Source: Alphaproteobacteria bacterium SO-S41
GTDB lineage: Bacteria; Pseudomonadota; Alphaproteobacteria; Micropepsales; Micropepsaceae
Length of the DNA: 64,000 nt
Assembly: GCA_019670725.1 (NCBI GenBank)
Contig: AP024629.1
Span: 3,224,001 to 3,288,000, forward strand
Reading direction: 5' to 3'
The translations under genes and the position numbers were made by a program. The notes beneath the pieces were generated by a model that did not search any database, was not told the DNA's origin, and worked only from the letters and a program-made list of their open reading frames with translations. Shown here piece by piece: positions 1-64,000 of this stretch; positions within the stretch are counted from its first letter, which is position 1, and the number at the start of each line of letters is the position of its first letter.

Positions 1-114
1 CGCGTAATCGCCCGACGCGCGCCGCTCCAGCCGCGCCTGGCCCATATGCCTCAGGATCCGCGCCGCCTCGCGCTGGATTGCCCGTTTCGCTCCGCCGCTG
101 TCCGAAATGCCCAT
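1..114 (-). CDS. hypothetical protein, 5' part only (gene runs off the window)
   Basis: An ATG at 114-112 opens a leftward frame of 38 codons that stays open to the window edge. A GAGG sequence lies about 5 nt upstream, which is a plausible ribosome-binding site. The fragment is rich in Arg, Ala and Glu and reads as an amphipathic helix. I recognise no family and assign no function. The AT-richer stretch at 115-192 upstream probably holds its promoter. Confidence 0.35.
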   Translation of the reverse strand, partial: MGISDSGGAKRAIQREAARILRHMGQARLERRASGDYA

Positions 115-192
115 GACGTCCTCGCTCTCTTGACGAGAACGAAGGATAATCATCCTAGGAACAAAAGCAATACTATCTAGATTATTTTCCTG

Positions 193-768
193 TCAGATCG
201 TCGCCTGGCGCGGCTGGAAGACATCCGCCGCCAGCGCCGCGATCGCGCCCTCCCACGAGGGCAGGTCGGCGGGCGCCGCCGTCATCTTGCGCTGCAGGGG
301 AATGAAGCGGTCATAGCCCAGGATCGTCGTCACCCGGCCGTCGTCGTCCGCCAGCGGCAGGCGCAGCCACGCCTGCACCAGGCTCGGGCGGTCCTTGCGC
401 AGCAGGGGCATGTAGCCGCTGGCCGGCGCGGCCGAGGCGGCGATGTCGCGATAGATCGCGCGCCAGTCCTCCTGCTCCAGCGCCCGGCCGGTCAGGTCCT
501 GGCTGAACGCCTCGCGCAGGCCCGTGCCCGCCAGGCGATAGCGGAAGCCCTCGCCGCTCAGATCGACATCGACCAGGCTGATCGTGGGCAGGCGGCGCAC
601 GATGGCGGCCGGCTTGAAGTCCGCGCGGCGCGGCAGGGCGCCGTCCCGTTTCAGGCTCGCCCAGTAATTCAGGACCTCGCGCTGATCATCCAGCATCTCG
701 TCCGACCGTAGCGAAATACGCATCGCCCCCATGTGCGGCATCCCCCCGAACCCGCTGACCCCAGACAT
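193..768 (-). CDS. PAS domain-containing protein (PAS_5 type)
   Basis: This 191-residue protein fits the alphaproteobacterial PAS_5 family, small single-domain PAS proteins usually annotated as sensors of unknown output. The recognisable block runs from about residue 27 (LRSDEML..YW.SL) through RLPTISLVDVD, the FRYRLAGTGL strand, and the late strand TTILGYDRFIPL. There is no membrane segment and no kinase, GGDEF or DNA-binding module, so any signal must pass through a partner. It diverges from the antiporter gene at 995 across about 225 bp that contains a perfect palindrome (841-854). Family membership is fairly secure; ligand and role are unknown. Confidence 0.8.
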   Translation of the reverse strand: MSGVSGFGGMPHMGAMRISLRSDEMLDDQREVLNYWASLKRDGALPRRADFKPAAIVRRLPTISLVDVDLSGEGFRYRLAGTGLREAFSQDLTGRALEQEDWRAIYRDIAASAAPASGYMPLLRKDRPSLVQAWLRLPLADDDGRVTTILGYDRFIPLQRKMTAAPADLPSWEGAIAALAADVFQPRQATI

Positions 769-840
769 TCACGTCTGATTAACCATGCGGTGAATCGCGG
801 AATCGAGCAAGCGCAATTTCGCCATAAAGCTTTGAATCTA

Positions 841-854
841 AACGAATATTCGTT
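841..854. promoter_or_regulatory. perfect 14-bp palindrome in a divergent promoter region
   Basis: AACGAATATTCGTT is fully self-complementary. It sits in the AT-rich centre of the region between the PAS gene (starting leftward at 768) and the antiporter gene (starting rightward at 995). The position suits an operator controlling one or both genes. No regulator is assigned. Confidence 0.35.
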
Positions 855-994
855 TCGAAACCGATTCAACCCGCCCATCCAGAATCGAATTTCGGAAATT
901 TCATCCGCCTACGGATGACCGTCCGTCCCTTCCCCCGCCCCGCCGCGCCCGCTAAGAAATCCACGAACGGGCGATGCGGGGGGGCATACCGGGT

Positions 995-2401
995 ATGGCG
1001 AAGCGAAGCGCGACGACCCTTGCGGCGGCGATGGCCCTGATCGCGCCCGCGCACGCCGCCGACGGCTTCGACGGCGCCACGCTCAGCCTGCTCTGGGCCA
1101 TTCCCTTCGCCGGCATGCTGCTCTCGATCGCCGTCATGCCGCTCGTCGCCGAGAAAGTCTGGCACCACCATTTCGGCAAGATCGCCGGCTTCTGGGCGCT
1201 CGCCTTCGTCGTGCCGTTTGCGCTTCTCTATGGCGGCGGCATCGCGGCGCATGCCGTCTGGCACACGATCGCGCTCGAATATATTCCCTTCATCGTGCTG
1301 CTCTACGCGCTCTTCGCCGTCGCCGGCGGCATCCTCGTGCGCGGCGACATCATGGGCTCGCCGGCCGCAAATACCGGCATGCTCGCCTTCGGCACGATGA
1401 TCGCGAGCCTGCTCGGCACCACCGGGGCCGCGATGCTGATGATCCGCCCGCTCATCCGCGCCAACCGGCTACGCCCGCGCAACGTCCACGTCTTCGTCTT
1501 CTTCATTTTCCTGGTCGCCAATATCGGCGGCTCGCTGACGCCGCTCGGCGATCCGCCGCTCTTCCTCGGCTTCCTCAACGGCGTCTCGTTCTTCTGGACG
1601 ACCGAGCATCTCTTCCTGCCCGCCGCCTTCTCGAGCGCGGTCCTGCTCGCCGCCTTCTATCTCATCGACCGCATGATCTTCCGGCGCGAGCCGCCCGCCC
1701 AGCGCCCCGCCAATGACGACGTCCAGCAGATCGAGATCCTCGGCGGCCACAACGTGCTGCTGCTGCTCAGCATCATCGCCATCATTCTCGGCTCCAGCCT
1801 GATCGGCGCGGCGCAGCACGTCACGCTGTTCGAGGTCGACATTCCCCTGGACAGCATCGTCCGCTGCGCCGGCCTCGTTCTTGTCGCCGCGATCAGCCTC
1901 GCGACCACGAAGTCCTCCGTGCGCATCGAGAACGCTTTCAACTGGGGGCCGATCGTGGAGGTCGCCCTGCTCTTCATAGGCATCTTCATCACCATCATCC
2001 CGGTTCTCGCCATCCTCCAGGCGGGCGACAAGGGCGCGCTCGCCGGTCTCGTCGCGATCGTCAACAATCCCGACGGCTCGCATAACCCGGCGCTCTATTT
2101 CTGGCTGACGGGCATTCTCTCCGCCTTCCTCGACAATGCGCCGACCTATCTCGTGTTCTTCAACACCGCCGGCGGCGACGCACAGGCGCTGATGCATGAA
2201 TTGCAGCCGACGCTCGCCGCGATCTCGGCGGGCGCCGTCTTCTTCGGCGCCGCGACCTATATCGGCAACGCCCCGAATTTCATGGTCAAGACGATCTGCG
2301 AGGAGCGCGGGATCAAGATGCCCAGCTTCTTTGCGTTCATGGGCTGGTCGGCAGCGATCCTGCTGCCGCTCTTCGCCGTCAACACATTGCTCTTTTTTTA
2401 G
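995..2401 (+). CDS. sodium:proton antiporter / ion transporter of the ArsB-NhaD superfamily
   Basis: A very hydrophobic protein of 468 residues with an N-terminal signal-like segment and about ten or more further membrane spans. Typical superfamily loops are present: SLTPLGDPPLF near the middle, LDNAPTYLVFFN late, and TYIGNAPNFMVK near the end. The DNAP and GDP loops are the ion-site signatures of this fold. Family members exchange Na+ for H+ or move dicarboxylates, and the substrate cannot be read from sequence. I prefer the ATG at 995 because a G-rich run precedes it at normal spacing; an ATG at 974 would add seven residues. A hairpin at 2408-2429 follows the stop codon. Confidence 0.85.
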   Translation: MAKRSATTLAAAMALIAPAHAADGFDGATLSLLWAIPFAGMLLSIAVMPLVAEKVWHHHFGKIAGFWALAFVVPFALLYGGGIAAHAVWHTIALEYIPFIVLLYALFAVAGGILVRGDIMGSPAANTGMLAFGTMIASLLGTTGAAMLMIRPLIRANRLRPRNVHVFVFFIFLVANIGGSLTPLGDPPLFLGFLNGVSFFWTTEHLFLPAAFSSAVLLAAFYLIDRMIFRREPPAQRPANDDVQQIEILGGHNVLLLLSIIAIILGSSLIGAAQHVTLFEVDIPLDSIVRCAGLVLVAAISLATTKSSVRIENAFNWGPIVEVALLFIGIFITIIPVLAILQAGDKGALAGLVAIVNNPDGSHNPALYFWLTGILSAFLDNAPTYLVFFNTAGGDAQALMHELQPTLAAISAGAVFFGAATYIGNAPNFMVKTICEERGIKMPSFFAFMGWSAAILLPLFAVNTLLFF

Positions 2402-2407
2402 AGAGCT

Positions 2408-2429
2408 GACGGCGCATTACCGCGCCGTC
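2408..2429 (+). terminator. candidate hairpin after the antiporter gene
   Basis: GACGGCGC and GCGCCGTC form a perfect 8-bp stem around the loop ATTACC, seven bases after the antiporter stop codon. No T-tract follows, so this may be a 3'-end stabilising structure rather than a full intrinsic terminator. Confidence 0.45.
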
Positions 2430-2563
2430 GCAGTGTTCACGAAGTTTCTCCGACGGCTTTGCGAGGCAGGCGCGTTTGCATCTTGCTCCCACGATCGGGG
2501 GAGCAGCCGGCTCGCTCGCGGGACGGGGGAACGCTGGCGAGCCCAGAACCAAGGGACTCGCAG

Positions 2564-3343
2564 ATGTCGATGACTTCCATGGCTACCGTGGCAGCAGCCG
2601 CGATTTATCTGATCGGCGCCGCATCGGCGGATGAAGGCTGGTACGCAACCCTGTCGGGCGGCACGGACATGCCCACGGGTGGCGACGTGCAGAAGGACAT
2701 GAGCTCCAGCGTGCTCAATCTCGGCACGCTCAACCCCGCGCTGGAGGGCACGGGCGGCTCGCTCACCTTCAACCGCACCTCCTGGCGCGACGTCTACGGC
2801 GACGCGCCGCTGGTCAACTTCGAGCTCGGCTATAACTGGTCGAAGGCGCTCACCGGCTATGCCCGGCTCGGCTATGTCTGGGATTCCTCGCGCAGCTTCC
2901 TCGCCGGTACCGCCGATATCCCGGCGCTCGGCGGCGCCCAGGACATCTACGGCAAGTATTCCGACTACAATTCCTGGCTGCTGACCATCGGCGGCCGCTA
3001 CACCTTCAACACCGAAAGCGCGCTGAAACCCTATCTCGGGGCCGATATCGGCGCGGCCTTCGTGAAGGAGATCGACGCGACCTACACGATCCCGACGGCC
3101 GGCATCATCGTCTCCGATGCCCGTCTGACCGACCGCACCACCGCCTTCACCGGCGGCATCGAGGCCGGCTTACTCTATGACGTCGCGCCCAATGTCCAGG
3201 TCGGCGGCTCCGTCGGCCTGCGCTATGTCGGCGGCCTCGACGGCGGCAGCACGGATCTCTCCGGCCTCGGCATCGCGGCGACGCCGGATGCCGGCCATCG
3301 CCTCTCGGTGCCACTGACGATCAGCCTGTCTGCGAAGTTCTAG
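2564..3343 (+). CDS. outer-membrane beta-barrel protein
   Basis: A 259-residue exported protein. A signal peptide ends near ASADEGWY (about residue 20). After it come alternating aromatic/small strands such as WYATLSGG, VNFELGYNW and TIGGRYTF, and the protein ends in LSAKF; a terminal Phe is typical of beta-barrels inserted by the BAM machinery. The repertoire resembles small opacity/P44-type surface proteins of alphaproteobacteria. I chose the ATG at 2564 because it follows AAGGGA and gives a clean signal peptide; an upstream in-frame ATG at 2459 would add 35 unlikely residues. Ligand or pore function is unknown. Confidence 0.82.
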   Translation: MSMTSMATVAAAAIYLIGAASADEGWYATLSGGTDMPTGGDVQKDMSSSVLNLGTLNPALEGTGGSLTFNRTSWRDVYGDAPLVNFELGYNWSKALTGYARLGYVWDSSRSFLAGTADIPALGGAQDIYGKYSDYNSWLLTIGGRYTFNTESALKPYLGADIGAAFVKEIDATYTIPTAGIIVSDARLTDRTTAFTGGIEAGLLYDVAPNVQVGGSVGLRYVGGLDGGSTDLSGLGIAATPDAGHRLSVPLTISLSAKF

Positions 3344-3346
3344 CCT

Positions 3347-3907
3347 CTATTCCCGCGCGCAGGCGCAGTCGCCGAAGACGGCCGGGTCGAGCGTGCGGAA
3401 ATAGGCGGTCAGCGCGTCGCCGACGATATCCTGGCTCGGCTTGCGCAGCTGGGCCGAGGCGATCTTCAGGCGTACGAAATGGGCCTGGCGCAGGCGCACC
3501 GAGATGTGGAAGCGCCGCGCCGGGTCCGCCGCCGTGGGATCGCTGACGGCGCAGGCGCCCGTGGTGCTGCACCCTGCCGCGACCGCGGCTTCGGCGGCAC
3601 GCGCCATCACGGGCGGCACCGCACGCGGCGGTGGCGGCACCATGCGGGCGACCGGCTGCGGCGTAACCGTGGCCGGCGCGGCGGCCGGCGTCGCGTCGAA
3701 TGTGTAGCCCGCTTTCGATAGCGTCGTTGCCGGACGAAACGGCTCCGGCGCGGGCGTGATCGGCTGCGCCGCGACCGGCACATGCAGCGGCGGCAACTCA
3801 TCGTGATAGGCGCGCGGATTACCGCCCGCGTGCGAGGTCATGGCGGGCTGGGCCGAACCCTTGCGAGCGAGGAGACCTGAGGTGAGGGCGGCGAAGCGAT
3901 AGCTCAT
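3347..3907 (-). CDS. proline-rich protein with C-terminal ribbon-helix-helix-like domain, partner of ParA-type ATPase
   Basis: This 186-residue protein has a low-complexity Pro/Ala-rich middle (about residues 38-105). A compact C-terminal segment (about 131-173) has the pattern of a ribbon-helix-helix DNA-binding fold: strand FHISVRL, helix with VRLKIAS, turn RKPSQ, helix DIVGDALTAYF. It lies 13 bp downstream of the ParA-like gene on the same strand, with GGGAG before the ATG at 3907. By analogy with ParF/ParG partition pairs, it may bind DNA and stimulate the ATPase; that is inference. An upstream ATG at 4018 would add 37 residues overlapping parA and is less likely. Confidence 0.7.
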   Translation of the reverse strand: MSYRFAALTSGLLARKGSAQPAMTSHAGGNPRAYHDELPPLHVPVAAQPITPAPEPFRPATTLSKAGYTFDATPAAAPATVTPQPVARMVPPPPRAVPPVMARAAEAAVAAGCSTTGACAVSDPTAADPARRFHISVRLRQAHFVRLKIASAQLRKPSQDIVGDALTAYFRTLDPAVFGDCACARE

Positions 3908-3920
3908 GGACGCTCCCCGC

Positions 3921-4682
3921 TCAGGCGAAGGCGCGACGGCCGAACGCGGACCCCGCGCGGCCAAAGGTCGTGACCGGACGCAGCGCCGGCGGACGGCCGG
4001 ACGCATCGAAGCCGGCAATCGCCGCCGGCGGCTCCAGGCGCTGCAGGCGCTCGGACAGATAGCGCCACAAGTCGGCGACTTCGGCCGACGATTTGGCGAC
4101 CGGATCGATCTCCATCACCGTGCGCCCGTCGATCATGCTCGCCGCGAAATCCAGGCGATTGTGGATCGTCACCGGCGCCACGGTGCCATGCTGCGACAGC
4201 GCGATCGCCGCTTCCATGGTGATCTTGGCGCGCGCCGTCGCGGCATTCAGCACGAAGATCATCTGCTTCTTGCGGCCCTCGATGATGTCGACCGTGGGGC
4301 CGACGGCGCGCAGGTCATGCGGACTCGGACGCGTCGGCACGACGACGAGATCGGCATGGGCGACGACCTCGCTGATCGCGCGGGTCACGGCCGGGGGCGT
4401 GTCGATCACGACCAGACGGAACCCCTGCTCGCGCGCGGATTCGATATCCTGGTACAGCGAGGAGAACTGCGACTGGATGAACACCGGCGTGCGCGCCTCG
4501 CGCGCATTCCACCATTTCGCCAGCGACCCCTGCGGATCGGCGTCGATCAACGCCACTGGGCCGTTGCCGCTGCGCTCGGCCTCGACGGCCACGTGACCCG
4601 CCAGGGTGGTCTTGCCCGACCCGCCCTTCTGGGATGCGAACACCATCACCCGCATCGACGGTGTGGCATGAAACGATAACAT
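3921..4682 (-). CDS. ParA/MinD-family ATPase (orphan)
   Basis: A 253-residue P-loop ATPase with a deviant Walker A (KGGSGKTT, residues 19-26), Walker A' ALIDADPQGS (about 44-53) and Walker B LVVIDTPP (about 90-97). These are diagnostic of ParA-type dimerising ATPases that position DNA or protein cargo. GGAGG lies 4 nt before the ATG at 4682, which fixes the start. No parB or parS sites are visible, and the downstream gene encodes a small ribbon-helix-helix-like protein instead. The pair resembles plasmid type Ib partition cassettes or chromosomal orphan ParAs that position protein clusters. The final 30 residues are Pro/Gly/Ala-rich. Confidence 0.88.
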   Translation of the reverse strand: MLSFHATPSMRVMVFASQKGGSGKTTLAGHVAVEAERSGNGPVALIDADPQGSLAKWWNAREARTPVFIQSQFSSLYQDIESAREQGFRLVVIDTPPAVTRAISEVVAHADLVVVPTRPSPHDLRAVGPTVDIIEGRKKQMIFVLNAATARAKITMEAAIALSQHGTVAPVTIHNRLDFAASMIDGRTVMEIDPVAKSSAEVADLWRYLSERLQRLEPPAAIAGFDASGRPPALRPVTTFGRAGSAFGRRAFA

Positions 4683-4807
4683 CGCGCCTCCAAACCATGC
4701 CGGCCCCGCTTTTCGGCGGCATGTGGAGCGAACACTGCCTATCTCCCCTTAAACCGTACTCAAGGACGGTGGTTGCTTTTCGTTCAACTTCGCTGAGAAT
4801 CCTCATC

Positions 4808-5038
4808 ATGAAGCTCACCATGGCATTTGCCGCCGCGTTGCTCCTCGCGGCCTGCGCCACCGACCCCGCCGTCATGAACGATCCCAATTTCAAGGCGGGC
4901 TACGACGCCGGCTGTTCGATGGCGCATTCGCCGCGCGAAGTCCGCGCCGCCATGACCAAGGGCCAGCCCGATCTCTTCCGCCGCGGTTTCGCGTCAGGCC
5001 TTTCGGCCTGCGGCGATCATCGCGACGTCGAGCGCTAG
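4808..5038 (+). CDS. small putative lipoprotein
   Basis: A 76-residue protein with a short charged start, a hydrophobic stretch and the lipobox LLAAC, so Cys18 is the expected lipidation site. The mature part contains NFKAGYDAGCSMAHS and FRRGFASGLSACGD, two short related blocks with paired cysteines. No family is recognised. The stop codon lies 2 bp before the methyltransferase gene at 5041, so the two are probably co-transcribed. The ATG at 4808 gives a textbook signal peptide; the longer upstream frame does not. Confidence 0.7.
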   Translation: MKLTMAFAAALLLAACATDPAVMNDPNFKAGYDAGCSMAHSPREVRAAMTKGQPDLFRRGFASGLSACGDHRDVER

Positions 5039-5040
5039 GG

Positions 5041-5883
5041 ATGTCCCGCCGCCGCCCGGCCAAGACCGCTCCCGCCGAAGACGACGTCGCCGACCTCTGG
5101 TCCGGCCAGTCGCGCGATCTGCTGAAAGCGCTGCACATCCTCACGCCCGAGGGGCGCCTCAACCAGGATTCGCGCCGCAAGCTGAAACAGGTCCAGCACC
5201 TCGTGCAGCTTCTGAAGCCGACGCTCGACCGCCTCTACGAAGCCGAGCCCGATCCGCTCATCGTCGATCTCGGCGCCGGCAAATCCTATCTCGGCCTCAT
5301 CCTCTACGATCTCGTCATCGGTCCCGCGAAGCGCGGCACGCTGGCCGCCGTCGAACTCCGCGCCGATCTCGCGAAGACCGCGGGTGAGATCGCCGGCGCG
5401 TCAGGCTTCGACCGCGCCCGCTTCGCCGCCGCGCCGATCCTCTCGCCCGAAGCCGACGCTGCCGTCGGCGATCGCCGCATCTCGCTCGTGACCGCGCTCC
5501 ACGCCTGCGACACCGCCACCGACGACGCCATCCGCTTCGCCCTGAAGCACGACGCCGCTGCCATCGCGCTCGTGCCCTGCTGCCAGGCGGAAGCCGCGCG
5601 TCTTCTGGAAAACGTCCACGGCCCAATGGAGCAGCTCTGGCGCCATCCGATCCAGCGCCGCGCCTTCGGGGCGCACCTCACCAACACGATCCGCGCGCTG
5701 CTGCTGGAAGCGCACGGCTACAAGGTGCGCCTTACGGAGTTCACCGGCTTCGAGCACACCCAGAAGAACGAGCTCATCCTTGCCGAACGCGTCCAGCGCT
5801 CAAACCCGCAAGCCCGCGCGCAACTGGATCGCCTGCTGGCCGAAATGCCCGTGAAGCTCGGCGTGCTCGACCAGCTCGCCTAG
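5041..5883 (+). CDS. class I SAM-dependent methyltransferase (Methyltransf_32 type)
   Basis: A 280-residue protein with the SAM-binding motif IVDLGAGKSYLG (about residues 74-85), followed by ALHACDTATDDAI (about 150-163) and VPCCQ (about 177-181). The ALHACD and PCC motifs are typical of the Methyltransf_32 domain found in predicted RNA/protein methyltransferases. The N-terminal 60 residues are basic and could contact nucleic acid. It follows the lipoprotein gene with no room for a separate promoter. Its TAG stop shares the tetranucleotide CTAG with the stop of the convergent OmpA-like gene. The substrate is unknown. Confidence 0.82.
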   Translation: MSRRRPAKTAPAEDDVADLWSGQSRDLLKALHILTPEGRLNQDSRRKLKQVQHLVQLLKPTLDRLYEAEPDPLIVDLGAGKSYLGLILYDLVIGPAKRGTLAAVELRADLAKTAGEIAGASGFDRARFAAAPILSPEADAAVGDRRISLVTALHACDTATDDAIRFALKHDAAAIALVPCCQAEAARLLENVHGPMEQLWRHPIQRRAFGAHLTNTIRALLLEAHGYKVRLTEFTGFEHTQKNELILAERVQRSNPQARAQLDRLLAEMPVKLGVLDQLA

Positions 5884-7007
5884 CGCTTCTTCGGCTTGGG
5901 ACGGCCCGGCTTCTCTTCGCGATCGCCGATCCACTCCCAGAGCTGCTCGGCGGTTCTGACGCCCGGGATCTTCATCCATGCACCCGTTGCGAACGAAATG
6001 CCGAAATCGAACCCAAGGCCGGTGTTGATGTAGTTGAAGCCCGACTGGTTCGCCTGGCCGATGAGTTTGAGAAACCGCGTGTCGACGCCGTTGAACGTCA
6101 TGAGCGAAACGCCATAGCCGAAGCCCGCGCTCGTTATGGTGCCGGGTCCCTCGAAATCGTCGACGTTGATCAGCCCCGGCGGGAATGTGTAGTCGTCATA
6201 CTCGTCCTCGCTGGAAAAACCGACCGGCAATCCCGGCCCGACCTCAAAACCCGTGAACTGGTAGAAGACCGAATACCCCGTCTTCGGATTTCTGACCTCG
6301 GTATAGACCACCGCGAATCCGACGCCGAGTTCCAGCGAGATCGAGGCATGCGTCCTGAACTGCAGTGTGCCCGACGCCCACGCTTCGCCGGGCGCTGACT
6401 TGACGATGAAGGGCTCGAAGGTCTGCGAGTGCGAGGGGTCCTTGCCCCCGTTCGTCGCGTCCAGGATATCGACGCGGCGGTCGGCATACTTGTCGCCCGT
6501 CGAGTCGACCTCGCCGAAGCCGTAGGTCGTGGCGCGATAGAAGAGACCCGCGCGGGTACGATTCGGCAACCGTCTCAGGGCGCCGTCCACATAGGCCGCG
6601 ACGCCCTTGGCGCGCTTCTGTGAAAGGGTGGTGTTGTACTGCGCGGCGCCCGACGGATCGGCATAGCCGCAGAACCACAGCTCCACGCCGGGCAGCCTAT
6701 TGAGCCGGAAGTCGGCGAGATATTTCGCCATGTCGTCCAGAACCTTGCGATCGGTCGATGAATCGATCGCGCGATCGTCCAGCCCGAAGAAGATCTGTCC
6801 CAGCAAGGGCAGGCCGCGGCTGTCGTAACCCGAATTCGGCGAGAACCAGCTTTCCATCTGGGTCATGACGCGGCCGGTGGCCGCGGGCCGCTGGGGCGTC
6901 GCGCCGACCGGCGCGTGGCCGTCATGCGCGCCAGAGCGCACGATCTCGCAGGAGATGGGATCGCGCGTGTTGAAACAAGTACCTTCCAGAAGACCGAGTG
7001 ACGCCAT
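5880..7007 (-). CDS. OmpA-domain protein lacking a recognisable signal peptide
   Basis: A 375-residue protein. Residues about 75-180 match the OmpA/MotB peptidoglycan-binding fold: a FGLDD start, VELWFCGYADPSG, and NTTLSQKRAKGVAAYV. The second half is rich in Gly, Phe and Tyr with beta-strand character, and the tail is basic. No hydrophobic export signal is present from the ATG at 7007 (preceded by GAAGGA) or in the longer upstream frame to 7178. This is odd for a domain that binds peptidoglycan. Possible explanations are a cryptic start, export by a specialised system, or a cytosolic role. It is separated from the antiporter gene upstream by 130 bp. Confidence 0.72.
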   Translation of the reverse strand: MASLGLLEGTCFNTRDPISCEIVRSGAHDGHAPVGATPQRPAATGRVMTQMESWFSPNSGYDSRGLPLLGQIFFGLDDRAIDSSTDRKVLDDMAKYLADFRLNRLPGVELWFCGYADPSGAAQYNTTLSQKRAKGVAAYVDGALRRLPNRTRAGLFYRATTYGFGEVDSTGDKYADRRVDILDATNGGKDPSHSQTFEPFIVKSAPGEAWASGTLQFRTHASISLELGVGFAVVYTEVRNPKTGYSVFYQFTGFEVGPGLPVGFSSEDEYDDYTFPPGLINVDDFEGPGTITSAGFGYGVSLMTFNGVDTRFLKLIGQANQSGFNYINTGLGFDFGISFATGAWMKIPGVRTAEQLWEWIGDREEKPGRPKPKKR

Positions 7008-7137
7008 GAATCCTTCGCTGCGATGAGTGCCCCATATGCAGCAACCTTGGCAGGTTTGACGGCTGAGGAAACGACGCACGAGAACGTGTCGCGCCCTGAT
7101 GATCTTTCTGCGTGTATGCCTTCCAGGTGGACGGGCG

Positions 7138-9660
7138 CTATTCCGCCGCCGCCCGGACGCCGCCGCGCTGCTCAGCATAGGCCTGGATGCGCGACTTGAG
7201 CTCGGGCGATCCGGCCATCAGCGTGTCGAGATCGCCTTTGCGCAGCACCAGCAGCTCGCAATAGGTCACCGCGATCACGTCCGCGTTGCGCCGCTGCGAG
7301 AACAACAAGGCGACCTCGCCGAAGAAGTCGCCGCCTTTCAGCCGTACGGGCTCGCCGCCGGGGATCATCACGTCGACCCCGCCGGAGACGATGAAATACA
7401 TTTCGCGGCCGAGGCTCCCGGCCGTGATCACCTTCTCGCGCGGCACCGCAAGCTCCGGCCGCAGCAGCTTGGTGATGGCGCCCAGATCGGCCGCCGAGAT
7501 GCTTTCGAACAACGGCACGCGGCCGACCATGACCGCGATTTCCAGGCCGAGATCGAGCGAGGGCCGCTGCGACAACGCCTTCAACCGGCTGAGACGATCT
7601 GACTCCAGATCCTCGTAGATTTCCTCCGAGATCAGCCCCTGCTGACGCTGCACGCGGTACTCGCTCTCTTCCAGCGCCAGCGCCAGCCGCTCGACCAGCA
7701 AGGCGCGCACCTGCGTGGCGTAGTTGCCGTACTGCTTCTCCATCGCGTCGAGCGACGCCTGGATTGCCCGCTCGCGATCCTCCAGCAGGCGTTCCACGTC
7801 GTCGCATGCATCCGCGCCGATCAGCTGCGACATCTGCTCGCCGGCGAAGGTGCGCAATTGCTGGATCAGCCGTCCTTTCACCAGCATCAGCTCGTAGCGG
7901 GTGGCGATCTCCTCGGCGAGCGGCGTCGCCCAGCCGAGCCGGCGATGGAGCCAAAGCGCCACGCGGAAGCGCCGCGTGATCCTATGATTGCGTCCCGCCG
8001 CCTCGCGATAGCCGTCGGCGCCCTTCGCCCGCGTCAGGTCGAACAGCCGGCCGGCATGCGAGAGCAGCAGCTCGGCGATCCGCCGCTCGACGATGCCGCG
8101 CTCCAGCCCACTCATGATAAGCTCAATCTCGCGATTGACCGAGGTCAACAGCCCGACCTGCACGCGCTCGTCATGCGACAGGCTGCCCTCGCCCGGCACG
8201 AACGCCACCGGCTCTTCCCGCTCTAGGCGAAAGCCCTTGGCGGCCTCGTAGGTCGCCCGCTCGACCCGCGCGCGCGACACTGCCATGACGCGGTCGCGCA
8301 CCAGCCGGTCGCGCGTATCGAGCGCATTCATGCCGATCACGCGGATCAGCAGTCTCAGCGTCGGCGCGTTGATGAAGAGCGTCAGCAGCACATAGCCAAA
8401 GGCGATGACGACGAGCAGGCGTGCGTTTTCTTCGCCCGTCGCGATCACCGCGCCGCTTTCCACCGCGAAGAGGGCCAGCACGACGGTCAGCGCCCCGCGT
8501 ATGCCGCCCCAGGTCAGCACCAGGCGATAGGACCGGCTGAAGGGTTCCGACAGATGGAAAAACACCAGCAGCGGCATGACGCCGAAGGTGACGATCGCGC
8601 GGGCGAGGATCGCGGCGCCATAGACCGCGCCGATCGCCGCGAGATCGGTCCAGTGGAAGGTCGCGAAGACCTCCGGCGCTTCCATCGCCGCGAACACGAA
8701 GATCAACGTCGTCGCCCAGAAATCGAGCTGCTTCCACAGCGCCAGCAGCGCGTCCCAGCTTCCGGGCGTCAGCCGCGTGCGCGCCCGGCTGCCGAAGGCG
8801 ATGGCCGCGGCGACGACGGCGACAATGCCTGAAACGCCGAGCGCCAACTGCGCCACAGCAAAGACGACATAGGCCAGCGTCAGCGTCAGCGTCGTCTCCG
8901 CGACGACGAAGCCCCGCGCGAGCTGCGCGACCCAGGCGGCCGCGCGGCCCGCGAAATAACCGAACACCAATCCGCCCACGAGCTGCTTGGCGAAGACGGC
9001 GATCGCGCCGGGAATGCCGCCGCTGGTGTCGCCGCCCAGCGCTGCGATCAGCACCGCGACCAGCGCAATCGCCGCCGCGTCGTTGAAGAGGCTTTCGCCC
9101 TCGACGATCGTCGAGAGCCGCCGCGGCGCGCCGATATCCTTGAAGATGGAAAGCACCGCCGCCGTATCCGTCGGCGCGACCACCGCGCCGATCAGCAGCG
9201 CCAGCAGCAGCAGCTCCTGCCATTCCGCATCCAGGATCGAAACGCCATCCGGCGCCATGAAGGGGAACAGCGCGACGCCGACGACGGCGCAGCACAGCAC
9301 CACCGCGAAGATCGCCATCACCAGGATCGGCCAGATGTCGTCCAGCAGGCGGCGGATATCGACATGCAGGCCGGCCGCGAACAGCAGCGGCGGCAGGAAG
9401 AGATAGAGCATCGCCTCGCTGGGCAGTTCGCCCTCCGAGAACAGCGACGCTGCGCGACCGACCGTGCCGCCCCAGTCCGGCGCCAAAGCGAGCAGCACGC
9501 CCACGGCGGCGCCGAAGGCGGCGACCAGCACGGTGTAGGGGAGCGCCAGCTTGCGCGCTGCCGGCATCAACAGGCTGGCGCAACCAAGCAGCAGCGCGAC
9601 GCCCGATGCGCCATAGGCGATCGCTTCAACATGGCTGGCGGTGGCGGCGACATCGCTCAT
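7138..9660 (-). CDS. CPA1-type Na+/H+ antiporter with C-terminal cyclic-nucleotide-binding domain
   Basis: An 840-residue protein. Residues about 10-440 form a polytopic NhaP-like exchanger with the signatures APTDTAAVLSIFKDIG and EGESLFNDAAAIAL; the ND pair is the ion site of electroneutral CPA1 exchangers. A long soluble, helical segment (about 460-690) follows. Then comes a cNMP-binding fold (about 700-820) with REMYFIVSGGVDV and FFGEVALLFSQRRNADV, the phosphate-binding cassette in a slightly divergent form (RNA instead of R-S/T-A). The order exchanger-helical linker-CNBD recalls plant SOS1 and sperm NHE proteins. It lies 6 bp downstream of the monooxygenase gene, so it is the third gene of an operon. 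Confidence 0.9.
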   Translation of the reverse strand: MSDVAATASHVEAIAYGASGVALLLGCASLLMPAARKLALPYTVLVAAFGAAVGVLLALAPDWGGTVGRAASLFSEGELPSEAMLYLFLPPLLFAAGLHVDIRRLLDDIWPILVMAIFAVVLCCAVVGVALFPFMAPDGVSILDAEWQELLLLALLIGAVVAPTDTAAVLSIFKDIGAPRRLSTIVEGESLFNDAAAIALVAVLIAALGGDTSGGIPGAIAVFAKQLVGGLVFGYFAGRAAAWVAQLARGFVVAETTLTLTLAYVVFAVAQLALGVSGIVAVVAAAIAFGSRARTRLTPGSWDALLALWKQLDFWATTLIFVFAAMEAPEVFATFHWTDLAAIGAVYGAAILARAIVTFGVMPLLVFFHLSEPFSRSYRLVLTWGGIRGALTVVLALFAVESGAVIATGEENARLLVVIAFGYVLLTLFINAPTLRLLIRVIGMNALDTRDRLVRDRVMAVSRARVERATYEAAKGFRLEREEPVAFVPGEGSLSHDERVQVGLLTSVNREIELIMSGLERGIVERRIAELLLSHAGRLFDLTRAKGADGYREAAGRNHRITRRFRVALWLHRRLGWATPLAEEIATRYELMLVKGRLIQQLRTFAGEQMSQLIGADACDDVERLLEDRERAIQASLDAMEKQYGNYATQVRALLVERLALALEESEYRVQRQQGLISEEIYEDLESDRLSRLKALSQRPSLDLGLEIAVMVGRVPLFESISAADLGAITKLLRPELAVPREKVITAGSLGREMYFIVSGGVDVMIPGGEPVRLKGGDFFGEVALLFSQRRNADVIAVTYCELLVLRKGDLDTLMAGSPELKSRIQAYAEQRGGVRAAAE

Positions 9661-9666
9661 TGGGGC

Positions 9667-10857
9667 TCAGGCCATAGCGGGGTCGTAGCTGTAGAGCCAG
9701 TCATACATGCGTCCGGGCGCCCCCGGCGCAACCGCGCTCGCCGCCCCCAGCGCGCCATAGACCAGCGTCCGCAGCACGGGATGCCGCAGATGGAAGCGCC
9801 AGGCATTCGCCCAGGAGGCCTTCTGGACCCGCGCGGTCCGGTCGCGGCGCGCCTCGCCATAGTCGCGCAGCGCCCGGGCGATGTCGTCCCGCCGTCCCGC
9901 GAGACGGTTGGCCAGCACGACCGCGTCCTCCAGCGCCATGCCCGCCCCCTGCGCCAGGAAAGGCGGCATGGCGTGGCAGGCATCGCCCAGCAGGGCGACG
10001 CGTCCAGCGCTCCAGACGCTGAGCGGCTTGTGTTCATGCAGGGCCCAGCGCCATGCGGTTTCAACGCGGCCGAGCAGCGCATCCGTCTCCGCGCTCCATC
10101 CGGCGAAATCGGCCCGCATCGCTGCGGGATCGCCGGGCGACACCCACGACTCCTCTTTCCAGTCCGCCTGCTCGACCACCCCGATCAGGTTGATCTCGCG
10201 CCGGGCGGTCAGCGGGTAATGCACCAGATGGCGCCCCCGCCCCATCCACACTGTCGCGATCGGCGGCGTCGCCATGTTCGCCTCCGTCGCCGGCACGACC
10301 GCGCGCCAGGCCAGCATGCCCGCGAAGCGCGGCTCGTCCCGGCCCGCGACGCCCGCCCGCAGGACGGAGCGCACGCCGTCCGCGCCGATCAGTGCGAGTC
10401 CCGAAACCTCACGCCCGTCGGCCAGCGTGACCTCCGCCCCGCTCTTGCCGTGCGCCGAGCGCACCACGCCGCAGCCGAGCGTCATCTCGACATTGGGATG
10501 CGCCCGCGCCGCCTCGAACAGGATGCGATGCAGGTCGGCCCGGTGCAGGTGAAAATACGGCGCGCCGTAGCGCGCCTCATGCGCCGCGCCCAACGCCACC
10601 CGGCTGACGACCCGGCCGGATCCCGGCAGGCGTAATTCAATAGCGGTCGGCCGGCTCGCCGCCGCCGCGACGGCATCTTCCAGCCCCAACATGCGCAGGG
10701 CCTTCACGGCGTTGGCGCCGAGCTGCAGCCCCGCCCCCGCCTCGGCGGGGTCGGGGCGCGCCTCGAACAGCTTTACGGCAAACCCCGCACGCGCGAGGGC
10801 CAGCGCCGCTGCCGCGCCGCCAATGCCCCCGCCCGCTACAAGTACCGCCTCGCTCAA
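9667..10857 (-). CDS. FAD-dependent aromatic monooxygenase (salicylate/3-hydroxybenzoate hydroxylase-like)
   Basis: A 396-residue group A flavoprotein monooxygenase. It has the Rossmann motif GGGIGG with the acidic FEARP strand end at the N-terminus, the middle motif ALIGADGVRSVLR that contacts both FAD and NADPH, and the ribityl-binding GD motif ALLGDACHAMPPFLAQGAGMA (about 275-295). Such enzymes hydroxylate aromatic acids using NAD(P)H and oxygen. It lies 9 bp after the crotonase gene and 6 bp before the antiporter gene. A shared transcript is likely, and a role in aromatic or acyl-CoA breakdown fits. The exact substrate cannot be read from sequence. Confidence 0.87.
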   Translation of the reverse strand: MSEAVLVAGGGIGGAAAALALARAGFAVKLFEARPDPAEAGAGLQLGANAVKALRMLGLEDAVAAAASRPTAIELRLPGSGRVVSRVALGAAHEARYGAPYFHLHRADLHRILFEAARAHPNVEMTLGCGVVRSAHGKSGAEVTLADGREVSGLALIGADGVRSVLRAGVAGRDEPRFAGMLAWRAVVPATEANMATPPIATVWMGRGRHLVHYPLTARREINLIGVVEQADWKEESWVSPGDPAAMRADFAGWSAETDALLGRVETAWRWALHEHKPLSVWSAGRVALLGDACHAMPPFLAQGAGMALEDAVVLANRLAGRRDDIARALRDYGEARRDRTARVQKASWANAWRFHLRHPVLRTLVYGALGAASAVAPGAPGRMYDWLYSYDPAMA

Positions 10858-10866
10858 TCCAGGCCT

Positions 10867-11769
10867 TTAGCTATAGGTCCGCTCGTCCCACCACGGGAAG
10901 TACGCGGGCATGTCGGTCGAGACCTTGTTGGGATAGACCGGCTGGCGCTTTTCCAGGAACGACATGACGCCTTCCTTGGCGTCCGCTTGGCGGCCGCGCG
11001 CGAAGACGCCGCGGCTGTCGAGCTTGTGGCCTTCCATCGGATGATCGGCGCCCAGCGTCCGCCACAGCATCTGGCGCGTCAGCGCGACCGAGACCGGCGC
11101 GGTATTGTCGACGATCTCGCGCGCCAGCTCGCGCGCCTTGTTCAGCAGTTCCTCGGGCGGCACGACATAGCTGACGAGACCGCGCTCCTTCGCCTCCTGC
11201 GCGCTGAAAATGCGGCCGGTGAAGCACCACTCGGTCGCCGTCGAAATCCCGACGATGCGCGGCAGGAAATAACTCGAGCACGCTTCCGGCACGATGCCGC
11301 GGCGCGCGAAGACGAAACCGAAGCGCGCGGTCTCCGACGCGATGCGGATGTCCATCGGCAGCTGCATGGTCACGCCGATGCCGACCGCCGCGCCGTTGAT
11401 CGCGCCGATGACCGGTTTCAGGCTCTCATAGATCTTCAGCGTCAGGCGCCCACCGCCATCGCGCACCGCCTCGTTCGACCAGTCGATCGAGCCGTCCGCG
11501 TTCACCGCGCCGGCCTTTTCCTGGCGGTCGGTGCGGTTGTCGTAGTCGAACGTCTTGGCGCCCTGGCTCAGATCCGCGCCGGCGCAGAACGCCTTGCCCG
11601 CCCCCGTCACGATGATGGCGCCGACGCCGTCATCCTTGTTCGCCTTGTCGAAGGCATCGATCATCTCGGTCATCATGACGCCGGTGAAGGCGTTCATCTT
11701 CTCGGGACGGTGCAGGGTGATCGTCGCGATCTTGTCGGCGACGTCATAGGTGATCTCGGTATAGGCCAT
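10867..11769 (-). CDS. enoyl-CoA hydratase/isomerase (crotonase) family protein
   Basis: A 300-residue crotonase. The CoA and oxyanion-hole loops are visible: GAGKAFCAGADLSQ, and AINGAAVGIGVTMQLPMDIRI, followed by FARRGIVPEACSS with the candidate catalytic Glu. The length exceeds the usual 260 because of an insertion near FDYDNRTDRQEK (about 83-95) and a longer tail. I chose the ATG at 11769 (MAYTEITYD), the usual crotonase start; an upstream in-frame start at 11826 would add 19 residues. It is first in the operon with the monooxygenase and antiporter genes, and divergent from the PAAR gene across 118 bp. Confidence 0.88.
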   Translation of the reverse strand: MAYTEITYDVADKIATITLHRPEKMNAFTGVMMTEMIDAFDKANKDDGVGAIIVTGAGKAFCAGADLSQGAKTFDYDNRTDRQEKAGAVNADGSIDWSNEAVRDGGGRLTLKIYESLKPVIGAINGAAVGIGVTMQLPMDIRIASETARFGFVFARRGIVPEACSSYFLPRIVGISTATEWCFTGRIFSAQEAKERGLVSYVVPPEELLNKARELAREIVDNTAPVSVALTRQMLWRTLGADHPMEGHKLDSRGVFARGRQADAKEGVMSFLEKRQPVYPNKVSTDMPAYFPWWDERTYS

Positions 11770-11887
11770 GGTCTCCTCCTGGTGCTTTTGCCGGGTCACC
11801 ATACCGGATGGAACCCGCCCCGCCACCCGTCACCCGTGCGTCAACCAGCCCGTTGCATGACAGCGTCCCGCCGCCTATCGTTGCCCT

Positions 11888-12181
11888 ATGGGAATGCCCG
11901 CCGCCCGTGTCACTGACATGCATGTCTGTCCGATGGTGACGTTGCTCGTCCCCCATGTCGGCGGGCCGATCCTGCCGCCCGGCGGGATTCCGGTCCTGGT
12001 CGGGATGCTGCCGGCGGCGCGGATGACCGATTTGTGTACCTGTGTCGGCCCGCCCGATCCCATCCTGAAAACCTCGATGACGGTCTTCATCGCCGGCCTG
12101 CCAGCCGCCCGCATGCTCGATCTCACCTCCCACGGGGGCTCGATCGTTCTCGGCCATTTCACGACCCTGATCGGCGACTAG
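11888..12181 (+). CDS. PAAR-domain protein (spike-tip protein), orphan
   Basis: A 97-residue protein that is wholly a PAAR repeat domain. It has the motif MPAARVTDMHVCP at the start and LPAARMTDLCTCVGPPD and LPAARMLDLTSHGG later. The His/Cys residues fit the zinc site of the PAAR cone. PAAR proteins cap VgrG spikes of type VI secretion and related contractile systems and may carry effectors. No vgrG, hcp, tss or sheath gene lies within the window, and no toxin domain is fused to it. It diverges from the crotonase gene and lies 68 bp before the acyl-CoA synthetase gene. Confidence 0.88.
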   Translation: MGMPAARVTDMHVCPMVTLLVPHVGGPILPPGGIPVLVGMLPAARMTDLCTCVGPPDPILKTSMTVFIAGLPAARMLDLTSHGGSIVLGHFTTLIGD

Positions 12182-12249
12182 CCCGCCGGCTTTGACCGGC
12201 GGCGGCCCCTGCACTATCGATGGCGCATCCAGAAAAACCAGGAAGCGCC

Positions 12250-13791
12250 ATGTCCCACCCCAGCATTTTCGCGCAGTCCACGCCCGACAAGATCGCCTTC
12301 GTCATGGCGGGCTCGGGCGAGCAGATGACCTACGCGGAACTCAACGCCCGCTCGAACCAGGGGGCGCAGCTGTTTCGCGCGCTCGGCCTGAAGACCGGCG
12401 ACGCCATCGCCGTCTTCATGGAGAACAACGTCCACTATCTTCCGCTCTGCTGGGCGGCGCAGCGGTCGGGCCTCTATTTCACCTGCATCTCCTCCCGCCT
12501 GACGGCCGGCGAGGTCGAGTACATCGTCAAGGACTCAGGCGCGCGGGCGCTCATCACCTCGGCCTATCTCGCGAAGACCGCCGCCGAGGTCGCCCCGCTC
12601 ATTCCCGGCGTGAAGCTCTATATGGCGAACGGTGCGACCGCGCCCTTCGAGAGCATCGAGGCCGCGCTCGACGCCCAGCCCACGACGCCCATCGCCGATC
12701 AGATGTCCGGCGCCGACCTGCTCTACTCTTCCGGCACGACGGGCCGGCCCAAGGGCGTCAAATCGGCGCTGTCGGGGCTTGAGATCACCGATCCCGGCAC
12801 GCTGATGACCGTGACGCGCGGCCTCTTCGGCTTCAGCGAGGACATGATCTATCTCTCGCCCGCGCCGCTCTATCACGCCGCGCCGCTCCGTTACTGCATG
12901 TCGGTCGGCCGCTTCGGCGGCTCGGTTGTCGTGATGGAGCATTTCGATCCCGAGCAGTATCTGGCGCTCATCGAGAAATACAAAGTCACGCACTCCCAGC
13001 TCGTGCCGACCATGTTCGTCCGTATGCTGAAGATGCCGGCCGAGGCCCGCACCAAGTACGACCTCTCCTCGCTCAAGGTCGCGATCCACGCCGCCGCGCC
13101 CTGCCCGGTCGACGTGAAGCACAAGATGATCGACTGGTGGGGTCCGATCATCCACGAATATTACGCGGGCACCGAGGGCAACGGCTTCGTCTACACCAAC
13201 AGCGCCGACTGGCTCGCCCATCCCGGCACGGTCGGCCGCGCCGTGCTCGGCATTCCCCACATCGTCGGCGAAGACGGCAATGAAGTCGCGGTCGGCGAGG
13301 AAGGCGTCATCTATTTCGAGGGCGGCCCGGAATTCCAGTACCACAACGCGCCCGAGAAGACGGCCGAGAGCAAGAACGCCAAGGGCTGGTCGACGCTCGG
13401 CGATGTCGGCAAGCTCGACGCCGACGGCTTCCTCTACCTCACCGACCGCAAGGCGTTCATGATCATCTCGGGCGGGGTGAATATCTACCCGCAGGAGACC
13501 GAGAACGTCCTGATCGGCCACGCCAAGGTCCAGGATGTCGCCGTGGTCGGCATCCCCAACGAGGATTTCGGCGAAGAGGTGAAGGCCGTTGTGCAGCCCA
13601 TCGACTGGGCCGACGCGAACGATGACTTCGCCGCCGAGCTGATGGCCTATGCCCGCCAGCATCTCTCCGCGATCAAGTGCCCGCGCTCGATCGACTTCAT
13701 GGCCGAACTCCCCCGCCACCCCACCGGCAAACTCTACAAGCGCCTTATCCGCGACGCCTATTGGGGCAAGAAGGACAGCAAGATCGTCTGA
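12250..13791 (+). CDS. acyl-CoA synthetase (AMP-forming)
   Basis: A 513-residue ANL-superfamily ligase. Motifs: P-loop LLYSSGTTGRPKGVKS (about 158-173), YYAGTEGNGF (about 305-314), the adenylate-binding Asp in YLTDRKAFMIISGGVNIYPQE (about 397-417), and the C-terminal catalytic Lys in HPTGKLYKRLIRD. It activates a carboxylic acid via an acyl-adenylate to its CoA thioester, and supplies substrates for beta-oxidation-type enzymes such as the nearby crotonase. The start at 12250 follows AGGAAG; an upstream ATG at 12220 would add ten residues. Chain length or aromatic preference is not readable. Confidence 0.92.
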   Translation: MSHPSIFAQSTPDKIAFVMAGSGEQMTYAELNARSNQGAQLFRALGLKTGDAIAVFMENNVHYLPLCWAAQRSGLYFTCISSRLTAGEVEYIVKDSGARALITSAYLAKTAAEVAPLIPGVKLYMANGATAPFESIEAALDAQPTTPIADQMSGADLLYSSGTTGRPKGVKSALSGLEITDPGTLMTVTRGLFGFSEDMIYLSPAPLYHAAPLRYCMSVGRFGGSVVVMEHFDPEQYLALIEKYKVTHSQLVPTMFVRMLKMPAEARTKYDLSSLKVAIHAAAPCPVDVKHKMIDWWGPIIHEYYAGTEGNGFVYTNSADWLAHPGTVGRAVLGIPHIVGEDGNEVAVGEEGVIYFEGGPEFQYHNAPEKTAESKNAKGWSTLGDVGKLDADGFLYLTDRKAFMIISGGVNIYPQETENVLIGHAKVQDVAVVGIPNEDFGEEVKAVVQPIDWADANDDFAAELMAYARQHLSAIKCPRSIDFMAELPRHPTGKLYKRLIRDAYWGKKDSKIV

Positions 13792-13809
13792 GCGCTGCGA
13801 CACCAAGGC

Positions 13810-13838
13810 GCGGCACGCACAACTTTTGCGCGTGCTGC
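13810..13838 (+). terminator. candidate hairpin after the acyl-CoA synthetase gene
   Basis: GCGGCACGC and GCGTGCTGC pair over nine positions (one G-T) around an 11-nt loop, beginning 19 nt after the stop codon. No T-run follows. It may terminate or protect the upstream transcript. Confidence 0.3.
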
Positions 13839-13893
13839 CGCCATGACACGCTGTCTTCCGTAGCCGCGGCCCTGACGCGGCCCGGGGGACTTC

Positions 13894-15792
13894 ATGCCGC
13901 GCCATCGCTCCATCGCCGCCTTCGTCCTGTCCGCCGCGGCCGCCCTCTCCACGGCCCATGCCGGGTCGTTCGCCATATTGTTCGACGGGAAGACCTCGCA
14001 GTACGAGGCCAAGGGGCAGGATAATCCGTCCGTGGCGATCGAAGGGTGCGAAATCTTTCGCGTCATCATCCGCACCGGCGACCTCGCCAATGGCGGCACG
14101 GACGGCAACGTCTATCTCACGATCAACGGCGAGCACGGCACGACCGGCGCCATCGATCTCGGCAACACCGACTGGCAGAACCCGGACGGCGCGTCCACGA
14201 CTCCGGGCTGCGACGCCACCGCGCTGGTGATGCCCGACACCTCCAACCCCTCGAACAGCTTCGAAGCCGGGTCGACCGAGACCTTCCTGATCTTCGCGCC
14301 GGCCGTCGGCATGGTCCCGACCGGCGGCACGCTGCTGATGACGGCCAGCGGCACGGCCGCCTCCGGCTGGTTCGTGCAGTCGGTGCGCATCCACGGGTCG
14401 CAGCAGATCGGCGACAAGTGGACCATGATCCCGTTGCCGCTCACCGCCTTCGTCACCGCCTGGCTCGAGTCGAGCGTGCCCCGCTCGCTCAGCGAAGGCA
14501 CCAACCAGCCCACCGCCTATACGCTGACCCTCAAGACCGGCACCGGTTCAGGCGCCGGCACCGACAGCGACATCACGGTGCGCGTGGCGGGCATCGACTC
14601 CGATGGGCAGTCCGTCAGCTTCGAGCAGACCGTCAATCCGTACATCTCCGGCAACGCCTTCGAGAACGGCAGCAGTGACAGCGCGGTTATCCCCGACCAG
14701 CCCGCGATCGCGCACCTGACCGGCGTGACCGTCACCACCGCCGACAACTATGCCGGCTCCGCCTGGCAGCTCGACTCGCTTGAGGTCTCCGCGCCCTCTC
14801 TCTGCGGCGGCGCTCCGGGCGCCAATTGCGCGTATAACAAGCCCGAACAGTTCGCCATCGGCCAGTGGCTCGACGGCGATCATCGCTCGATCAGCCTCAC
14901 CGCCGGCAGCATCGACGAGCCCTACGACCGGCCCGGCGCAGGCGAAAGCGAGCCGCATTTCTGCGTGCGCATGGGGCGTGCCATTCAGCTCCCGGCCAGC
15001 GCCACGGAAACCGTCTGCCGCAATACGCAGAACGCCAGGAAAGACATGGCCTGCCTCGTCTTCGCAACGTGGTGGGAACAACCGGCCGACCTGTGGGCAG
15101 AAAAATGTGCGGCCGGCGCCGACGCCGCGCTCGAAGAACTGTCTGCTCTGGTCGGGGGCACGTCCGGCACGACGGCGTCCGCCGAGCCCGCGCCGAACCG
15201 CGGCACGCCCGAACCCGGCATGCCCCCCGGCGAACCCGCCGCCGGGCCGGGCCCCGCGCCGGCCGCCTCGGGCGGCGCGGAGGAACAACGCTGCATGTCC
15301 ATGGTCGATGGCCAGATCGCCTGGAGTCAAAGCGGCGAAACCTCGTGGAACCCCGACAACATCGCCGCACTCTGTGCTGGCGCGACCGACGCCGATGCGC
15401 GGATCGCCTGCTTCACCAATCGCATCGCCGCGGGTGAGGACTGGAGCACCGCCATCCCCGCCTGCGCCGCAAACGACCGCGCACCGATCGAGGCCTCGCC
15501 CTTGCCCGAAGACCCCGCGCCCGTGCCGGGAGAGCCCGCCTCTGGTCCCGAAAGCACCTCACCCAATTCCGGCTCGGAAGCCGAGGTGCAGCGCTGCAAA
15601 GAACTGCTGCAGGACCAGGTGCCGTGGCAGATCGACCCGCCCGAGCGCCACTGGTCCGAACCTGCCCTCAACGCCCTCTGCAACGGCACCACCGACGCCG
15701 CCGCGACGGTCATGTGCTTCCAGGACGCGCTCTACAACAATGGGCAGGAAACAACGATCCAGATCGCCATCGACGCCTGCCGCAAGGACTGA
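13894..15792 (+). CDS. secreted PLAT/LH2-domain protein with C-terminal cysteine repeats
   Basis: A 632-residue exported protein with a signal peptide ending near AHA (residue 23). Two PLAT/LH2-like beta-sandwiches follow. The first (about 45-170) has RTGDLANGGTDGNVYLTI and GWFVQSVRIHG; the second (about 205-300) has LKTGTGSGAGTDSDITVRV and AWQLDSLEV. The C-terminal third holds three related units starting at Cys357, Cys467 and Cys568. Each has the spacing C-x11-C-x17-20-C and an LC.G.TDA core in the last two, joined by Pro/Glu/Gly-rich linkers. PLAT domains usually bind lipids or protein partners. No catalytic domain is seen. It appears monocistronic. Confidence 0.8.
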   Translation: MPRHRSIAAFVLSAAAALSTAHAGSFAILFDGKTSQYEAKGQDNPSVAIEGCEIFRVIIRTGDLANGGTDGNVYLTINGEHGTTGAIDLGNTDWQNPDGASTTPGCDATALVMPDTSNPSNSFEAGSTETFLIFAPAVGMVPTGGTLLMTASGTAASGWFVQSVRIHGSQQIGDKWTMIPLPLTAFVTAWLESSVPRSLSEGTNQPTAYTLTLKTGTGSGAGTDSDITVRVAGIDSDGQSVSFEQTVNPYISGNAFENGSSDSAVIPDQPAIAHLTGVTVTTADNYAGSAWQLDSLEVSAPSLCGGAPGANCAYNKPEQFAIGQWLDGDHRSISLTAGSIDEPYDRPGAGESEPHFCVRMGRAIQLPASATETVCRNTQNARKDMACLVFATWWEQPADLWAEKCAAGADAALEELSALVGGTSGTTASAEPAPNRGTPEPGMPPGEPAAGPGPAPAASGGAEEQRCMSMVDGQIAWSQSGETSWNPDNIAALCAGATDADARIACFTNRIAAGEDWSTAIPACAANDRAPIEASPLPEDPAPVPGEPASGPESTSPNSGSEAEVQRCKELLQDQVPWQIDPPERHWSEPALNALCNGTTDAAATVMCFQDALYNNGQETTIQIAIDACRKD

Positions 15793-15804
15793 AGCGCCGA
15801 AACG

Positions 15805-15830
15805 AAAAGGGGGCCACCACCGTGGCCCCC
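15805..15830 (-). terminator. intrinsic terminator (best fit leftward, possibly bidirectional)
   Basis: GGGGGCCAC (15809-15817) and GTGGCCCCC (15822-15830) form a perfect 9-bp stem with a CACC loop. On the minus strand it is followed by TTTTCGTT, so it best terminates the leftward gene at 15859-16539. It also lies 17 nt after the stop of the PLAT gene and may serve both convergent transcripts. Confidence 0.8.
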
Positions 15831-15858
15831 TCCGCATCGCTCCGCGTGTGCGGCCTGG

Positions 15859-16539
15859 TTACTGCGGCGCCGGCTCGGCGTCGGGGCGCATGTAGTTCAG
15901 CGTGAACTGCGCGACGACTGGCTTCGCGGCGAGCACGTCCTTGGCGTTGGACATGATGTCGGTTTCGCCGAGCACGCTGTCCGGCACCTTCTCGGCGGTC
16001 GTCGTGAAGGTCATCGCCAGCCAGCATTTGGTGTCCTCGGCCTGCTGCAGCTTGCCGCCTTCGAAGCTCTGCGGCGAGCCGCCGTAATCCCAGCCGAAGC
16101 CCGACAGCTTGAACGGCTTGCCGTTGAGCTTCTCCACCTCTTCGATGGACATGCCGACCTTCAGGCCCTCGTCGCTCGCATAGACCGGCGCGCCTTTGAA
16201 GGCGCCGCTCTCTTCGTCCCAGATCGCGTTGACCATGATCGTCTGCGGATTGGCGCGCTTCTCGTCGTCCTGCCAGACGACGATGAACGAGGTCTCCGGC
16301 GTCTTCTCGTTGACGACCGACGCGAACAGCTCGCTGCCTTCGGGACCGCCGACATCCTTGTGGACGATGTTCTCGGCGCCGTACTGCTTCTTCAGCGTGT
16401 CTTCCGTCGCGTCCCACGCAATCGGGGCACCGCAATTCATCGTGACGGGTTCCGCCGCCTTGGCCGCTTCGGCCGCGCCCGCCACCTGAGCCAGCGCCAG
16501 GGCCGTCGCACTCACCAGAACACTCTTCAGACCGCGCAT
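15859..16539 (-). CDS. secreted hypothetical protein
   Basis: A 226-residue protein with a signal peptide cleaved around GAAEA (about residue 23). The mature part begins TMNCGAPIAWDATEDTLKKQYG. It contains a second Cys in DTKCWLAM, which could form a disulphide with the first, and a GMSIEEVEKLNGKPFKLSGFGWDYGG segment resembling the small periplasmic BLIP/SmpA-like pattern in which G.....V....G.P..... recurs. I do not assign the family firmly. It is probably periplasmic. It faces the PLAT gene convergently across a shared terminator. Confidence 0.7.
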   Translation of the reverse strand: MRGLKSVLVSATALALAQVAGAAEAAKAAEPVTMNCGAPIAWDATEDTLKKQYGAENIVHKDVGGPEGSELFASVVNEKTPETSFIVVWQDDEKRANPQTIMVNAIWDEESGAFKGAPVYASDEGLKVGMSIEEVEKLNGKPFKLSGFGWDYGGSPQSFEGGKLQQAEDTKCWLAMTFTTTAEKVPDSVLGETDIMSNAKDVLAAKPVVAQFTLNYMRPDAEPAPQ

Positions 16540-16704
16540 CTATCGTCGTCCTATGATCGGCGGGCGTCCCAATCGCGCCCGGCCGCTCCTTGAACCATGT
16601 CGAAGCTGAACGATAGCTGTCAAATTCCCGCAGCCTTACCGCGCGCTTCATTCTTGCGAATCGCTCGCAACACCCCATATCGGCGTCTTGAACAGGAGCC
16701 GACC

Positions 16705-16986
16705 ATGACCGCCGCCGACGTCCCGACCGCCCATGCCAGCCGCTATCTCCAGCAGCTCGCCAAGCACTGGAGCCACAAGTTCAAGGTCGCGTTCACGCCC
16801 ACCGAAGCGGCGATCGAGCTGCCCCTCGGCCTCTGCAAGCTGACCGCGAACGATGCCCGTTTGCATGTCGTGCTCACGCCTGTCGCAGGCGCCGATCTCG
16901 GAAAATTCCAGTCCGTCGTCGCCGACCACCTGCAGCGCTTCGGCCACAAGGAAACCCTGGTGTTCGACTGGCGCGAAGCGGCCTAG
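16705..16986 (+). CDS. DUF2218 domain-containing protein
   Basis: A 93-residue cytosolic protein that matches the DUF2218 pattern end to end: HASRYLQQLAKHWSHKF near the start, a central strand pair, and DHLQRFGHKETLVFDWR at the end. Members occur widely in proteobacteria, sometimes near iron-uptake genes, and their function is not established. The ATG at 16705 follows AGGAG at good spacing. It lies 58 bp before the flavin oxidoreductase gene on the same strand. Confidence 0.85.
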   Translation: MTAADVPTAHASRYLQQLAKHWSHKFKVAFTPTEAAIELPLGLCKLTANDARLHVVLTPVAGADLGKFQSVVADHLQRFGHKETLVFDWREAA

Positions 16987-17044
16987 GCGCCGCCCTTCCC
17001 TTGGCGGGGCCCAGCCACCATCTTCCCGCCCAAGGAGATAGTCG

Positions 17045-18070
17045 ATGAAACTGGAATTCGGCGCCGACACGTTCGGCGATGTCATGGCCGCGCCCGACGG
17101 CACGCCTCTGCCTGACGCACAGGTCATCCGCAATGTCATCGCGGAGGGCGTCCTCGCCGATCAGGCCGGGCTCGATGCGTTCGGCGTCGGCGAACACCAC
17201 CGCGCCGACTTCGCGGTCTCCTCGCCCGAAATGGTGCTGGCGACCCTCGCCGGCCTCACCAGGACGATCAAGCTCGGCTCGGCCGTCACCGTGCTCAGCT
17301 CCGACGATCCGATCCGCGTCTATCAGCGCTTCTCCACGCTCGACGCCGCCTCCAACGGCCGCGCCGAAGTCGTGCTCGGCCGCGGCTCCTTCACCGAGTC
17401 GTTTCCGCTCTTCGGCTACGACCTCGGCCAGTACGAAGTCCTGTTCGAGGAAAAGCTCGCGCTCTTCGCCGCCCTGCTGCGCAACGAGACCGTCAACTGG
17501 CGGGGCACGATCCGCCCGCCCGTCGTCAACCAGCGTGTCTTCCCCCGCCCCGCGAGCGGCACGCTCAACACTTGGGTCGGCGTCGGCGGCAGTCCGCAAT
17601 CGGTCATCCGCGCCGCCAATTACGACCTGCCCTTGATGCTCGCCATCATCGGCGGCGACCCCGCGCGCTTCAAACCCTTCGTCGAGCTGCACCACAGGGC
17701 CTATGCCCAGCTCGGCCGCCGGCCGCAGCCGATCGGCGTCCACTCGCCCGGCTACATCGCCGACACCGACGAGGTCGCCAAGGCCGAGGTCTATGACCAC
17801 TACAAGGCGATGCGCGACCGCATCGGCGCCGAACGCGGCTGGCCGCCGATGCAGAAGGGCGAGTTCGAGCAGGAGGCGAAGGCCGGCTCGCTCTATCTGG
17901 GCAGTCCCGAAACCGTGGCGCAGAAGATCGCGGCGACCGTGAAGCTGCTGGGCGTCCAGCGGTTCACCCTCAAATACAGCGCCGGCACCCTGCCCCACGA
18001 CAAGCTCCTGCGCTGCCTCGAGCTCTACGGCACGAAAGTCGTCCCCCGCGTCCGCGAATTGCTGGCCTGA
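17045..18070 (+). CDS. LLM-class flavin-dependent oxidoreductase
   Basis: A 341-residue bacterial luciferase-like TIM-barrel protein. Recognisable are DQAGLDAFGVGEHHR (about 38-52), the strand IKLGSAVTVLSSDDPIRVYQRFSTLDAASNGRAE with the typical FMN-binding region, VGVGGSPQSV, and the C-terminal AQKIAATVKLLGVQRFTL. Such enzymes are FMN-dependent monooxygenases or F420-type oxidoreductases; the substrate is unknown. The AAGGAGATAGTCG leader gives a strong ribosome-binding site for the ATG at 17045. Confidence 0.9.
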   Translation: MKLEFGADTFGDVMAAPDGTPLPDAQVIRNVIAEGVLADQAGLDAFGVGEHHRADFAVSSPEMVLATLAGLTRTIKLGSAVTVLSSDDPIRVYQRFSTLDAASNGRAEVVLGRGSFTESFPLFGYDLGQYEVLFEEKLALFAALLRNETVNWRGTIRPPVVNQRVFPRPASGTLNTWVGVGGSPQSVIRAANYDLPLMLAIIGGDPARFKPFVELHHRAYAQLGRRPQPIGVHSPGYIADTDEVAKAEVYDHYKAMRDRIGAERGWPPMQKGEFEQEAKAGSLYLGSPETVAQKIAATVKLLGVQRFTLKYSAGTLPHDKLLRCLELYGTKVVPRVRELLA

Positions 18071-18084
18071 CGCTTCGTCAACGG

Positions 18085-18112
18085 CTTGCGGACGCCGCCC
18101 TCGCGCCGCAAG
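18085..18112. promoter_or_regulatory. inverted repeat upstream of chaC
   Basis: CTTGCGG (18085-18091) and CCGCAAG (18106-18112) are perfectly complementary, separated by 14 nt, and end 10 nt before the chaC ATG. It could be a weak terminator of the upstream gene or a structure affecting chaC translation. I cannot tell which. Confidence 0.3.
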
Positions 18113-18122
18113 ACTAGGGTTC

Positions 18123-18878
18123 ATGAGTGACGAGAAGCCGTCCCTTCCGCCCGACATCGACCGTTCGCGCCTGCCTTTTCAGCGCGGCGAGGACGGCCTG
18201 CTGAAGCGCGAGGAGTTCACCGCCGAGCGCGTCGCCTATCTTACCGAGCAGGTCCACAAGTCCGGCCTCTGGAAGTTCATCTCCAACGAGGATCGCGAGG
18301 CCTCGCGCCGCGCCACCCTCGCCCGCCACCCGGCCGGCACCGATCTGTGGATCTTCGGCTACGGCTCGCTGATGTGGAATCCGGCGCTCAAGGTCACGGA
18401 AAGCCGCACTGCGCGGATCACCGGCTACGCGCGCAATTTCTGCCTCACCCTCATCCTCGGCCGCGCCATGCCCGACAAGCCGGGCCTGATGCTGGCGATC
18501 GAACCCGGCGAGGGCCTGACCGGAATCGTCCACCGCATCGACAGCGACCATGTCGAGAGCGAGACCGAGATCCTCTGGATGCGCGAGATGCTCTCGGGCG
18601 CCTACATCCCGGTCTGGGTCGACTGTGAGACCGACGACGGCCCCGTCGCCGCCGTCACCTTCGTCATCGACAAGACCCACCAGCGCTATGCCGGCGAGGT
18701 GCCGCTCGCCGAGCAGGCGCGGCGCATCGCCACGGCCGAGGGGCAGGCGGGCAACAATCGCGACTATCTCTATCGCTGCCGCGGCGAATTGCAGCGGATG
18801 GGCGTAGATGACCCCTATGTCGAAGCGCTATTCTCGGCCGTTACGAAACTGACCGGTGAAACCGGCGACCCGCTTTAG
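18123..18878 (+). CDS. chaC: glutathione-specific gamma-glutamylcyclotransferase (ChaC-like)
   Basis: A 251-residue protein with the ChaC signature WIFGYGSLMWNP (about 76-87), which binds the gamma-glutamyl moiety. It continues with RNFCL.L..G (about 107-113) and GIVHRIDSD. ChaC enzymes cleave glutathione to 5-oxoproline and Cys-Gly. The segment AGNNRDYLYR (about 204-213) near the C-terminus is also characteristic. It is followed 13 bp later by the MaoC-like gene on the same strand. The N-terminal 50 residues are a helical extension seen in alphaproteobacterial members. Confidence 0.9.
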   Translation: MSDEKPSLPPDIDRSRLPFQRGEDGLLKREEFTAERVAYLTEQVHKSGLWKFISNEDREASRRATLARHPAGTDLWIFGYGSLMWNPALKVTESRTARITGYARNFCLTLILGRAMPDKPGLMLAIEPGEGLTGIVHRIDSDHVESETEILWMREMLSGAYIPVWVDCETDDGPVAAVTFVIDKTHQRYAGEVPLAEQARRIATAEGQAGNNRDYLYRCRGELQRMGVDDPYVEALFSAVTKLTGETGDPL

Positions 18879-18891
18879 GAAGGACCTCCGT

Positions 18892-19341
18892 ATGCCCAAG
18901 ACCGTGCACTACAACGACGTCGAAAGCCTTGTCGGCCAGGAGATCGGCGTCAGCGACTGGGTCCTCGTCGACCAGGACCGCGTCAACAAGTTCGCCGACG
19001 CGACCGGCGACCATCAGTGGATTCACGTCGACGTCGAACGCGCCAAGCAGTTCCTCGGCGGCACGATCGCGCACGGCTATCTGACGCTCTCGCTGATCCC
19101 CTATCTCGGCGCGCAGATCATGGCGCTCGAAGGCGTCAGCCGCGGCATCAATTACGGTTCGAACAAGGTCCGCTTCACCAACATGGTCCCGGTCGGCAGC
19201 CGCGTCCGCGCCCGCCAGAAGCTCCTCGCCGTCGACGCCAAGGGCGGCGGCAAGCAGCTCACCAACGAAGTCACCATCGAAATCGAAGGCAAAGACCGCC
19301 CCGCCTGCATCGCCGAGACGATCAGCATCGTCTACGCGTAA
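18892..19341 (+). CDS. MaoC-family (R)-enoyl-CoA hydratase-like protein
   Basis: A 149-residue single hot-dog-fold protein. The hydratase-2 motif is present: FADATGDHQWIHVDVERAK, with the Asp and His of the active site, followed by GGTIAHGYLTLSLIP. This type (NodN/MaoC-like) hydrates enoyl-CoA thioesters to (R)-3-hydroxyacyl-CoA. AGGAAGGACCTCC precedes the ATG at 18892 and supports this start over one 36 bp upstream. It is last in a run with chaC, and a strong terminator follows at 19358. Confidence 0.9.
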   Translation: MPKTVHYNDVESLVGQEIGVSDWVLVDQDRVNKFADATGDHQWIHVDVERAKQFLGGTIAHGYLTLSLIPYLGAQIMALEGVSRGINYGSNKVRFTNMVPVGSRVRARQKLLAVDAKGGGKQLTNEVTIEIEGKDRPACIAETISIVYA

Positions 19342-19357
19342 GCATCGCCGACTGAAG

Positions 19358-19400
19358 AGCCGTGTCATGGTCCGCGCAGGCGGACCATCCACGGCTTTTT
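19358..19400 (+). terminator. strong intrinsic terminator built from a family B palindrome
   Basis: An outer stem AGCCGTG/CACGGCT and an inner stem ATGGTCCGC/GCGGACCAT with a GCAG tetraloop give about 16 bp of pairing, followed by TTTTT. It ends the rightward chaC-maoC transcript and faces the marR stop at 19408. The core TGTCATG..CCGCGCAGGCGG..CATCCACGG is a family B palindrome also seen at 29138 and 45895. Confidence 0.88.
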
Positions 19401-19407
19401 CATGCCT

Positions 19408-19857
19408 CTACCGCATCCCGTCCAGCTTCACCTTCAGCCGGTCGAGATCCCCGAACAGCCGCGCATAGTCCCCCTCGCTCCACCCGTCGAAGGCCGGCCC
19501 TAGCGCCGGCGCGATCACGCCCAGCGCGCGCTGCAGCGCCTGCCCGCCCTTCGCGGTCAGCGTCAGCACTTTCGAGCGGCCGTCCGTCGCGCTGGCGCTC
19601 GCCTTCAGCAGGCCCTTGGTCACCAGCTTCTGTACGATCTTCGTCACCGCGGGCTGCAGCATCTGCATGTCCGCGGCGATGCCGGTCACCGTCTTCTCGG
19701 GTGGATGGCCGTGGCTGAAATGGATCAGCAGCGAGAACTCGGGATAGGTGAGATTCACCGCCTTCAGGCTGCGGTCCGCGGCGCTGCGCGTCAGCTGCTC
19801 GATAATGCCGATCCAGGTGAGGATGCGAAACGCGTCGGGCTTGGGCGATTGGGCCAT
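19408..19857 (-). CDS. MarR-family transcriptional regulator
   Basis: A 149-residue winged-helix regulator. The helix-turn-helix is at about residues 55-85 (EKTVTGIAADMQMLQPAVTKIVQKLV), followed by the wing with KASASATDGRSKVLTLTAKG, the canonical MarR DGR loop. It lies 11 bp downstream of the Acg-like nitroreductase gene in the same operon. It likely represses the operon by binding the twin ATTC-N4-GAAT sites at 21032-21070; that assignment is inference. MarR proteins commonly respond to phenolic or oxidising ligands, which fits a nitroreductase target. Confidence 0.9.
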   Translation of the reverse strand: MAQSPKPDAFRILTWIGIIEQLTRSAADRSLKAVNLTYPEFSLLIHFSHGHPPEKTVTGIAADMQMLQPAVTKIVQKLVTKGLLKASASATDGRSKVLTLTAKGGQALQRALGVIAPALGPAFDGWSEGDYARLFGDLDRLKVKLDGMR

Positions 19858-19868
19858 CTCGGCTCGTC

Positions 19869-21017
19869 TCAGGCGCGGATGAGATCGTCAAGCGCCCGGC
19901 GCGGCGTCGGCGGCACGTCGTCGGCATAACCGAGGCGGAAGAACATCTGCACGATGCTGCCCGGCGGCGTCTTGATGAAATCCAGGAACCGTTTCTGCGG
20001 CCCCGCCATTTCCGGATACTCCTGCAGCACCTGGCTCAGCGGCGCCATGGCGACGCCCAGCTCTGTCGCCTTCAGGTTCAGCCGCACATAGTCGCGCCCC
20101 GCGGCGATCTCGTCGGCGCGCGTTCCCCCCGGCGTCGTCAGCCAGCCGAACGACCACACCTGCTCCGCCCACGCGACGCCGGTATCGATCGCGCCCTGAT
20201 AGGCGAAGCTGCCCGGCTCCAGCGTCTTCTCCGCAGTGAAAAGCCCAAAGCGCTTCGCCCACCAGAAGAACGGGCCATGGAAGCTGAGCCCATCGCGATG
20301 GGACGCGATCTCGTCGGCGCCGATGCGGAAATAGTCCGCCGATTCCTTGTTGGCGCGCGGCGTCGCGACTTCAGCGAGCCACGCCTCCTTGGCGATTGCC
20401 CGCAGCGTCGCGACCTCGTCCGCCGCCGTCGCGACCTGCAACGGTAACTCGATTGCTCCCGCCAGCGCCGCGCGATGCGCGTCCTCGATCGGCCGCCCGT
20501 CCTCATAGGCGATTTTCACCGACCGCCGCTTCAGCACCTGCACAAACAACGGATCCTTCGCGACGCCTGCGTCCGCGACAAACGCAATCCGCGCCAGCGG
20601 CGTCGCGCCGATCTCCTTCGCCGGCCACGGCCCCTCCGGAAACAGCGTCATCTCGGTGCGATACCCCGCCTCCGCCGCCGCGATGCGCAGCACTTCCAGG
20701 AACGCGCCGCAGCCGACCACGATCTGCCTGAACCACGGATCGGTCGCCGCCAGCAGCCGTGTCTTGTCGATAGAGAGCGTCACAACGCCCGCCTCGCGAA
20801 GATCGGCGATCCAGGCCTGCGTGTTGTGCGGATTGGGCGCCAATAGCGCGTAGCTCAGCGCCCGCCGCCGCGGCTCGGTCTCGCCCGCTGGCGGCCCGTT
20901 CCACGCCGCGACAGCCTCGGCAGGCATCCGGTCGCAGCGGGTGAGGCCCACCCCAACGGCGGCGAACACGGCAGTGCCGCCGATGATGCGGACAAAGGCG
21001 CGGCGGGAGAGCGACAT
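19869..21017 (-). CDS. Acg-like nitroreductase-family protein with twin-arginine signal
   Basis: A 382-residue protein. The N-terminus LSRRAFVRIIGG plus a hydrophobic stretch is a twin-arginine export signal, and Cys28 (LTRCDRM) could be a lipidation site. The body carries the Acg/nitroreductase pattern: LSYALLAPNPHNTQAW (about 50-65), RRSVKIAYEDGRPI, and the late AMAPLSQVLQEYPEM. FMN-dependent nitroreductase folds reduce quinones or nitro compounds; Acg proteins may sequester FMN instead. Export by Tat fits a cofactor-loaded protein. GAGG precedes the ATG at 21017. It is first in an operon with marR. Confidence 0.85.
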   Translation of the reverse strand: MSLSRRAFVRIIGGTAVFAAVGVGLTRCDRMPAEAVAAWNGPPAGETEPRRRALSYALLAPNPHNTQAWIADLREAGVVTLSIDKTRLLAATDPWFRQIVVGCGAFLEVLRIAAAEAGYRTEMTLFPEGPWPAKEIGATPLARIAFVADAGVAKDPLFVQVLKRRSVKIAYEDGRPIEDAHRAALAGAIELPLQVATAADEVATLRAIAKEAWLAEVATPRANKESADYFRIGADEIASHRDGLSFHGPFFWWAKRFGLFTAEKTLEPGSFAYQGAIDTGVAWAEQVWSFGWLTTPGGTRADEIAAGRDYVRLNLKATELGVAMAPLSQVLQEYPEMAGPQKRFLDFIKTPPGSIVQMFFRLGYADDVPPTPRRALDDLIRA

Positions 21018-21031
21018 GGCGGCCTCAACAA

Positions 21032-21075
21032 CATTCTTCGGAATGCAGTTATATATTCCATAGAATATATGTCAA
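21032..21075 (-). promoter_or_regulatory. promoter with two operator dyads for the nitroreductase-marR operon
   Basis: On the minus strand, TTGACA (21075-21070) and TATAAC (21053-21048) are separated by 16 bp, close to the sigma-70 consensus. A perfect dyad ATATATTC-N4-GAATATAT (21051-21070) fills the space between -35 and -10. A second, CATTC-N4-GAATG (21032-21045), lies just downstream. Both contain ATTC-N4-GAAT, and their centres are 22 bp apart, about two helical turns. This is the architecture expected for repression by the MarR protein encoded at the end of the operon. Confidence 0.8.
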
Positions 21076-21120
21076 GGCAAGCGCTCGGCGACGCACCGCC
21101 CTCCCGTCGAGACTGTGAAC

Positions 21121-22188
21121 TTACGGCGCCGGCAGCGTCGCGATCGCGTCCATCGCTAGGCTGCCCAGCACCAGCGTGTCGCCGAAGCGCTTCACGCTGG
21201 TGATGTCGTGCAGGCGGCCCGAGGGGTCCTGCAGGTTCGCGATCACCTGCCCCTTCGCGTCCGCCGCGATCACCCAGCCATAGGCGCCGGAGGTTTCGGG
21301 CATGCCGAACAGGCCGAAGAAATTGAACACCATCTTGCGCAACAGCGGCCGCTCGGCGAGCCCGTCCAGCGTATCGTTGCGCGGCGAGACCATGGCGATC
21401 CAGAACACCCCCGTCCCGTCCGAGCTGATATTGTCGGGAAAGGCCGGCAGCGCATCGAGGAAGATGTCATGCGTCCCCGCCTTCGGCCCGCTCAGCCAAT
21501 AGCGCGTCACGCGATAGGCGAAGGTCTCGTTGACCAGCACGAAGCTTTCGTCCGGCGCCAGCGCCACGCCGTTGGCGAAGCGCAGATCGTCGAGCAGCAC
21601 CTTGGTCTCGCCGCTCGCGGGATCATAGGCGAGCAGCCGTCCGGTGCCCTTCCCCTCCCACGCATCCAGTCCGAAATTGTCGGGCCCGCGGCGCGAGGCG
21701 TCGGAGAAATAGATCGTCCCGTCGGCGGCGATATCGAGATCGTCGGCGAAGGCGATGGGCACGCCGCCCGCCTTGACCGCGAGCACGCGCACCGTCCCGT
21801 CGACCCCGATCGACAGCAGTCCGCGCCGTCCGTCGGCGACGATCAGCGACCCGTCATCGGCGAATTTCAGACCGAACGGCCGCCCGCCGGTCGAGGCGAT
21901 CTTTTCCGGCGGCGTCGAGCCGTCGGCCTTCAGCCGCACGATGCTGCCGTCTTCGAGGCCCGTATAGATGAGCCCGTCCGGCCCCTGCGCGATGTCCTCG
22001 GGCCCCTTACCGGGCGTCACACGCGCCAGCGTCGCGCCTTTCAGCTTCTCGTTCGGCAGGAACGGGCCGGTGAGCCCCGGATTGGCGGCAGGTGTCCAGG
22101 CGATGGGATCGATGGGGGTCGGGGCAAACGCCAGCCAGCCCGCAAAGGCGAGCACCAGCAACAGCAGGCCAAGAAGAACGTAGCGCAT
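21121..22188 (-). CDS. SMP-30/gluconolactonase/strictosidine-synthase-like beta-propeller protein
   Basis: A 355-residue protein with an N-terminal membrane anchor or signal (VLLGLLLLVLAFAGWLAF) followed by a six-bladed propeller. Typical blades: GPEDIAQGPDGLIYTGLEDG, FADDLDIAADGTIYFSDAS, and LRFANGVALAPDESFVLVNET, the last two typical of strictosidine synthase-like hydrolases. Family members bind a metal and hydrolyse lactones or organophosphates, and the bacterial substrates are usually unknown. The start at 22188 gives the clean anchor; the frame is open further upstream but that part overlaps the terminator and receptor gene. The nitroreductase gene lies downstream behind its own promoter. 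Confidence 0.85.
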   Translation of the reverse strand: MRYVLLGLLLLVLAFAGWLAFAPTPIDPIAWTPAANPGLTGPFLPNEKLKGATLARVTPGKGPEDIAQGPDGLIYTGLEDGSIVRLKADGSTPPEKIASTGGRPFGLKFADDGSLIVADGRRGLLSIGVDGTVRVLAVKAGGVPIAFADDLDIAADGTIYFSDASRRGPDNFGLDAWEGKGTGRLLAYDPASGETKVLLDDLRFANGVALAPDESFVLVNETFAYRVTRYWLSGPKAGTHDIFLDALPAFPDNISSDGTGVFWIAMVSPRNDTLDGLAERPLLRKMVFNFFGLFGMPETSGAYGWVIAADAKGQVIANLQDPSGRLHDITSVKRFGDTLVLGSLAMDAIATLPAP

Positions 22189-22249
22189 CTCGCGAATCTC
22201 CGCGGCGCGATGGAATCCGCGCGCGGCGTCCTCGTCAAACCCCAAATGC

Positions 22250-22273
22250 AAACGGCCCGGGTTTCCCCGGGCC
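22250..22273 (-). terminator. intrinsic terminator of the TonB-dependent receptor gene
   Basis: GGCCCGGG (22254-22261) and CCCGGGCC (22266-22273) form a perfect 8-bp GC stem with loop TTTC. On the minus strand it lies 25 nt past the receptor stop codon and is followed by GTTTGCATTTG, a moderately T-rich tail. Confidence 0.7.
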
Positions 22274-22298
22274 ATCGCCGTCCAATCTGTGACGAACC

Positions 22299-25025
22299 TT
22301 AGAAGCGCGTCTTCAGCGTGACGCCCAGCGTGCGCGGTTCGGCGAGGAAGCCGCCGATCTGGCTGAACGTCGCCGGCGTGCGGTTGAACGCGGTCGGCGC
22401 ATCGCCGGCGAGCGGCGCGTCGAACGAGATCTGGTAGTAGCGCTCGTCGAACACGTTCTGCGCCCACAGTTCGATCGTGAACATGTCGTCCTCGGTCGAG
22501 AGGCCAAGGCGCAGATTGGCGACCGTGTAGGCCTCCTGCGTCTTCGCCGGATCTAGGTTCGAGCCCGTGCGCTGGTCGTTGACGTGGCGCGCATCCATGT
22601 GGATGAGGCCGTTCCACGCCCCGCCGAACACCGGGAACTCGTAGGTGAAGCCGCCGGTCAGCGTCCAGGTCGGGGCGCTGGTCAGGTTCTCACCGGGCAG
22701 GAAGACGAGGTTCGGGTTCTCGTACACGAAGCTGCCGGGCGTGTTGTAGTCGCCCAGGTTCTTGCCGTAGCGGGTGTTGTTGTAGGCCAGACCGCCGGTG
22801 AACGAGAGGCCCTCGATATCCGTGAACCAGTTGAGGTCCAGTTCGACGCCGTCGGCGAGGACTTCAGGCACCGAGGTCACGACGAACGAGATGCCCGTGA
22901 ACGTGTTCAGCTGATAGTCGGTGAACTTCTGGTGATAGATCGCCAGGTTCGCCGTCAGCTTGCCGTCCATGAAGCTCGTCTTGGCGCCGATTTCGAAGGC
23001 ATCCACGAATTCGGGCTTGAACGACAGGTCCGGCGCCACGACCGTGGTGGGGTTGGCGCAGGTATAGGGCCGGGCAGGCGAGACGATATTGCCCAGCAGG
23101 TCGCGCTGCGCCGGCGAACCGTCGCTGCCATCGGGGCAGCGCACGATCGACGAACCCGCAAACGTGCCGTTGTCGACGCTGAAGTAACGGTCGAGGTTGA
23201 ACCCGCCCGCCTTGTAGCCGCGCGAATAGGTGGCGTAGGCGTTGAAGTTCTGCGCAAACTCGTAGGACAGCGTGATGACGCCCGAGAACTCGTTCTCGGT
23301 CTTCGACTGCTGCAGCGGCGCCGAGGCGGTCAGCTTGTCCAGTGCGGTCCGCGTCCAGGGCAAGCAGTAGACCGCCGCACCCGGACCGGCGCCGAAATTC
23401 GACGTGCCGTTCGGGTTGAGGCCGAAAATGCCTTCCTCATACGCGCAACCCGCATTGGAGTTGGTGCGATAGGTCGCCGAAACGTCCTTCGTTTCGGACG
23501 TGTAGCGCAGACCCAGCGTGAGCTTCAGCGCATCGGTGATCGTGATGGTGTTGTGCGTGAAGATCGCGATGCTTTCGGCGTCCTGGCTGTAATAGTCGTG
23601 GAGACCGGTGCCCAGCGCATGCGTGTTGACGTTGCCGTAGAGCGCCGCATAGGTCGGCGAGCCCGGCCGCACCAGCGGCACCGCACCCAGCGTGGTGCGC
23701 GTCTGCGTCGGGCTGGCGCCGAGACGATAGAGCGAGATGAACGCTTCGGTGTTCGACCCGTTCAGCGTGCTCGTTTCGCGGTCCAGCGTTTCGTTCGAAT
23801 AGAACGCGCCGACCAGCCAGTCGATGCCGCCATCGCTGCCGGCGAGGCGGAACTCCTGGGTGAAGGTCTTGAAGTGCTGGAAGCCGACGCTGGGGTCGGT
23901 CCACAGATAGTCCGCCGCCGTGTAGTCGGCGTCGGAACCGCCGGCGAGCTTCCAGTCGCGATAGCCGGTGACCGAGGTTAGCGAGCCCCAGCCGAGTTCG
24001 GCGGTGAGTTCGACCGAACCGCCGAACTCGTCCACGATCTGCGGATGCTCGCGGTTGGCGTAACCGACCTGGTCCTCGACGGTGTTGGTCGTCGCGGTGC
24101 CGGGATAGCCGAGGATCTGCTGGATAACCTGCGCCACGGTGCCGCCACCGGCCCGGCCGAACGAGCCGGGGCGCACGACCGCCGCGTAGCAGCACTCGTC
24201 GTCCTTGTGCGCGCCGTCGACAATGAAGCGCAGCGAGACGGTGTCGGACGGCTTCCACAGCAACTGGCCGCGGAGGTTCCAATCGTCCTTCTTGTTGCCG
24301 TCGCGCACCGACGGCCCGGGACCCGACAGGATGTCCATGTAGCCGTCGCGCTTGCGATACGAGCCGAACAGACGGAAGCCCGCCTCGTCCTTGACGATCG
24401 GGGCTGTGATGCCGCCGGTCAGGTAGAAGCCCTTGAACGATTCATACGTCGCCGTCGCGGTGGCGATCGTCTCGTCCAGCGAGGGTTCGCGGGTGATGAC
24501 GCTGATGAGGCCGGCCGAGGTGTTGCGACCGAACAGCGTGCCCTGCGGGCCGCGCAGCACTTCGACGCGCTTGATGTCGCCGAGGTCGCCGAAGGCGGTC
24601 GAGTTGCGGCTGCGATAGACGCCGTCGATGAAGATGCCGACCGCCGATTCGAGGCCCGGGTTCGACCCCTGTGTGCCGACGCCGCGGATACGCGCGGTGA
24701 CCGAGCCCGACGATTCCGACTGCGGGAAGGAGAGCGAGGGCACCACGGCCGTCAGGCTCTGCGTATCGCGGATGCCGGCGTTCTCGATGGTCTTTTCCGG
24801 AATCGCGGTGATGGCGATCGAGGTTTTCTGGATGTTCGTCGCACGGCGCGTTGCCGTGACGGTAAGCTCTTCCTCGGCTTCACCCGTCTCCTGGACCGAC
24901 GTCGTGGTTGTAGTTTCGGTCGCTGGTGTTGCCGGATCAGCCGGCGTTTGCGCTGCCGCATACGGCAGGACAGACAGACACGCACCTGCAAGCAGCAGCT
25001 GCGTCAGACGTACTGACACACTCAT
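22299..25025 (-). CDS. TonB-dependent outer-membrane receptor
   Basis: A 908-residue protein with a signal peptide ending at AAAQ (about residue 25) and a Thr/Pro/Glu-rich linker. A TonB-box-like start (EEELTVTATRR, about 50-60) and a plug domain follow, with IRGVGTQGSNPGLES and the segment GVYRSRNSTAFGDLGDIKRVEVLRGPQGTLFGRN. A large 22-strand barrel ends in TLKTRF. It belongs to the big sphingomonad/caulobacter receptor group. These import siderophores, glycans, cobalamin or aromatic ligands; the ligand is not readable. AAGGGG precedes the ATG at 25025. No cognate inner-membrane transporter lies nearby. Confidence 0.93.
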   Translation of the reverse strand: MSVSVRLTQLLLAGACLSVLPYAAAQTPADPATPATETTTTTSVQETGEAEEELTVTATRRATNIQKTSIAITAIPEKTIENAGIRDTQSLTAVVPSLSFPQSESSGSVTARIRGVGTQGSNPGLESAVGIFIDGVYRSRNSTAFGDLGDIKRVEVLRGPQGTLFGRNTSAGLISVITREPSLDETIATATATYESFKGFYLTGGITAPIVKDEAGFRLFGSYRKRDGYMDILSGPGPSVRDGNKKDDWNLRGQLLWKPSDTVSLRFIVDGAHKDDECCYAAVVRPGSFGRAGGGTVAQVIQQILGYPGTATTNTVEDQVGYANREHPQIVDEFGGSVELTAELGWGSLTSVTGYRDWKLAGGSDADYTAADYLWTDPSVGFQHFKTFTQEFRLAGSDGGIDWLVGAFYSNETLDRETSTLNGSNTEAFISLYRLGASPTQTRTTLGAVPLVRPGSPTYAALYGNVNTHALGTGLHDYYSQDAESIAIFTHNTITITDALKLTLGLRYTSETKDVSATYRTNSNAGCAYEEGIFGLNPNGTSNFGAGPGAAVYCLPWTRTALDKLTASAPLQQSKTENEFSGVITLSYEFAQNFNAYATYSRGYKAGGFNLDRYFSVDNGTFAGSSIVRCPDGSDGSPAQRDLLGNIVSPARPYTCANPTTVVAPDLSFKPEFVDAFEIGAKTSFMDGKLTANLAIYHQKFTDYQLNTFTGISFVVTSVPEVLADGVELDLNWFTDIEGLSFTGGLAYNNTRYGKNLGDYNTPGSFVYENPNLVFLPGENLTSAPTWTLTGGFTYEFPVFGGAWNGLIHMDARHVNDQRTGSNLDPAKTQEAYTVANLRLGLSTEDDMFTIELWAQNVFDERYYQISFDAPLAGDAPTAFNRTPATFSQIGGFLAEPRTLGVTLKTRF

Positions 25026-25138
25026 GGCGTAAGCCCCTTGGTTCTTAGCTCGTTGAGAATCCGCAACTCTACGGTTGCGTTCATGGCTAGATACCGATGG
25101 GCCAAGTGGTGGGGGAAATTCCCCTCTCGTCAACCTTC

Positions 25139-26083
25139 CTAAATCGAATTGGACTCAGTTTTCGAAAGAATGTGTCGCAAAGACACAGGATCGTCCGTGC
25201 AGATTGCACTGCACCCAAGGGACACCAGCGCTGGACCTGCGGCGGGCGGCACCGTCCAGGCGGCCACACTCAACCCAAGATTGGTGATGTGAGAGGCGGC
25301 GGATTCCGTTACGTCAGGATAGTACGGAAACCAGCCATCTGCCCCGCTTGCCCTAACGGCATCCTGAAGCGATGAAAAGTCCTTCGCGGCGAAGCCGGCT
25401 TCCCACGGCGCGCCGGCTGCAACCACGGCGCGCAGGGCCGCGAGCTCGTCCGGCGGGGGCGGACCGTGCTCCGCCGGCGGTGTGCCGGGCGCGAACCAGG
25501 ACTGCGGCAAAGTGGTCGCGAGGGTGCGAATCTCCGGTGCGCGCTGCTTGATCCGCACCAGCGTGCGCCAATCGAACGAGATGAAGACCGTGCGATTCTC
25601 GAATCCCGCCGCACGCACCACCGCCAGCGCCGCATCGGCCAGTGCAACGGGATCGGCGCCGCGCTCGGGCCGCATCAGGTCGGTCTTCAGCTCGATCCAC
25701 AGTTTGAACGTCGCGCTGCGCGCTTTCGCGAGCGCGATGACGTCGGCGAGCAGCGGAATGTGCTCGCCGTCGGCTGCTTCCTGACGCGGATGGCGCGCCG
25801 CATAGGACGAGCCCGGCTTCAACCGCCCGACGTCATAGGCGAGCAGTTCCGAGAAACTCAGATCCTTGATCAGCGGCCTGACCTCGCTCAGCCACTGGCC
25901 GTTGCGACGGACGATCTCACGCTTCAGCGCCTCGTCGTGGAACACCACGACATCGCCGTCGCGCGTCAGATGCACGTCCAGCTCCGCGCCGTCGGCGCCG
26001 CAGGCGATGGCGCCGGCAAAGGCCGCCATCGTGTTCTCGGGCCACAGATCGGCGCCGCCGCGATGGGCGATGATCTCGGTCAT
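25139..26083 (-). CDS. glycerophosphodiester phosphodiesterase
   Basis: A 314-residue GDPD-fold TIM-barrel enzyme. The catalytic region is clear: IIAHRGGADLWPENT (residues about 4-18) with the HR pair, AELDVHLTRDGDVVVFHDEAL with the metal-binding Glu/Asp and the second catalytic His. It hydrolyses glycerophosphodiesters to sn-glycerol-3-phosphate and an alcohol. There is no signal peptide, so it is probably cytosolic. The ATG at 26083 overlaps the GNAT stop codon as ATGA, indicating translational coupling. It is the last gene of a four-gene operon. Confidence 0.92.
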   Translation of the reverse strand: MTEIIAHRGGADLWPENTMAAFAGAIACGADGAELDVHLTRDGDVVVFHDEALKREIVRRNGQWLSEVRPLIKDLSFSELLAYDVGRLKPGSSYAARHPRQEAADGEHIPLLADVIALAKARSATFKLWIELKTDLMRPERGADPVALADAALAVVRAAGFENRTVFISFDWRTLVRIKQRAPEIRTLATTLPQSWFAPGTPPAEHGPPPPDELAALRAVVAAGAPWEAGFAAKDFSSLQDAVRASGADGWFPYYPDVTESAASHITNLGLSVAAWTVPPAAGPALVSLGCSAICTDDPVSLRHILSKTESNSI

Positions 26084-26547
26084 GCGATGTCGCACTCCAT
26101 GATGATAGAATCGTACGCGTCTTTTTCTTCGCGCACCTCGCGCCAGCCGAGCGCGGCGTAAAAGGCGCGCGCCTTGGCGTTGGGGCGCAGGACATCCAGC
26201 CAGGCCTTGTCCGCGCCGCGCGCCTTGATCTCGGCCAGCGCCGCCGTATTCAGCGCCCGCCCGACACCCCGGCGCTGCGCCAGCGGATCGACATAGAGGT
26301 GCCAGAGATAATTGACGGTTTCACGATCCTCCGCCGCGCCCAGCGAATAAAATCCGGCGATGACCCCATCCAGCACGGCGACGCGAAACGCCTGCCAGCG
26401 CTTCGCCCACGCCCGCGCCAACATGGCCGGCGCATCGGCGACCTCCGCCGCGTCCAGCACGCCGTCATAGGCATCCAGCCAGCTGCGTAGCGCGGGGCCG
26501 AGAAACGCCTCGCGCTCGTCCGCCCGCACGGGACGAACGACGATCAT
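26080..26547 (-). CDS. GNAT-family N-acetyltransferase
   Basis: A 155-residue acetyltransferase. The acetyl-CoA-binding segment is LYVDPLAQRRGVGRALNTAAL (about 87-107, the R-x2-G-x-G/A loop), followed by WLDVLRPNAKARAFYAALGW, the typical motif B with N and FY. The substrate is unknown. It overlaps both neighbours by ATGA, downstream of DUF1499 and upstream of the glycerophosphodiesterase, so all three are probably translated from one message. Confidence 0.88.
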   Translation of the reverse strand: MIVVRPVRADEREAFLGPALRSWLDAYDGVLDAAEVADAPAMLARAWAKRWQAFRVAVLDGVIAGFYSLGAAEDRETVNYLWHLYVDPLAQRRGVGRALNTAALAEIKARGADKAWLDVLRPNAKARAFYAALGWREVREEKDAYDSIIMECDIA

Positions 26548-27269
26548 TTCATCGCAGCGATGAACGCCGTGATCCGTTCCGCGTTAGAGCCGAGATCGCT
26601 CATGTCGGCCCGCGCCGCCGAGCGCATGTCCAGCCGCGCGCCCGTACCGTCCGGCACGATGCGGATAACGACATCGTCCTTGAAACCGAACCAGGGCGAC
26701 ACGGCAGTCGCCTCGATGCGGCCTTGCTCGCTCTCCTTGGCGGCGATCTGCCAGCCTTGCTTGCCCGCTTCGACCAGCGCCCGCGCGAACAGCGCTTCGG
26801 GCGTCAGCGGGCTCACCAGCGGCGCGATGGCGGGATAGCCCGCCTTCTGCTTTGCCGCATTGGCCGGATCGTAGTCGGCGCCCGCCGCGAAGTTCTTGCG
26901 CTCGTTCGCCAGCGCGACGAAGGCCGGCGGATCGGCGGTGTCGGTGGAGATGTCGTGAATGGCCGGCAGCGTCTGTTCCTTGTTGTGCATCGACCACGGC
27001 ACATAGGCGACGCCGCCGCCGATCGCGATCGCCAAGAACGCCGAGAAGACGCCGCCGCCCTTCTGCCTGACGAGCGCCAGCAGGATCGCCAGCACGCCCA
27101 GCGTCGCCGCGCCGGCCGCGGCATAGAAGCCGTATTCCAGCAGCATCCGCGCCGTCGGGAACGGCCACGCCCCGTATTTGTGCCCGATCCCCGCGACGCC
27201 GATGGCGCCGCCGGCGATCAGGCCGATGAGAATGCCAAGCCCTGCGAGAAACTTCTGAAACCCGGTCAT
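26544..27269 (-). CDS. DUF1499 membrane protein
   Basis: A 241-residue protein with three N-terminal membrane helices (about 8-28, 45-65, 75-95). A soluble DUF1499 domain follows, starting at IHDISTDTADPPAF (about 122-135) and containing SPWFGFKDDVVIRI. The combination is common in alphaproteobacteria; the function is unknown. I chose the ATG at 27269; an upstream start at 27329 would overlap the ligase gene and add Arg-rich residues. It is coupled to the following GNAT gene by ATGA and lies 22 bp after the acyl-CoA ligase. Confidence 0.85.
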   Translation of the reverse strand: MTGFQKFLAGLGILIGLIAGGAIGVAGIGHKYGAWPFPTARMLLEYGFYAAAGAATLGVLAILLALVRQKGGGVFSAFLAIAIGGGVAYVPWSMHNKEQTLPAIHDISTDTADPPAFVALANERKNFAAGADYDPANAAKQKAGYPAIAPLVSPLTPEALFARALVEAGKQGWQIAAKESEQGRIEATAVSPWFGFKDDVVIRIVPDGTGARLDMRSAARADMSDLGSNAERITAFIAAMK

Positions 27270-27291
27270 CGCGTCCCGCTTGTCGACATGA

Positions 27292-28941
27292 TTATTCCGC
27301 CGCCGCGCTGCCCGCCGTCGGCAGGACATGGCCCTTGAACGTCTCGCGCAGGGTCAGCTTCTGGATCTTGCCCGTCGCGCCCACCGGCACCGCCTCCACG
27401 AAGGCGACATCGTCGGGCATCCACCACTTCGCGATCTTGCCTTCCAGGAATTTCAGCAGATCCTCCTTCGAAGCGTCCGCGCCCGGCTTCAGCTGCACGA
27501 TCAGCAGCGGCCGCTCGTCCCACTTGGGATGGGCCACGCCGATCACCGCGGCGATCGCGACAGCGGGGTGGCCGACCGCGATGTTCTCGATGTCGATCGA
27601 CGAGATCCACTCACCGCCCGACTTGATCACGTCCTTCGAACGGTCGGTGATCTGCATATAGCCGTCGGCGTCCAGCATCGCGACGTCGCCGGTGTCGAAG
27701 AAGCCGTCGGCGTCCAGGATATTGCCGCCCTCGCCCTTGAAATAGCCGCTCGACACCGCCGGCCCGCGGACGACGAGATGGCCGAAGGTCTTGCCGTCGC
27801 GCGGCAGTTCGGCGCCCTCGTCGTCCGTGATCTTCATCTCGACGCTGAACAGCGGCCGGCCCTGCTTCGACTTGATCTTGAGCTGCTCGGCGAAGGGCAG
27901 CTTGCGGTCCTTCGCTAGCAGCGAACCCAGCGTCCCCACCGGCGACATCTCGGTCATGCCCCAGGCATGCATCACCTCGACGCCGTAATTCACCTCGAAC
28001 TTCTCGATCATCGAGGGCGGACAGGCCGAACCGCCGATTGCCACGCGCTTCAGCGTCGAGAGCTTCAGATTGTTCGCTTCCATGTGCTGCAACAACATCA
28101 GCCACACGGTCGGCACCGCCGCCGACATGGTGATCTGCTCGTCCTCCAGCAGATTGTAGACGGACTCGCCGTCCAGCTTGGCGCCGGGCATCACCATTTT
28201 CGCGCCGGTCATCGGCGCGGAGAACGACAGCGACCATGCATTGGCGTGGAACATCGGCACGATGGGCAGCACGGTGTCGGCGTTCGACAGGCCAAACCCG
28301 TCGGCACTCAGGATCGCCATCGCGTGAATGACATTCGAGCGATGGGAATAGAGCACGCCTTTGGGATTGCCCGTCGTGCCCGACGTGTAGCAGAGGCCGC
28401 AGGCATCCTTCTCGTCCAACTCCACCCACGCAAAATCGGCGTCTGCTTCCTTCAGCAGCTCCTCATAGGCGATGGCGTTTTTCAGGCTCGTCGCCGGCAT
28501 GTGCGCCGCATCGGTCAGCACCACATAGGTCTCGACCGTCGACAGTTGCGCCTGCAGCTTCTCCAGGATCGGGATGAAGGTCAGGTCGACGAAGATCATC
28601 CGGTCTTCGGCGTGGTTGACGATGTAGACGAGCTGCTCGGGGAAGAGCCGCGGGTTCAGCGTGTGATAGACGCCGCCCGCCCCGGTGATGCCGTACCAGC
28701 TCTCCAGATGCCGCTCGGAATTCCACGCCAGCGTCGCGACCCGGTCGGCCGGCTTGATGCCGCGCTTGGCCAGAACCTTGGCCAGCGTCTTCGAGCGCTG
28801 ATGGATGGTCGCCCAGTTGGTCCGCCGGATCGGCCCCTCGATGCCGCGCGTCACGATCTCGCGCGTCGCGGCATAGGTCGCCGCATGGTCCAGCACCTTG
28901 TGAACCAGCAACGGCCAGTCCTGCATCAATCCCAACATCAT
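27292..28941 (-). CDS. medium/long-chain acyl-CoA ligase (AlkK/FadD3-like)
   Basis: A 549-residue AMP-forming acyl-CoA ligase. Motifs: CGLCYTSGTTGNPKGVLYSHRS (P-loop, about 183-204 within the family core), HAWGMTEMSPVG (about 329-340), DTGDVAMLDADGYMQITDRSKDVIKSGGEWIS, and GATGKIQKLTLR with the C-terminal catalytic Lys. It resembles the AlkK-type ligases that activate medium-chain fatty acids. It is first in the operon with DUF1499, GNAT and glycerophosphodiesterase genes, suggesting lipid turnover. GGGGTGG lies just upstream of the ATG pair. Confidence 0.92.
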   Translation of the reverse strand: MMLGLMQDWPLLVHKVLDHAATYAATREIVTRGIEGPIRRTNWATIHQRSKTLAKVLAKRGIKPADRVATLAWNSERHLESWYGITGAGGVYHTLNPRLFPEQLVYIVNHAEDRMIFVDLTFIPILEKLQAQLSTVETYVVLTDAAHMPATSLKNAIAYEELLKEADADFAWVELDEKDACGLCYTSGTTGNPKGVLYSHRSNVIHAMAILSADGFGLSNADTVLPIVPMFHANAWSLSFSAPMTGAKMVMPGAKLDGESVYNLLEDEQITMSAAVPTVWLMLLQHMEANNLKLSTLKRVAIGGSACPPSMIEKFEVNYGVEVMHAWGMTEMSPVGTLGSLLAKDRKLPFAEQLKIKSKQGRPLFSVEMKITDDEGAELPRDGKTFGHLVVRGPAVSSGYFKGEGGNILDADGFFDTGDVAMLDADGYMQITDRSKDVIKSGGEWISSIDIENIAVGHPAVAIAAVIGVAHPKWDERPLLIVQLKPGADASKEDLLKFLEGKIAKWWMPDDVAFVEAVPVGATGKIQKLTLRETFKGHVLPTAGSAAAE

Positions 28942-29036
28942 CCACCCCAGGTAAGCACGCTTAGTTGCGCGCCAACCTAAGGGCAGAGGGACCGGTCGTC
29001 CAGAATTGAGGGCTTCGCGAATAGCGCCCTAATCCC

Positions 29037-29100
29037 GTCACCCCGGGCGAGGCCGCCGGAGGCGTCCGAGACCCGGGACCCAGGGGCGGCAAGCACCGTG
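29037..29100. repeat. family A palindromic element, half copy
   Basis: GTCACCCCGGGCGAGGCCG...GACCCGGGACCCAGGGGCGGCAAGCACCGTGG matches the left half of the family A element (compare 54911 and 35182). The expected right half ending CCGGGATGAC is missing, so the copy is truncated around 29100. It lies in the 307-bp gap 28942-29248 between two leftward genes; the rest of that gap holds the family B element at 29138 and no gene. Confidence 0.8.
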
Positions 29101-29137
29101 GCTAGAGCATGACGCTAGTTTTCTGAATTACCCAGCC

Positions 29138-29216
29138 TGTCATGCCCGCGCAGGCGGGCATCCACGGCCCGAGCGTTGTGTCTAACACTTGGATTCCCGC
29201 CTGCGCGGGAATGACA
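29138..29216. repeat. MITE-like family B palindrome pair (dRS3-like core)
   Basis: Two hairpins face each other. TGTCATGCCCGCGCAGGCGG at the left is mirrored by CCGCCTGCGCGGGAATGACA at the right, giving terminal inverted repeats of about 26 bp with two mismatches around a 27-bp unique centre. Each arm is itself a hairpin with a GCAG/CTGC loop. The right arm reads ATTCCC-N8-GGGAAT, the formula of the neisserial dRS3 repeat. No coding capacity. Half-elements of the same type occur at 19364 and 45895. Confidence 0.8.
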
Positions 29217-29248
29217 AGGTGAGTAAAGCAAGGACGCAGCGCGATACG

Positions 29249-31693
29249 TCAGAACCGCCGCAGCAACCGGTCCAGGTAGTTCAGCTCTTCCTGCGGCCGC
29301 TCCACTTCGCCCGAACGCTTGCGCAGCTCGTTCAGGATTTCGCGCGCACGCTGGGTCTCGCGTTCGGTCGGCACCTTGACCGAGCCGTCCTCGATATCGC
29401 CGTTCGAGGCAGGCCGCCCAGCCGGGTCGCGGCCCGGACCGCGCCGGCCCATGCCGCGGCCGATGCGCATGCCGCCGTTCTTCTTCTGCTCGGCGGCCAG
29501 CGCCTGGCGCATCCCGTCGCGGGCGCTCTTCAGCTTGGCCAGCGCCTCGTCCTGATAGGCAAGCGCATCGCCGGTCTGCGACTGGCGCAGCGCGCCCTCC
29601 GCGCCTTCCATGGCGCTCTTGGCATCGCCCATATTGCCGGGCGCCTCGCCGCCTTCCTCGCCCATCTTCTCCTTCAGGCCGCCCAGCTCATCGCCGACAT
29701 CGCCCTGCTTCTCGGCAAGGTCGCCCTGCTTCTGGTCGCCCTCGCTCGGCTCCTCGCCGGGCGCCAACTGGTCCTTGCGGAAGGTGCGGTCGCGGAGCTG
29801 CTCCTGCTCGCGGATGATCTTGTTGAGCTCGTTCAGCCCCTCGGCCAGCTTCTTCTCTTTCTCCGAAGGCTGGGCGGGCGGCGCATCCATGCCCTCCATC
29901 ATGTTCTGGAGGTCGGAAAGCAACTGCTTGGCGGCTTCCTTGTCGCCCAGCTTGTTCAGCTCCTCGATCTTGTCGAGCATCGATTCCAGATCGCGCGCAT
30001 CGACCGTCTGGCCGTCGACCAGCGGGATCGATTCCGGCGCCGACTTCGCCATCGCCTGCATCATCTCGCGCATCGCCTGGCGCAGCTCGGCGGTCAGGCG
30101 GGCGATTTCCTCATCCGGCGCGCCTTCGTCGAGCGCCGCCTGCAATTCCTTCTGGAGCCGGCGCACTTCCTCGGCGGCCAGCGTCACGCCGCCGTCTTCC
30201 AGCGACAGCGCGATGTCCCACAGCAGCGCCTGTACGTCCGAGACATCGGCGTGATTGCGCGACTGCATCAGCCGCCAATAGGCCGAGCGGAGGCCGAGAT
30301 AGATCTGGCCCTTCATGTTGAACTTTTCGGGCGCCAGCGTGAACGCCTCCAGCGCCATCGCGACCTTGGGAATCGCGCCCGGACCGCGCGACAATTCCTT
30401 GCGCTGCTCGACGATCGCCTTGGCGAGCGGGTCCTTGAACACCCGTTCGGGCAGCGTGAAGCGCTGTTCGGCGCTGTAGCCGACCTGCCCCGTCGCATCG
30501 GTCGCGGTCAGCTGCACGACCACGTCGAGCCCCGCCCAGGGATGCGCGGTCAGGTCGTCGAACGCCGAACTCTTCAGCGTCTTGCCGTCGCCGCCGCTGA
30601 CGGGCAGCGGCATGGCGATGACGTCGCTGCCTTCCTCGGCGGTCGGATCGTCGCCTTCCATCGCCTCCGGCGCGAGGCGGATCTGCGCTTCGGCCGAGGC
30701 CACGCCGTAATCGTCGCCCGCCTTGAAGGGCACGCGCGTTGCTTTGCGCGAGGTCGCCGTGATGTCGCCGTCAAAGGCGATCGACGGCGCCGCATCGGGC
30801 AGGATGGTGATTTCCCAGTCGCCTGCCTTCCGGCCGCTCGCGAAGATGCGCAGCCGTTCGGAGGCGGTCATCTCGTATTCCGCGGTGAACGAGCCGCCGG
30901 ACGCGGCGCTCTCGGGCACCAGCTCCGTGCTCTCGCCGCCGTCCAGCGGAATGCGCTCGACCGACGGCGAGGTCGCGCCGTCCAGCCGCAGCGTCAGCTT
31001 CGAGCCCACCGGCACGGAAATCGTGCGATTGGGATCGAGCGGGATCGTGCCCTTCGACTGCGACAGGATCACCGGCGCGAGGCCGGTATAGGCCGGCGGC
31101 GTGATCCAGGCATCGAGCGCCACGCCCGGCGCGAGCACCGAGGTTTCGCTCTCCACCGCGAACGAGCCCGCGATCCGCTGCGGCGCATCGCTGCCCGCCA
31201 CCGCGAAGCCCGCGACCAGCGCCAGGAACACCGCGCCGCGCACCGCATAGGGATCGCGCAGCGGCAGATTGGGCTTCGGCCACACCGGCTCGAGCGAACC
31301 GTAAGCCGTGATCTGCTGCGCGATGTGCTTGCGCCACAGCGCTTCCGTCAGCGCATCACCCTGGCCCGACGCCAGCGCGTCCTCCGCTGCCGAGAGCGGC
31401 CGGTGCACCAGGCCGTTCGCCTCTTCCAGGCGGCGCAGACCGGCCGTGCGGCTCGGCCAGAAGACCGTGCGCCAATCCATCCAGAAGAAGGTGATCGCCG
31501 TGATCAGCAGCGCGCTCAGCGCGATGATGCGCGGTCCCGGCGGCAGCTCGGTCCACACATCGAACAGCGCGAGCGAGAGGCCCGCACCCAGAACCGTCAA
31601 CCCACGCCAGCTCGCCGCCCAGGCCCGCTCCCACCACAGCGACGCCCGGCTCGCGGCGATCAATCGCCGCGTGCGCTGCGCGTCGCGCGTCAT
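29249..31693 (-). CDS. TIGR02302 / DUF4175 membrane protein
   Basis: A protein of about 814 residues typical of alphaproteobacteria. Two N-terminal membrane spans (about 32-65) and a third (near residue 160) anchor it. A beta-rich periplasmic part follows (ITPPAYTG, ILPDAAPSI, FKAGDDYGVASAE). Then comes a long helical region with EEVRRLQKELQAALDEG and a low-complexity E/G/K-rich segment (EKQGDVGDELGGLKEKMGEEGG). The basic C-terminus ends YLDRLLRRF. Function is unknown. The ATG at 31693 lies 4 bp after the lysA stop. A GTG at 31726 with GGAG upstream would add 11 residues and overlap lysA; both are possible. Confidence 0.88.
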   Translation of the reverse strand: MTRDAQRTRRLIAASRASLWWERAWAASWRGLTVLGAGLSLALFDVWTELPPGPRIIALSALLITAITFFWMDWRTVFWPSRTAGLRRLEEANGLVHRPLSAAEDALASGQGDALTEALWRKHIAQQITAYGSLEPVWPKPNLPLRDPYAVRGAVFLALVAGFAVAGSDAPQRIAGSFAVESETSVLAPGVALDAWITPPAYTGLAPVILSQSKGTIPLDPNRTISVPVGSKLTLRLDGATSPSVERIPLDGGESTELVPESAASGGSFTAEYEMTASERLRIFASGRKAGDWEITILPDAAPSIAFDGDITATSRKATRVPFKAGDDYGVASAEAQIRLAPEAMEGDDPTAEEGSDVIAMPLPVSGGDGKTLKSSAFDDLTAHPWAGLDVVVQLTATDATGQVGYSAEQRFTLPERVFKDPLAKAIVEQRKELSRGPGAIPKVAMALEAFTLAPEKFNMKGQIYLGLRSAYWRLMQSRNHADVSDVQALLWDIALSLEDGGVTLAAEEVRRLQKELQAALDEGAPDEEIARLTAELRQAMREMMQAMAKSAPESIPLVDGQTVDARDLESMLDKIEELNKLGDKEAAKQLLSDLQNMMEGMDAPPAQPSEKEKKLAEGLNELNKIIREQEQLRDRTFRKDQLAPGEEPSEGDQKQGDLAEKQGDVGDELGGLKEKMGEEGGEAPGNMGDAKSAMEGAEGALRQSQTGDALAYQDEALAKLKSARDGMRQALAAEQKKNGGMRIGRGMGRRGPGRDPAGRPASNGDIEDGSVKVPTERETQRAREILNELRKRSGEVERPQEELNYLDRLLRRF

Positions 31694-31697
31694 GGTC

Positions 31698-32957
31698 TCA
31701 GCTGAGCCAGGTTGGAAGGCGGTCACGCGCCAGCATCTCCTCGTAGGTCGGCCGCGCCCGGATGACGCTCCAGTCCTTGCCGTTCACCAGCACCTCGGGC
31801 ACCAGCGGACGGGCATTGTATTCGCTCGCCTGCGCCGAACCGTAGGCGCCGGCGCTCAGGATAGCCGCGAGGTCGCCCGCCTCGAAACCGGGAAGCACCC
31901 GGCCTCGCGCGAACGTGTCCCCGGTTTCGCAGACCGGTCCGACCACATCATAGGCCTGCTCGGTGCGCCCGGCGTTCATCACGGGGATGACGTCGTGATG
32001 CGCGTCGTACATGGCCGGCCGGATGAGATCGTTCATGCCCGCGTCCAGAACCAGAAAATCGCGCGACGCCCCATGCTTCACATAGACGGCGCGCGACACC
32101 AAGATACCGGCATTGGCCACAATCAACCGACCCGGTTCGAAGACGAGTCTAAGGTTCTTTCCGGCGGAAATGCGGCGCACCATCTGACCGTAGTCAGAAG
32201 GCAACGGCGGATGTGGCGCATTCATCACATAGGGCACGCCCAGGCCCCCGCCGAGATCGGCGCGCTCGACGGCGTGACCCGCCGCGCGCAACGTCTCGCA
32301 CATATCGAAAACGCGGCCGTAAGCCGCCTCCAATGGCCCCAGATCGGTGATCTGGCTGCCGATATGGACGGCGATGCCTTTCAGTGAAATCCCCGGCAGC
32401 TCCGCGCAGCGCTTGGCGAGGTCCGGCATCCGGTCGATCGGTACGCCGAATTTGTTTTCGCCCTTGCCGGTCGAAATCTTCGCATGGGTGCGCGCATCGA
32501 CATCGGGATTCACGCGAATCGCGATCGAGGCCGTGACGCCCTTCGACGCCGCGATGACGCTCAGCGCCTCCAGCTCCGGCTCGCTCTCGACATTGATCGA
32601 GAAAATGCCCTGCTCCAGCGCGTAGCTCAGCTCCTCCGCCGTCTTGCCGACGCCCGAGAACACGATCTTATCCGGGGACACACCGCCCGCCAGCGCGCGC
32701 CGCAGCTCGCCCTGGCTCACCACGTCGGCGCCTGCGCCCGCTTCGGCCAGCGTGCGGATGACCGCGAGATTGCCGTTCGCCTTCACGGCATAGGCGACCA
32801 GCGACCCCTCGGGCACCGCCTCCGCGAACACCTGGAAATGCCGCAGCAGCGTCGCCGTCGAATAGATATAGACCGGCGTCCCCACCTCGGCGGCGATCGT
32901 CGCGACGCTCACCTCTTCCGCATGCAGCACGCCATCGCGATAGTCGAAGTGATTCAT
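31698..32957 (-). CDS. lysA: diaminopimelate decarboxylase
   Basis: A 419-residue PLP enzyme that makes L-lysine from meso-diaminopimelate, the last step of lysine synthesis. The PLP lysine is in AYAVKANGN (Lys59), HIGSQITD lies in the barrel, EPGRLIVANAG binds the cofactor phosphate, and GPVCETGDTFARG carries the catalytic Cys contributed across the dimer. Its ATG overlaps the stop of lptM by 4 bp, so argH, lptM, lysA and DUF4175 form one leftward operon. Length is normal for LysA. Confidence 0.96.
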   Translation of the reverse strand: MNHFDYRDGVLHAEEVSVATIAAEVGTPVYIYSTATLLRHFQVFAEAVPEGSLVAYAVKANGNLAVIRTLAEAGAGADVVSQGELRRALAGGVSPDKIVFSGVGKTAEELSYALEQGIFSINVESEPELEALSVIAASKGVTASIAIRVNPDVDARTHAKISTGKGENKFGVPIDRMPDLAKRCAELPGISLKGIAVHIGSQITDLGPLEAAYGRVFDMCETLRAAGHAVERADLGGGLGVPYVMNAPHPPLPSDYGQMVRRISAGKNLRLVFEPGRLIVANAGILVSRAVYVKHGASRDFLVLDAGMNDLIRPAMYDAHHDVIPVMNAGRTEQAYDVVGPVCETGDTFARGRVLPGFEAGDLAAILSAGAYGSAQASEYNARPLVPEVLVNGKDWSVIRARPTYEEMLARDRLPTWLS

Positions 32958-33190
32958 GGTGTGGGCTTCACGGCCTCTGGCTTGGCTTGCGGTTCCGGCG
33001 CGACGCGCGGCGAGATCTTCGCCCCGGCCGGCTTCGCCTCATCGGGCTTCGGTTCGGGATTGGGCGTGCCCGCGGGCGCCTCCTGCGACGCGCCGCCGGG
33101 CGGATCGAGCGGGCCTTTGCGCCCGCACGCGCCCAGCATCAGCGCCGCTCCAAGGACCAGGACTATTGCAGCTTGAGCTTGTCGCGCCAT
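32954..33190 (-). CDS. lptM: LptM-like small lipoprotein (LPS translocon maturation factor)
   Basis: A 78-residue lipoprotein with lipobox LGAC and the sequence [10 protein letters not shown] directly after the lipidated Cys22. CGxKGPLxxP is the hallmark of LptM (YifL), which helps LptD oxidation and assembly in the outer membrane. The rest is Pro/Lys/Glu-rich. The gene overlaps the 3' end of argH by 28 nt in another frame. This argH-lptM-lysA order is widespread in proteobacteria. Assignment rests on the motif and context; the alphaproteobacterial version has not been proven to act on LptD. Confidence 0.85.
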
Positions 33191-34551
33191 GTCTCGGCTT
33201 CCCGTCTGACATTGTCGGGCGAGGTGCCGCCCAGGCTGGATCGGCTGGCGACGGAGGAATCGACCGTCAGCACGTCGAATACGCTCTCGACGATCTGCGG
33301 CTCCACCGCCTTCATCTCGGCGAGCGTCAGGCCGGTCAGGTCGACGCCCTTCTTCTCCGCCGCCTTCACCAGGCGGCCCGTCACGTGATGCGCCTCGCGG
33401 AACGGCATCTTCAACTGCACAACCAGCCAGTCCGCGAGATCCGTCGCCGTCGCGAACCCGGCCGAGGCCGAGGCGTGCATCCTGTCCGGATTGATCGTGA
33501 GGTCGCCGATCATCCCCGTCAGCGCCGCGAGGCAGAGGCTTAGCGTATCGGCCGCGGCGAACACCGCTTCCTTGTCTTCCTGCATGTCCTTGGCATAGGC
33601 GAGCGGCAGCGCCTTCATCACGGTCATCAGGCCGATCAGCGAGCCGATCACCCGCCCCGTCTTGCCGCGCACGAGTTCCGCCGCATCGGGGTTGCGCTTC
33701 TGCGGCATGATCGACGAACCCGTCGAGAACCGGTCCGACAGCCGCACGAAACCGAACTGCGCGGTCGACCAGACGATGATCTCCTCCGCCAGACGCGACA
33801 TGTGGATGGCGAGGATCGACCCCGCCGCGAGATACTCCATCGCGAAGTCGCGCGCCGACACCGCATCAAGCGAATTGCGCATCGGCCGGTCGAAGCCCAA
33901 CGTCTTCGCCGTCATCGCGCGGTCGATCGGGAACGAGGTCCCCGCCAGCGCGGCGGCGCCCAGCGGGCTTTCGTTCAGCCGCGCCCGCGCATCGCGCAGG
34001 CGGCCGCGATCGCGCTCGAACATCTCGACGAAGGCCAGGCAATGATGGCCGAACGTCACGGGCTGCGCGCTCTGCATATGCGTGAAGCCCGGCATCACGA
34101 CCGCGGCATGGGCGATCGCCTTGTCGACCAGCGCGCTCATCAGCTCGCCGATCTGGTCGAGCCCGGCATCGATCGCGTCGCGCACCCACAGGCGGAAATC
34201 CGTCGCCACCTGGTCGTTGCGCGAACGGGCCGTATGCAACCGGCCCGCCGCCGTGCCGATCAGTTCGGCGAGGCGGGCCTCCACATTCATGTGGATGTCC
34301 TCATAGGCCTCGCGGAACGGGAACCGCCCCTCGCGAATTTCTGATGCGATCGTGTTCAGCCCGCCCTGAATGGCGCTTGAATCCTCGGCCGAAATCAGGC
34401 GAGTCGCCTCCAACATGCGGACATGCGCCAGCGAGCCTTCGATATCCTGTTTGGCCATACGGCGATCGAAGCCGATGGAGACGTTGATCGCCGCCATTAC
34501 TTCATCGGGACCGGCGGCAAACCGGCCGCCCCACATGTCATTCGCGCTCAC
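33163..34551 (-). CDS. argH: argininosuccinate lyase
   Basis: A 462-residue member of the fumarase/aspartase superfamily that splits argininosuccinate into arginine and fumarate. The start [18 protein letters not shown] is typical. [20 protein letters not shown] and the signature [16 protein letters not shown] (the flexible loop with the catalytic Ser) are both present. It heads the argH-lptM-lysA-DUF4175 operon. It diverges from tlpA with only 15 bp between start codons, so each promoter must lie inside the opposing gene's start region. Confidence 0.97.
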
Positions 34552-34566
34552 AGCGGCGAGGCTCCC

Positions 34567-35166
34567 ATGCCCTGGAAAATAGCCGCGCTCGCCGGGGTTT
34601 TACTCGGCCTCTGCGTCGCAGCTCTCGTTTTCACCATGCGAGACGGGGGTGAAGCCAGTCAACCCGCGCTGGAGGTGACGAGCCCGCAAACGCAGGCCCC
34701 CGGCGGCAAGGCCTTCTTCACGTTCCCCGCCGACGAAGCCGCGCCGTTCAAGGCCGCCTTCCGTGACGGAAAGGGCGCCGAGGTCACGCTCGACAGTTTC
34801 AAGGGCCGCCCCGTCCTCATCAACTTCTGGGCGACCTGGTGCGCGCCCTGCGTGAACGAGCTCCCCTCCCTCGCCCGCCTGCACGACAAGCTCGGCGACC
34901 AAGGCCCGCTGATCCTCATCCTCAATCTCGACCGCGAGAACGGCCCCTCGATCCCCGACTTCCTCGCCGAACACGACGTCACCGGCCTCGAGCCCTATAC
35001 CGACCCCGCCAAGAAACTGATGCGCGGCTTCCGCATCAACGGCCTCCCGACCACCATCCTGCTCGACGCCGAGGGCAAGGAAATCGCCCGCCGCGAAGGC
35101 GAAGCCGAATGGGACGGCGATCTGGCAAGAGCAGAGATCGACAAGGCGCTGGCGAGCGCGAAGTAG
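34567..35166 (+). CDS. tlpA: TlpA-family thiol:disulfide oxidoreductase
   Basis: A 199-residue membrane-anchored thioredoxin. Residues about 4-23 form the anchor, a Pro/Gly/Ala-rich stretch follows, and the thioredoxin fold carries [22 protein letters not shown] with the WCAPC redox centre (about 92-96). The cis-Pro loop is [10 protein letters not shown]. TlpA proteins reduce periplasmic cysteines, for example in cytochrome oxidase copper-site assembly. The start at 34567 lies 15 bp from the divergent argH start; a longer frame upstream overlaps argH and lacks a signal. A family A repeat follows at 35182. Confidence 0.92.
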
Positions 35167-35181
35167 ACTGCTCCCTAACCC

Positions 35182-35294
35182 GTCATCCCGGGCGAGGCCG
35201 GCGTAGCCGCCCGAGACCCGGGACCCAGGGGCCGCAAGCGCGTTAGCCCAGTCACTTGGGTCCCAGCTCTCCGCTTCGCTACAGCCGAGATGAC
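35182..35294. repeat. family A palindromic element, full copy, forward orientation
   Basis: It begins GTCATCCCGGGCGAGGCC and ends GAGATGAC. Inside are the conserved GAGACCCGGGACCCAGGGGC block, CCGCAAGCGC, and CAGTCACTTGGGTCCC. The apical arm reads GGCGTAGCC. It lies 15 bp after tlpA and 34 bp before the GIY-YIG gene; together with the inverted copy at 35644 it brackets that gene. Confidence 0.88.
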
Positions 35295-35328
35295 GGTTAG
35301 ATTGGAGCTCAAGCTACGCTCACCGCCC

Positions 35329-35622
35329 ATGCCGCAACGCTACTTCGTCTACATTCTCGCCAGCCGCCGCAACGGCACGCTCTATGTCGGCGTGACCAAC
35401 GACCTCTCTAACCGCGTGTTGGAACATAAGAACGACCTGATCCCCGGCTTCACCTCCAAGTACGGCGTCAAGACACTGGTCTGGTTCGCGGAGTTCGACG
35501 GCCCGACCGAAGCGATCGCCCACGAAAAGCGCCTCAAGAAATGGGCGCGCCGCTGGAAGCTGGACCTGATCGAAAAGACGAACCCGAACTGGGCCGATCT
35601 CTACGATACAGTCGCGATCTAA
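35329..35622 (+). CDS. GIY-YIG nuclease superfamily protein (small, stand-alone)
   Basis: A 97-residue protein with the GIY-YIG core in the form YFVYILASRRNGTLYVGVTNDL (residues 4-25). It continues with the catalytic Arg in NRVLEHK and YGVKTLVWF, then the typical EAIAHEKRLKKWARRWKLDLIEKTNP tail. Such stand-alone proteins (YhbQ/UvrC-N-like) are abundant in alphaproteobacteria; their role is debated. The gene is bracketed by two family A repeats in opposite orientation (35182-35294 and 35644-35756). I chose the ATG at 35329; the frame opens at 35290 inside the repeat. Confidence 0.9.
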   Translation: MPQRYFVYILASRRNGTLYVGVTNDLSNRVLEHKNDLIPGFTSKYGVKTLVWFAEFDGPTEAIAHEKRLKKWARRWKLDLIEKTNPNWADLYDTVAI

Positions 35623-35643
35623 CCACCACGCTAGCCCTTCCTC

Positions 35644-35756
35644 GTCATCCCGGCCGGAGCGCAGCGGAGAGCCGGGACCCAGGTGACTGGACACGGCGAC
35701 CGTCGCCCCTGGGTCCCGGGTCTCGGACGCCTGACGGCGGCCTCGCCCGGGATGAC
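35644..35756. repeat. family A palindromic element, full copy, inverted orientation
   Basis: It begins GTCATCCCGGCCGGAGCG and ends GCCCGGGATGAC, so it is the reverse complement of the arrangement at 35182. The blocks GAGAGCCGGGACCCAGGTGA and CCCCTGGGTCCCGGGTCTCG are clear. It starts 21 bp after the GIY-YIG stop codon. Confidence 0.88.
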
Positions 35757-35779
35757 GAACGTGTTTAGACGCTGACTAA

Positions 35780-36394
35780 CTAATGCGCCGCGCCGCCGGG
35801 TGCGTCCCAGCCGTCCATCCAGGTCTGGAAATCCACCACGAAGCTCGGCCCGCCATTGTCGAAGAACCAGGTGTCGACCGCATAGCGGTGTCCATCAGCG
35901 GTCTCGATGATCGTCGCGGTCGCGTGATCGAGGAACGTCGTGCCCGACTGCATGATGCCGCGCACCGCCTGATCGCCGGGCTTATGGAACTTGAAGAACC
36001 CCGCCGCATACATCATGCGGATCGCAACGCCCGTATTCGATGCCTCCGCATAGCAATCGAGCTGCCCCGGATCGCTGCTGAGCACGAAGAGGCCCGTACC
36101 GCCCTTGTCCTTGTCGGTGCCGTCTTTCGGCCCGGCGATCTGCTCGAAGCGGCTCATCGCCAGGGCGATCCGGTCGCGTTCGTCGGCGGCGTCCTTGGTC
36201 CCGACGAAGAACGCGCCGATCTCGCCCCATTCGGCCTCGCTGAACACCATGCCGAACTGCGAGTTGCAGGCGAAGGCGTTGCAATGCGTGAAGCGCGTCG
36301 TCGGGCGATTGTCGTGGGTGATCGTCTTGGTGACGCCGTCCGGCATCGCACAGGCGCCGAGCGCCAGCAGGCTCGCAAGAGCAATGAAACGCAT
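35780..36394 (-). CDS. putative lipoprotein of unknown function
   Basis: A 204-residue protein with signal peptide and lipobox ALGAC (lipidated Cys about 15). The mature part has a THCNAFACNSQFG cysteine pair, a TGLFVLSSDPGQLDCYAEASNT segment with another Cys, and ends WFFDNGGPSFVVDFQTWMDGW. No family is recognised. I chose the ATG at 36394; a TTG at 36403 would add three residues. Only 5 bp separate it from the upstream secreted-protein gene, so the two are probably one operon. Confidence 0.68.
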   Translation of the reverse strand: MRFIALASLLALGACAMPDGVTKTITHDNRPTTRFTHCNAFACNSQFGMVFSEAEWGEIGAFFVGTKDAADERDRIALAMSRFEQIAGPKDGTDKDKGGTGLFVLSSDPGQLDCYAEASNTGVAIRMMYAAGFFKFHKPGDQAVRGIMQSGTTFLDHATATIIETADGHRYAVDTWFFDNGGPSFVVDFQTWMDGWDAPGGAAH

Positions 36395-36399
36395 GGGGG

Positions 36400-36930
36400 T
36401 CAATCGTCCAGACTCTGGATGCAGTAGACGCCGGCGACGCTGACCGGCGCCAGGATGCCGGCCTTCAGATCCACCTGCACGGCCGCGACGATGCCGCTAT
36501 TGAACAGCTCCTCGGCCGGCGCCTTGCTGCCGTCCACGACGGCGACCACGAATTCGGTGGCCGAGCGCTGCGCCTCGAAATCGGGGCCGAGGCCGCAATC
36601 GGTGCTGACGAAGCTCGTCTCGCGATTGGCCGGCGCCGACATGAAGTTGGCGATCTCCCAGGCCGCGACGCCGTCCGCCTCGCGGTGGCGGAACGTCTCC
36701 AGCCCCACGCCGATCCGCGTCTCGTTGGAATAAAACATGACCGCCTTTAGATCGTCGCTGACATAAAGGCCGCCGTCGCTGCGCCAGTCCTTGACGATCA
36801 GCGGACCATCGGCCGGCGCGCGCCCGACATATTGCGTGCCGATCATGCCGGGCTCGACCTGCCAGGTCGCGGCGCCGCCCGTCACGGGCGCGGTGAAGGC
36901 GGTGATGACGGCAAAAGCGGCGAACAACAT
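36400..36930 (-). CDS. secreted hypothetical protein
   Basis: A 176-residue protein with a signal peptide (MLFAAFAVITAFTAP, cleavage near GGAA). The mature domain starts TWQVEPGMIGTQYVGR and contains paired late cysteines (STDCGLG and GVYCIQSLDD). No family is recognised. The frame is open further upstream but that part lies antisense inside the WYL regulator gene, so the ATG at 36930 is the better start. It diverges from the WYL regulator across only 46 bp, which suggests shared control. Confidence 0.65.
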   Translation of the reverse strand: MLFAAFAVITAFTAPVTGGAATWQVEPGMIGTQYVGRAPADGPLIVKDWRSDGGLYVSDDLKAVMFYSNETRIGVGLETFRHREADGVAAWEIANFMSAPANRETSFVSTDCGLGPDFEAQRSATEFVVAVVDGSKAPAEELFNSGIVAAVQVDLKAGILAPVSVAGVYCIQSLDD

Positions 36931-36976
36931 GCGGGCAAATTGCACGGATGGGCGGCGCACGGCAATATCGTCCCGG

Positions 36977-37963
36977 ATGTCCTTCGCCAAAGCCGACACG
37001 CTCATCGAACTCGCGACGCTCGCCGCCTCGCGCCGCCACGGCATCACGCTCGATGACGTAACCGAGCGCTTCGCCGTCTCGCACCGCACCGCGCAGCGCA
37101 TGCTCCACCAGATGGAGCTGACCTTTCCCGACGCCGAAACCCGGTTCGACGGCGAAGGCCGCAAGCGCTGGACCCTCGCCACCGCCGCGCTGCGCGATCT
37201 CCTCACGCTGACGCCTGACGAGTTGGCCGCGCTCGACCATGCCGCCGAGGCCCTCGCCCGCGGCGGCGAGACCCGCGAGGCCGATGCCCTCGCCCGCCTC
37301 AAGGATAAGATCCTCGCCCTCGTCCCCCGCGACCGCGCCCGCCGCCTCGAAACCGATCACGAAGCGCTGCTGGAAGCGCAGGGCTTCGTCGCCCGTCCCG
37401 GCCCGCGGCCCAAGGCCGATGCCGGCGTCGCGGAGATTCTCTCCGAAGCGATCAAAGCCTGCCGCGTCGTCGAGATCGTCTACAGCCCGCGCAACCGCGC
37501 CCGCACCACCTCGCGCGTCATGCCCTACGGCCTGCTCGCGGGGATGCGGCGCTATCTCGTCGTGAAGGCGGAAGGCCGCACGGAACCGAGCTTGCGCGCC
37601 ATCGACCGCATCGTCGAAGCCCGTCTCACCGACGAAAGCTTCATCCGCGACGAAGCCTTTGACCTCGCCGCCTTCGCCAAGCGCTCCTTCGGCGCCTTCC
37701 AGAGCCCGCAGGAATACGGCGAGACCGTCTGGCGCTTCACGCCCGCCGCCGCCGACCACGCCCGCGACTTCATCTTCCACCCCGACCAGCTTCTCACGAC
37801 GGAAGCCGACGGCGCTCTTACCGTCCGCTTCCACGCCGCCGGCCATCTGGAAATGGCCTGGCACCTCTATATGTGGGGCGACAAGGTCGAAGTCCTCGCC
37901 CCCGAAGCCCTTCGGATGATGGTAGAAGCGCATCGCCGTAACGACTGGCCGGCCATGCCATGA
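36977..37963 (+). CDS. WYL-domain transcriptional regulator
   Basis: A 328-residue protein. An N-terminal winged helix-turn-helix (about 5-60, LIELATLAASRRHGITLDDVTERFAVSHRTAQRML) is followed by a WYL ligand-sensing domain (about 150-230). Here the WYL triad appears as RYL in GMRRYLVVKAEGR, with the downstream SLRAIDRIVEARL strand and a C-terminal extension domain. Such regulators sense nucleotides or other ligands and control diverse loci. It overlaps the phosphatase gene by ATGA and diverges from the secreted-protein pair, the most likely targets. No defence genes are nearby. Confidence 0.87.
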   Translation: MSFAKADTLIELATLAASRRHGITLDDVTERFAVSHRTAQRMLHQMELTFPDAETRFDGEGRKRWTLATAALRDLLTLTPDELAALDHAAEALARGGETREADALARLKDKILALVPRDRARRLETDHEALLEAQGFVARPGPRPKADAGVAEILSEAIKACRVVEIVYSPRNRARTTSRVMPYGLLAGMRRYLVVKAEGRTEPSLRAIDRIVEARLTDESFIRDEAFDLAAFAKRSFGAFQSPQEYGETVWRFTPAAADHARDFIFHPDQLLTTEADGALTVRFHAAGHLEMAWHLYMWGDKVEVLAPEALRMMVEAHRRNDWPAMP

Positions 37964-38781
37964 ACCTCTTCATCTCGGACTGGGAAGCCGCGCCCTCCGG
38001 TGCCGCGACCGATGAAACCGTGTTCGCCATCGGGGACGTGCATGGCCATCTCGATCATTTGAAGGCGCTGATCGGCTGGATCGCCGCCGAGACCGGGCCG
38101 GGCACGGCGCCCCATCTCGTCATGCTCGGCGATTACGTCGATCGCGGCGAGGCTTCGATCGCGACCCTCAGCTATCTCGACGAGGTCGCGCAGTCGCGCA
38201 TCCGCATCACCCTGCTGCGCGGCAATCACGAGGAATATCTCGAATGGTTCCTCGATGATTCCCGCTGCAACATGGACCATATCGACTTCTGGGCCGGCAA
38301 TGGCGGCCGCGCGACGCTCGCCAATCTCGGCCTCGCCTATGAGGATTTCATCCGCACCGACATGGAGACGCTGCAGGTGCAGGCCCGCGCCGCTTTGCCC
38401 GATGCCGCCCGCGCGACCCTCGCCCGGCTGCAGCCGCTCCATCGCCACGGCAGCTATTTTTTCGTCCATGCCGGCGTCCATCCGACCGAGCCGGTCGATC
38501 CCGACTCCGAGACCCTTACCGAAATTCGCCAGCCCTTCCTCAAGGGCGAGAACTGGAGCCACGATTTCGTCGTCGTGCATGGCCATTCGATCTGCGGCCC
38601 GGACGTGAAGCCGCATCGCGTCGCCCTCGACAGCGGCGCCTACCGCACCGGCGTGATGACCGCCGTCCAGCTCCAGGACGACCGCCTCCGCTTCATCGCC
38701 GCGACCCCGGCGGACGACCTCTCCGGCCTCGCCCTCATTACCCGCCGCGGCCCGCGTAACGAGACCTGGACACGGGTCTAG
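37960..38781 (+). CDS. metallophosphoesterase, PPP-type serine/threonine phosphatase-like
   Basis: A 273-residue calcineurin-like phosphoesterase with the PPP signatures FAIGDVHGHLDHL (about 21-33), HLVMLGDYVDRGEA (about 52-65) and LLRGNHEEYL (about 86-95), plus late metal-binding His residues in FVHAGVHP and VVHGHSICGP. It may remove phosphate from proteins or act on dinucleoside polyphosphates (ApaH-like). The ATGA overlap with the WYL regulator indicates coupled translation. Its TAG stop shares CTAG with the convergent gene at 38778. Confidence 0.9.
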   Translation: MNLFISDWEAAPSGAATDETVFAIGDVHGHLDHLKALIGWIAAETGPGTAPHLVMLGDYVDRGEASIATLSYLDEVAQSRIRITLLRGNHEEYLEWFLDDSRCNMDHIDFWAGNGGRATLANLGLAYEDFIRTDMETLQVQARAALPDAARATLARLQPLHRHGSYFFVHAGVHPTEPVDPDSETLTEIRQPFLKGENWSHDFVVVHGHSICGPDVKPHRVALDSGAYRTGVMTAVQLQDDRLRFIAATPADDLSGLALITRRGPRNETWTRV

Positions 38782-39374
38782 GGCGCCGCCCGCCGCGTTC
38801 CGTCCGAATAGATGTCCAGCGCCTTCGCGCCATCCGCGGGATTGACGCGCAGATAGACATGCGTCGGCCCGTTGACATGGTAGAACTCATAGACCCACGC
38901 GTGATCCTCACGGGTGAAACGCCCGCCCCACGACACGTCGAGACAGCTCGCGATCATGTCGAGCGCCGCCTTGTAGGGGACCGCCCCGCCCGGTCCGATG
39001 CTGGAATCGTCGCAGGAATAGCCGGCCAGCCAATCCCCGCCCAGGGCCATGACCACGCAATTGCTGAACCCCGGCGGCGTCACCGTTGCCCGCCAGATAT
39101 CGTCCGGCTCCTTTTCCGAAAGGTTCAGCGATTGGCCGCGAATGGCGACGAGATCATTCGGTAACGCCGCGATGACCCTGTGGAGATCGGCGCAGATCTC
39201 GGAGCTTTCGGTCATGCCCGACGCCCGCTTGTCGGGCACCCCCGGGGCCGCGTCGTGGACCGGCGGCAGCGGCGGCAGCGGCGCGGGGTTCTCAGCGGCC
39301 GCCGGCGCCGCACTGGCGATGGCCAGCAGCACGCATCCGGTGGCGAAACTCATGGCCCTGTTGCCGCGTGACAT
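38778..39374 (-). CDS. secreted hypothetical protein
   Basis: A 198-residue protein with a signal peptide (AMSFATGCVLLAIASAAPAAAE), followed by a Pro-rich linker (NPAPLPPLPPVHD) and a globular domain containing several cysteines (EICADLH, FSNCVVMALGGDW, YSCDDSS, ASCLDVSW). It ends VYLRVNPADGAKALDIYSDGT. No family is recognised; disulphide-stabilised periplasmic protein is a fair description. The ATG at 39374 is preferred to a GTG two codons earlier. Confidence 0.65.
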   Translation of the reverse strand: MSRGNRAMSFATGCVLLAIASAAPAAAENPAPLPPLPPVHDAAPGVPDKRASGMTESSEICADLHRVIAALPNDLVAIRGQSLNLSEKEPDDIWRATVTPPGFSNCVVMALGGDWLAGYSCDDSSIGPGGAVPYKAALDMIASCLDVSWGGRFTREDHAWVYEFYHVNGPTHVYLRVNPADGAKALDIYSDGTRRAAP

Positions 39375-39520
39375 GCGCACTCTCGCCTACCCACGATCCC
39401 GCAAACTATGGCCCGCCGCCGTCCGGCTCGCCCTGCGTCGCGTCGGCGCAGGCACCCCCGTTGCCGAATCCACCGCTCCGGCGCTAGCTTCCGCCGCTCT
39501 AAAAAACGGGAGGAGCACCA

Positions 39521-39898
39521 ATGTTCTCGCACATCATGATCGGCACGAACGATCTGGATAAGGCCAAGGTATTCTACGACAAGCTGCTCGGCACGCTGGG
39601 CGTCAATCCGTCCTTCGTCGACGGCCACCGCATGTTCTACCTGACGCCCACCGGCGTCTTCGCGGTGTCGAAGCCGATCAACGGCGAACCCGCCACCGCG
39701 CCGAACGGCGGCACGATCGGTTTCGCGGCCGCGTCGAAGGAACAGGCCGATGCCTGGCACGCGGCCGGCGTCGCCGCCGGCGGCACCTCGATCGAAGACC
39801 CGCCGGGCGTGCGCGAAGGCAGCGTCGGCAAGCTCTACCTCGCCTATCTCCGCGACCTCGACGGCAACAAGCTCTGCGCCATGCACCGCATGACCTGA
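39521..39898 (+). CDS. VOC-family (glyoxalase/bleomycin resistance-like) protein
   Basis: A 125-residue single-subunit VOC protein with two beta-alpha-beta-beta-beta modules. The start FSHIMIGTNDLDKAKVFYDKLLG is typical and the end YLAYLRDLDGNKLCAMH supplies the second metal-side His/Glu region. The functions of this group range from isomerases and dioxygenases to binding proteins. GGGAGGAG sits ideally before the ATG. A strong terminator lies just after the stop codon. Confidence 0.9.
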   Translation: MFSHIMIGTNDLDKAKVFYDKLLGTLGVNPSFVDGHRMFYLTPTGVFAVSKPINGEPATAPNGGTIGFAAASKEQADAWHAAGVAAGGTSIEDPPGVREGSVGKLYLAYLRDLDGNKLCAMHRMT

Positions 39899-39905
39899 CG
39901 AGGCT

Positions 39906-39931
39906 GGCGGCCGGATCCAGGTCCGGCCGCC
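39906..39931. terminator. bidirectional hairpin terminator between convergent genes
   Basis: GGCGGCCGGA (39906-39915) and TCCGGCCGCC (39922-39931) form a perfect 10-bp stem with loop TCCAGG. It lies in the 39-bp space between the stop codons of the VOC gene and the convergent catalase-like gene. There is no marked T-tract on either side. Confidence 0.65.
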
Positions 39932-39937
39932 GCTCGC

Positions 39938-41038
39938 TCAATCCGCAATCTCGTCCAGCGTGCGCGGCTGCAGAATGCCCGCGCCGTTGCGCGCCCCGCG
40001 CGCCTTCTGCATCGCCGCATAGGCCGACTTCCGCATCCGCATGATCGCCCCCAGCGGACGGTGCGCTTCGACACCGCGCCACGGACTGAAGCCCAGCGCG
40101 GTATCCATACCGACACGCCCCGCCGACCAGGTCGCCTGACGCGCCGCGGATATCCGCGCGACGGTGAAGAAGCCGCTCTTCTCCTCATCCCACGGCTTGG
40201 TGGCATCCTCGATCGGCATCGCCTCCGGATCGATGCATAATTGGACGCGGAATTCCCACGCCGCGGTTTCGCCCGCGAAGAACTTGGCGACCGCCTCGCG
40301 CAGTGCGTCGTCGCCGTCCTCCCCGATCGCCGCGCCGGTCAGCGCGGTCAGCGACGGCGACACCGGCACCACCGAGAACTTGGCGATGTAGTCGCCATAG
40401 CGCACGGGCAACTGGCCGAAGAAGGTCTCGCCGAGAATGTGATGCTCGGCCTCGCCGCCCAGCGCGCGCAGCGTCGCACTCTCGCCCCCCACCGTTTCGA
40501 GGATCGCCTCAGCCCCGCGCGCCAGCGTCGCGGCGACATGCTTCAGGCCCTCCACCCGGTCGGTGGTCTTCGCCAACGGCTTCAACGACGACAGAAACGC
40601 CTTTCCGCTCGGTGCCTGGAATTGCTTGCCGTTGACACCGATGAAGTCCTGGCAGGTATCGTCTTCCGACCCCTCCAGCCGCGCGCCCGGCACGTCCAGA
40701 ACCTTCAGCGCCACGCCGCGTGGCGTCGCGATGCTGTCGGGCAGGATGTCGCCGGGAACCGTCGACAGCCGCATGACGGCGCCGTACTGCCCCGGCGCGG
40801 CGAACAGGCCCTGCGCGAGCACCGGCGGCAGGTCCGGCAGAACCTCGAACACCGCCTTGACGATGCCGTGCGACTTGGCGTGGACGCTGCGCAAGGCCTG
40901 GCCCGTATCGGCATAGGTCTTGTCCGAGATCGACCCCATCGTCTCGACGATCTCGCGGGCCGTCTTCGCCTCATCCTCCTCGGGGTGTTCGACATCTGGC
41001 TGATAGCGGAGCGGCGCGCCGGGCGGGTCGAGCGTCAT
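39938..41038 (-). CDS. catalase-family haem protein (y4iL-like, small)
   Basis: A 366-residue protein of the catalase-related superfamily. RSVHAKSHGIVKAVFEVL (about 48-65) has the distal His region and DTCQDFIGVNGKQF follows later. The late AHRPLGAIMRMRKSAYAAM includes the R-x3-Y proximal-ligand pattern. It is shorter than true catalases (about 480) and matches the rhizobial y4iL-like group, whose activity may be peroxidase or lipid-hydroperoxide-related. The ATG at 41038 (MTLDPPGAPLRYQP) is the natural start; the frame extends upstream in Arg-rich nonsense. Confidence 0.82.
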   Translation of the reverse strand: MTLDPPGAPLRYQPDVEHPEEDEAKTAREIVETMGSISDKTYADTGQALRSVHAKSHGIVKAVFEVLPDLPPVLAQGLFAAPGQYGAVMRLSTVPGDILPDSIATPRGVALKVLDVPGARLEGSEDDTCQDFIGVNGKQFQAPSGKAFLSSLKPLAKTTDRVEGLKHVAATLARGAEAILETVGGESATLRALGGEAEHHILGETFFGQLPVRYGDYIAKFSVVPVSPSLTALTGAAIGEDGDDALREAVAKFFAGETAAWEFRVQLCIDPEAMPIEDATKPWDEEKSGFFTVARISAARQATWSAGRVGMDTALGFSPWRGVEAHRPLGAIMRMRKSAYAAMQKARGARNGAGILQPRTLDEIAD

Positions 41039-41214
41039 CTGATCGTTCCTGTCTGTGAGGAGCGCGTGCGCGGCGCACGGGGTTGCAATCACCGCAAGCG
41101 CGAGCCGCGCTTTAGGTTCCGGCCCCGACGCGCCGCAGAAATCGCCGACCCGCCGTGCAACCGCCCGGCCCGGGTCGCGTTTGGAAGCCGCACGCCTCAA
41201 CCGGAAAGCCCGCC

Positions 41215-41652
41215 ATGGCCGAACGCCGCGAACCGCGACCAACGATCTGGCGGCCGATCTGGGCCATGCTCCACGCCTTTCCGCTGGCCCTCTTCACCAC
41301 CGCGCTCGTCACCGACCTCGCTTATGTCAACACGTCGCAGATCCAGTGGTCGAGCTTTTCGATCTGGCTGATCGCCGGCGGCCTCTTCATGGGCGGCTTC
41401 GCCATCCTCGCCGCCATGCTCGCGGTCCTCTTCGGCCGAACCGTGCTGACCCGCCGCCGCGCCACGCTCTTCGCTGTTGTCAGCGTCCTTGCCTGGCTCC
41501 TCGCCTTTCTCAACGCCCTCATCCACAGCCGCGACGGCTGGACCGCCGTCTGGTGGACCGGCCTCGCGCTCTCCGTCGTCGTGACCGTGCTGATCACCGT
41601 TGCGAGCTGGATCGGCCATTCCGACACTTCAAAGCGCGTGACGATCCCATGA
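41215..41652 (+). CDS. DUF2231-family membrane protein
   Basis: A 145-residue integral membrane protein with four predicted helices: the first with LHAFPLALFTTALVTDLAY, the DUF2231 hallmark, then about 45-70, 80-100 and 108-130. Its stop codon overlaps the next gene's start as ATGA. DUF2231 proteins are often encoded beside PQQ-dependent sugar dehydrogenases and may anchor them or pass their electrons on; that role is inference. Confidence 0.85.
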   Translation: MAERREPRPTIWRPIWAMLHAFPLALFTTALVTDLAYVNTSQIQWSSFSIWLIAGGLFMGGFAILAAMLAVLFGRTVLTRRRATLFAVVSVLAWLLAFLNALIHSRDGWTAVWWTGLALSVVVTVLITVASWIGHSDTSKRVTIP

Positions 41653-42944
41653 CCCGGCTCCGCATCCTCTCCGCGCTTCCGATGCTGGCTCTGCTCGCCG
41701 CCTGCGGCGACAGCAGCCAGCAGACCCCTGACCAGATCGGCGCCAACCCGGTCCTCCCCGAGCCGCAGCAGGACATCCTGCCCTCGATGGCGATCGCCGA
41801 GCCCGCCGACTGGAACGGCGCGACACCCAGCGTGCCCGAGGGCTTCACCGTCACGCGCCTTGCGGGCGATCTCCTTGGCCCGCGCCGCATCCTCGCTTTG
41901 CCGAACGGCGACATCCTTGTTGCGGAGACTTCGGGCGGCAAGGAACCGATCGCCCGGCCCAAAGATCTCATCGCCGGCATCATCAAGGGCATGGGCAAGA
42001 GCGCCGTGCCCGGCGGTAACCGCATCACCCTCCTCCGCGACACCAATGGCGACGGCCAGCCCGATCTCCGCACCGTGCTCGTGGAAGGCCTGAAGTCGCC
42101 CTACGACATGGTCTTCGTCGACAACGCGCTCTACGTCGCCAACACCGATTCCATCGTCCGCTTCCCGCTGACCCCAGGCGAGACCGAGATCACCGATCCC
42201 GGCACCATCATCACCGAACTTCCCGCCGGCGAGATCAACCACCACTGGACCAAGGCCATGGCGCTCAGCGCCGACGGCACCAAGCTCTTCGTCGGTATCG
42301 GCTCCAACAGCAACATTACCGAACGCGGCATGGACGCGGAACGCGACCGCGCCCTGGTCTGGCAGGTCGATCGCCGGACCGGCGAGCACCGCGCCTTCGC
42401 CACCGGCCTCCGCAACCCCAGCGGCCTGGCCGTAAATCCGACGACCGGCCAGCTCTGGGCCGTCGTCAACGAGCGCGATGAACTCGGCCCGAACCTCGTC
42501 CCCGATTATCTCACCTCGGTCCAGGACGGCGCCTTTTACGGCTGGCCGTTCAGCTATTGGGGCCAGCACATCGACCCCCGCGTCCACCCGCAGAACCCGG
42601 ACCTGGTGCTGCGCGCCGTGATGCCCGACTACAGTCTCGGCTCGCATGTCGCCCCGCTCGGCATCGCCTTCTCCTCCGGCGGCGCGTTTGGCGACGGCGT
42701 CTTCGTCGGCGAGCACGGCAGCTGGAATCGCACGGACTTCGCCGGCTACAAGGTCGTCTTCATTCCCTTCTCTGGTGGCAAACCCGCAGGCGATCCCGTG
42801 GATTTCGTGACCGGCTTCCTCGACGGCGAAGGCCATGCCCGCGGCCGCCCCGTCGGCGTGGCGCTCGACACGACCGGCGCGCTGCTGATCGCCGACGACC
42901 TTTCCAACACGATCTGGCGGGTTTCGCGCGCGCCGGGTTCGTGA
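41649..42944 (+). CDS. PQQ-dependent sugar (L-sorbosone-type) dehydrogenase lipoprotein
   Basis: A 431-residue lipoprotein (LLAACGDSS, lipidated Cys about 19) with a beta-propeller of the sorbosone/soluble glucose dehydrogenase family. It shows LGPRRILALPNGDILVAETS, LLRDTNGDGQPD with a calcium-loop-like DTNGDG, NPSGLAVNPTTGQLWAVVNERDELG, YGWPFSYWG, and FVGEHGSWNR. It probably oxidises an aldose or sorbosone in the periplasm using PQQ. It is coupled by ATGA to the DUF2231 gene. No PQQ synthesis genes are in the window. Confidence 0.9.
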   Translation: MTRLRILSALPMLALLAACGDSSQQTPDQIGANPVLPEPQQDILPSMAIAEPADWNGATPSVPEGFTVTRLAGDLLGPRRILALPNGDILVAETSGGKEPIARPKDLIAGIIKGMGKSAVPGGNRITLLRDTNGDGQPDLRTVLVEGLKSPYDMVFVDNALYVANTDSIVRFPLTPGETEITDPGTIITELPAGEINHHWTKAMALSADGTKLFVGIGSNSNITERGMDAERDRALVWQVDRRTGEHRAFATGLRNPSGLAVNPTTGQLWAVVNERDELGPNLVPDYLTSVQDGAFYGWPFSYWGQHIDPRVHPQNPDLVLRAVMPDYSLGSHVAPLGIAFSSGGAFGDGVFVGEHGSWNRTDFAGYKVVFIPFSGGKPAGDPVDFVTGFLDGEGHARGRPVGVALDTTGALLIADDLSNTIWRVSRAPGS

Positions 42945-42982
42945 GACCCTAAGCCCGCATCCCGCCGCATCAGGAGCCCCGC

Positions 42983-43465
42983 GTGGCCGTCGCCTTTGTC
43001 AAAGAAGAAAGCGCCGAAGCGGCGGCGGAAACGGTACTGCCCGAGCGCGCAATCTCGCCGCATCCCAACCTTGTCACAGAAGCGGGCCTGAAGCTGCTGG
43101 AACGCCAGCTCGCCGAGGCGCGCGAGGCCTATGACGCCGCGAACACCATCGGAGATGTCAACGAGCGGCGGCGTCAGACGGCCAATCCCGGGCGCGATAT
43201 CCGTTATTATGCGGCGCGCATCGGCTCGGCCCGCGTCACGCCGGCTCCTACGTCAGTCGACGCCGTCGCCTTCGGCAGCACTGTGACGTTCGAGCGCAAT
43301 GACGGCCGCGTGCAGACCTATCGGATCGTCGGCGAAGATGAAGCGGACCCCACGGCGGGCACCCTCTCCTTCGCCTCCCCCATCGGCCGCGCCCTCACCG
43401 GCAAGGCGGTCGGCGACGTCGTCAATGTGAACGGCCAGGAGATCGAGATCACCGCGATCGCCTAG
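42983..43465 (+). CDS. GreA/GreB-family transcript cleavage factor
   Basis: A 160-residue protein with an N-terminal coiled coil (LVTEAGLKLLERQLAEAREA, about 31-50), whose tip reads GDVNERRR, so the Asp/Glu pair that activates RNA-polymerase cleavage seems retained in a divergent setting. The C-terminal FKBP-like Gre domain has VAFGSTVTFERNDG, YRIVGEDEADPTAGTLSFASPIGRALTGK and GDVV. Two such genes are common in alphaproteobacteria; this is the divergent GreB-like one. The start is GTG, supported by AGGAG 7 nt upstream. Confidence 0.87.
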   Translation: MAVAFVKEESAEAAAETVLPERAISPHPNLVTEAGLKLLERQLAEAREAYDAANTIGDVNERRRQTANPGRDIRYYAARIGSARVTPAPTSVDAVAFGSTVTFERNDGRVQTYRIVGEDEADPTAGTLSFASPIGRALTGKAVGDVVNVNGQEIEITAIA

Positions 43466-43477
43466 GACCGCCTGGCT

Positions 43478-43636
43478 TCAACGCGATCGCGTCCAGCGCA
43501 GCGCATAGAAGCCGAGAATGACGATCAGCAGGATGCCGACCGGCGTGAAGCTCCACGCGCCGTACTGGTCATAGGCGTAGACCCCGCTGCCGCTGAACAG
43601 CACGACAATAATCAGCAGAAAAATCAGCAGTCGCAT
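43478..43636 (-). CDS. small membrane protein (DUF3309-like)
   Basis: A 52-residue protein of two hydrophobic segments (LLIFLLIIVVLFSG and VGILLIVILGFYAL) joined by a YDQYGAWSFTP loop, resembling the W-x-Y-x-P loop of DUF3309 proteins. Function is unknown. It faces the Gre gene convergently, with 12 bp between stop codons. The longer upstream frame is Arg-rich and unlikely to be translated. Confidence 0.62.
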   Translation of the reverse strand: MRLLIFLLIIVVLFSGSGVYAYDQYGAWSFTPVGILLIVILGFYALRWTRSR

Positions 43637-43753
43637 GCGCGTGCCCCTGTGCGTTCGCCATGCCGGGCGCAAGCGGCAACGCCACCGCGCGCGGACGTGC
43701 AACAGCGCGCGGCGCGCCGTTTGGTTCCACGCGCGTGACGAAACGTCCCGGCT

Positions 43754-45472
43754 CTAGCGGCGATCCCAGGGCGGGGTCATCTCCGGGGCGCCGAAGAAGA
43801 AGCCCTGGAACTTGTCGGCGCCGAGCGCGCGCAGCAGCGTCGCCTCTTCCTTGCTGCCCACCCATTCTGCCACGACTTCCAGATTGAAGGTCTTGGCGAG
43901 CGAGACCAGCGTGCGGACAAAGGCCTGATTGTCCGGACGCTGCGCGATGCCTTTGACGAACGAGCCGTCGATCTTCACGCAGTTGAGGTCGAGCGTCTGG
44001 AGATTGCGGAACGAGGTATAGCCGGCACCGAAATCGTCGATCGCGACGCGGCAGCCTTCGCCGCGCAGGAATTTGACGAAGCGAATGCCGTCCTCGATGT
44101 CATGCAGCGCCGCAGTTTCCGTCACCTCGATGGTGAGGCGCGCGGTCAGCGATCGGTCGCCGGCGCAGCTGGCATGGAAGGTCTGGATCCACACCTCGTC
44201 GCCGACGCTCATGCCGGAGACGTTGACCGCCAGCTTCAACGACGGCGAGCGCTTCAGCGCGATGACCGACAGCTCCAGCACGCGGCGGTCGAGGTCGCGG
44301 ACGAGACCCAGTTCCTCGGCGGCGGGAATGAAGTCGCCGGCCGGCACCAGCGTGCCGTCGGGACGCAGCATGCGCACCAGCGCCTCGTAGGATTCGACGC
44401 GGCCCGTGCGGGCGCAGACGATCGGCTGATAGGCGATGCGGAAGAGATCGGCGCGGAGGCCCGCGATGATCTGCGTGCCGATATCGGCCTTGCGGCGGCG
44501 CGCGGCTTCGCGTTCAGGCGAGGCGTCGTAGATGGAAAGGTTCGAGCGGCCCAGGCGCTTGGCCTCCGACAGCGCATCCTCGGCGCGGCGGAAGGCGACT
44601 TCCGAGGTCGCGGCGCCCGAGGGCAGCGACAGCGCGCCCAGCGAGATCGTCGCGGCGACCGCACCGCCGCTGGTCGGGATCATGCTTTCCTGCACGGCGT
44701 CGCGCAGCTTGGCCGACAGCGTCTTGATCGTATCGCGGTGGCAATCGAGCAGCAGGATCGCGACCTTGTTGCCGCCGACCCGGCCCAGCGCCCCGCCGTC
44801 CTGCCCCAGCACCGCGCCCAGCCGCTTGGTCGTCTCGGCGATCACCTCGTCGGCGACATCGAGACCATAGGCGTCGTTGATCGCGCCGAGCCCGTCGATC
44901 GAGGCCATCAGCAAGGCCGCCTCGGTCTCGCCGCTCGCCGCCCAGTCGATCGCCGCGTCGATCGCGTCGCGCATCTGGGCGCGGTCGAGATGGCCGGTCT
45001 TTTCGGTTTGAGTATCCGGGCCGAACTGCGTCTTGGCGAGCGAGCCGATCACCCGTTCGATCCGCCCATCGGCGCCGCGCATCACGATGCCGCGATCCTC
45101 GATGCCGACATATTCGCCGGAGACGGTGCGCAGCGCATAGCGGCCCGAGAACATCTCGCGCGCGCCGGCTTCAGTATAGATCATCTTGTCGAGCGGCAGC
45201 CGCGCGCCCGGCCGCATCAGCGCGACGATATCGGCGCGCGAGGCCGGCATCGCGCCCGGCAGATCGAACAATTCCTTGGGGTTGCCGAGCCACTCGATCG
45301 TGTCGTCGGCGACGATCCAGTCATAGGCGCATGCCGAAGATCCGAGCAGCGCGAGCGCCGCCCAATGCGGCTCTGCCGCCGTCTTCAGCGCGCCGATCGC
45401 TGCTGCAGCCTGGTTGACCAACACGTCTTTTACGCCCCACCACGGCTTTCCGCCGTTACTGGATCGCACCAT
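43754..45472 (-). CDS. c-di-GMP phosphodiesterase: PAS-like, degenerate GGDEF, EAL
   Basis: A 572-residue cytosolic protein. Residues about 45-148 look PAS-like (CAYDWIVADDTIEWLG). A GGDEF domain follows (about 165-320) in which the active loop reads GGNKV (233-237), so cyclase activity is not expected. The EAL domain (about 335-565) keeps its catalytic set: YEALVR (Glu363), AVNVSG, EVTETA, IDDFGAGYTSF, VKIDGSFV, the Glu in VAEWV, and FQGFFFG. It should hydrolyse c-di-GMP, perhaps with the GGDEF part acting as a GTP-sensing regulator. No Shine-Dalgarno is visible; an inverted repeat abuts the start. Confidence 0.92.
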   Translation of the reverse strand: MVRSSNGGKPWWGVKDVLVNQAAAAIGALKTAAEPHWAALALLGSSACAYDWIVADDTIEWLGNPKELFDLPGAMPASRADIVALMRPGARLPLDKMIYTEAGAREMFSGRYALRTVSGEYVGIEDRGIVMRGADGRIERVIGSLAKTQFGPDTQTEKTGHLDRAQMRDAIDAAIDWAASGETEAALLMASIDGLGAINDAYGLDVADEVIAETTKRLGAVLGQDGGALGRVGGNKVAILLLDCHRDTIKTLSAKLRDAVQESMIPTSGGAVAATISLGALSLPSGAATSEVAFRRAEDALSEAKRLGRSNLSIYDASPEREAARRRKADIGTQIIAGLRADLFRIAYQPIVCARTGRVESYEALVRMLRPDGTLVPAGDFIPAAEELGLVRDLDRRVLELSVIALKRSPSLKLAVNVSGMSVGDEVWIQTFHASCAGDRSLTARLTIEVTETAALHDIEDGIRFVKFLRGEGCRVAIDDFGAGYTSFRNLQTLDLNCVKIDGSFVKGIAQRPDNQAFVRTLVSLAKTFNLEVVAEWVGSKEEATLLRALGADKFQGFFFGAPEMTPPWDRR

Positions 45473-45478
45473 GCGCGC

Positions 45479-45512
45479 AAAGCATTGAAAAACCCCAAAC
45501 CGGCAATGCTTT
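45479..45512. promoter_or_regulatory. perfect 9-bp inverted repeat directly upstream of the phosphodiesterase gene
   Basis: AAAGCATTG (45479-45487) and CAATGCTTT (45504-45512) are exact complements separated by 16 nt. The near arm ends 6 nt before the ATG of the EAL gene. In the RNA it would fold into a hairpin next to the start codon, where no ribosome-binding site is seen; in DNA it could be an operator. Confidence 0.5.
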
Positions 45513-45546
45513 CGGACCTAAGTATCTGAGAAAAATGGTTGATCCG

Positions 45547-45561
45547 CGTTCATGATGAACG
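45547..45561. promoter_or_regulatory. 15-bp palindrome in the same divergent region
   Basis: CGTTCAT-G-ATGAACG has perfect 7-bp arms around one base. It lies 44 bp before the ATG at 45605 and 74 bp upstream of the EAL gene, and is a candidate operator for either. Confidence 0.4.
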
Positions 45562-45604
45562 GCCCGTAAACGCCCCCGGCCCGCGGCTTGCTCTTTGATC
45601 CTTC

Positions 45605-45877
45605 ATGAGGATCGGCAGTCCCGTTTCGATACAGGCACCTGCGTATTACGCGGGCTGGTACGGTGCGTCGCCGCGGGTGATCCACGTTCGCGCCCGCGAC
45701 GAGCGCCGCGCCGCGCTGGCCCTGCCGCCCCAGGTCACCGGCGACGCCGCGCAGCTCACCCTCTTCATGGCCCAGACCCTGCGCGAGCCAAGCCCGCTCG
45801 ACGCGGCCGTCGGCCGGAAGGCCTACGCACTGGCCCAGCGGGACGACGACTCCATCCTGCTCCAGGTCGACGCCTGA
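45605..45877 (+). CDS. hypothetical protein
   Basis: A 90-residue frame starting at ATG 45605, divergent from the phosphodiesterase gene. The sequence IQAPAYYAGWYG, the Arg-rich VRARDERRA and the end DDDSILLQVDA show no domain I recognise. No clear ribosome-binding site precedes it. A family B hairpin follows 17 bp after the stop codon, which favours a real transcript end here. It may be a small regulator linked to the phosphodiesterase, but nothing in the sequence shows that. Confidence 0.5.
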   Translation: MRIGSPVSIQAPAYYAGWYGASPRVIHVRARDERRAALALPPQVTGDAAQLTLFMAQTLREPSPLDAAVGRKAYALAQRDDDSILLQVDA

Positions 45878-45894
45878 TGCTGATCTGCCCTACC

Positions 45895-45926
45895 TGTCAT
45901 GGCCGCCCTTGAGGCGGCCATCCAGT
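45895..45926. repeat. family B palindrome, single hairpin
   Basis: TGTCATGGCCGCC-CTTGA-GGCGGCCATCCAG. The flanks TGTCATG and CATCCA match the hairpins at 19364 and 29138, while the stem bases differ on both sides so that pairing is kept. It lies right after the hypothetical gene at 45605-45877 and may act as its terminator, though no T-run follows. Confidence 0.65.
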
Positions 45927-45947
45927 GATGCAGCGCTCGCTAAATTC

Positions 45948-46059
45948 GTCATCCCGGCCGCAGCGTAGCGGAGAGCCGGGACCCAGGTGACTGGGCACAG
46001 TATTCGCCGCCACTGGGTCCCGGGTCTCGGACGGCTACGCCGGCCTCGCCCGGGATGAC
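45948..46059. repeat. family A palindromic element, full copy, inverted orientation
   Basis: It begins GTCATCCCGGCCGCAGCG and ends GCCCGGGATGAC, closely matching the copy at 35644. It lies between the family B hairpin and the stop codon of the leftward gene at 46087. Confidence 0.88.
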
Positions 46060-46086
46060 ATTTAGGGTTCGGCCGAAGCCAAACGC

Positions 46087-46389
46087 CTAACCCAGCCGGC
46101 GCAAAATCTCGTCCAGCTTCGCCTCGATCGCCGCCAGCCGCCGCTCGACGCCCGACGCCTCGACCGGCACGGGCGTTGAAATCCCTGCGCGATGCGCGAT
46201 CTCCGCCGGCGACAGGTTCAGCAGCGCCGCGATCAACGACACGTCGGCCGCTTTCAGCTCGCGCTGATCCTTCCAGACCTCGCCGATCCCCGTTTCGTCC
46301 AACCCCAGCATGGCGCCCAGATCGGCGCGCCGCAGATGCCGCTCCGCCAGTTGGGCATCGAACCAGGTCTGGTCGAAGAACAGCGCCAC
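46087..46389 (-). CDS. small helix-turn-helix-like protein
   Basis: A 100-residue protein. Residues about 10-65 form several helices reminiscent of a degenerate HTH (LRRADLGAMLGLDETGIGEVWK), and the C-terminus (GVERRLAAIEAKLDEILRRLG) is an amphipathic coiled coil suited to dimerisation. It starts with GTG immediately after the TGA of the crotonase gene, so it is translated from the same message. The function is unknown. Confidence 0.68.
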   Translation of the reverse strand: MALFFDQTWFDAQLAERHLRRADLGAMLGLDETGIGEVWKDQRELKAADVSLIAALLNLSPAEIAHRAGISTPVPVEASGVERRLAAIEAKLDEILRRLG

Positions 46390-47205
46390 TCAGCGTCCCT
46401 TGAACGCCGGCGCGCGCTTTTCCAGGAACGAGGCGACGCCCTCGCGATGGTCTTCAGTCTGGAACAGTTCGCCCAGTTTGCCGCTCACCCACGCGCCGAG
46501 TTCGGCATGGGCATAGCCGGTACCGCGCCGCAGCCCCTCTTTCATCGCGACGATGGCGAGCGGCGGATTGGCCGCGATCTTCTTCGCCAGCTCGGTCGCG
46601 GCCGCCAGCAACTCGCCGTGCGGCACCACGCGGCTGACGAGCCCGATCCGCTCCGCCTCCGCCGCCCCAATAATGTCGCCGGTGAACAGCAACTCCGCCG
46701 CCCGCGACGGTCCGACCAGCGCCGGCAGGCGCGACAGCCCGCCGACATCGGTGATCAGCCCGCGCTTGATGAAGATCTCGCCGAACCGCGCATGCTCCGA
46801 AGCGATGCGGATATCCGCGAACAGCGCGAGCTCGCAGCCCCAGCCGACCGCGACGCCGTTGACCGCCGCGATCACCGGCTTGGCGCAATCCAGCACCGCC
46901 GCCGCGGCCGGCGTTGTCCCGGCGGCGCCCGAGGTCAGGCGCTTCACGCTCGCCTCCTTCTGCGCGCCGGTCATCATCGCCTTCACGTCCTCGCCGGAAC
47001 AAAAGGCGGGATCGACGCCGGTCACGATGGCGGCGCGCACCTCGGGGTCCGCATGGATATGGCGGAACGCCGCCTCCAGCTCGTCATAGGCGCGCCGGTC
47101 CAGCGCATTGCGCACCTCCGGCCGGTCCAGCGTGACCGTCGCGACGTGGTCGACAAGCGCATAACGCAGCGCGGTGAAGTCGGAGATAGGGATGAGGTCT
47201 TTCAT
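46390..47205 (-). CDS. enoyl-CoA hydratase/isomerase (crotonase) family protein
   Basis: A 271-residue crotonase of standard length. It has VTLDRPEVRNALDRRAYDEL near the start, the oxyanion loop AFCSGEDVKAMM, AVNGVAVGWGCELALFADIRI, and IKRGLITDVGG, where Asp replaces the usual second catalytic Glu; isomerases and hydrolases of the superfamily often show this. The ATG at 47205 (MKDLIPISDF) is preferred, because the frame upstream runs into the family A repeat. It is followed directly by the small HTH-like gene. Confidence 0.88.
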   Translation of the reverse strand: MKDLIPISDFTALRYALVDHVATVTLDRPEVRNALDRRAYDELEAAFRHIHADPEVRAAIVTGVDPAFCSGEDVKAMMTGAQKEASVKRLTSGAAGTTPAAAAVLDCAKPVIAAVNGVAVGWGCELALFADIRIASEHARFGEIFIKRGLITDVGGLSRLPALVGPSRAAELLFTGDIIGAAEAERIGLVSRVVPHGELLAAATELAKKIAANPPLAIVAMKEGLRRGTGYAHAELGAWVSGKLGELFQTEDHREGVASFLEKRAPAFKGR

Positions 47206-47248
47206 GTCGAGGAGCTTAGGACCTGCGACCCCATCTGCAAGCCTCCCC

Positions 47249-47375
47249 GTCATCCCGGGCGAGGCCGTCCTCGGGCTTGACCCGAGGACGGCCGAGACCC
47301 GGGACCCAAGGGCCGCAAGCACTGGAGCCCAGTCACCTGGGTCCCAGGTCTTCGCTTCGCTACGCCCGGGATGAC
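47249..47375. repeat. family A palindromic element, long subtype
   Basis: It begins GTCATCCCGGGCGAGGCC and ends CGCCCGGGATGAC. The apical arm is extended to GTCCTCGGG-CTTGA-CCCGAGGAC, a perfect 9-bp stem, shared only with the copy at 48775. It lies between the crotonase and Rieske genes. Confidence 0.88.
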
Positions 47376-47426
47376 ACCAAAGGCGACACCCTTTCCAGCC
47401 GCCTCCGCATTCGCTACCCACTCCCC

Positions 47427-48518
47427 ATGGATTTGACCGCCACCGGCACCGAAGGCGTCACCGCCGCGTCCGCCAGCGCCGCGCCGCCCTTCGCGCGCGA
47501 CCTCTGGTATTTCGCGCTGCTCTCGCGTGACGTGAAGGCCGGCAAGCTGCTGCACAAGACGCTGCTGGGCGAGCCCATCGTGTTTGGCCGCGCCCCCGAC
47601 GGCGCCGCCTTCGCGCTCCGCGACCTCTGCCCCCATCGCGGCGTGCCGCTCTCGGCCGGCAAGATGCAGGACGGCACGGTCGAGTGCCCCTATCACGGCT
47701 GGCGCTTCGGGCCGGATGGCGGCTGCCGCCTGATCCCCTCGCTGGTCGAGGGCCAGGACATCGACGCCAGCCGCATCCGCGTCCGCCGCTATCACCTTTC
47801 CGAGAAGAACGGCCTCATCTGGATCTACATGCCCGCCGACGAGCGCTTCGCCGGCGAGCCGCCCGAAGGTCCGCCCGACCTCCCGCTTGACCCGACGCAG
47901 AAGCCCGGCCTCGTCGAGCGCCAGCTCTTCCCCTGCCAGCTCGACCATGCCGTCGTCGGCCTCATGGACCCCGCGCACGGGCCGTTTGTCCATAATGTCT
48001 GGTGGTGGCGCAAACCGCACTCGATCCACGCCAAGGCGAAGAATTACGGCCCCTCGCGCCGCGGCTTCACCATGCTGCCGCATGCGCCGTCGAAGAATGC
48101 CGGCCTCTACAAGCTGATCGGCGGCCGCCCGGTGACGGAAATCGTCTTCGAACTGCCGGGCCTGCGCTACGAGATCATCACGGCCGGCACGTCCAAGGTC
48201 TTCGGCTTCACCTCCTGCACGCCGCTGACCGCGACCGAGACCGAAGTCACCCAGGTCTTCTTCTGGAACATGGGCTGGGCGAAGCTGCTCCGCCCCTTCC
48301 TTCAGCCCATCGCGCGCATCTTCCTCGGCCAGGACCGCACCATGGTGACGCTCCAGCGCGAGGGGCTGAAACACGACCCGCGCCTCATGCTGATCCGCGA
48401 CGCAGACATGCCGGCCATGTGGTATTTCCGGATCAAGAAGGAGTGGGCGGCCGCCAAGGCCGAGAACCGCCCCTTCGTTAACCCCGTCCCCGAAACCACG
48501 CTCCGCTGGCGCTCCTGA
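47427..48518 (+). CDS. Rieske [2Fe-2S] aromatic ring-hydroxylating oxygenase alpha subunit
   Basis: A 363-residue oxygenase. The N-terminal Rieske domain is clear: DLCPHRGVPLS (Cys-x-His) and VECPYHGWRFGP (Cys-x2-His). The catalytic domain holds the likely mononuclear iron site around CQLDHAVVGLMDPAHGPFVH (about 170-190). This is the PaO/vanillate-demethylase-like type that often works with a separate ferredoxin reductase; none is present here. The ATG at 47427 is preferred, because the frame upstream runs through the repeat. The gene and the microprotein after it are bracketed by two same-orientation family A copies. Confidence 0.9.
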   Translation: MDLTATGTEGVTAASASAAPPFARDLWYFALLSRDVKAGKLLHKTLLGEPIVFGRAPDGAAFALRDLCPHRGVPLSAGKMQDGTVECPYHGWRFGPDGGCRLIPSLVEGQDIDASRIRVRRYHLSEKNGLIWIYMPADERFAGEPPEGPPDLPLDPTQKPGLVERQLFPCQLDHAVVGLMDPAHGPFVHNVWWWRKPHSIHAKAKNYGPSRRGFTMLPHAPSKNAGLYKLIGGRPVTEIVFELPGLRYEIITAGTSKVFGFTSCTPLTATETEVTQVFFWNMGWAKLLRPFLQPIARIFLGQDRTMVTLQREGLKHDPRLMLIRDADMPAMWYFRIKKEWAAAKAENRPFVNPVPETTLRWRS

Positions 48519-48568
48519 GGCGCCCAAAGGCGCGGGGCTTGCTGCGTCTGACCTTGCGAGGCCCTGCC

Positions 48569-48583
48569 GTCCCATAATGGGAC
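48569..48583. promoter_or_regulatory. 15-bp dyad overlapping a -10-like element before the microprotein gene
   Basis: GTCCCA-TAA-TGGGAC is perfect in its 6-bp arms. It contains CATAAT (48573-48578), a good -10 match, with a weak CTGACC about 19 bp upstream. The dyad ends 19 nt before the ATG at 48603, so a protein bound here would block transcription of the microprotein gene. Confidence 0.4.
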
Positions 48584-48602
48584 ACCCTCGCCAGGGGGCA
48601 GC

Positions 48603-48767
48603 ATGGCCGGCGGCGAGGACGGACAATCGGGCGACGCGGTCATGACCGCGATCCCGCTCGTCGTCGCGCCGGCGGACGAGACGGCGCCGCGTCCGCGCTT
48701 CACCTTCCACATCCCGCGCGTCTTCGACTACCTGATCGTCGCGACCTTCATCTATTTCTTCTTCTGA
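48603..48767 (+). CDS. microprotein with C-terminal membrane segment (54 aa)
   Basis: ATG at 48603, TGA at 48765. AGGGGG lies 6-11 nt upstream. The N-terminal half is acidic and polar (MAGGEDGQSGDAV), the middle is Pro/Arg-rich, and the last 18 residues form a hydrophobic aromatic segment (DYLIVATFIYFFF) that could span or insert into the membrane, a tail-anchored arrangement. A candidate promoter/operator precedes it and a family A element follows 7 bp after the stop. No family is recognised. Confidence 0.55.
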   Translation: MAGGEDGQSGDAVMTAIPLVVAPADETAPRPRFTFHIPRVFDYLIVATFIYFFF

Positions 48768-48774
48768 CTTACCC

Positions 48775-48900
48775 GTCATCCCGGGCGAGGCCGTCCTCGG
48801 GCTTGACCCGAGGACCGCCGAGACCCGGGACCCAGGGCCGCAAGCACCAGCTCCCAGTCACCTGGGTCCCGGCTCTCCGCTGCGCTGCGGCCGGGATGAC
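48775..48900. repeat. family A palindromic element, long subtype
   Basis: Near-twin of the copy at 47249. It has the same extended apical arm CTCGGGCTTGACCCGAG and ends CGGCCGGGATGAC. It lies between the microprotein gene and the stop codon of the convergent CDF transporter gene at 48917. Confidence 0.88.
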
Positions 48901-48916
48901 GATCAGGGGAACGCCC

Positions 48917-49843
48917 CTACCCCTTCACGAAGGCCAACGGCTGCCGCTCTTCCACGACCGTGCTGGGATCGCCGTGGATCAGCACCTCGGCATTCGGAAA
49001 CGCCAGGACGATCGCCGCCTCAGCTCGATCGGAAATCGCGTGCGTCTCGGCCAGCGTCAGCGCGCCGTCGAACACCGCGTGGAACTGCACGAAGATATTC
49101 GTCCCCGACATCCGCGTGCGGAGATCATGCACTTCGATGACGCCGGGCACCGCCGCCGCGATCGCCTTGATCTTCGCTCGCTCCTCGTCCGGCAGTTCGC
49201 GGTCGAGCAACTGGTCGAACGACTGCCGCAGGATCGACCACGCGCTCCAGCCGATCAGGACGGCGATCACGAGGCCGAACACCCCGTCCGCCCACAGCAG
49301 CCCGAACGTCCCCGCCAGCACCAGCGCGATCAGCACCGCGACGTTCGACACGAGATCCGTCACGTAATGCAGATGATCGGCCTGCACCGCCAGCGACCCC
49401 GTCTTCCGCACCACCATGCGCTGATAGAGCGTCAGCCCCAGCGTCGCCGCGATCGAGACGCCGATCACCGCGAGACCCCAGCCCTCATGTTCCAGCGCCT
49501 CGGGCGCCGCGATCCGCTGAGCGGACTGCACCACCAGGAACACCGCCGAGCCGCCCACCAGCGCCGCCTGCGCGAGACCCGCGACGGCCTCCGTCTTGCC
49601 ATGCCCGAAGCGATGCTCGCGATCGGCCGGCGTCAGCGCGGTACGGATCGCCAGCGCGTTCAGCGTCGAGGCCCCTAGGTCCAGCGCCGAGTCCGCGAAC
49701 GAGGCCAGCATCGCGATCGACCCGGTGAACCACCACGCCGCCGCCTTGATGAGCGCCAGCCCCAGCGCCACGCAAATCGCCAACAGCGCCGCCCGCTTCA
49801 TCAGCGCGCCGCCCTCTTCCCGCGATGCCGTCGACCCCGTCAT
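48917..49843 (-). CDS. cation diffusion facilitator (FieF/YiiP-like) metal transporter
   Basis: A 308-residue CDF protein with six membrane helices and a cytosolic C-terminal domain. Metal-site motifs: SFADSALDLGAS in helix 2 and ADHLHYVTDLVSN in helix 5, the DD/HD tetrahedral site of YiiP. HRFGHGKTEAVAGL is the conserved loop. The C-terminal domain has VHDLRTRMSG and VEVLIHGDP-like ends. It should export Zn2+, Fe2+ or related divalent cations using protons. The start may be the ATG at 49801, which has only slightly different support. It diverges from the OB-fold gene at 50113. Confidence 0.92.
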   Translation of the reverse strand: MTGSTASREEGGALMKRAALLAICVALGLALIKAAAWWFTGSIAMLASFADSALDLGASTLNALAIRTALTPADREHRFGHGKTEAVAGLAQAALVGGSAVFLVVQSAQRIAAPEALEHEGWGLAVIGVSIAATLGLTLYQRMVVRKTGSLAVQADHLHYVTDLVSNVAVLIALVLAGTFGLLWADGVFGLVIAVLIGWSAWSILRQSFDQLLDRELPDEERAKIKAIAAAVPGVIEVHDLRTRMSGTNIFVQFHAVFDGALTLAETHAISDRAEAAIVLAFPNAEVLIHGDPSTVVEERQPLAFVKG

Positions 49844-49931
49844 GCTCCGACTCTACCGCGCGCCCAAACCCCAGTCTCTTCCTATGTTTGCGAGCGACAC
49901 GCGCCTTCATTCGCATAGCGCCGCGCCCTTG

Positions 49932-50005
49932 CTCCCGCCCGCCCTTGCGGGGGGAGACAGATCGCTTGGTTCGGAGAACCAAGCGATCAGAGGGGGGCGC
50001 GAAAG
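49932..50005. repeat. family C palindromic element, copy 1
   Basis: It begins CTCCCGCCCGCCCTTGCGGGG and ends AGAGGGGGGCGCGAAAG. The centre is a perfect 13-bp stem, GATCGCTTGGTTC (49960-49972) with GAACCAAGCGATC (49976-49988), around a GGA loop. Copies 2 and 3 keep the frame but change the stem. Confidence 0.85.
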
Positions 50006-50112
50006 TCACTCGCGACCGCGCGCCTTAACTCAATCTGAACCGCCTCGTTCAGCCTGACGGTGGCGGCGGTCTCTATCACTGCGACAACGCAATGACGCGT
50101 CAGGAGACGATC

Positions 50113-50658
50113 ATGACCGACCCGATCACCACCCCAACCCCCGAGGCGCCCGCCAAGCGCCGCCGGCTCTACCGCTCTCTCGCCGGCGGCGCCGCGCTGC
50201 TGGCGCTCGGAGTGATCGCCGGCGCCGGCGGCTGGGCGATGAGCCGCCCGGCCGAGCGCGTCGCCTTCGATCCCGCGCTGGCGACGACGACCGTCGCCAC
50301 GCTCGCGGACAGCGACGCCACGAAGATCGAAGGCCGCGTCACCGACATCTTCGGCAACAAGTTCGTGCTGGAGGACGCCACCGGCCGCGCGCTGGTCGAT
50401 ACCGGCCGCGACGGCGACGAGCGCGCGCTCGTTACCAAGGACGAGATCGTGAAGGTCCAGGGCCGCTTCGACCGCAACGAACTCCATGCGACCGCCCTTC
50501 AGCGCACGGACGGCACGACGGAAGAGCTGACCGCCGGCCCGCCACGCCCGCCACATGACCACGCAAAAGGCCCGCACCATCACGACGACGGCCCCCGCAC
50601 GCCTCATGACGGCGGCCCCGATCACGGTCCTGAGGACGGCCCGCCCCCCGCGCCGTAG
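50113..50658 (+). CDS. OB-fold (BOF/YgiW-like) protein with His-rich tail, membrane-anchored
   Basis: A 181-residue protein. One membrane segment or signal (SLAGGAALLALGVIAGAGGWA, about 23-43) precedes an OB-like domain (about 70-135): IEGRVTDIFGNKFVLEDATG, RALVDTG, DEIVKVQGRFDRNELHATAL, typical of the bacterial BOF group. The tail (about 145-181) is rich in His, Pro, Asp and Gly (HDHAKGPHHHDDG) and could bind metal ions. It diverges from a CDF metal exporter gene, so a role in metal handling is attractive but inferred. AGGAGA precedes the ATG at 50113. Confidence 0.75.
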   Translation: MTDPITTPTPEAPAKRRRLYRSLAGGAALLALGVIAGAGGWAMSRPAERVAFDPALATTTVATLADSDATKIEGRVTDIFGNKFVLEDATGRALVDTGRDGDERALVTKDEIVKVQGRFDRNELHATALQRTDGTTEELTAGPPRPPHDHAKGPHHHDDGPRTPHDGGPDHGPEDGPPPAP

Positions 50659-50667
50659 TCCACGTTA

Positions 50668-50740
50668 CTCCCGCCCGCACTTGCGGGGGGAGACAGACCG
50701 GCCGGTTCGCAGAACCGGCCGGTCAGAGGGGGGCGCGAAA
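50668..50740. repeat. family C palindromic element, copy 2
   Basis: The same frame as copy 1, but the central stem is GACCGGCCGGTTC (50696-50708) with GAACCGGCCGGTC (50712-50724) around GCA. Four positions differ from copy 1 on each side, with matching changes, so pairing is fully kept. It starts 9 bp after the stop codon of the OB-fold gene. Confidence 0.85.
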
Positions 50741-50835
50741 CACGCCAGCCCCTAAGAATCGCGGACGGCACTTAATCCAACCGCAACCCGCGCCGCCTAC
50801 CCTCGCGCCACCTGCCCTCCACACAAGCTATCGCC

Positions 50836-52131
50836 ATGCCCGCCCGACCCTCGCCCGTCGTCGTGTCCCTGAAACCGCGTGACCCCAACCCGCGCTGGCA
50901 CGATGCACGCAGCTGGTTCGGCGGCCAGCCGCGTCTCGGTGGCCAGCCCTGGCCGCGCGGCCGCAAGTCCGGTCAGGCGCTACCCTTCGCAGCCCAGCTC
51001 GACCTCGCCGAACTCGCCGCAGCCCACCCCGACTCGCCGCTCCCCAAATCCGGTTCGCTCGCCTTCTTCCTCGACGAAGGCGCCGTCGTCTTCGTCCCCG
51101 ATCGCGCCGACCGCACGCCGACGCCCACGCCCGCCAACGCCGTCGGTTGCTACGAACCCGAAGGCGACATCTTCCCGCAGAAGCCCTCGCCCTATACGCG
51201 CTTCGCCTTTCCCTTTTGGCCGATCGCCTTCACGACGCTCGGCGTCTCCGGCGACATGCCCGACTTCGACGACGACGACTCCGTCGAAGGCCTCCAGGAA
51301 GCGCTGTCCGCCGCCGTCGCCGCTGCGTTCGAGAAGCGCGAATTTTTCTTCACGGCGAAACAGGCCATCGTCGCGGCCGGCGAAACGGTGATGCCGTTCT
51401 GGTGGCACGGCCCGCTCACCTATGCCGAACACTTGCGCATCGCGCAGTTCCACGCCGGCGACGTCGAACGCGCCCGGCGGCCCTATCTCGAAAAGGCCCG
51501 CAGCGAGGTCGTGCGCCTTACACCGAAAAAACGCTTCAGCCTGTTCGGCACACGTCCGACCCCGCCCGATCCCGCGCTGGAAAAGGCCCAGAAGGAACTC
51601 GCCCGCGCCGAAGCCCAGGACGCGCGTTACCGCCGTCAGCTCGCCGGCTTCGATGCCTTCATCGCAGAAGCCGACGCCTTCGCCGCGGGTCGCGATCCCT
51701 GGACGCCGATGACGCCGGCCGAGGTCGAGGCCTTCCGCGCCCTCTTCAAGCGCGGCCGCACAGAGTTCGAGGACATCGCGCGCTACCGCACGCCGCACAG
51801 CCCCGAGGACATCGCGACCTCAACCATGCTGGCCATGATGACCGGCGACGAAACCGCCTTCGCGGCGCTGCCCGTGCCGTATCGCGACTACATCAACACG
51901 CGCTATCGCCTCACGAGCAGCGGCTGGCACCAGATCTTCGGCCTCGGCGTCGACATCCAGGGCAGCGCGATCTCGGAGAACGTCGACAACCACCTGCTGC
52001 TTCAGCTCATGTACGACGACATGGTCGCCTGGCGTTTCGGCGACATGGGCGCCTTCCAGTTCTGGATCACCCCCGAAGCCCTCGCCGCCCGCGACTGGAA
52101 CGCCGCGTCTCTAACCTTCGAGTGCCACTGA
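50836..52131 (+). CDS. DUF1963 (YwqG-family) protein
   Basis: A 431-residue cytosolic protein. The N-terminal part has the DUF1963 start (SWFGGQPRLGGQPWPRG) and LAFFLDEGAVVFVP. The C-terminal part has the family end HQIFGLGVDIQGSAI and NHLLLQLMYDDMVAWRFGDMGAFQFWITPEAL. Between them a charged helical insert (about 210-300, with LEKAQKELARAEAQDARYRRQ) enlarges it beyond the usual 260-300. Function is unknown. It sits between two family C repeats (50668-50740 and 52137-52213). Confidence 0.87.
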   Translation: MPARPSPVVVSLKPRDPNPRWHDARSWFGGQPRLGGQPWPRGRKSGQALPFAAQLDLAELAAAHPDSPLPKSGSLAFFLDEGAVVFVPDRADRTPTPTPANAVGCYEPEGDIFPQKPSPYTRFAFPFWPIAFTTLGVSGDMPDFDDDDSVEGLQEALSAAVAAAFEKREFFFTAKQAIVAAGETVMPFWWHGPLTYAEHLRIAQFHAGDVERARRPYLEKARSEVVRLTPKKRFSLFGTRPTPPDPALEKAQKELARAEAQDARYRRQLAGFDAFIAEADAFAAGRDPWTPMTPAEVEAFRALFKRGRTEFEDIARYRTPHSPEDIATSTMLAMMTGDETAFAALPVPYRDYINTRYRLTSSGWHQIFGLGVDIQGSAISENVDNHLLLQLMYDDMVAWRFGDMGAFQFWITPEALAARDWNAASLTFECH

Positions 52132-52136
52132 CCTTA

Positions 52137-52213
52137 CTCCCGCCCGCTCTTGCGGGGGGTGGAGACAGATCAGGCGGCTCGAAGAACCGATTGATCAGAG
52201 GAGGGCGCGAAAG
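52137..52213. repeat. family C palindromic element, copy 3 (partly decayed)
   Basis: It begins CTCCCGCCCGCTCTTGCGGGG and ends AGAGGAGGGCGCGAAAG. The central stem GATCAGGCGGCTC/GAACCGATTGATC keeps its outer five pairs but has two mismatches and a wobble inside. It starts 5 bp after the DUF1963 stop codon. Confidence 0.8.
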
Positions 52214-52232
52214 ACCAACGCTCCGCTGCCAC

Positions 52233-52601
52233 TCAAGCGACTTCACTCGCGACGCCGACCAGCGCACCAGCCGGGATATGCCACGCGCGCGAAAGAAGGC
52301 GGATCTGTTCAAGCGTCAGATCGCGCTTCCGGTTCAATATCTCCGAGGCGCGCGAGCGCGATCCGATCAATTCCGCAAGATCGGCCTGCGACCTACCGTT
52401 CTGTTCCATGACATATTTCAGTAGATCCACCGGATCGGCCGGCGGGATCGCATGGTGCTTGTCCTCGTAGGCGGCCACCAGCGCGACCAGCGCGTCGAGA
52501 CGATCGCCGTCTTCCGTCCCCGGCGCGGCATTCCACAGCGCATCGATCTGCTTCAGCGCTGCCGTCAGATCGTCTTCCGTACGGATGATGCGAACATGCA
52601 T
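52233..52601 (-). CDS. higA: HigA-type antitoxin (HTH)
   Basis: A 122-residue antitoxin with an N-terminal helical region that likely binds the toxin (about 1-60). The Cro/C1-type HTH follows (about 70-115): LLKYVMEQNGRSQADLAELIGSRSRASEILNRKRDLTLEQIRLLSRAWHIP. The order toxin-antitoxin is typical of HigBA. AGGAGAG precedes the ATG at 52601, and 10 bp separate it from higB. It should neutralise HigB and repress the operon through the dyad at 52930. Confidence 0.92.
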   Translation of the reverse strand: MHVRIIRTEDDLTAALKQIDALWNAAPGTEDGDRLDALVALVAAYEDKHHAIPPADPVDLLKYVMEQNGRSQADLAELIGSRSRASEILNRKRDLTLEQIRLLSRAWHIPAGALVGVASEVA

Positions 52602-52611
52602 GGGCTCTCTC

Positions 52612-52914
52612 CTAAAACTGCGCGACGGTAGCGGCATCGACGCGATCGTATTCGGCATGCGTACCCAGAAACTTGACGAAGACGATCTGGCGCCTGAAGT
52701 CGAAGGCAGCGATCAGCCTGAAGTCGCCGCCGGAAACCTCAAACCGCGCACGCTCTGCGCTCAACGTTTTCGCGCTCGACAATGCGCCGGTCACGTCAGC
52801 CATCTTCGTCCAGCATGCACTCTCGACCAGCGCCGCCCAACGCAACAGAGCCGGCTTGGCCGCTGGGTTCTTCGCCGCGAAGGTCAGTAGAGTGCGCCGG
52901 GCGATGATCCGCAT
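52612..52914 (-). CDS. higB: HigB-type mRNA interferase toxin
   Basis: A 100-residue RelE-superfamily toxin. It has the HigB start MRIIARRTLLTFAAKNP, the central VTGALSSAKTL, FEVSGGDFRLIAAFDFRRQIVFVKFLGTHAEYDRVDA and a short tail. The GTHAEYD motif is diagnostic of the HigB family, which cleaves translated mRNA on the ribosome. Length is normal and no residue is obviously missing, so the toxin is probably active. It is the first gene of the HigBA operon. Confidence 0.92.
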   Translation of the reverse strand: MRIIARRTLLTFAAKNPAAKPALLRWAALVESACWTKMADVTGALSSAKTLSAERARFEVSGGDFRLIAAFDFRRQIVFVKFLGTHAEYDRVDAATVAQF

Positions 52915-52929
52915 TGACCATCTTTAACA

Positions 52930-52948
52930 TGTTCCCAAATATGGAACA
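52930..52948 (-). promoter_or_regulatory. operator dyad of the higBA operon
   Basis: TGTTCC (52930-52935) and GGAACA (52943-52948) are perfect complements with a 7-bp AT-rich spacer, 15 bp upstream of the higB start. This is the expected position for the HigA-binding autoregulatory site. It lies between the pdxH stop codon and higB. Confidence 0.7.
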
Positions 52949-52954
52949 ACCTGC

Positions 52955-53590
52955 CTACGGAAACAGCTTCTCCGTCCGCCACGCCTGATCTGCGCCGTCG
53001 CGCCGATACACCAACCGGTCATGCAGGCGAAACGCTCCATCCCGCCAGAACTCGATCTGCAGCGGCGTGATCCGGAATCCCGACCATTGCGGCGGCCGCG
53101 GCACGGCGCCGATCGGATATTTCAGCGCGTAACGCGCGACCTCCTTCACCAGCTCCGCCCGGCCCTTCAGCGGCCGCGACTGGCGCGAGGCCCAGGCGCC
53201 GATCCGGCTGTCCCGCGGGCGGGAGGCGAAATAGGCGTCCGCCTCTTCTTCGCTGACGACGCTGACCTCGCCGCGAATCCGCACCTGCCGGCGCAGCGAC
53301 TTCCAGTGGAACAGCAGCGCCGCCTTGGGCTGGGCCAGCAGCTCCTCGCCCTTGGCGCTCTCGAAATTGGTATAGAAAACGAAGCCCCGCGCGTCATAGC
53401 CCTTCAGCAGCACCATCCGCACATCCGGCATGCCGTCGCCGTCGACCGTCGCCAGCGCCATGCCGGTCGGGTCGTTCGGCTCGCTCTTCTCGGCCTCTTT
53501 CAGCCAATCGGCGAACCGGAACAGCGGATCGGCGCCCGCCAGCATTTCGGGTATCTCGGGGCGGGCCCCGGAAGTTGACGCGTCGCTCAT
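52955..53590 (-). CDS. pdxH: pyridoxamine/pyridoxine 5'-phosphate oxidase
   Basis: A 211-residue FMN enzyme that makes pyridoxal 5'-phosphate. Signatures: [44 protein letters not shown] (about 41-85, FMN and substrate site), [19 protein letters not shown] (about 90-108), [16 protein letters not shown], and the C-terminal [13 protein letters not shown]. The length matches PdxH. It diverges from the DnaJ-like gene. The spacer contains a small dyad AGACGC-CTT-GCGTCT (53607-53621). Confidence 0.96.
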
Positions 53591-53679
53591 CGAGTTCCTT
53601 TAACCCAGACGCCTTGCGTCTTACATAGGGGGTGCGACGGGCTGCGTTGAGCGGTCCCATGACTATTTCTGGAGACTGG

Positions 53680-54609
53680 ATGGCCGATCCCTACACCGTG
53701 TTGGGCGTGAAGAAGAGCGCTGGCGAGGCCGAGATCAAAAAGGCCTTCCGCGACCTTGCGAAGAAGCACCACCCCGACAAGAACAAGAACAGCCCGGCCG
53801 CCGAGAAGAAATTCAAGGAAATCTCGGGCGCCTACGAATTGCTCTCCGACAAGGAGAAGCGGGCGTCCTTCGATCGCGGCGAGATCGACGAAAACGGCCA
53901 GCCCAAGGGCTTCGCCTCGCACGGCGCGGGCCGCGGCGGCTTCGGCGGCGACGCCTCGGGCTTCGAATTCGGCTTCGGTGGCGGCGGCCCGCAAAGCGGC
54001 GGCTTCCGCCAGGGACCGGGCGGCGGCGGCGGCTTCGACGACATCTTCTCCGACCTCTTTTCCGGCCTCACCGGCGGTGGCCGCCGGGGCGGCCGCGCGC
54101 AGGCCCAGCCCGCCGACGTCAAATACAACCTGACCGTCAGCCTCGAGGATGCCTTCAGCGGCGGCGCCCAGCGCGTCACCCTCGCCAGCGGCAAGACGCT
54201 GGACGTGAAGATCCCCGTCGGGCTGGAAGATGGCGGCCAGATTCGCCTGCGCGGCCAGGGCGAGCACGGCGGCGACGCCATCGTCCAGGTCACCATCGCC
54301 CCCCACCGCATCTTCGTGCGCGAGGGCCGCAATATCCGCGTCGATCTCCCCGTCTCGCTGAAGGAAGCGATCGAGGGCGCCAAGATCAACGTCCCCACGC
54401 CCGGCGGCACGATCGCCCTCACCATCCCCGGCGGCTCCAATGGCGGCAAGGTCCTCCGCCTCAAAGGCCGCGGCTGGCCGGCGACCACGGGCCACGCCGC
54501 CGGCGACCTCAAGGTCGTCCTGAAACTGATGCTGCCCGAGGACGTCCCCGCGGAGCTGAAAGACGCGGTTTCCGGCCTCGCCTACGACCCGCGCAAGGGG
54601 TGGAGCTAG
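53680..54609 (+). CDS. CbpA/DnaJ-class co-chaperone without zinc finger
   Basis: A 309-residue J-protein. The J domain (about 2-66) has [12 protein letters not shown] and the HPD motif in KKHHPDKN. A Gly/Phe-rich linker follows (about 80-140). The C-terminal substrate domain (about 150-300) has [31 protein letters not shown] and LRLKGRGWP. The Cys-rich zinc finger of DnaJ is absent, so this is a class II/CbpA-type partner of DnaK. GGAGACTGG directly before the ATG at 53680 favours this start; an ATG at 53659 would add seven residues. Confidence 0.93.
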
Positions 54610-54893
54610 GCGGCTGCGCTCGGCGTTAGTTTCAAGCCCAGCGCTTTCATGACCTTCATGATGGTCGCGAACTCGGGTTTCCCTTCCCCGCTCAGCGCCC
54701 GATAAAGCGCCGGTCGGCTCATACCGATATCCTTGGCGAGTGCGCTCATATTGCGTGCGCGCGCCACATCTCCCAGCGCGCGAGCAATCTGCCGTGGCTC
54801 GCCGTGCTCGAACGCCGCAGCGACATAGGTTTCGGCTGCTTTTTCGACGCCGATGAATGCAACACCGTCATATGGTCGCGCCTTCGATCTCAA
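54606..54893 (-). CDS. orphan addiction-module antidote protein (HTH)
   Basis: A protein of about 95 residues matching the antidote family paired with RelE/ParE-like (Gp49/HigB-type) toxins: RPYDGVAF.. near the start, [62 protein letters not shown] start at 54893 is preceded by GGAGG at 7 nt; an ATG at 54908 overlaps that ribosome-binding site and is less likely. The toxin gene normally lies directly upstream; here a family A repeat sits there instead, with an operator-like dyad beyond it. Its stop shares CTAG with the DnaJ-like gene. Confidence 0.82.
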
Positions 54894-54910
54894 CTCACGT
54901 CCTCCCATCC

Positions 54911-55023
54911 GTCATCCCGGGCGAGGCCGCCGGAGGCGTCCGAGACCCGGGACCCAGGGGCGACAAGCACTAGTGCCCAGTCACCTGGGTCCCGGCTCTC
55001 CGCTCTGCTATGGCCGGGATGAC
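54911..55023. repeat. family A palindromic element, full copy, forward orientation
   Basis: It begins GTCATCCCGGGCGAGGCC and ends GGCCGGGATGAC. Its left half matches the truncated copy at 29037 almost exactly. It fills the space between the antidote gene and the dyad at 55027, where the partner toxin gene would be expected. Confidence 0.88.
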
Positions 55024-55026
55024 GAA

Positions 55027-55046
55027 TTGTACCTTATAGAGTACAA
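55027..55046 (-). promoter_or_regulatory. TTGTAC-N8-GTACAA dyad, likely old toxin-antitoxin operator/promoter
   Basis: TTGTAC (55027-55032) and GTACAA (55041-55046) are perfect complements. On the minus strand the spacer contains CTATAAG, a -10-like element, so a bound repressor would block leftward transcription toward the antidote gene. Dyads of this form are common in front of small toxin-antitoxin operons. It lies 134 bp upstream of the antidote start, on the far side of the repeat. Confidence 0.55.
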
Positions 55047-55120
55047 AAAGGCACATCGCAGTTGGACGAGCCGTTTGGGGGCATGATAGCAGCCGGGGCA
55101 AGCAACCCTTGGGGTATTTC

Positions 55121-55954
55121 ATGACCAGCCAGCTTATGGCCGGAAAGCGCGGCCTGGTGATGGGCGTCGCCAACGACCGCTCCATCGCGTGGGGCATCGC
55201 GAAGGCGCTGCACGGCGCCGGCGCCGAAGTCGCCTTCACCTATCAGGGCGATGCCCTCAAAAAGCGCGTCGATCCGCTCGCCGCCAGCGTGAATTCGCCG
55301 GCCGTCCTGCCCTGCGACGTGACCGATCCGGCCAGCATCGACGCGTGTTTCGACCACCTCCAAAAGCTGTGGGGCGGGCTCGATTTCGTCGTCCACGCCA
55401 TCGCCTTCTCCGACAAGAATCAGCTCCAGGGCCGCTACGTCGATTCGACCTTCGAGAACTTCCAGCTCTCGATGAACGTCTCGTGCTGGTCCTTCACCGC
55501 GGTCGCCCAGCGCGCCGAGAAGATGATGACCAATGGCGGCGCCTTGGTGACGCTCACCTATTACGGCGCCGAGCGGGTCATGCCGCATTACAACATCATG
55601 GGCGTCGCCAAGGCGGCCCTCGAAGCCAGCGTCCGCTACCTCGCCGAGGACCTCGGCAAGAAGGCGATCCGCGTCAATTCCATCTCCGCCGGCCCGATCA
55701 AGACGCTGGCCGCCGCGGGCATCGGCGATTTCCGCTTCATCCTGAAGTGGAACGAGCTGAACGCGCCACTCCGCCGCAACGTCACGATCGACGAAGTCGG
55801 CAATGCTGGCCTGTACCTGCTTTCCGACATGGGCGCCGCCGTCACTGGCCAGACCCACTATGTCGACGCCGGCTACAGCGCCATCGGCATGCTCGCCGTC
55901 GACTCGGCCCCGCAAAGCGCCGCGCTGCTCGCGACCATGGACAAGGAGGGCTGA
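55121..55954 (+). CDS. fabI: enoyl-[acyl-carrier-protein] reductase (NADH)
   Basis: A 277-residue short-chain dehydrogenase that reduces trans-2-enoyl-ACP in each cycle of fatty-acid elongation. FabI features: GLVMGVANDRSIAWGIAKAL (NADH site, about 11-30), HAIAFSDKNQLQGRYVDS, LTYYGAERVMPHYNIMGVAKAALEASVRYLA with Tyr-x6-Lys (YNIMGVAK), and ISAGPIKTLAAAGIGDF. The ATG at 55121 is preferred to a TTG at 55109. It lies 9 bp upstream of aroC and is probably co-transcribed with it. Confidence 0.96.
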   Translation: MTSQLMAGKRGLVMGVANDRSIAWGIAKALHGAGAEVAFTYQGDALKKRVDPLAASVNSPAVLPCDVTDPASIDACFDHLQKLWGGLDFVVHAIAFSDKNQLQGRYVDSTFENFQLSMNVSCWSFTAVAQRAEKMMTNGGALVTLTYYGAERVMPHYNIMGVAKAALEASVRYLAEDLGKKAIRVNSISAGPIKTLAAAGIGDFRFILKWNELNAPLRRNVTIDEVGNAGLYLLSDMGAAVTGQTHYVDAGYSAIGMLAVDSAPQSAALLATMDKEG

Positions 55955-55963
55955 GGCCCTCTC

Positions 55964-57076
55964 ATGTCCCACAACACATTCGGCCATCTCTTCCGCGTGA
56001 CAACCTGGGGCGAAAGCCACGGGCCGGCGCTTGGCTGTGTGGTCGATGGCTGCCCGCCCGGCATCGCGCTCACCGAGGCCGACATCCAGCCCTTCCTCGA
56101 TGCCCGCAAGCCCGGCACCTCGAAATTCGTCACCCAGCGCAAGGAATCCGACACGGTCAAAATCCTGTCCGGCACCTTCGCCGACGAACGAATGGCCGGC
56201 CCGGTCACCACCGGCACGCCGATCAGCCTCCTCATCGAGAACGAGGACCAGCGCTCCAAGGACTACACCGACATCCGCGATGCCTACCGCCCCGGCCATG
56301 CCGACTTCGCCTATCAGGCAAAATACGGCATCCGCGACTATCGCGGCGGAGGGCGTCAGTCGGCGCGCGAGACGGCCGTGCGCGTCGCCGCCGGCGCCAT
56401 CGCGCGCAAGGTGCTCGACCACATCCTGCCCGTTCCCGTTGCCATCACCGGCGCGCTCGTTCAGGTCGGCGCCGACAAGATCGACCGCGCCCAGTGGGAC
56501 GCCAACGAGATCGCCCGCAATCCCTTCTGGTGTCCCGACGCCGCCGCCGCACGCCGCTGGGAGGCTTATCTCGACGCCGTCCGCAAGGCCGGCTCCAGCG
56601 TCGGCGCGATCATCGAGGTCACGGCCGAGAACGTGCCGCCCGGACTCGGCGCGCCGCTCTACGCCAAGCTCGACGGCGACCTCGCGGCGGCGATGATGAG
56701 CATCAATGCGGTCAAGGGCGTCGAGATCGGCGAAGGCTTCGGCGCCGCGGCGCTCACCGGCGGCGAGAATGCCGACGAGATGCGCATGGGCAATGACGGC
56801 GAGCCGCTGTTCCTGTCGAACCACGCCGGCGGCATTCTCGGCGGCATCTCGACGGGTCAGCCCATCGTCGCGCGTTTCGCGGTGAAGCCGACCTCCTCGA
56901 TCCTCACCCCGCGCAAGACGATCACCATTGCCGGCGAGGAAACCGAAATCGTCACCAAGGGCCGCCACGACCCGTGCGTCGGCATTCGCGCCGTGCCCGT
57001 GGGCGAGGCGATGATGGCGCTCGTTCTCGCCGACCATGTGTTGAGGCATCGCGGCCAATGCGGCGCGACGCTCTAG
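55964..57076 (+). CDS. aroC: chorismate synthase
   Basis: A 370-residue FMN-dependent enzyme that converts 5-enolpyruvylshikimate 3-phosphate to chorismate, the branch point to aromatic amino acids. Signatures: [24 protein letters not shown] (about 8-31), [25 protein letters not shown] (about 125-149) and [17 protein letters not shown] (about 285-301). The end [27 protein letters not shown] is typical. It follows fabI and overlaps the start of the tyrosine-phosphatase gene by 19 bp. Confidence 0.97.
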
Positions 57077-57762
57077 TCTCCATCATCAAGCCGACCGACC
57101 CGCCGCTCTATCCGCGTTACACCGGGTGGGAACGCCGCCGCGCGATGGCGAACCTGCTCTTCGTCGACCACGGTGTCTTCCGCACCTTCTTTAATACGCG
57201 CTCGCAACTGTCCGACGAGATGTGGCGCTCGTCCCAGCCGCTGCCCTATCAGATCACGGGCGCGGCGAAGCTCGGTATACGGACGATCGTCAACCTGCGC
57301 GGCCCGTCCGACAATTCCTTCTATCGCTTCGAGGAGGAATACTGTCAGCGCGCCGGCCTCACGCTCATCAACTTCGTCGTCTATTCCCGCGAGGCCCCCC
57401 TCGCCGCCACCGTGCTCGCCGCGAAGCAACTGTTCGAAGACCTCGACTATCCCGCGCTGATGCACTGCAAGTCGGGCGCCGACCGCGCGGGCCTGATGTC
57501 GCGGCTCTACCTCATCTTCCGCAAAGGCATGAGCGTCGAATCCACCGCCCGCCAGCTCTCCATGGCCTACGGCCATGTCCGCCAGGCCAAAACCGGCATC
57601 CTCGACTATTTCTTCACGGCCTATCTCGCCTACAACGCGAAGACCCCCACGCCCTTCCTCGACTGGGTCACCAATATCTACGACCCCGAAGAGCTCACCC
57701 GCACCTTCCGCGCCCAATGGTGGGCGGGCCTGATCACGGACAAGATCCTCCGGCGGGAGTAG
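57058..57762 (+). CDS. protein tyrosine/dual-specificity phosphatase-like protein
   Basis: A 234-residue phosphatase. The P-loop is [18 protein letters not shown] (about 137-154, HC-x5-R), and the general-acid region may be within [34 protein letters not shown] is the usual N-terminal strand-loop of bacterial DSP-like enzymes. A related group acts in KDO/lipid A or polysaccharide metabolism; the substrate here is unknown. I chose the ATG at 57058, which overlaps aroC; an ATG at 57145 ([10 protein letters not shown]) is a reasonable alternative. Confidence 0.85.
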
Positions 57763-57774
57763 AGGCGCGCCGCC

Positions 57775-58257
57775 CTACAACGCCTGCCACATCACCAGCG
57801 CATCCACCGCACCCAGCGCCGGATGCTCGAACGCCCCCGGCAACCGCCCGACGACCGCGAACCCCATCGCCTGCCACAGCCGCACCGCGCGCTCATTCGT
57901 GCTGACGACGAAGTTGAACTGCATCGCGCGAAACCCGCGCGCCCGCGCGACGTCCAGCGAATGCGCACACATCGCCCGTGCGACGCCCCTCCCCGCCGCA
58001 TCCGCCGCGGTCATGTATCCACAATTCGCGACATGCGCGCCGCCGCCCGCCTGGTTGGCGCGCAGGTAGTAGGTGCCCAGCACCACGCCATCCGCCTCCG
58101 CGACAAACGCTGTCTTGTCGGTCCCCAGCCAATAGGCCAGCGCCGCCGCCTCGCCCATGTCGCGCGGCAGCGTGTAGGTCTCGCCCGCCCGGATCGTCGG
58201 CTCCAGGATGCGCCACACCGCCGCGCGATCGCGCGGCTCGACTTCGCGAATGATCAT
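57775..58257 (-). CDS. GNAT-family N-acetyltransferase
   Basis: A 160-residue acetyltransferase. It has REVEPRDRAAVWRILEPTI at the start, the acetyl-CoA site AADAAGRGVARAMCAHSLDVARARG (about 89-113), and FNFVVSTNERAVRLWQAMGFAVVGRLPGAF, a motif typical of the PhnO/YhhY-like group in which N-x6-LW-x2-GF follows. Its start overlaps the PhyH stop codon as ATGA, so it is translationally coupled to that gene. The substrate is unknown. Confidence 0.9.
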   Translation of the reverse strand: MIIREVEPRDRAAVWRILEPTIRAGETYTLPRDMGEAAALAYWLGTDKTAFVAEADGVVLGTYYLRANQAGGGAHVANCGYMTAADAAGRGVARAMCAHSLDVARARGFRAMQFNFVVSTNERAVRLWQAMGFAVVGRLPGAFEHPALGAVDALVMWQAL

Positions 58258-59009
58258 GCGAGCGCCCGCCGCGTCGCTGCAGCGACCGCGCCGCCGACCT
58301 TGCCCACGGGAAACAGAGGCGGCTGCGCCATGAACTTCACCCGCCCGCCGCGATGGCGTTGCGCGGCATGGACGAGAAAGGGATGGCAGAGATAGACGGT
58401 CCCCGCCGCGCCCGTCGCCGCCACTTCCCGCCGCCCCGCCGACTCGGCGAACCCCGTCGCGGCCAGCTCGCGCAACGACAGCCCCGCCTCGCCGACCGGC
58501 GCCAGCCGCCGCGCGATGTCGACATGCGAGCCCACCCGAAGGCGCGTCGGCGCATCGTCCTCGCCCACCTCCGACAACAGGACCAGCAGCAACAGCGCGC
58601 GCCCGTCCGAGGCGACATTCGCGCGCCATGACAGGAAGTCGTCCGCCGTTCCGCCAAAGCTCATATCGATATGCCAGCCGTCGTCACCGGCGCTCTCCAT
58701 CGACGGAAAGCGGATCGGAAATGTGCCCAACCCACCCAGCTTGACCCACGCGCCCGGCCCGACGAGCTGATCGAACGCCGCCTCCAGAACCGGCGCCGTC
58801 GCCGCATCGCGAAACGGCGCCTCGCTGTGCCCGCCCAGCCGGATCACCGGCTGCGTCCAGGTCGCGGGATCGGCGGGATCGCAACCCGTTTCGCGCCACA
58901 GGATCGCCCGGCACGCCGCCGCCGTGGCCTCCGGAAACACGTTCTCCAGTTTCACGAAGCCGTCGCGGATGAAGCGTTCGATACGGTCTTGGCCAGGCAG
59001 ATCGCTCAT
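58254..59009 (-). CDS. phytanoyl-CoA dioxygenase (PhyH)-family protein
   Basis: A 251-residue Fe(II)/2-oxoglutarate dioxygenase-like protein. It has the start IERFIRDGFVKLENVFP, the HxD of the iron triad in DGWHIDMSFGG (about 111-121), and the distal His and 2-oxoglutarate Arg in YLCHPFLVHAAQRHRGGRVKFMAQPP. The family hydroxylates diverse small molecules. It is followed by a coupled GNAT gene, suggesting a two-step modification of one metabolite; the metabolite is unknown. It diverges from the gene at 59113 across a spacer that contains the inverted repeat GCGGTTTC/GAAACCGC (59052-59092). Confidence 0.88.
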   Translation of the reverse strand: MSDLPGQDRIERFIRDGFVKLENVFPEATAAACRAILWRETGCDPADPATWTQPVIRLGGHSEAPFRDAATAPVLEAAFDQLVGPGAWVKLGGLGTFPIRFPSMESAGDDGWHIDMSFGGTADDFLSWRANVASDGRALLLLVLLSEVGEDDAPTRLRVGSHVDIARRLAPVGEAGLSLRELAATGFAESAGRREVAATGAAGTVYLCHPFLVHAAQRHRGGRVKFMAQPPLFPVGKVGGAVAAATRRALA

Positions 59010-59112
59010 GGCCGAACTCTAGAAAATCGCTCCCCATTATCGCAAGTATCGGCGGTTTCTCGCCTTTTCCTGCTTAACCCCGCCGAAACCGCGCCGGTGG
59101 TAAGCGGGCGCC

Positions 59113-59580
59113 ATGAAGGGCCTGGGCAAAATCCTGATCGCGGTCGATCTCGGCATGGCGGCCGTTGTCGGCGGGATGAAGCTCTATCTCGATGCCGACC
59201 TGACCACCGAGGAGCGGATCTCGCCCGTCTCGGGCACGCACCTCGCGCCCCTGCCCGATGCGCCGCCCGACACGGCCTACACCGCGCCCGTACCCGACGC
59301 GGGCTTTGACACCATACCCCTCGAAACCTGGCTGATCGCCGCCACCGCCTTGCTCGTCGTGCTCGGCATTGTCGGCCTGGTCGCGCTCGCCCTCCGCGCC
59401 CATCTGCGCGCGGTCGCGACGCCTGCCGACGAGGAAGCGATGGACGACGACCGCGCCGCATCATCAGCGCACCTTCCGGCGCCCCGCGAAGAACCTGCTG
59501 GCGGCCTCTTCCGCGCCCCCGCCCCCAGCACCGACCGCCCCGTCTTCGGCCGCGCGCCGCGTCGCATCGAAAACGTCTGA
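59113..59580 (+). CDS. membrane protein of unknown function
   Basis: A 155-residue protein. A first hydrophobic segment (ILIAVDLGMAAVVGGMKL, about 7-24) and a second (LETWLIAATALLVVLGIVGLVALAL, about 69-93) flank a Pro/Asp-rich periplasmic loop. The cytosolic tail is charged and Pro/Ala-rich, ending FGRAPRRIENV. No domain is recognised. It is followed 12 bp later by a shortened family A repeat. Confidence 0.68.
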   Translation: MKGLGKILIAVDLGMAAVVGGMKLYLDADLTTEERISPVSGTHLAPLPDAPPDTAYTAPVPDAGFDTIPLETWLIAATALLVVLGIVGLVALALRAHLRAVATPADEEAMDDDRAASSAHLPAPREEPAGGLFRAPAPSTDRPVFGRAPRRIENV

Positions 59581-59592
59581 ATCAGCCCTATC

Positions 59593-59670
59593 GTCATCCC
59601 GGCGAGGGCCGCAAGCACCGTGCCCAGTGACCTGGGTCCCGGCTCTTCGCTCCGCTACGGCCGGGATGAC
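59593..59670. repeat. family A palindromic element, internally deleted copy
   Basis: It keeps both ends (GTCATCCCGGCGAGGGCCGC and GGCCGGGATGAC) and the CCCAGTGACCTGGGTCCCGG block, but lacks about 40 bp including the apical arm and the GAGACCCGGGACC block. It lies between the membrane protein gene and the convergent methyltransferase gene. Confidence 0.82.
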
Positions 59671-59687
59671 GTATTTTGTTGGGCGGC

Positions 59688-60731
59688 TCACACCCGCCGG
59701 AACAACACGGCTTTCGTCAGGAACCCCGTCGTCGCGCGCACCTGGGTGAAGCCCGCCGCGCCGAACAGAGCGTCGAGATCGAGCTTTCCATAGGTCTCGT
59801 AATACGGCTCGTGGAACAGGCGCGGGAACGCCTCCAGCAGCCCGTCGAACACCGGCGTGTCGCCAAGCTGCAGCGAGTCCACATGGACATAGACGCCGCC
59901 CGGCTTCACCACGCGCGCCAGCTCCGCCGCCACCGCCTTGCGCACCTTGGGCGGCAGTTCGTGGAACAGATAGCAGCTCGCCGCCGCATCGAACGATGCA
60001 TCGGCGAACCCAAGATTCTCCGCAAACCCTTCGGCGAACCGCACGCCCGGCGACGCCGCCAGCCGCTTCCCCGCTGCAGCCAAATAATCCGTAGACGGAT
60101 CAATCGCCGCGATCGCCAGCCGCGGAAAGGCCCGCGCGATCTCCGCCGTCAGCGCGCCCGTCCCGCACGCCACCTCCAGCAGCTTCAGCCGCCGCTGGTC
60201 CCGCCCCGCAAACGCCTCGGCCAGTAGGGGCAGCGCCTGGCGCCGCATCGCCTGCGCCGTGCCGCCGAACAGCGTCTCGACCTGGAAGTCGTAAAGCGCG
60301 GCGGAATCCGCGCTTAAGTACCCGTCAGTCTGGTAGTGGAAATTCTGCCGGTAATAGCGCGGCAGGTCGGTGCGCGTATCCGCCACCTCCTGCCCCGCCC
60401 CTTCGCGCCGCCGCCGCGCGACCGCGCCGGCATCGGCCAGGAAGCGCCGGCTCATCGTCATCGCCCGCGCAATGTTCAGCGGCGGGCCATCGGGCGCCGG
60501 ATAGAAGCCGCGCTCGACATTCGCGCGGTCCGCCGCGATCAGCGCGCGGATCGCGCCCAGCAGATCGCCCAACTTCGGCAAGGGCCGCGAGAGCTTCAGC
60601 GTTTCGCCTTTCTCCAGCACGGGGCCGGAAGCGCGCCGCGCCGCGACATAATGCGCGCCGAACCACGCCGTCTTCACCGCCGCCGCCGCCGCGTGGCCGA
60701 TCCGCCCGGCAAGGTCGGCCTGTTTCGCCAT
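59688..60731 (-). CDS. class I SAM-dependent methyltransferase
   Basis: A 347-residue protein. The first 140 residues are helical and basic. The Rossmann domain (about 180-320) has LLEVACGTGALTAEIARAFPRLAIAAIDPS (motif I and the acidic strand end), ASFDAAASCYLFHELP (motif II) and ARVVKPGGVYVHVDSLQ. It ends in TTGFLTKAVLFRRV. It resembles UbiE/Methyltransf_11-type small-molecule methyltransferases. The ATG overlaps the rlmD stop by one base (TGATG), so it is the last gene of the dxs-tlyA-rlmD operon. Confidence 0.87.
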   Translation of the reverse strand: MAKQADLAGRIGHAAAAAVKTAWFGAHYVAARRASGPVLEKGETLKLSRPLPKLGDLLGAIRALIAADRANVERGFYPAPDGPPLNIARAMTMSRRFLADAGAVARRRREGAGQEVADTRTDLPRYYRQNFHYQTDGYLSADSAALYDFQVETLFGGTAQAMRRQALPLLAEAFAGRDQRRLKLLEVACGTGALTAEIARAFPRLAIAAIDPSTDYLAAAGKRLAASPGVRFAEGFAENLGFADASFDAAASCYLFHELPPKVRKAVAAELARVVKPGGVYVHVDSLQLGDTPVFDGLLEAFPRLFHEPYYETYGKLDLDALFGAAGFTQVRATTGFLTKAVLFRRV

Positions 60732-61936
60732 CAGTCGCGCTCGAACTGCGCGACGATCTCGACATGGCTCGCATAGAGGAACTGATCGACCGGCGTCACC
60801 TTGGTCAGGCGATAGCCGCCATCCACCAGCGTCCGCGCATCGCGCGCGAAGGTGACGGGATTGCACGACACAGCGACGATGCGCGGCACTTGGGCGCGCG
60901 CCAGCTCCGCCGTCTGCGCCGCCGCGCCGTCAAAGGCCGGGTCGAACACGACCGCATCGAACGGCTCCAGCTCCTGCGGCACAAGCGGCCGGCGGAAGAG
61001 ATCGCGCCGCTCTGCCTGCACGGGCTTGAAGCCCGGCACCGCCACGGCCTTCCGCAGCGCCGCCACCGCGTCGGCATCGGTATCGGCGGCATAGACCTGC
61101 GCCCGCGCCGCCAGGCGGATCGCGAACGGCCCGACGCCGCAGAACAAGTCCGCCACCCTCCGCGCCCGCTTCACGCCGTCCAGCACCAGCCCGCCCAGAA
61201 CGTCCTCGCCCTTGGCCGTCGCCTGCAGGAAAGCGCCTGGCGGCAGGACCAGCATCGCCACCGGCCCCACCCCGATCGACGGCGAGCGATAGAGCGCCAG
61301 CGGTTCGCGCTCGGCGGTCAGCCGCGCCAGCCCATGTTCCCGCGCCAGCGCCGCCAGCCTTGCGTTCAGCCGCGCATTGCCGTGCAGCGGCCCGCGGATA
61401 TCGCCGTCCATCCCGCCCAGCGTCGCGGTCAGCAGCAGGCTCACCCACTTCTCGGGGATCTCCGCCGCCAGCGCCTGCGCGAAGGCGATCGCGCCGCTGA
61501 GGCCCGGCGCCAGAATCGGACACACCTCGACGGGCATCACGTCATGGCTGCCGCGGCGATGGTACCCCGCGACGCCATGCTTGATCGCCAGCGTCACCCG
61601 CCGCCGTCCCTCGCCATGCGCGTCGACAAGCTCGCCGACCGGCACCTCCAGCCCCGCCTGCGCCAGCGTCCGCACAACCTGGTCGCGCTTCCAGGCGCGA
61701 TAGAGGTCGTGCGAGATGTGCTGCAACTGGCACGCGCCACACACGCCGAAATGCGGACAGGGCGGCGCCACGCGCTCCGGTGACGCCTCGATCACCTCGG
61801 CGATCTTCCCGCGCCCGCCATCCTGTTCGAACGCGATCAGATCGCCCGGCGCGGCGAAGGGGACGAAGACGCCCTCTTCGGTCACGCCGTCGCCGCCGGC
61901 CCCGATGGCGGCGACCCGGGCGCGCACCAGCGTCAC
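60731..61936 (-). CDS. rlmD: 23S rRNA (uracil-C5)-methyltransferase, RlmD/TrmA family
   Basis: A 401-residue RNA m5U methyltransferase. It has a short TRAM-like N-terminal segment, the [4Fe-4S] cysteines CPHFGVCGACQLQH (about 86-99), the SAM site VADLFCGVGPFAIRLA, and the catalytic Cys in VAVSCNPVTFARD. It ends with the family tail VTPVDQFLYASHVEIVAQF. The likely target is U1939-like positions of 23S rRNA. The start is GTG at 61936 within GTGA, overlapping the tlyA stop; the frame stays open upstream to 62812 but that is antisense-like read-through of tlyA. Confidence 0.9.
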   Translation of the reverse strand: MTLVRARVAAIGAGGDGVTEEGVFVPFAAPGDLIAFEQDGGRGKIAEVIEASPERVAPPCPHFGVCGACQLQHISHDLYRAWKRDQVVRTLAQAGLEVPVGELVDAHGEGRRRVTLAIKHGVAGYHRRGSHDVMPVEVCPILAPGLSGAIAFAQALAAEIPEKWVSLLLTATLGGMDGDIRGPLHGNARLNARLAALAREHGLARLTAEREPLALYRSPSIGVGPVAMLVLPPGAFLQATAKGEDVLGGLVLDGVKRARRVADLFCGVGPFAIRLAARAQVYAADTDADAVAALRKAVAVPGFKPVQAERRDLFRRPLVPQELEPFDAVVFDPAFDGAAAQTAELARAQVPRIVAVSCNPVTFARDARTLVDGGYRLTKVTPVDQFLYASHVEIVAQFERD

Positions 61937-62742
61937 GCCGGCTTCGCCGCCCACAGCAGGAATTCCTGGTTGCCGTCGCCGCCGGTGACCGGGGCGGGCG
62001 TCGTGCCCTTCACGGTCCAGCCCGCCGCACCCAGCCACACGCCGATCCGCGCCACGACCTCGCGCTGGGTCAGCGTATCGCGCACCACGCCCTTGCCGAC
62101 ATTGCCGCGTCCCGCCTCGAATTGCGGCTTCACCAGCGCGATCAGTTCCGCCCCGGGCGCGGCCAGCGCCAGCGGCCGCGGCAGCGCGAGCTGCAGCGAG
62201 ATGAAGCTGACATCGGCCACCACCAGATCGGGCTGCTCGACGATCTCGGTCCGCGTCAGGTTCCGCGCATCGGTCTTCTCCAGCGAGACGATGCGCGCGT
62301 CGCCCTTCAATTCCTTGGCGAGCTGGTCGGTGCCGACATCGACCGCGAACACCTTCTTCGCCCCGCGCTGGATTAGCACCTGCGTGAACCCGCCGGTCGA
62401 GGCGCCGACATCCAGGCACACCTTGCCCTTGGGATCGACGCCGAAGTGGTCCAGCGCATGCACCAGCTTCAGCGCGCCGCGCGAGACGAACGGATTGGCC
62501 CGCGCCTTCAGCGTCAGCTTCACGGTCGCGTCCAGCATGTCGCTGGCGCTCTCGACCTTCTTGTCGCCGGAAAAAATATTGCCCGCGCGGATTTCCGACT
62601 GCGCACGGTTGCGGCTGCGGAACAGGCCCTGCTCCACCGCCAGCAGATCGGCGCGCATCTTCGACCCCGCCGGCGGGCCCGAAGGCGCAGCCGGCTTGGC
62701 GGTCAGCGTCAGCCTTGGCCTTACGCCCGGTTGCTCGCCCAT
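61933..62742 (-). CDS. tlyA: TlyA-family S4/FtsJ rRNA 2'-O-methyltransferase
   Basis: A 269-residue protein with an N-terminal S4 RNA-binding domain (about 28-88; [27 protein letters not shown]), followed by an FtsJ-type methyltransferase with [13 protein letters not shown] (catalytic Lys), [30 protein letters not shown], and [19 protein letters not shown]. TlyA methylates 16S and 23S rRNA riboses and is the target of capreomycin susceptibility in mycobacteria. GAGGC precedes the ATG at 62742, which overlaps dxs by 22 bp; an ATG at 62658 is possible but would cut the S4 domain. Confidence 0.94.
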
Positions 62743-64000
62743 TGTGCCTCGCGTCCCAGCGCCTGCATGATGGTCGCCACGATATGCGGCGCGTTGAGGC
62801 CTGCCTCGTCATACTGACGCTGCGGCGAATCCTGGTCGATGAAGTGATCGGGCAGCGTCAGCGCGCGCAGTTTCACGCCGCCGTCCAGCAGCCCGGCATT
62901 GACCGCGAACTGCATCACATGCGCCGCGAACCCGCCGACCGAGCCCTCTTCCACCGTCACGACCACGTCGTGCTTCACCAGCAGGTCGCGGATCAGCTCT
63001 TCGTCCAGCGGCTTGCAGAAGCGCGCATCGGCGACGGTCGCGTTCAGGCCCATCGCCTGCAACTGGTCGGCCGCGCGCAGCGATTCGCCAAGCCGCGTGC
63101 CATAGCTCAGGATCGCCACCGTCTCGCCCTCGCGCACGATGCGGCCCTTGCCGATCTTCAGCGGCACGCCGTGTTCGGGCAGATCGACGCCCATGCCCTC
63201 GCCGCGCGGGTAACGCACGGCCGACGGGCCGAGGTCATAGGCGGCCTGCGTCGCCACCATATGCTTCAGCTCCGCTTCGTCCGCGGCCGCCATCACGACA
63301 AAGCCGGGCAGGGTCGCCAGGAACGCCGTGTCATACGAGCCCGCATGGGTCGCGCCGTCCGCGCCGACCAGGCCCGCGCGGTCCAGCGCAAAGCGCACCG
63401 GCAGGCTCTGGATCGCGACGTCGTGCACCACCTGATCGTAGGCGCGCTGCAGAAAGGTCGAATAGATCGCGCAGAACGGCTTGAAGCCCTCCGCCGCCAG
63501 GCCCGCCGCGAAGGTCACGCCGTGCTGCTCGGCGATGCCCACGTCGAACGTGCGGGTCGGGAACTTCTTCTCGAACAGGTCGAGCCCCGTCCCCGACGGC
63601 ATCGCGGCGGTGATCGCGACGATCTTCTCGTCCTTCTCGGCCGCGTCGATCAGCGCGTCGGCAAAGACGCGCGTGTATTGCGGCGCGTTGCTCTTGGCCT
63701 TGGCCTGCACGCCGGTGATGACGTCGAACTTGGCGACGCCGTGATACTTGTCCGTGCTGCTCTCGGCGGGGGCATAGCCCTTGCCCTTCTGCGTCACGAC
63801 ATGGACGAGGATCGGCCCCTCCACCTTGGCGTCGCGTGCATTGGTCAGCACGGGGATCAAATGGTCCAGATTATGCCCGTCGATCGGCCCGACATAGTAG
63901 AAGCCGAGCTCCTCGAACAGCGTGCCGCCCGTCCACAACCCGCGCGAATACTCCTCGGCTTTCTTCGCTTTATTGAAGAAGAATCGCGGCAGCTTCTTCG
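62721..64000 (-). CDS. dxs: 1-deoxy-D-xylulose-5-phosphate synthase, C-terminal part (gene runs off the window)
   Basis: The C-terminal two thirds of Dxs, the thiamine-diphosphate enzyme that joins pyruvate and glyceraldehyde 3-phosphate in the first step of the MEP isoprenoid pathway. Visible features are the [21 protein letters not shown] segment, [14 protein letters not shown], the transketolase pyrimidine-binding region [27 protein letters not shown], and the C-terminal domain [22 protein letters not shown]. The frame remains open to position 64000, so the N-terminal thiamine-binding part lies outside. It heads the operon with tlyA and rlmD; the close overlaps suggest coupled translation. 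Confidence 0.97.

Follow-up and report, generated by a model that had tools for sequence, protein, structure and literature searches.

The window, the whole 64-kb stretch of DNA that was analysed, carries on its minus strand a gene for an Acg-like protein followed by a gene for a MarR-family regulator, and the promoter upstream of these genes contains two palindromes (dyads 1 and 2) that we regard as candidate operators. The features are as follows, with the coordinates of the window.

19869 to 21017, minus strand: acg-like gene, 382 amino acids with a Tat-type N-terminus, Acg-family FMN-binding oxidoreductase (NCBIfam NF047509)
19408 to 19857, minus strand: marR-family regulator gene, 149 amino acids, recognition helix 68-80 with P69 and K73 (Pfam, AlphaFold)
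21070 to 21075, minus strand: −35 hexamer TTGACA (from the sequence)
21048 to 21053, minus strand: −10 hexamer TATAAC, between both dyad centres (from the sequence)
21051 to 21070, no strand: putative operator 1 (dyad 1), ATATATTC-TATG-GAATATAT, a perfect palindrome with 8-bp arms (from the sequence; kept in relatives)
21032 to 21045, no strand: putative operator 2 (dyad 2), CATTC-CGAA-GAATG, with 5-bp arms (from the sequence; kept in relatives)

The marR gene starts 11 nt past the end of acg. The acg product was assigned to the Acg family by NCBIfam NF047509, which it matched with 216.9 bits relative to a cut-off of 199; comparison with Pfam-A gave no match at E 0.001, and its sole solved relative by sequence was MsAcg (2ymv). 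At its N-terminus a twin-arginine motif is followed by a hydrophobic stretch (SRRAFVRIIGGTAVFAAVGVGL), from which export is predicted, and the two arginines, R5 and R6, were invariant among 14 aligned homologues. The regulator contains the MarR domains PF12802 (39 bits, cut-off 27) and PF01047 (29.5 bits, cut-off 24.6), and its AlphaFold model (pLDDT 91.6) displayed the MarR fold, in which helix 68-80 occupies the recognition position. This model matched MarR-fold structures, including SlyA-DNA 3q5f, at E values of about 1e-7; E. coli MarR and P. aeruginosa MexR were also among the fold matches. The operon described in the first-pass annotation, a Tat-signal Acg-family gene with a MarR neighbour, was therefore confirmed by NF047509, by the two Pfam domains and by the invariant arginine pair. 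Between marR and a convergent MaoC-type gene there is a palindrome with 9-bp arms (19367-19388), likely a shared terminator.

The minus strand from 21005 to 21100 reads ...TTGACATATATTCTATGGAATATATAACTGCATTCCGAAGAATG..., in which the −35 and −10 hexamers are separated by a 16-nt spacer. When the window was searched for TTGACA-N16-TATAAY with up to two mismatches, this promoter was the sole match and had no mismatches, relative to 0.45 matches expected by chance; a general promoter scan requiring a final T in the −10 hexamer called no promoter at TTGACA-N16-TATAAC. Dyad 1 spans the spacer together with the last A of the −35 hexamer and half of the −10 hexamer. Transcription is predicted to start at about 21041, within dyad 2; the start codon of acg follows at 21017. 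The centres of the two dyads are 22 bp apart, corresponding to 2.1 turns at 10.5 bp. Both the near-consensus promoter and the two ATTC-N4-GAAT dyads at this distance had been proposed in the first-pass annotation, and both were verified in the sequence. We also considered a regulatory RNA hairpin arising from dyad 2, and rejected it because the predicted transcription start falls inside that dyad.

ATTC-N4-GAAT was found at four positions in the window, relative to 0.8 expected, and at 14 in the 4.4-Mb genome; two copies within 30 bp of each other occurred only once in the genome, at the locus upstream of acg. Four single sites elsewhere in the genome were inspected; none was paired, and three of the four lay inside long open frames. 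Pairs of dyads with the same core and 12-40 bp apart numbered one in the 64-kb window versus 0.15 expected from simulated sequence. The window also contains, at 29142-29161 and 29193-29212, two similar G+C-rich palindromes with 8-bp arms (ATGCCCGC... and ATTCCCGC...), about 50 bp apart.

For the comparison with other Acg loci, a protein-level search yielded Acg homologues in 38 of 147 related genomes, and 80 further loci were taken from GTDB genomes; counts were made over the 97 distinct Acg loci with a usable upstream region. A marR gene lay directly downstream of acg in 90 of the 97, and the assemblies with the operon were mostly Alphaproteobacterial, a few being Gamma- or Betaproteobacterial or cyanobacterial. 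Closer Acg homologues had an adjacent marR and ATTC-N4-GAAT pairs 20-22 bp apart before acg. One clade of the same family had the twin operator about 820-860 bp upstream of acg, before an extra first gene encoding a DUF4386 membrane protein (L014:2654-3430, minus strand, with a matching gene in L002, L008, L010, L012, and L016). A blind scan of the 147 genomes for two ATTC-N4-GAAT motifs separated by any gap from 0 to 30 returned 23 places; with gaps of 8-10, 14 of 16 places belonged to an Acg locus, lying either immediately upstream or at a distance of one gene, and with other gaps none of seven did.

As operator letters might differ among loci, two similar palindromes 12-40 bp apart were also sought and scored relative to a block-shuffled null. 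Scores above the 99% null were obtained for 61 of the 97 loci, and the spacing was 20-24 bp in 50 of these 61; spacings in the null were spread out. After refinement of the register, with manual setting in L054, L095, and L117, an operator was assigned in 88 loci. Whether the dyads are conserved upstream of orthologous acg-marR operons had been set beforehand as a test of the first-pass proposal, and the proposal passed it, with two or more related palindromes present in 80 of the 97 loci; L015 and L059 had a single clear site each. The promoter-proximal spacing in the 80 loci was 20 bp in 41, 21 bp in 17, 22 bp in 13, 23-24 bp in six, and 29-32 bp in three, placing 71 of them at 20-22 bp, and the spacings clustered in phase at 10.5 bp (R=0.78). 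The centre of operator 2 was usually located 13-34 nt upstream of the start codon in relatives. Of 66 aligned loci with a best hexamer of at least 4/6, 42 had a TTGACA-like hexamer starting 13-18 bp upstream of the centre of dyad 1. For the seven Acg loci lacking marR (L080, L106, L107, L109, L112, L121, and L130) the twin-palindrome score was below the 95% null. Four of these (L107, L109, L112, and L130), from Burkholderiales, have Acg homologues with neither an adjacent marR nor a twin operator. In eight Reyranella-type loci (L065, L067, L069, L074, L075, L076, L078, and L083) the pair is preceded, 32-33 bp further upstream, by a third palindrome that belongs to its class; this distance is close to three helical turns.

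The operators fell into at least three sequence classes at kept spacing: ATTCC/GGAAT in the window, the family of the source organism, Reyranella, Sneathiella, Minwuia, and two cyanobacterial assemblies; GTTYAA/TTRAAC in many Rhizobiales and Caulobacter; and NCGAT/ATCGN mainly in Rhodobacterales. Single variants were ATGCG/CGCAT with R73 (L122) and ATTTCC/GGAAAT with K73 (L091); being nested among ATTCC relatives, they are apparently recent operator changes. Residue 73 of the regulator was lysine in 47 of 47 members of the ATTCC class; GTTYAA-type operators occurred mostly with N73, and operators with a GAT core (G at position 7 of the half-site) almost always with H73, L081 and L093 being exceptions with N73. 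For each protein column we calculated the mutual information with the letters of the operator half-sites, using 370 Acg columns, which have much the same phylogeny, as the control. The highest values were those of MarR residues K73 and P69, about 5.7 each, relative to 4.56 for the best of the 370 Acg columns; with the non-ATTCC operators alone, residues 73 and 69 still led (2.95 and 3.00 versus 2.44), and within the ATTCC class alone there was no MarR covariation beyond the controls. Both residues lie within the modelled recognition helix. As the Acg tree needs only about seven operator class changes, a test of residue 73 versus operator by independent pairs had one to five usable pairs and lacked the power to reach significance. 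The covariation supports the operon's own MarR as the binder, with statistics limited by the small number of independent operator changes.

From the layout, conservation, phased spacing and helix/operator covariation, which rest on sequence, we infer MarR binding, cooperativity, repression and ligand release. Relief of repression by a ligand is the norm for MarR proteins. As regards position, palindromes of the 16-20 bp operator size overlap the promoter of acg-marR and recur together with this operon in relatives; the size of MarR operators and their control by ligands have been described (PMC10458429). We propose that the acg-marR control region is very probably autoregulated, with the operon's own MarR acting at the two phased palindromes and released by a ligand. 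A MarR dimer would bind to each palindrome, one in the −35/−10 spacer and the other across the transcription start, and occupancy of either dyad would hinder RNA polymerase. Separated by two helical turns, both dimers would lie on one face of the helix and jointly exclude RNA polymerase; the ligand would then free the repressor, and the exported FMN protein and the regulator would be made together. The earlier claim of two MarR-type operators on the same helix face within one promoter was upheld in this sense by layout, conservation and covariation, and the module is real, conserved and probably autoregulatory. Against the proposal stand the loci with one clear site, spacings of 24, 29-30 or 32 bp, the clade in which an extra gene follows the pair, and the absence of MarR covariation inside the ATTCC class.

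Other readings of the two dyads were weighed against this proposal. Being richer in A+T than the sequence around it, the promoter region might, in a G+C-rich genome, give rise to palindromes by chance; with so few same-core pairs expected per 64 kb, a pair that is unique in the genome and conserved across dozens of operons excludes this reading for practical purposes. A regulator encoded elsewhere might instead bind the dyads, with MarR merely co-transcribed, as co-transcription is no proof of autoregulation; this we consider quite improbable, since covariation with the operator is stronger for the recognition helix of the operon's MarR than for any Acg control column, and the Acg loci without marR are also without the pair. 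A more serious contender, to which we give somewhat less than even weight, is that MarR binds to both sites independently, with neither dimer contact nor cooperativity, the distance of 20-22 bp being set by the promoter. Dyad 1 occupies the spacer and dyad 2 covers +1, and promoter geometry alone would give positions near −23 and −1, a distance of about 21 bp. However, the third sites of the Reyranella type are again near whole turns, and in-between spacings (24 and 29 bp) are few, a pattern not demanded by promoter geometry. Returning to the proposed two-dimer module, we lean slightly towards the view that its spacing and promoter position have been selected more strongly than its letters, which would switch (ATTCC, GTTYAA, NCGAT, ATGCG) together with residues 69 and 73 as a natural recognition code, pairing K73 with C at half-site position 7, N73 mostly with A, and H73 with G.

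The ligand was earlier suggested to be a nitro- or quinone-type compound, for which the operon would be a tightly repressed sensor. This idea is based on the family name: the Acg family is nitroreductase-like, and phenols or quinones are sensed by some MarR proteins. The 149-amino-acid regulator contains no cysteine, and so does not belong with the thiol-switch subgroup (OhrR/YodB type), which uses a redox-active cysteine; this argues against thiol-based sensing of quinones or oxidants. Moreover, the nitroreductase activity of characterised Acg proteins is contested, and MsAcg can use neither NADH nor NADPH (PMC11841060). We therefore found the suggestion unsupported, and consider it unlikely that the operon is a tightly repressed sensor of nitroaromatics or quinones.

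In the open literature searched, we found no description of the acg-marR operon or its operator. A widespread, uncharacterised operon thus gains a specific regulatory model, and the natural operator/regulator pairs make the DNA specificity of MarR testable by single-residue swaps. The inducer of MarR offers a route to the role of the exported Acg proteins, because it should point to the Acg substrate.

Among known systems, the acg product shares with MsAcg 2ymv, of the Acg/Rv3131 FMN oxidoreductases, its membership of the Acg family by NCBIfam above the cut-off. Mycobacterial acg and Rv3131 are DosR-regulated (PMC11841060); in contrast, the Acg of the window has a Tat-type N-terminus and predicted control by MarR. 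For the regulator, the closest solved structures by sequence belong to the SlyA/RovA group (4aih and 3q5f), with which it shares the winged-helix fold; Q68-P69 align with Q-P of SlyA, and K73 falls opposite an arginine in the helix of SlyA. Identity with this group is low, however, the NCBIfam SlyA model giving 33 bits relative to a cut-off of 120, and, unlike SlyA/RovA, the operon's MarR is associated with an ATTCC/GGAAT operator and is, as far as seen, a local regulator of one operon. Closest in arrangement are E. coli MarR at marO and P. aeruginosa MexR, autoregulated MarR-family operons with more than one operator; they have in common with the acg-marR operon the MarR fold, short palindromes, sites that overlap the promoter of the repressor's operon, and the presence of two sites in a single control region. 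The acg-marR operon differs from them in its partner gene, whose product is an exported Acg protein and not an efflux or stress regulator, and in its spacing, which is fixed at 20-22 bp among operators with changed letters. As two-site MarR operators are known in general, the module is ordinary in kind, and new and widespread as an acg-marR member; its added interest is the switching of operator letters at constant spacing.
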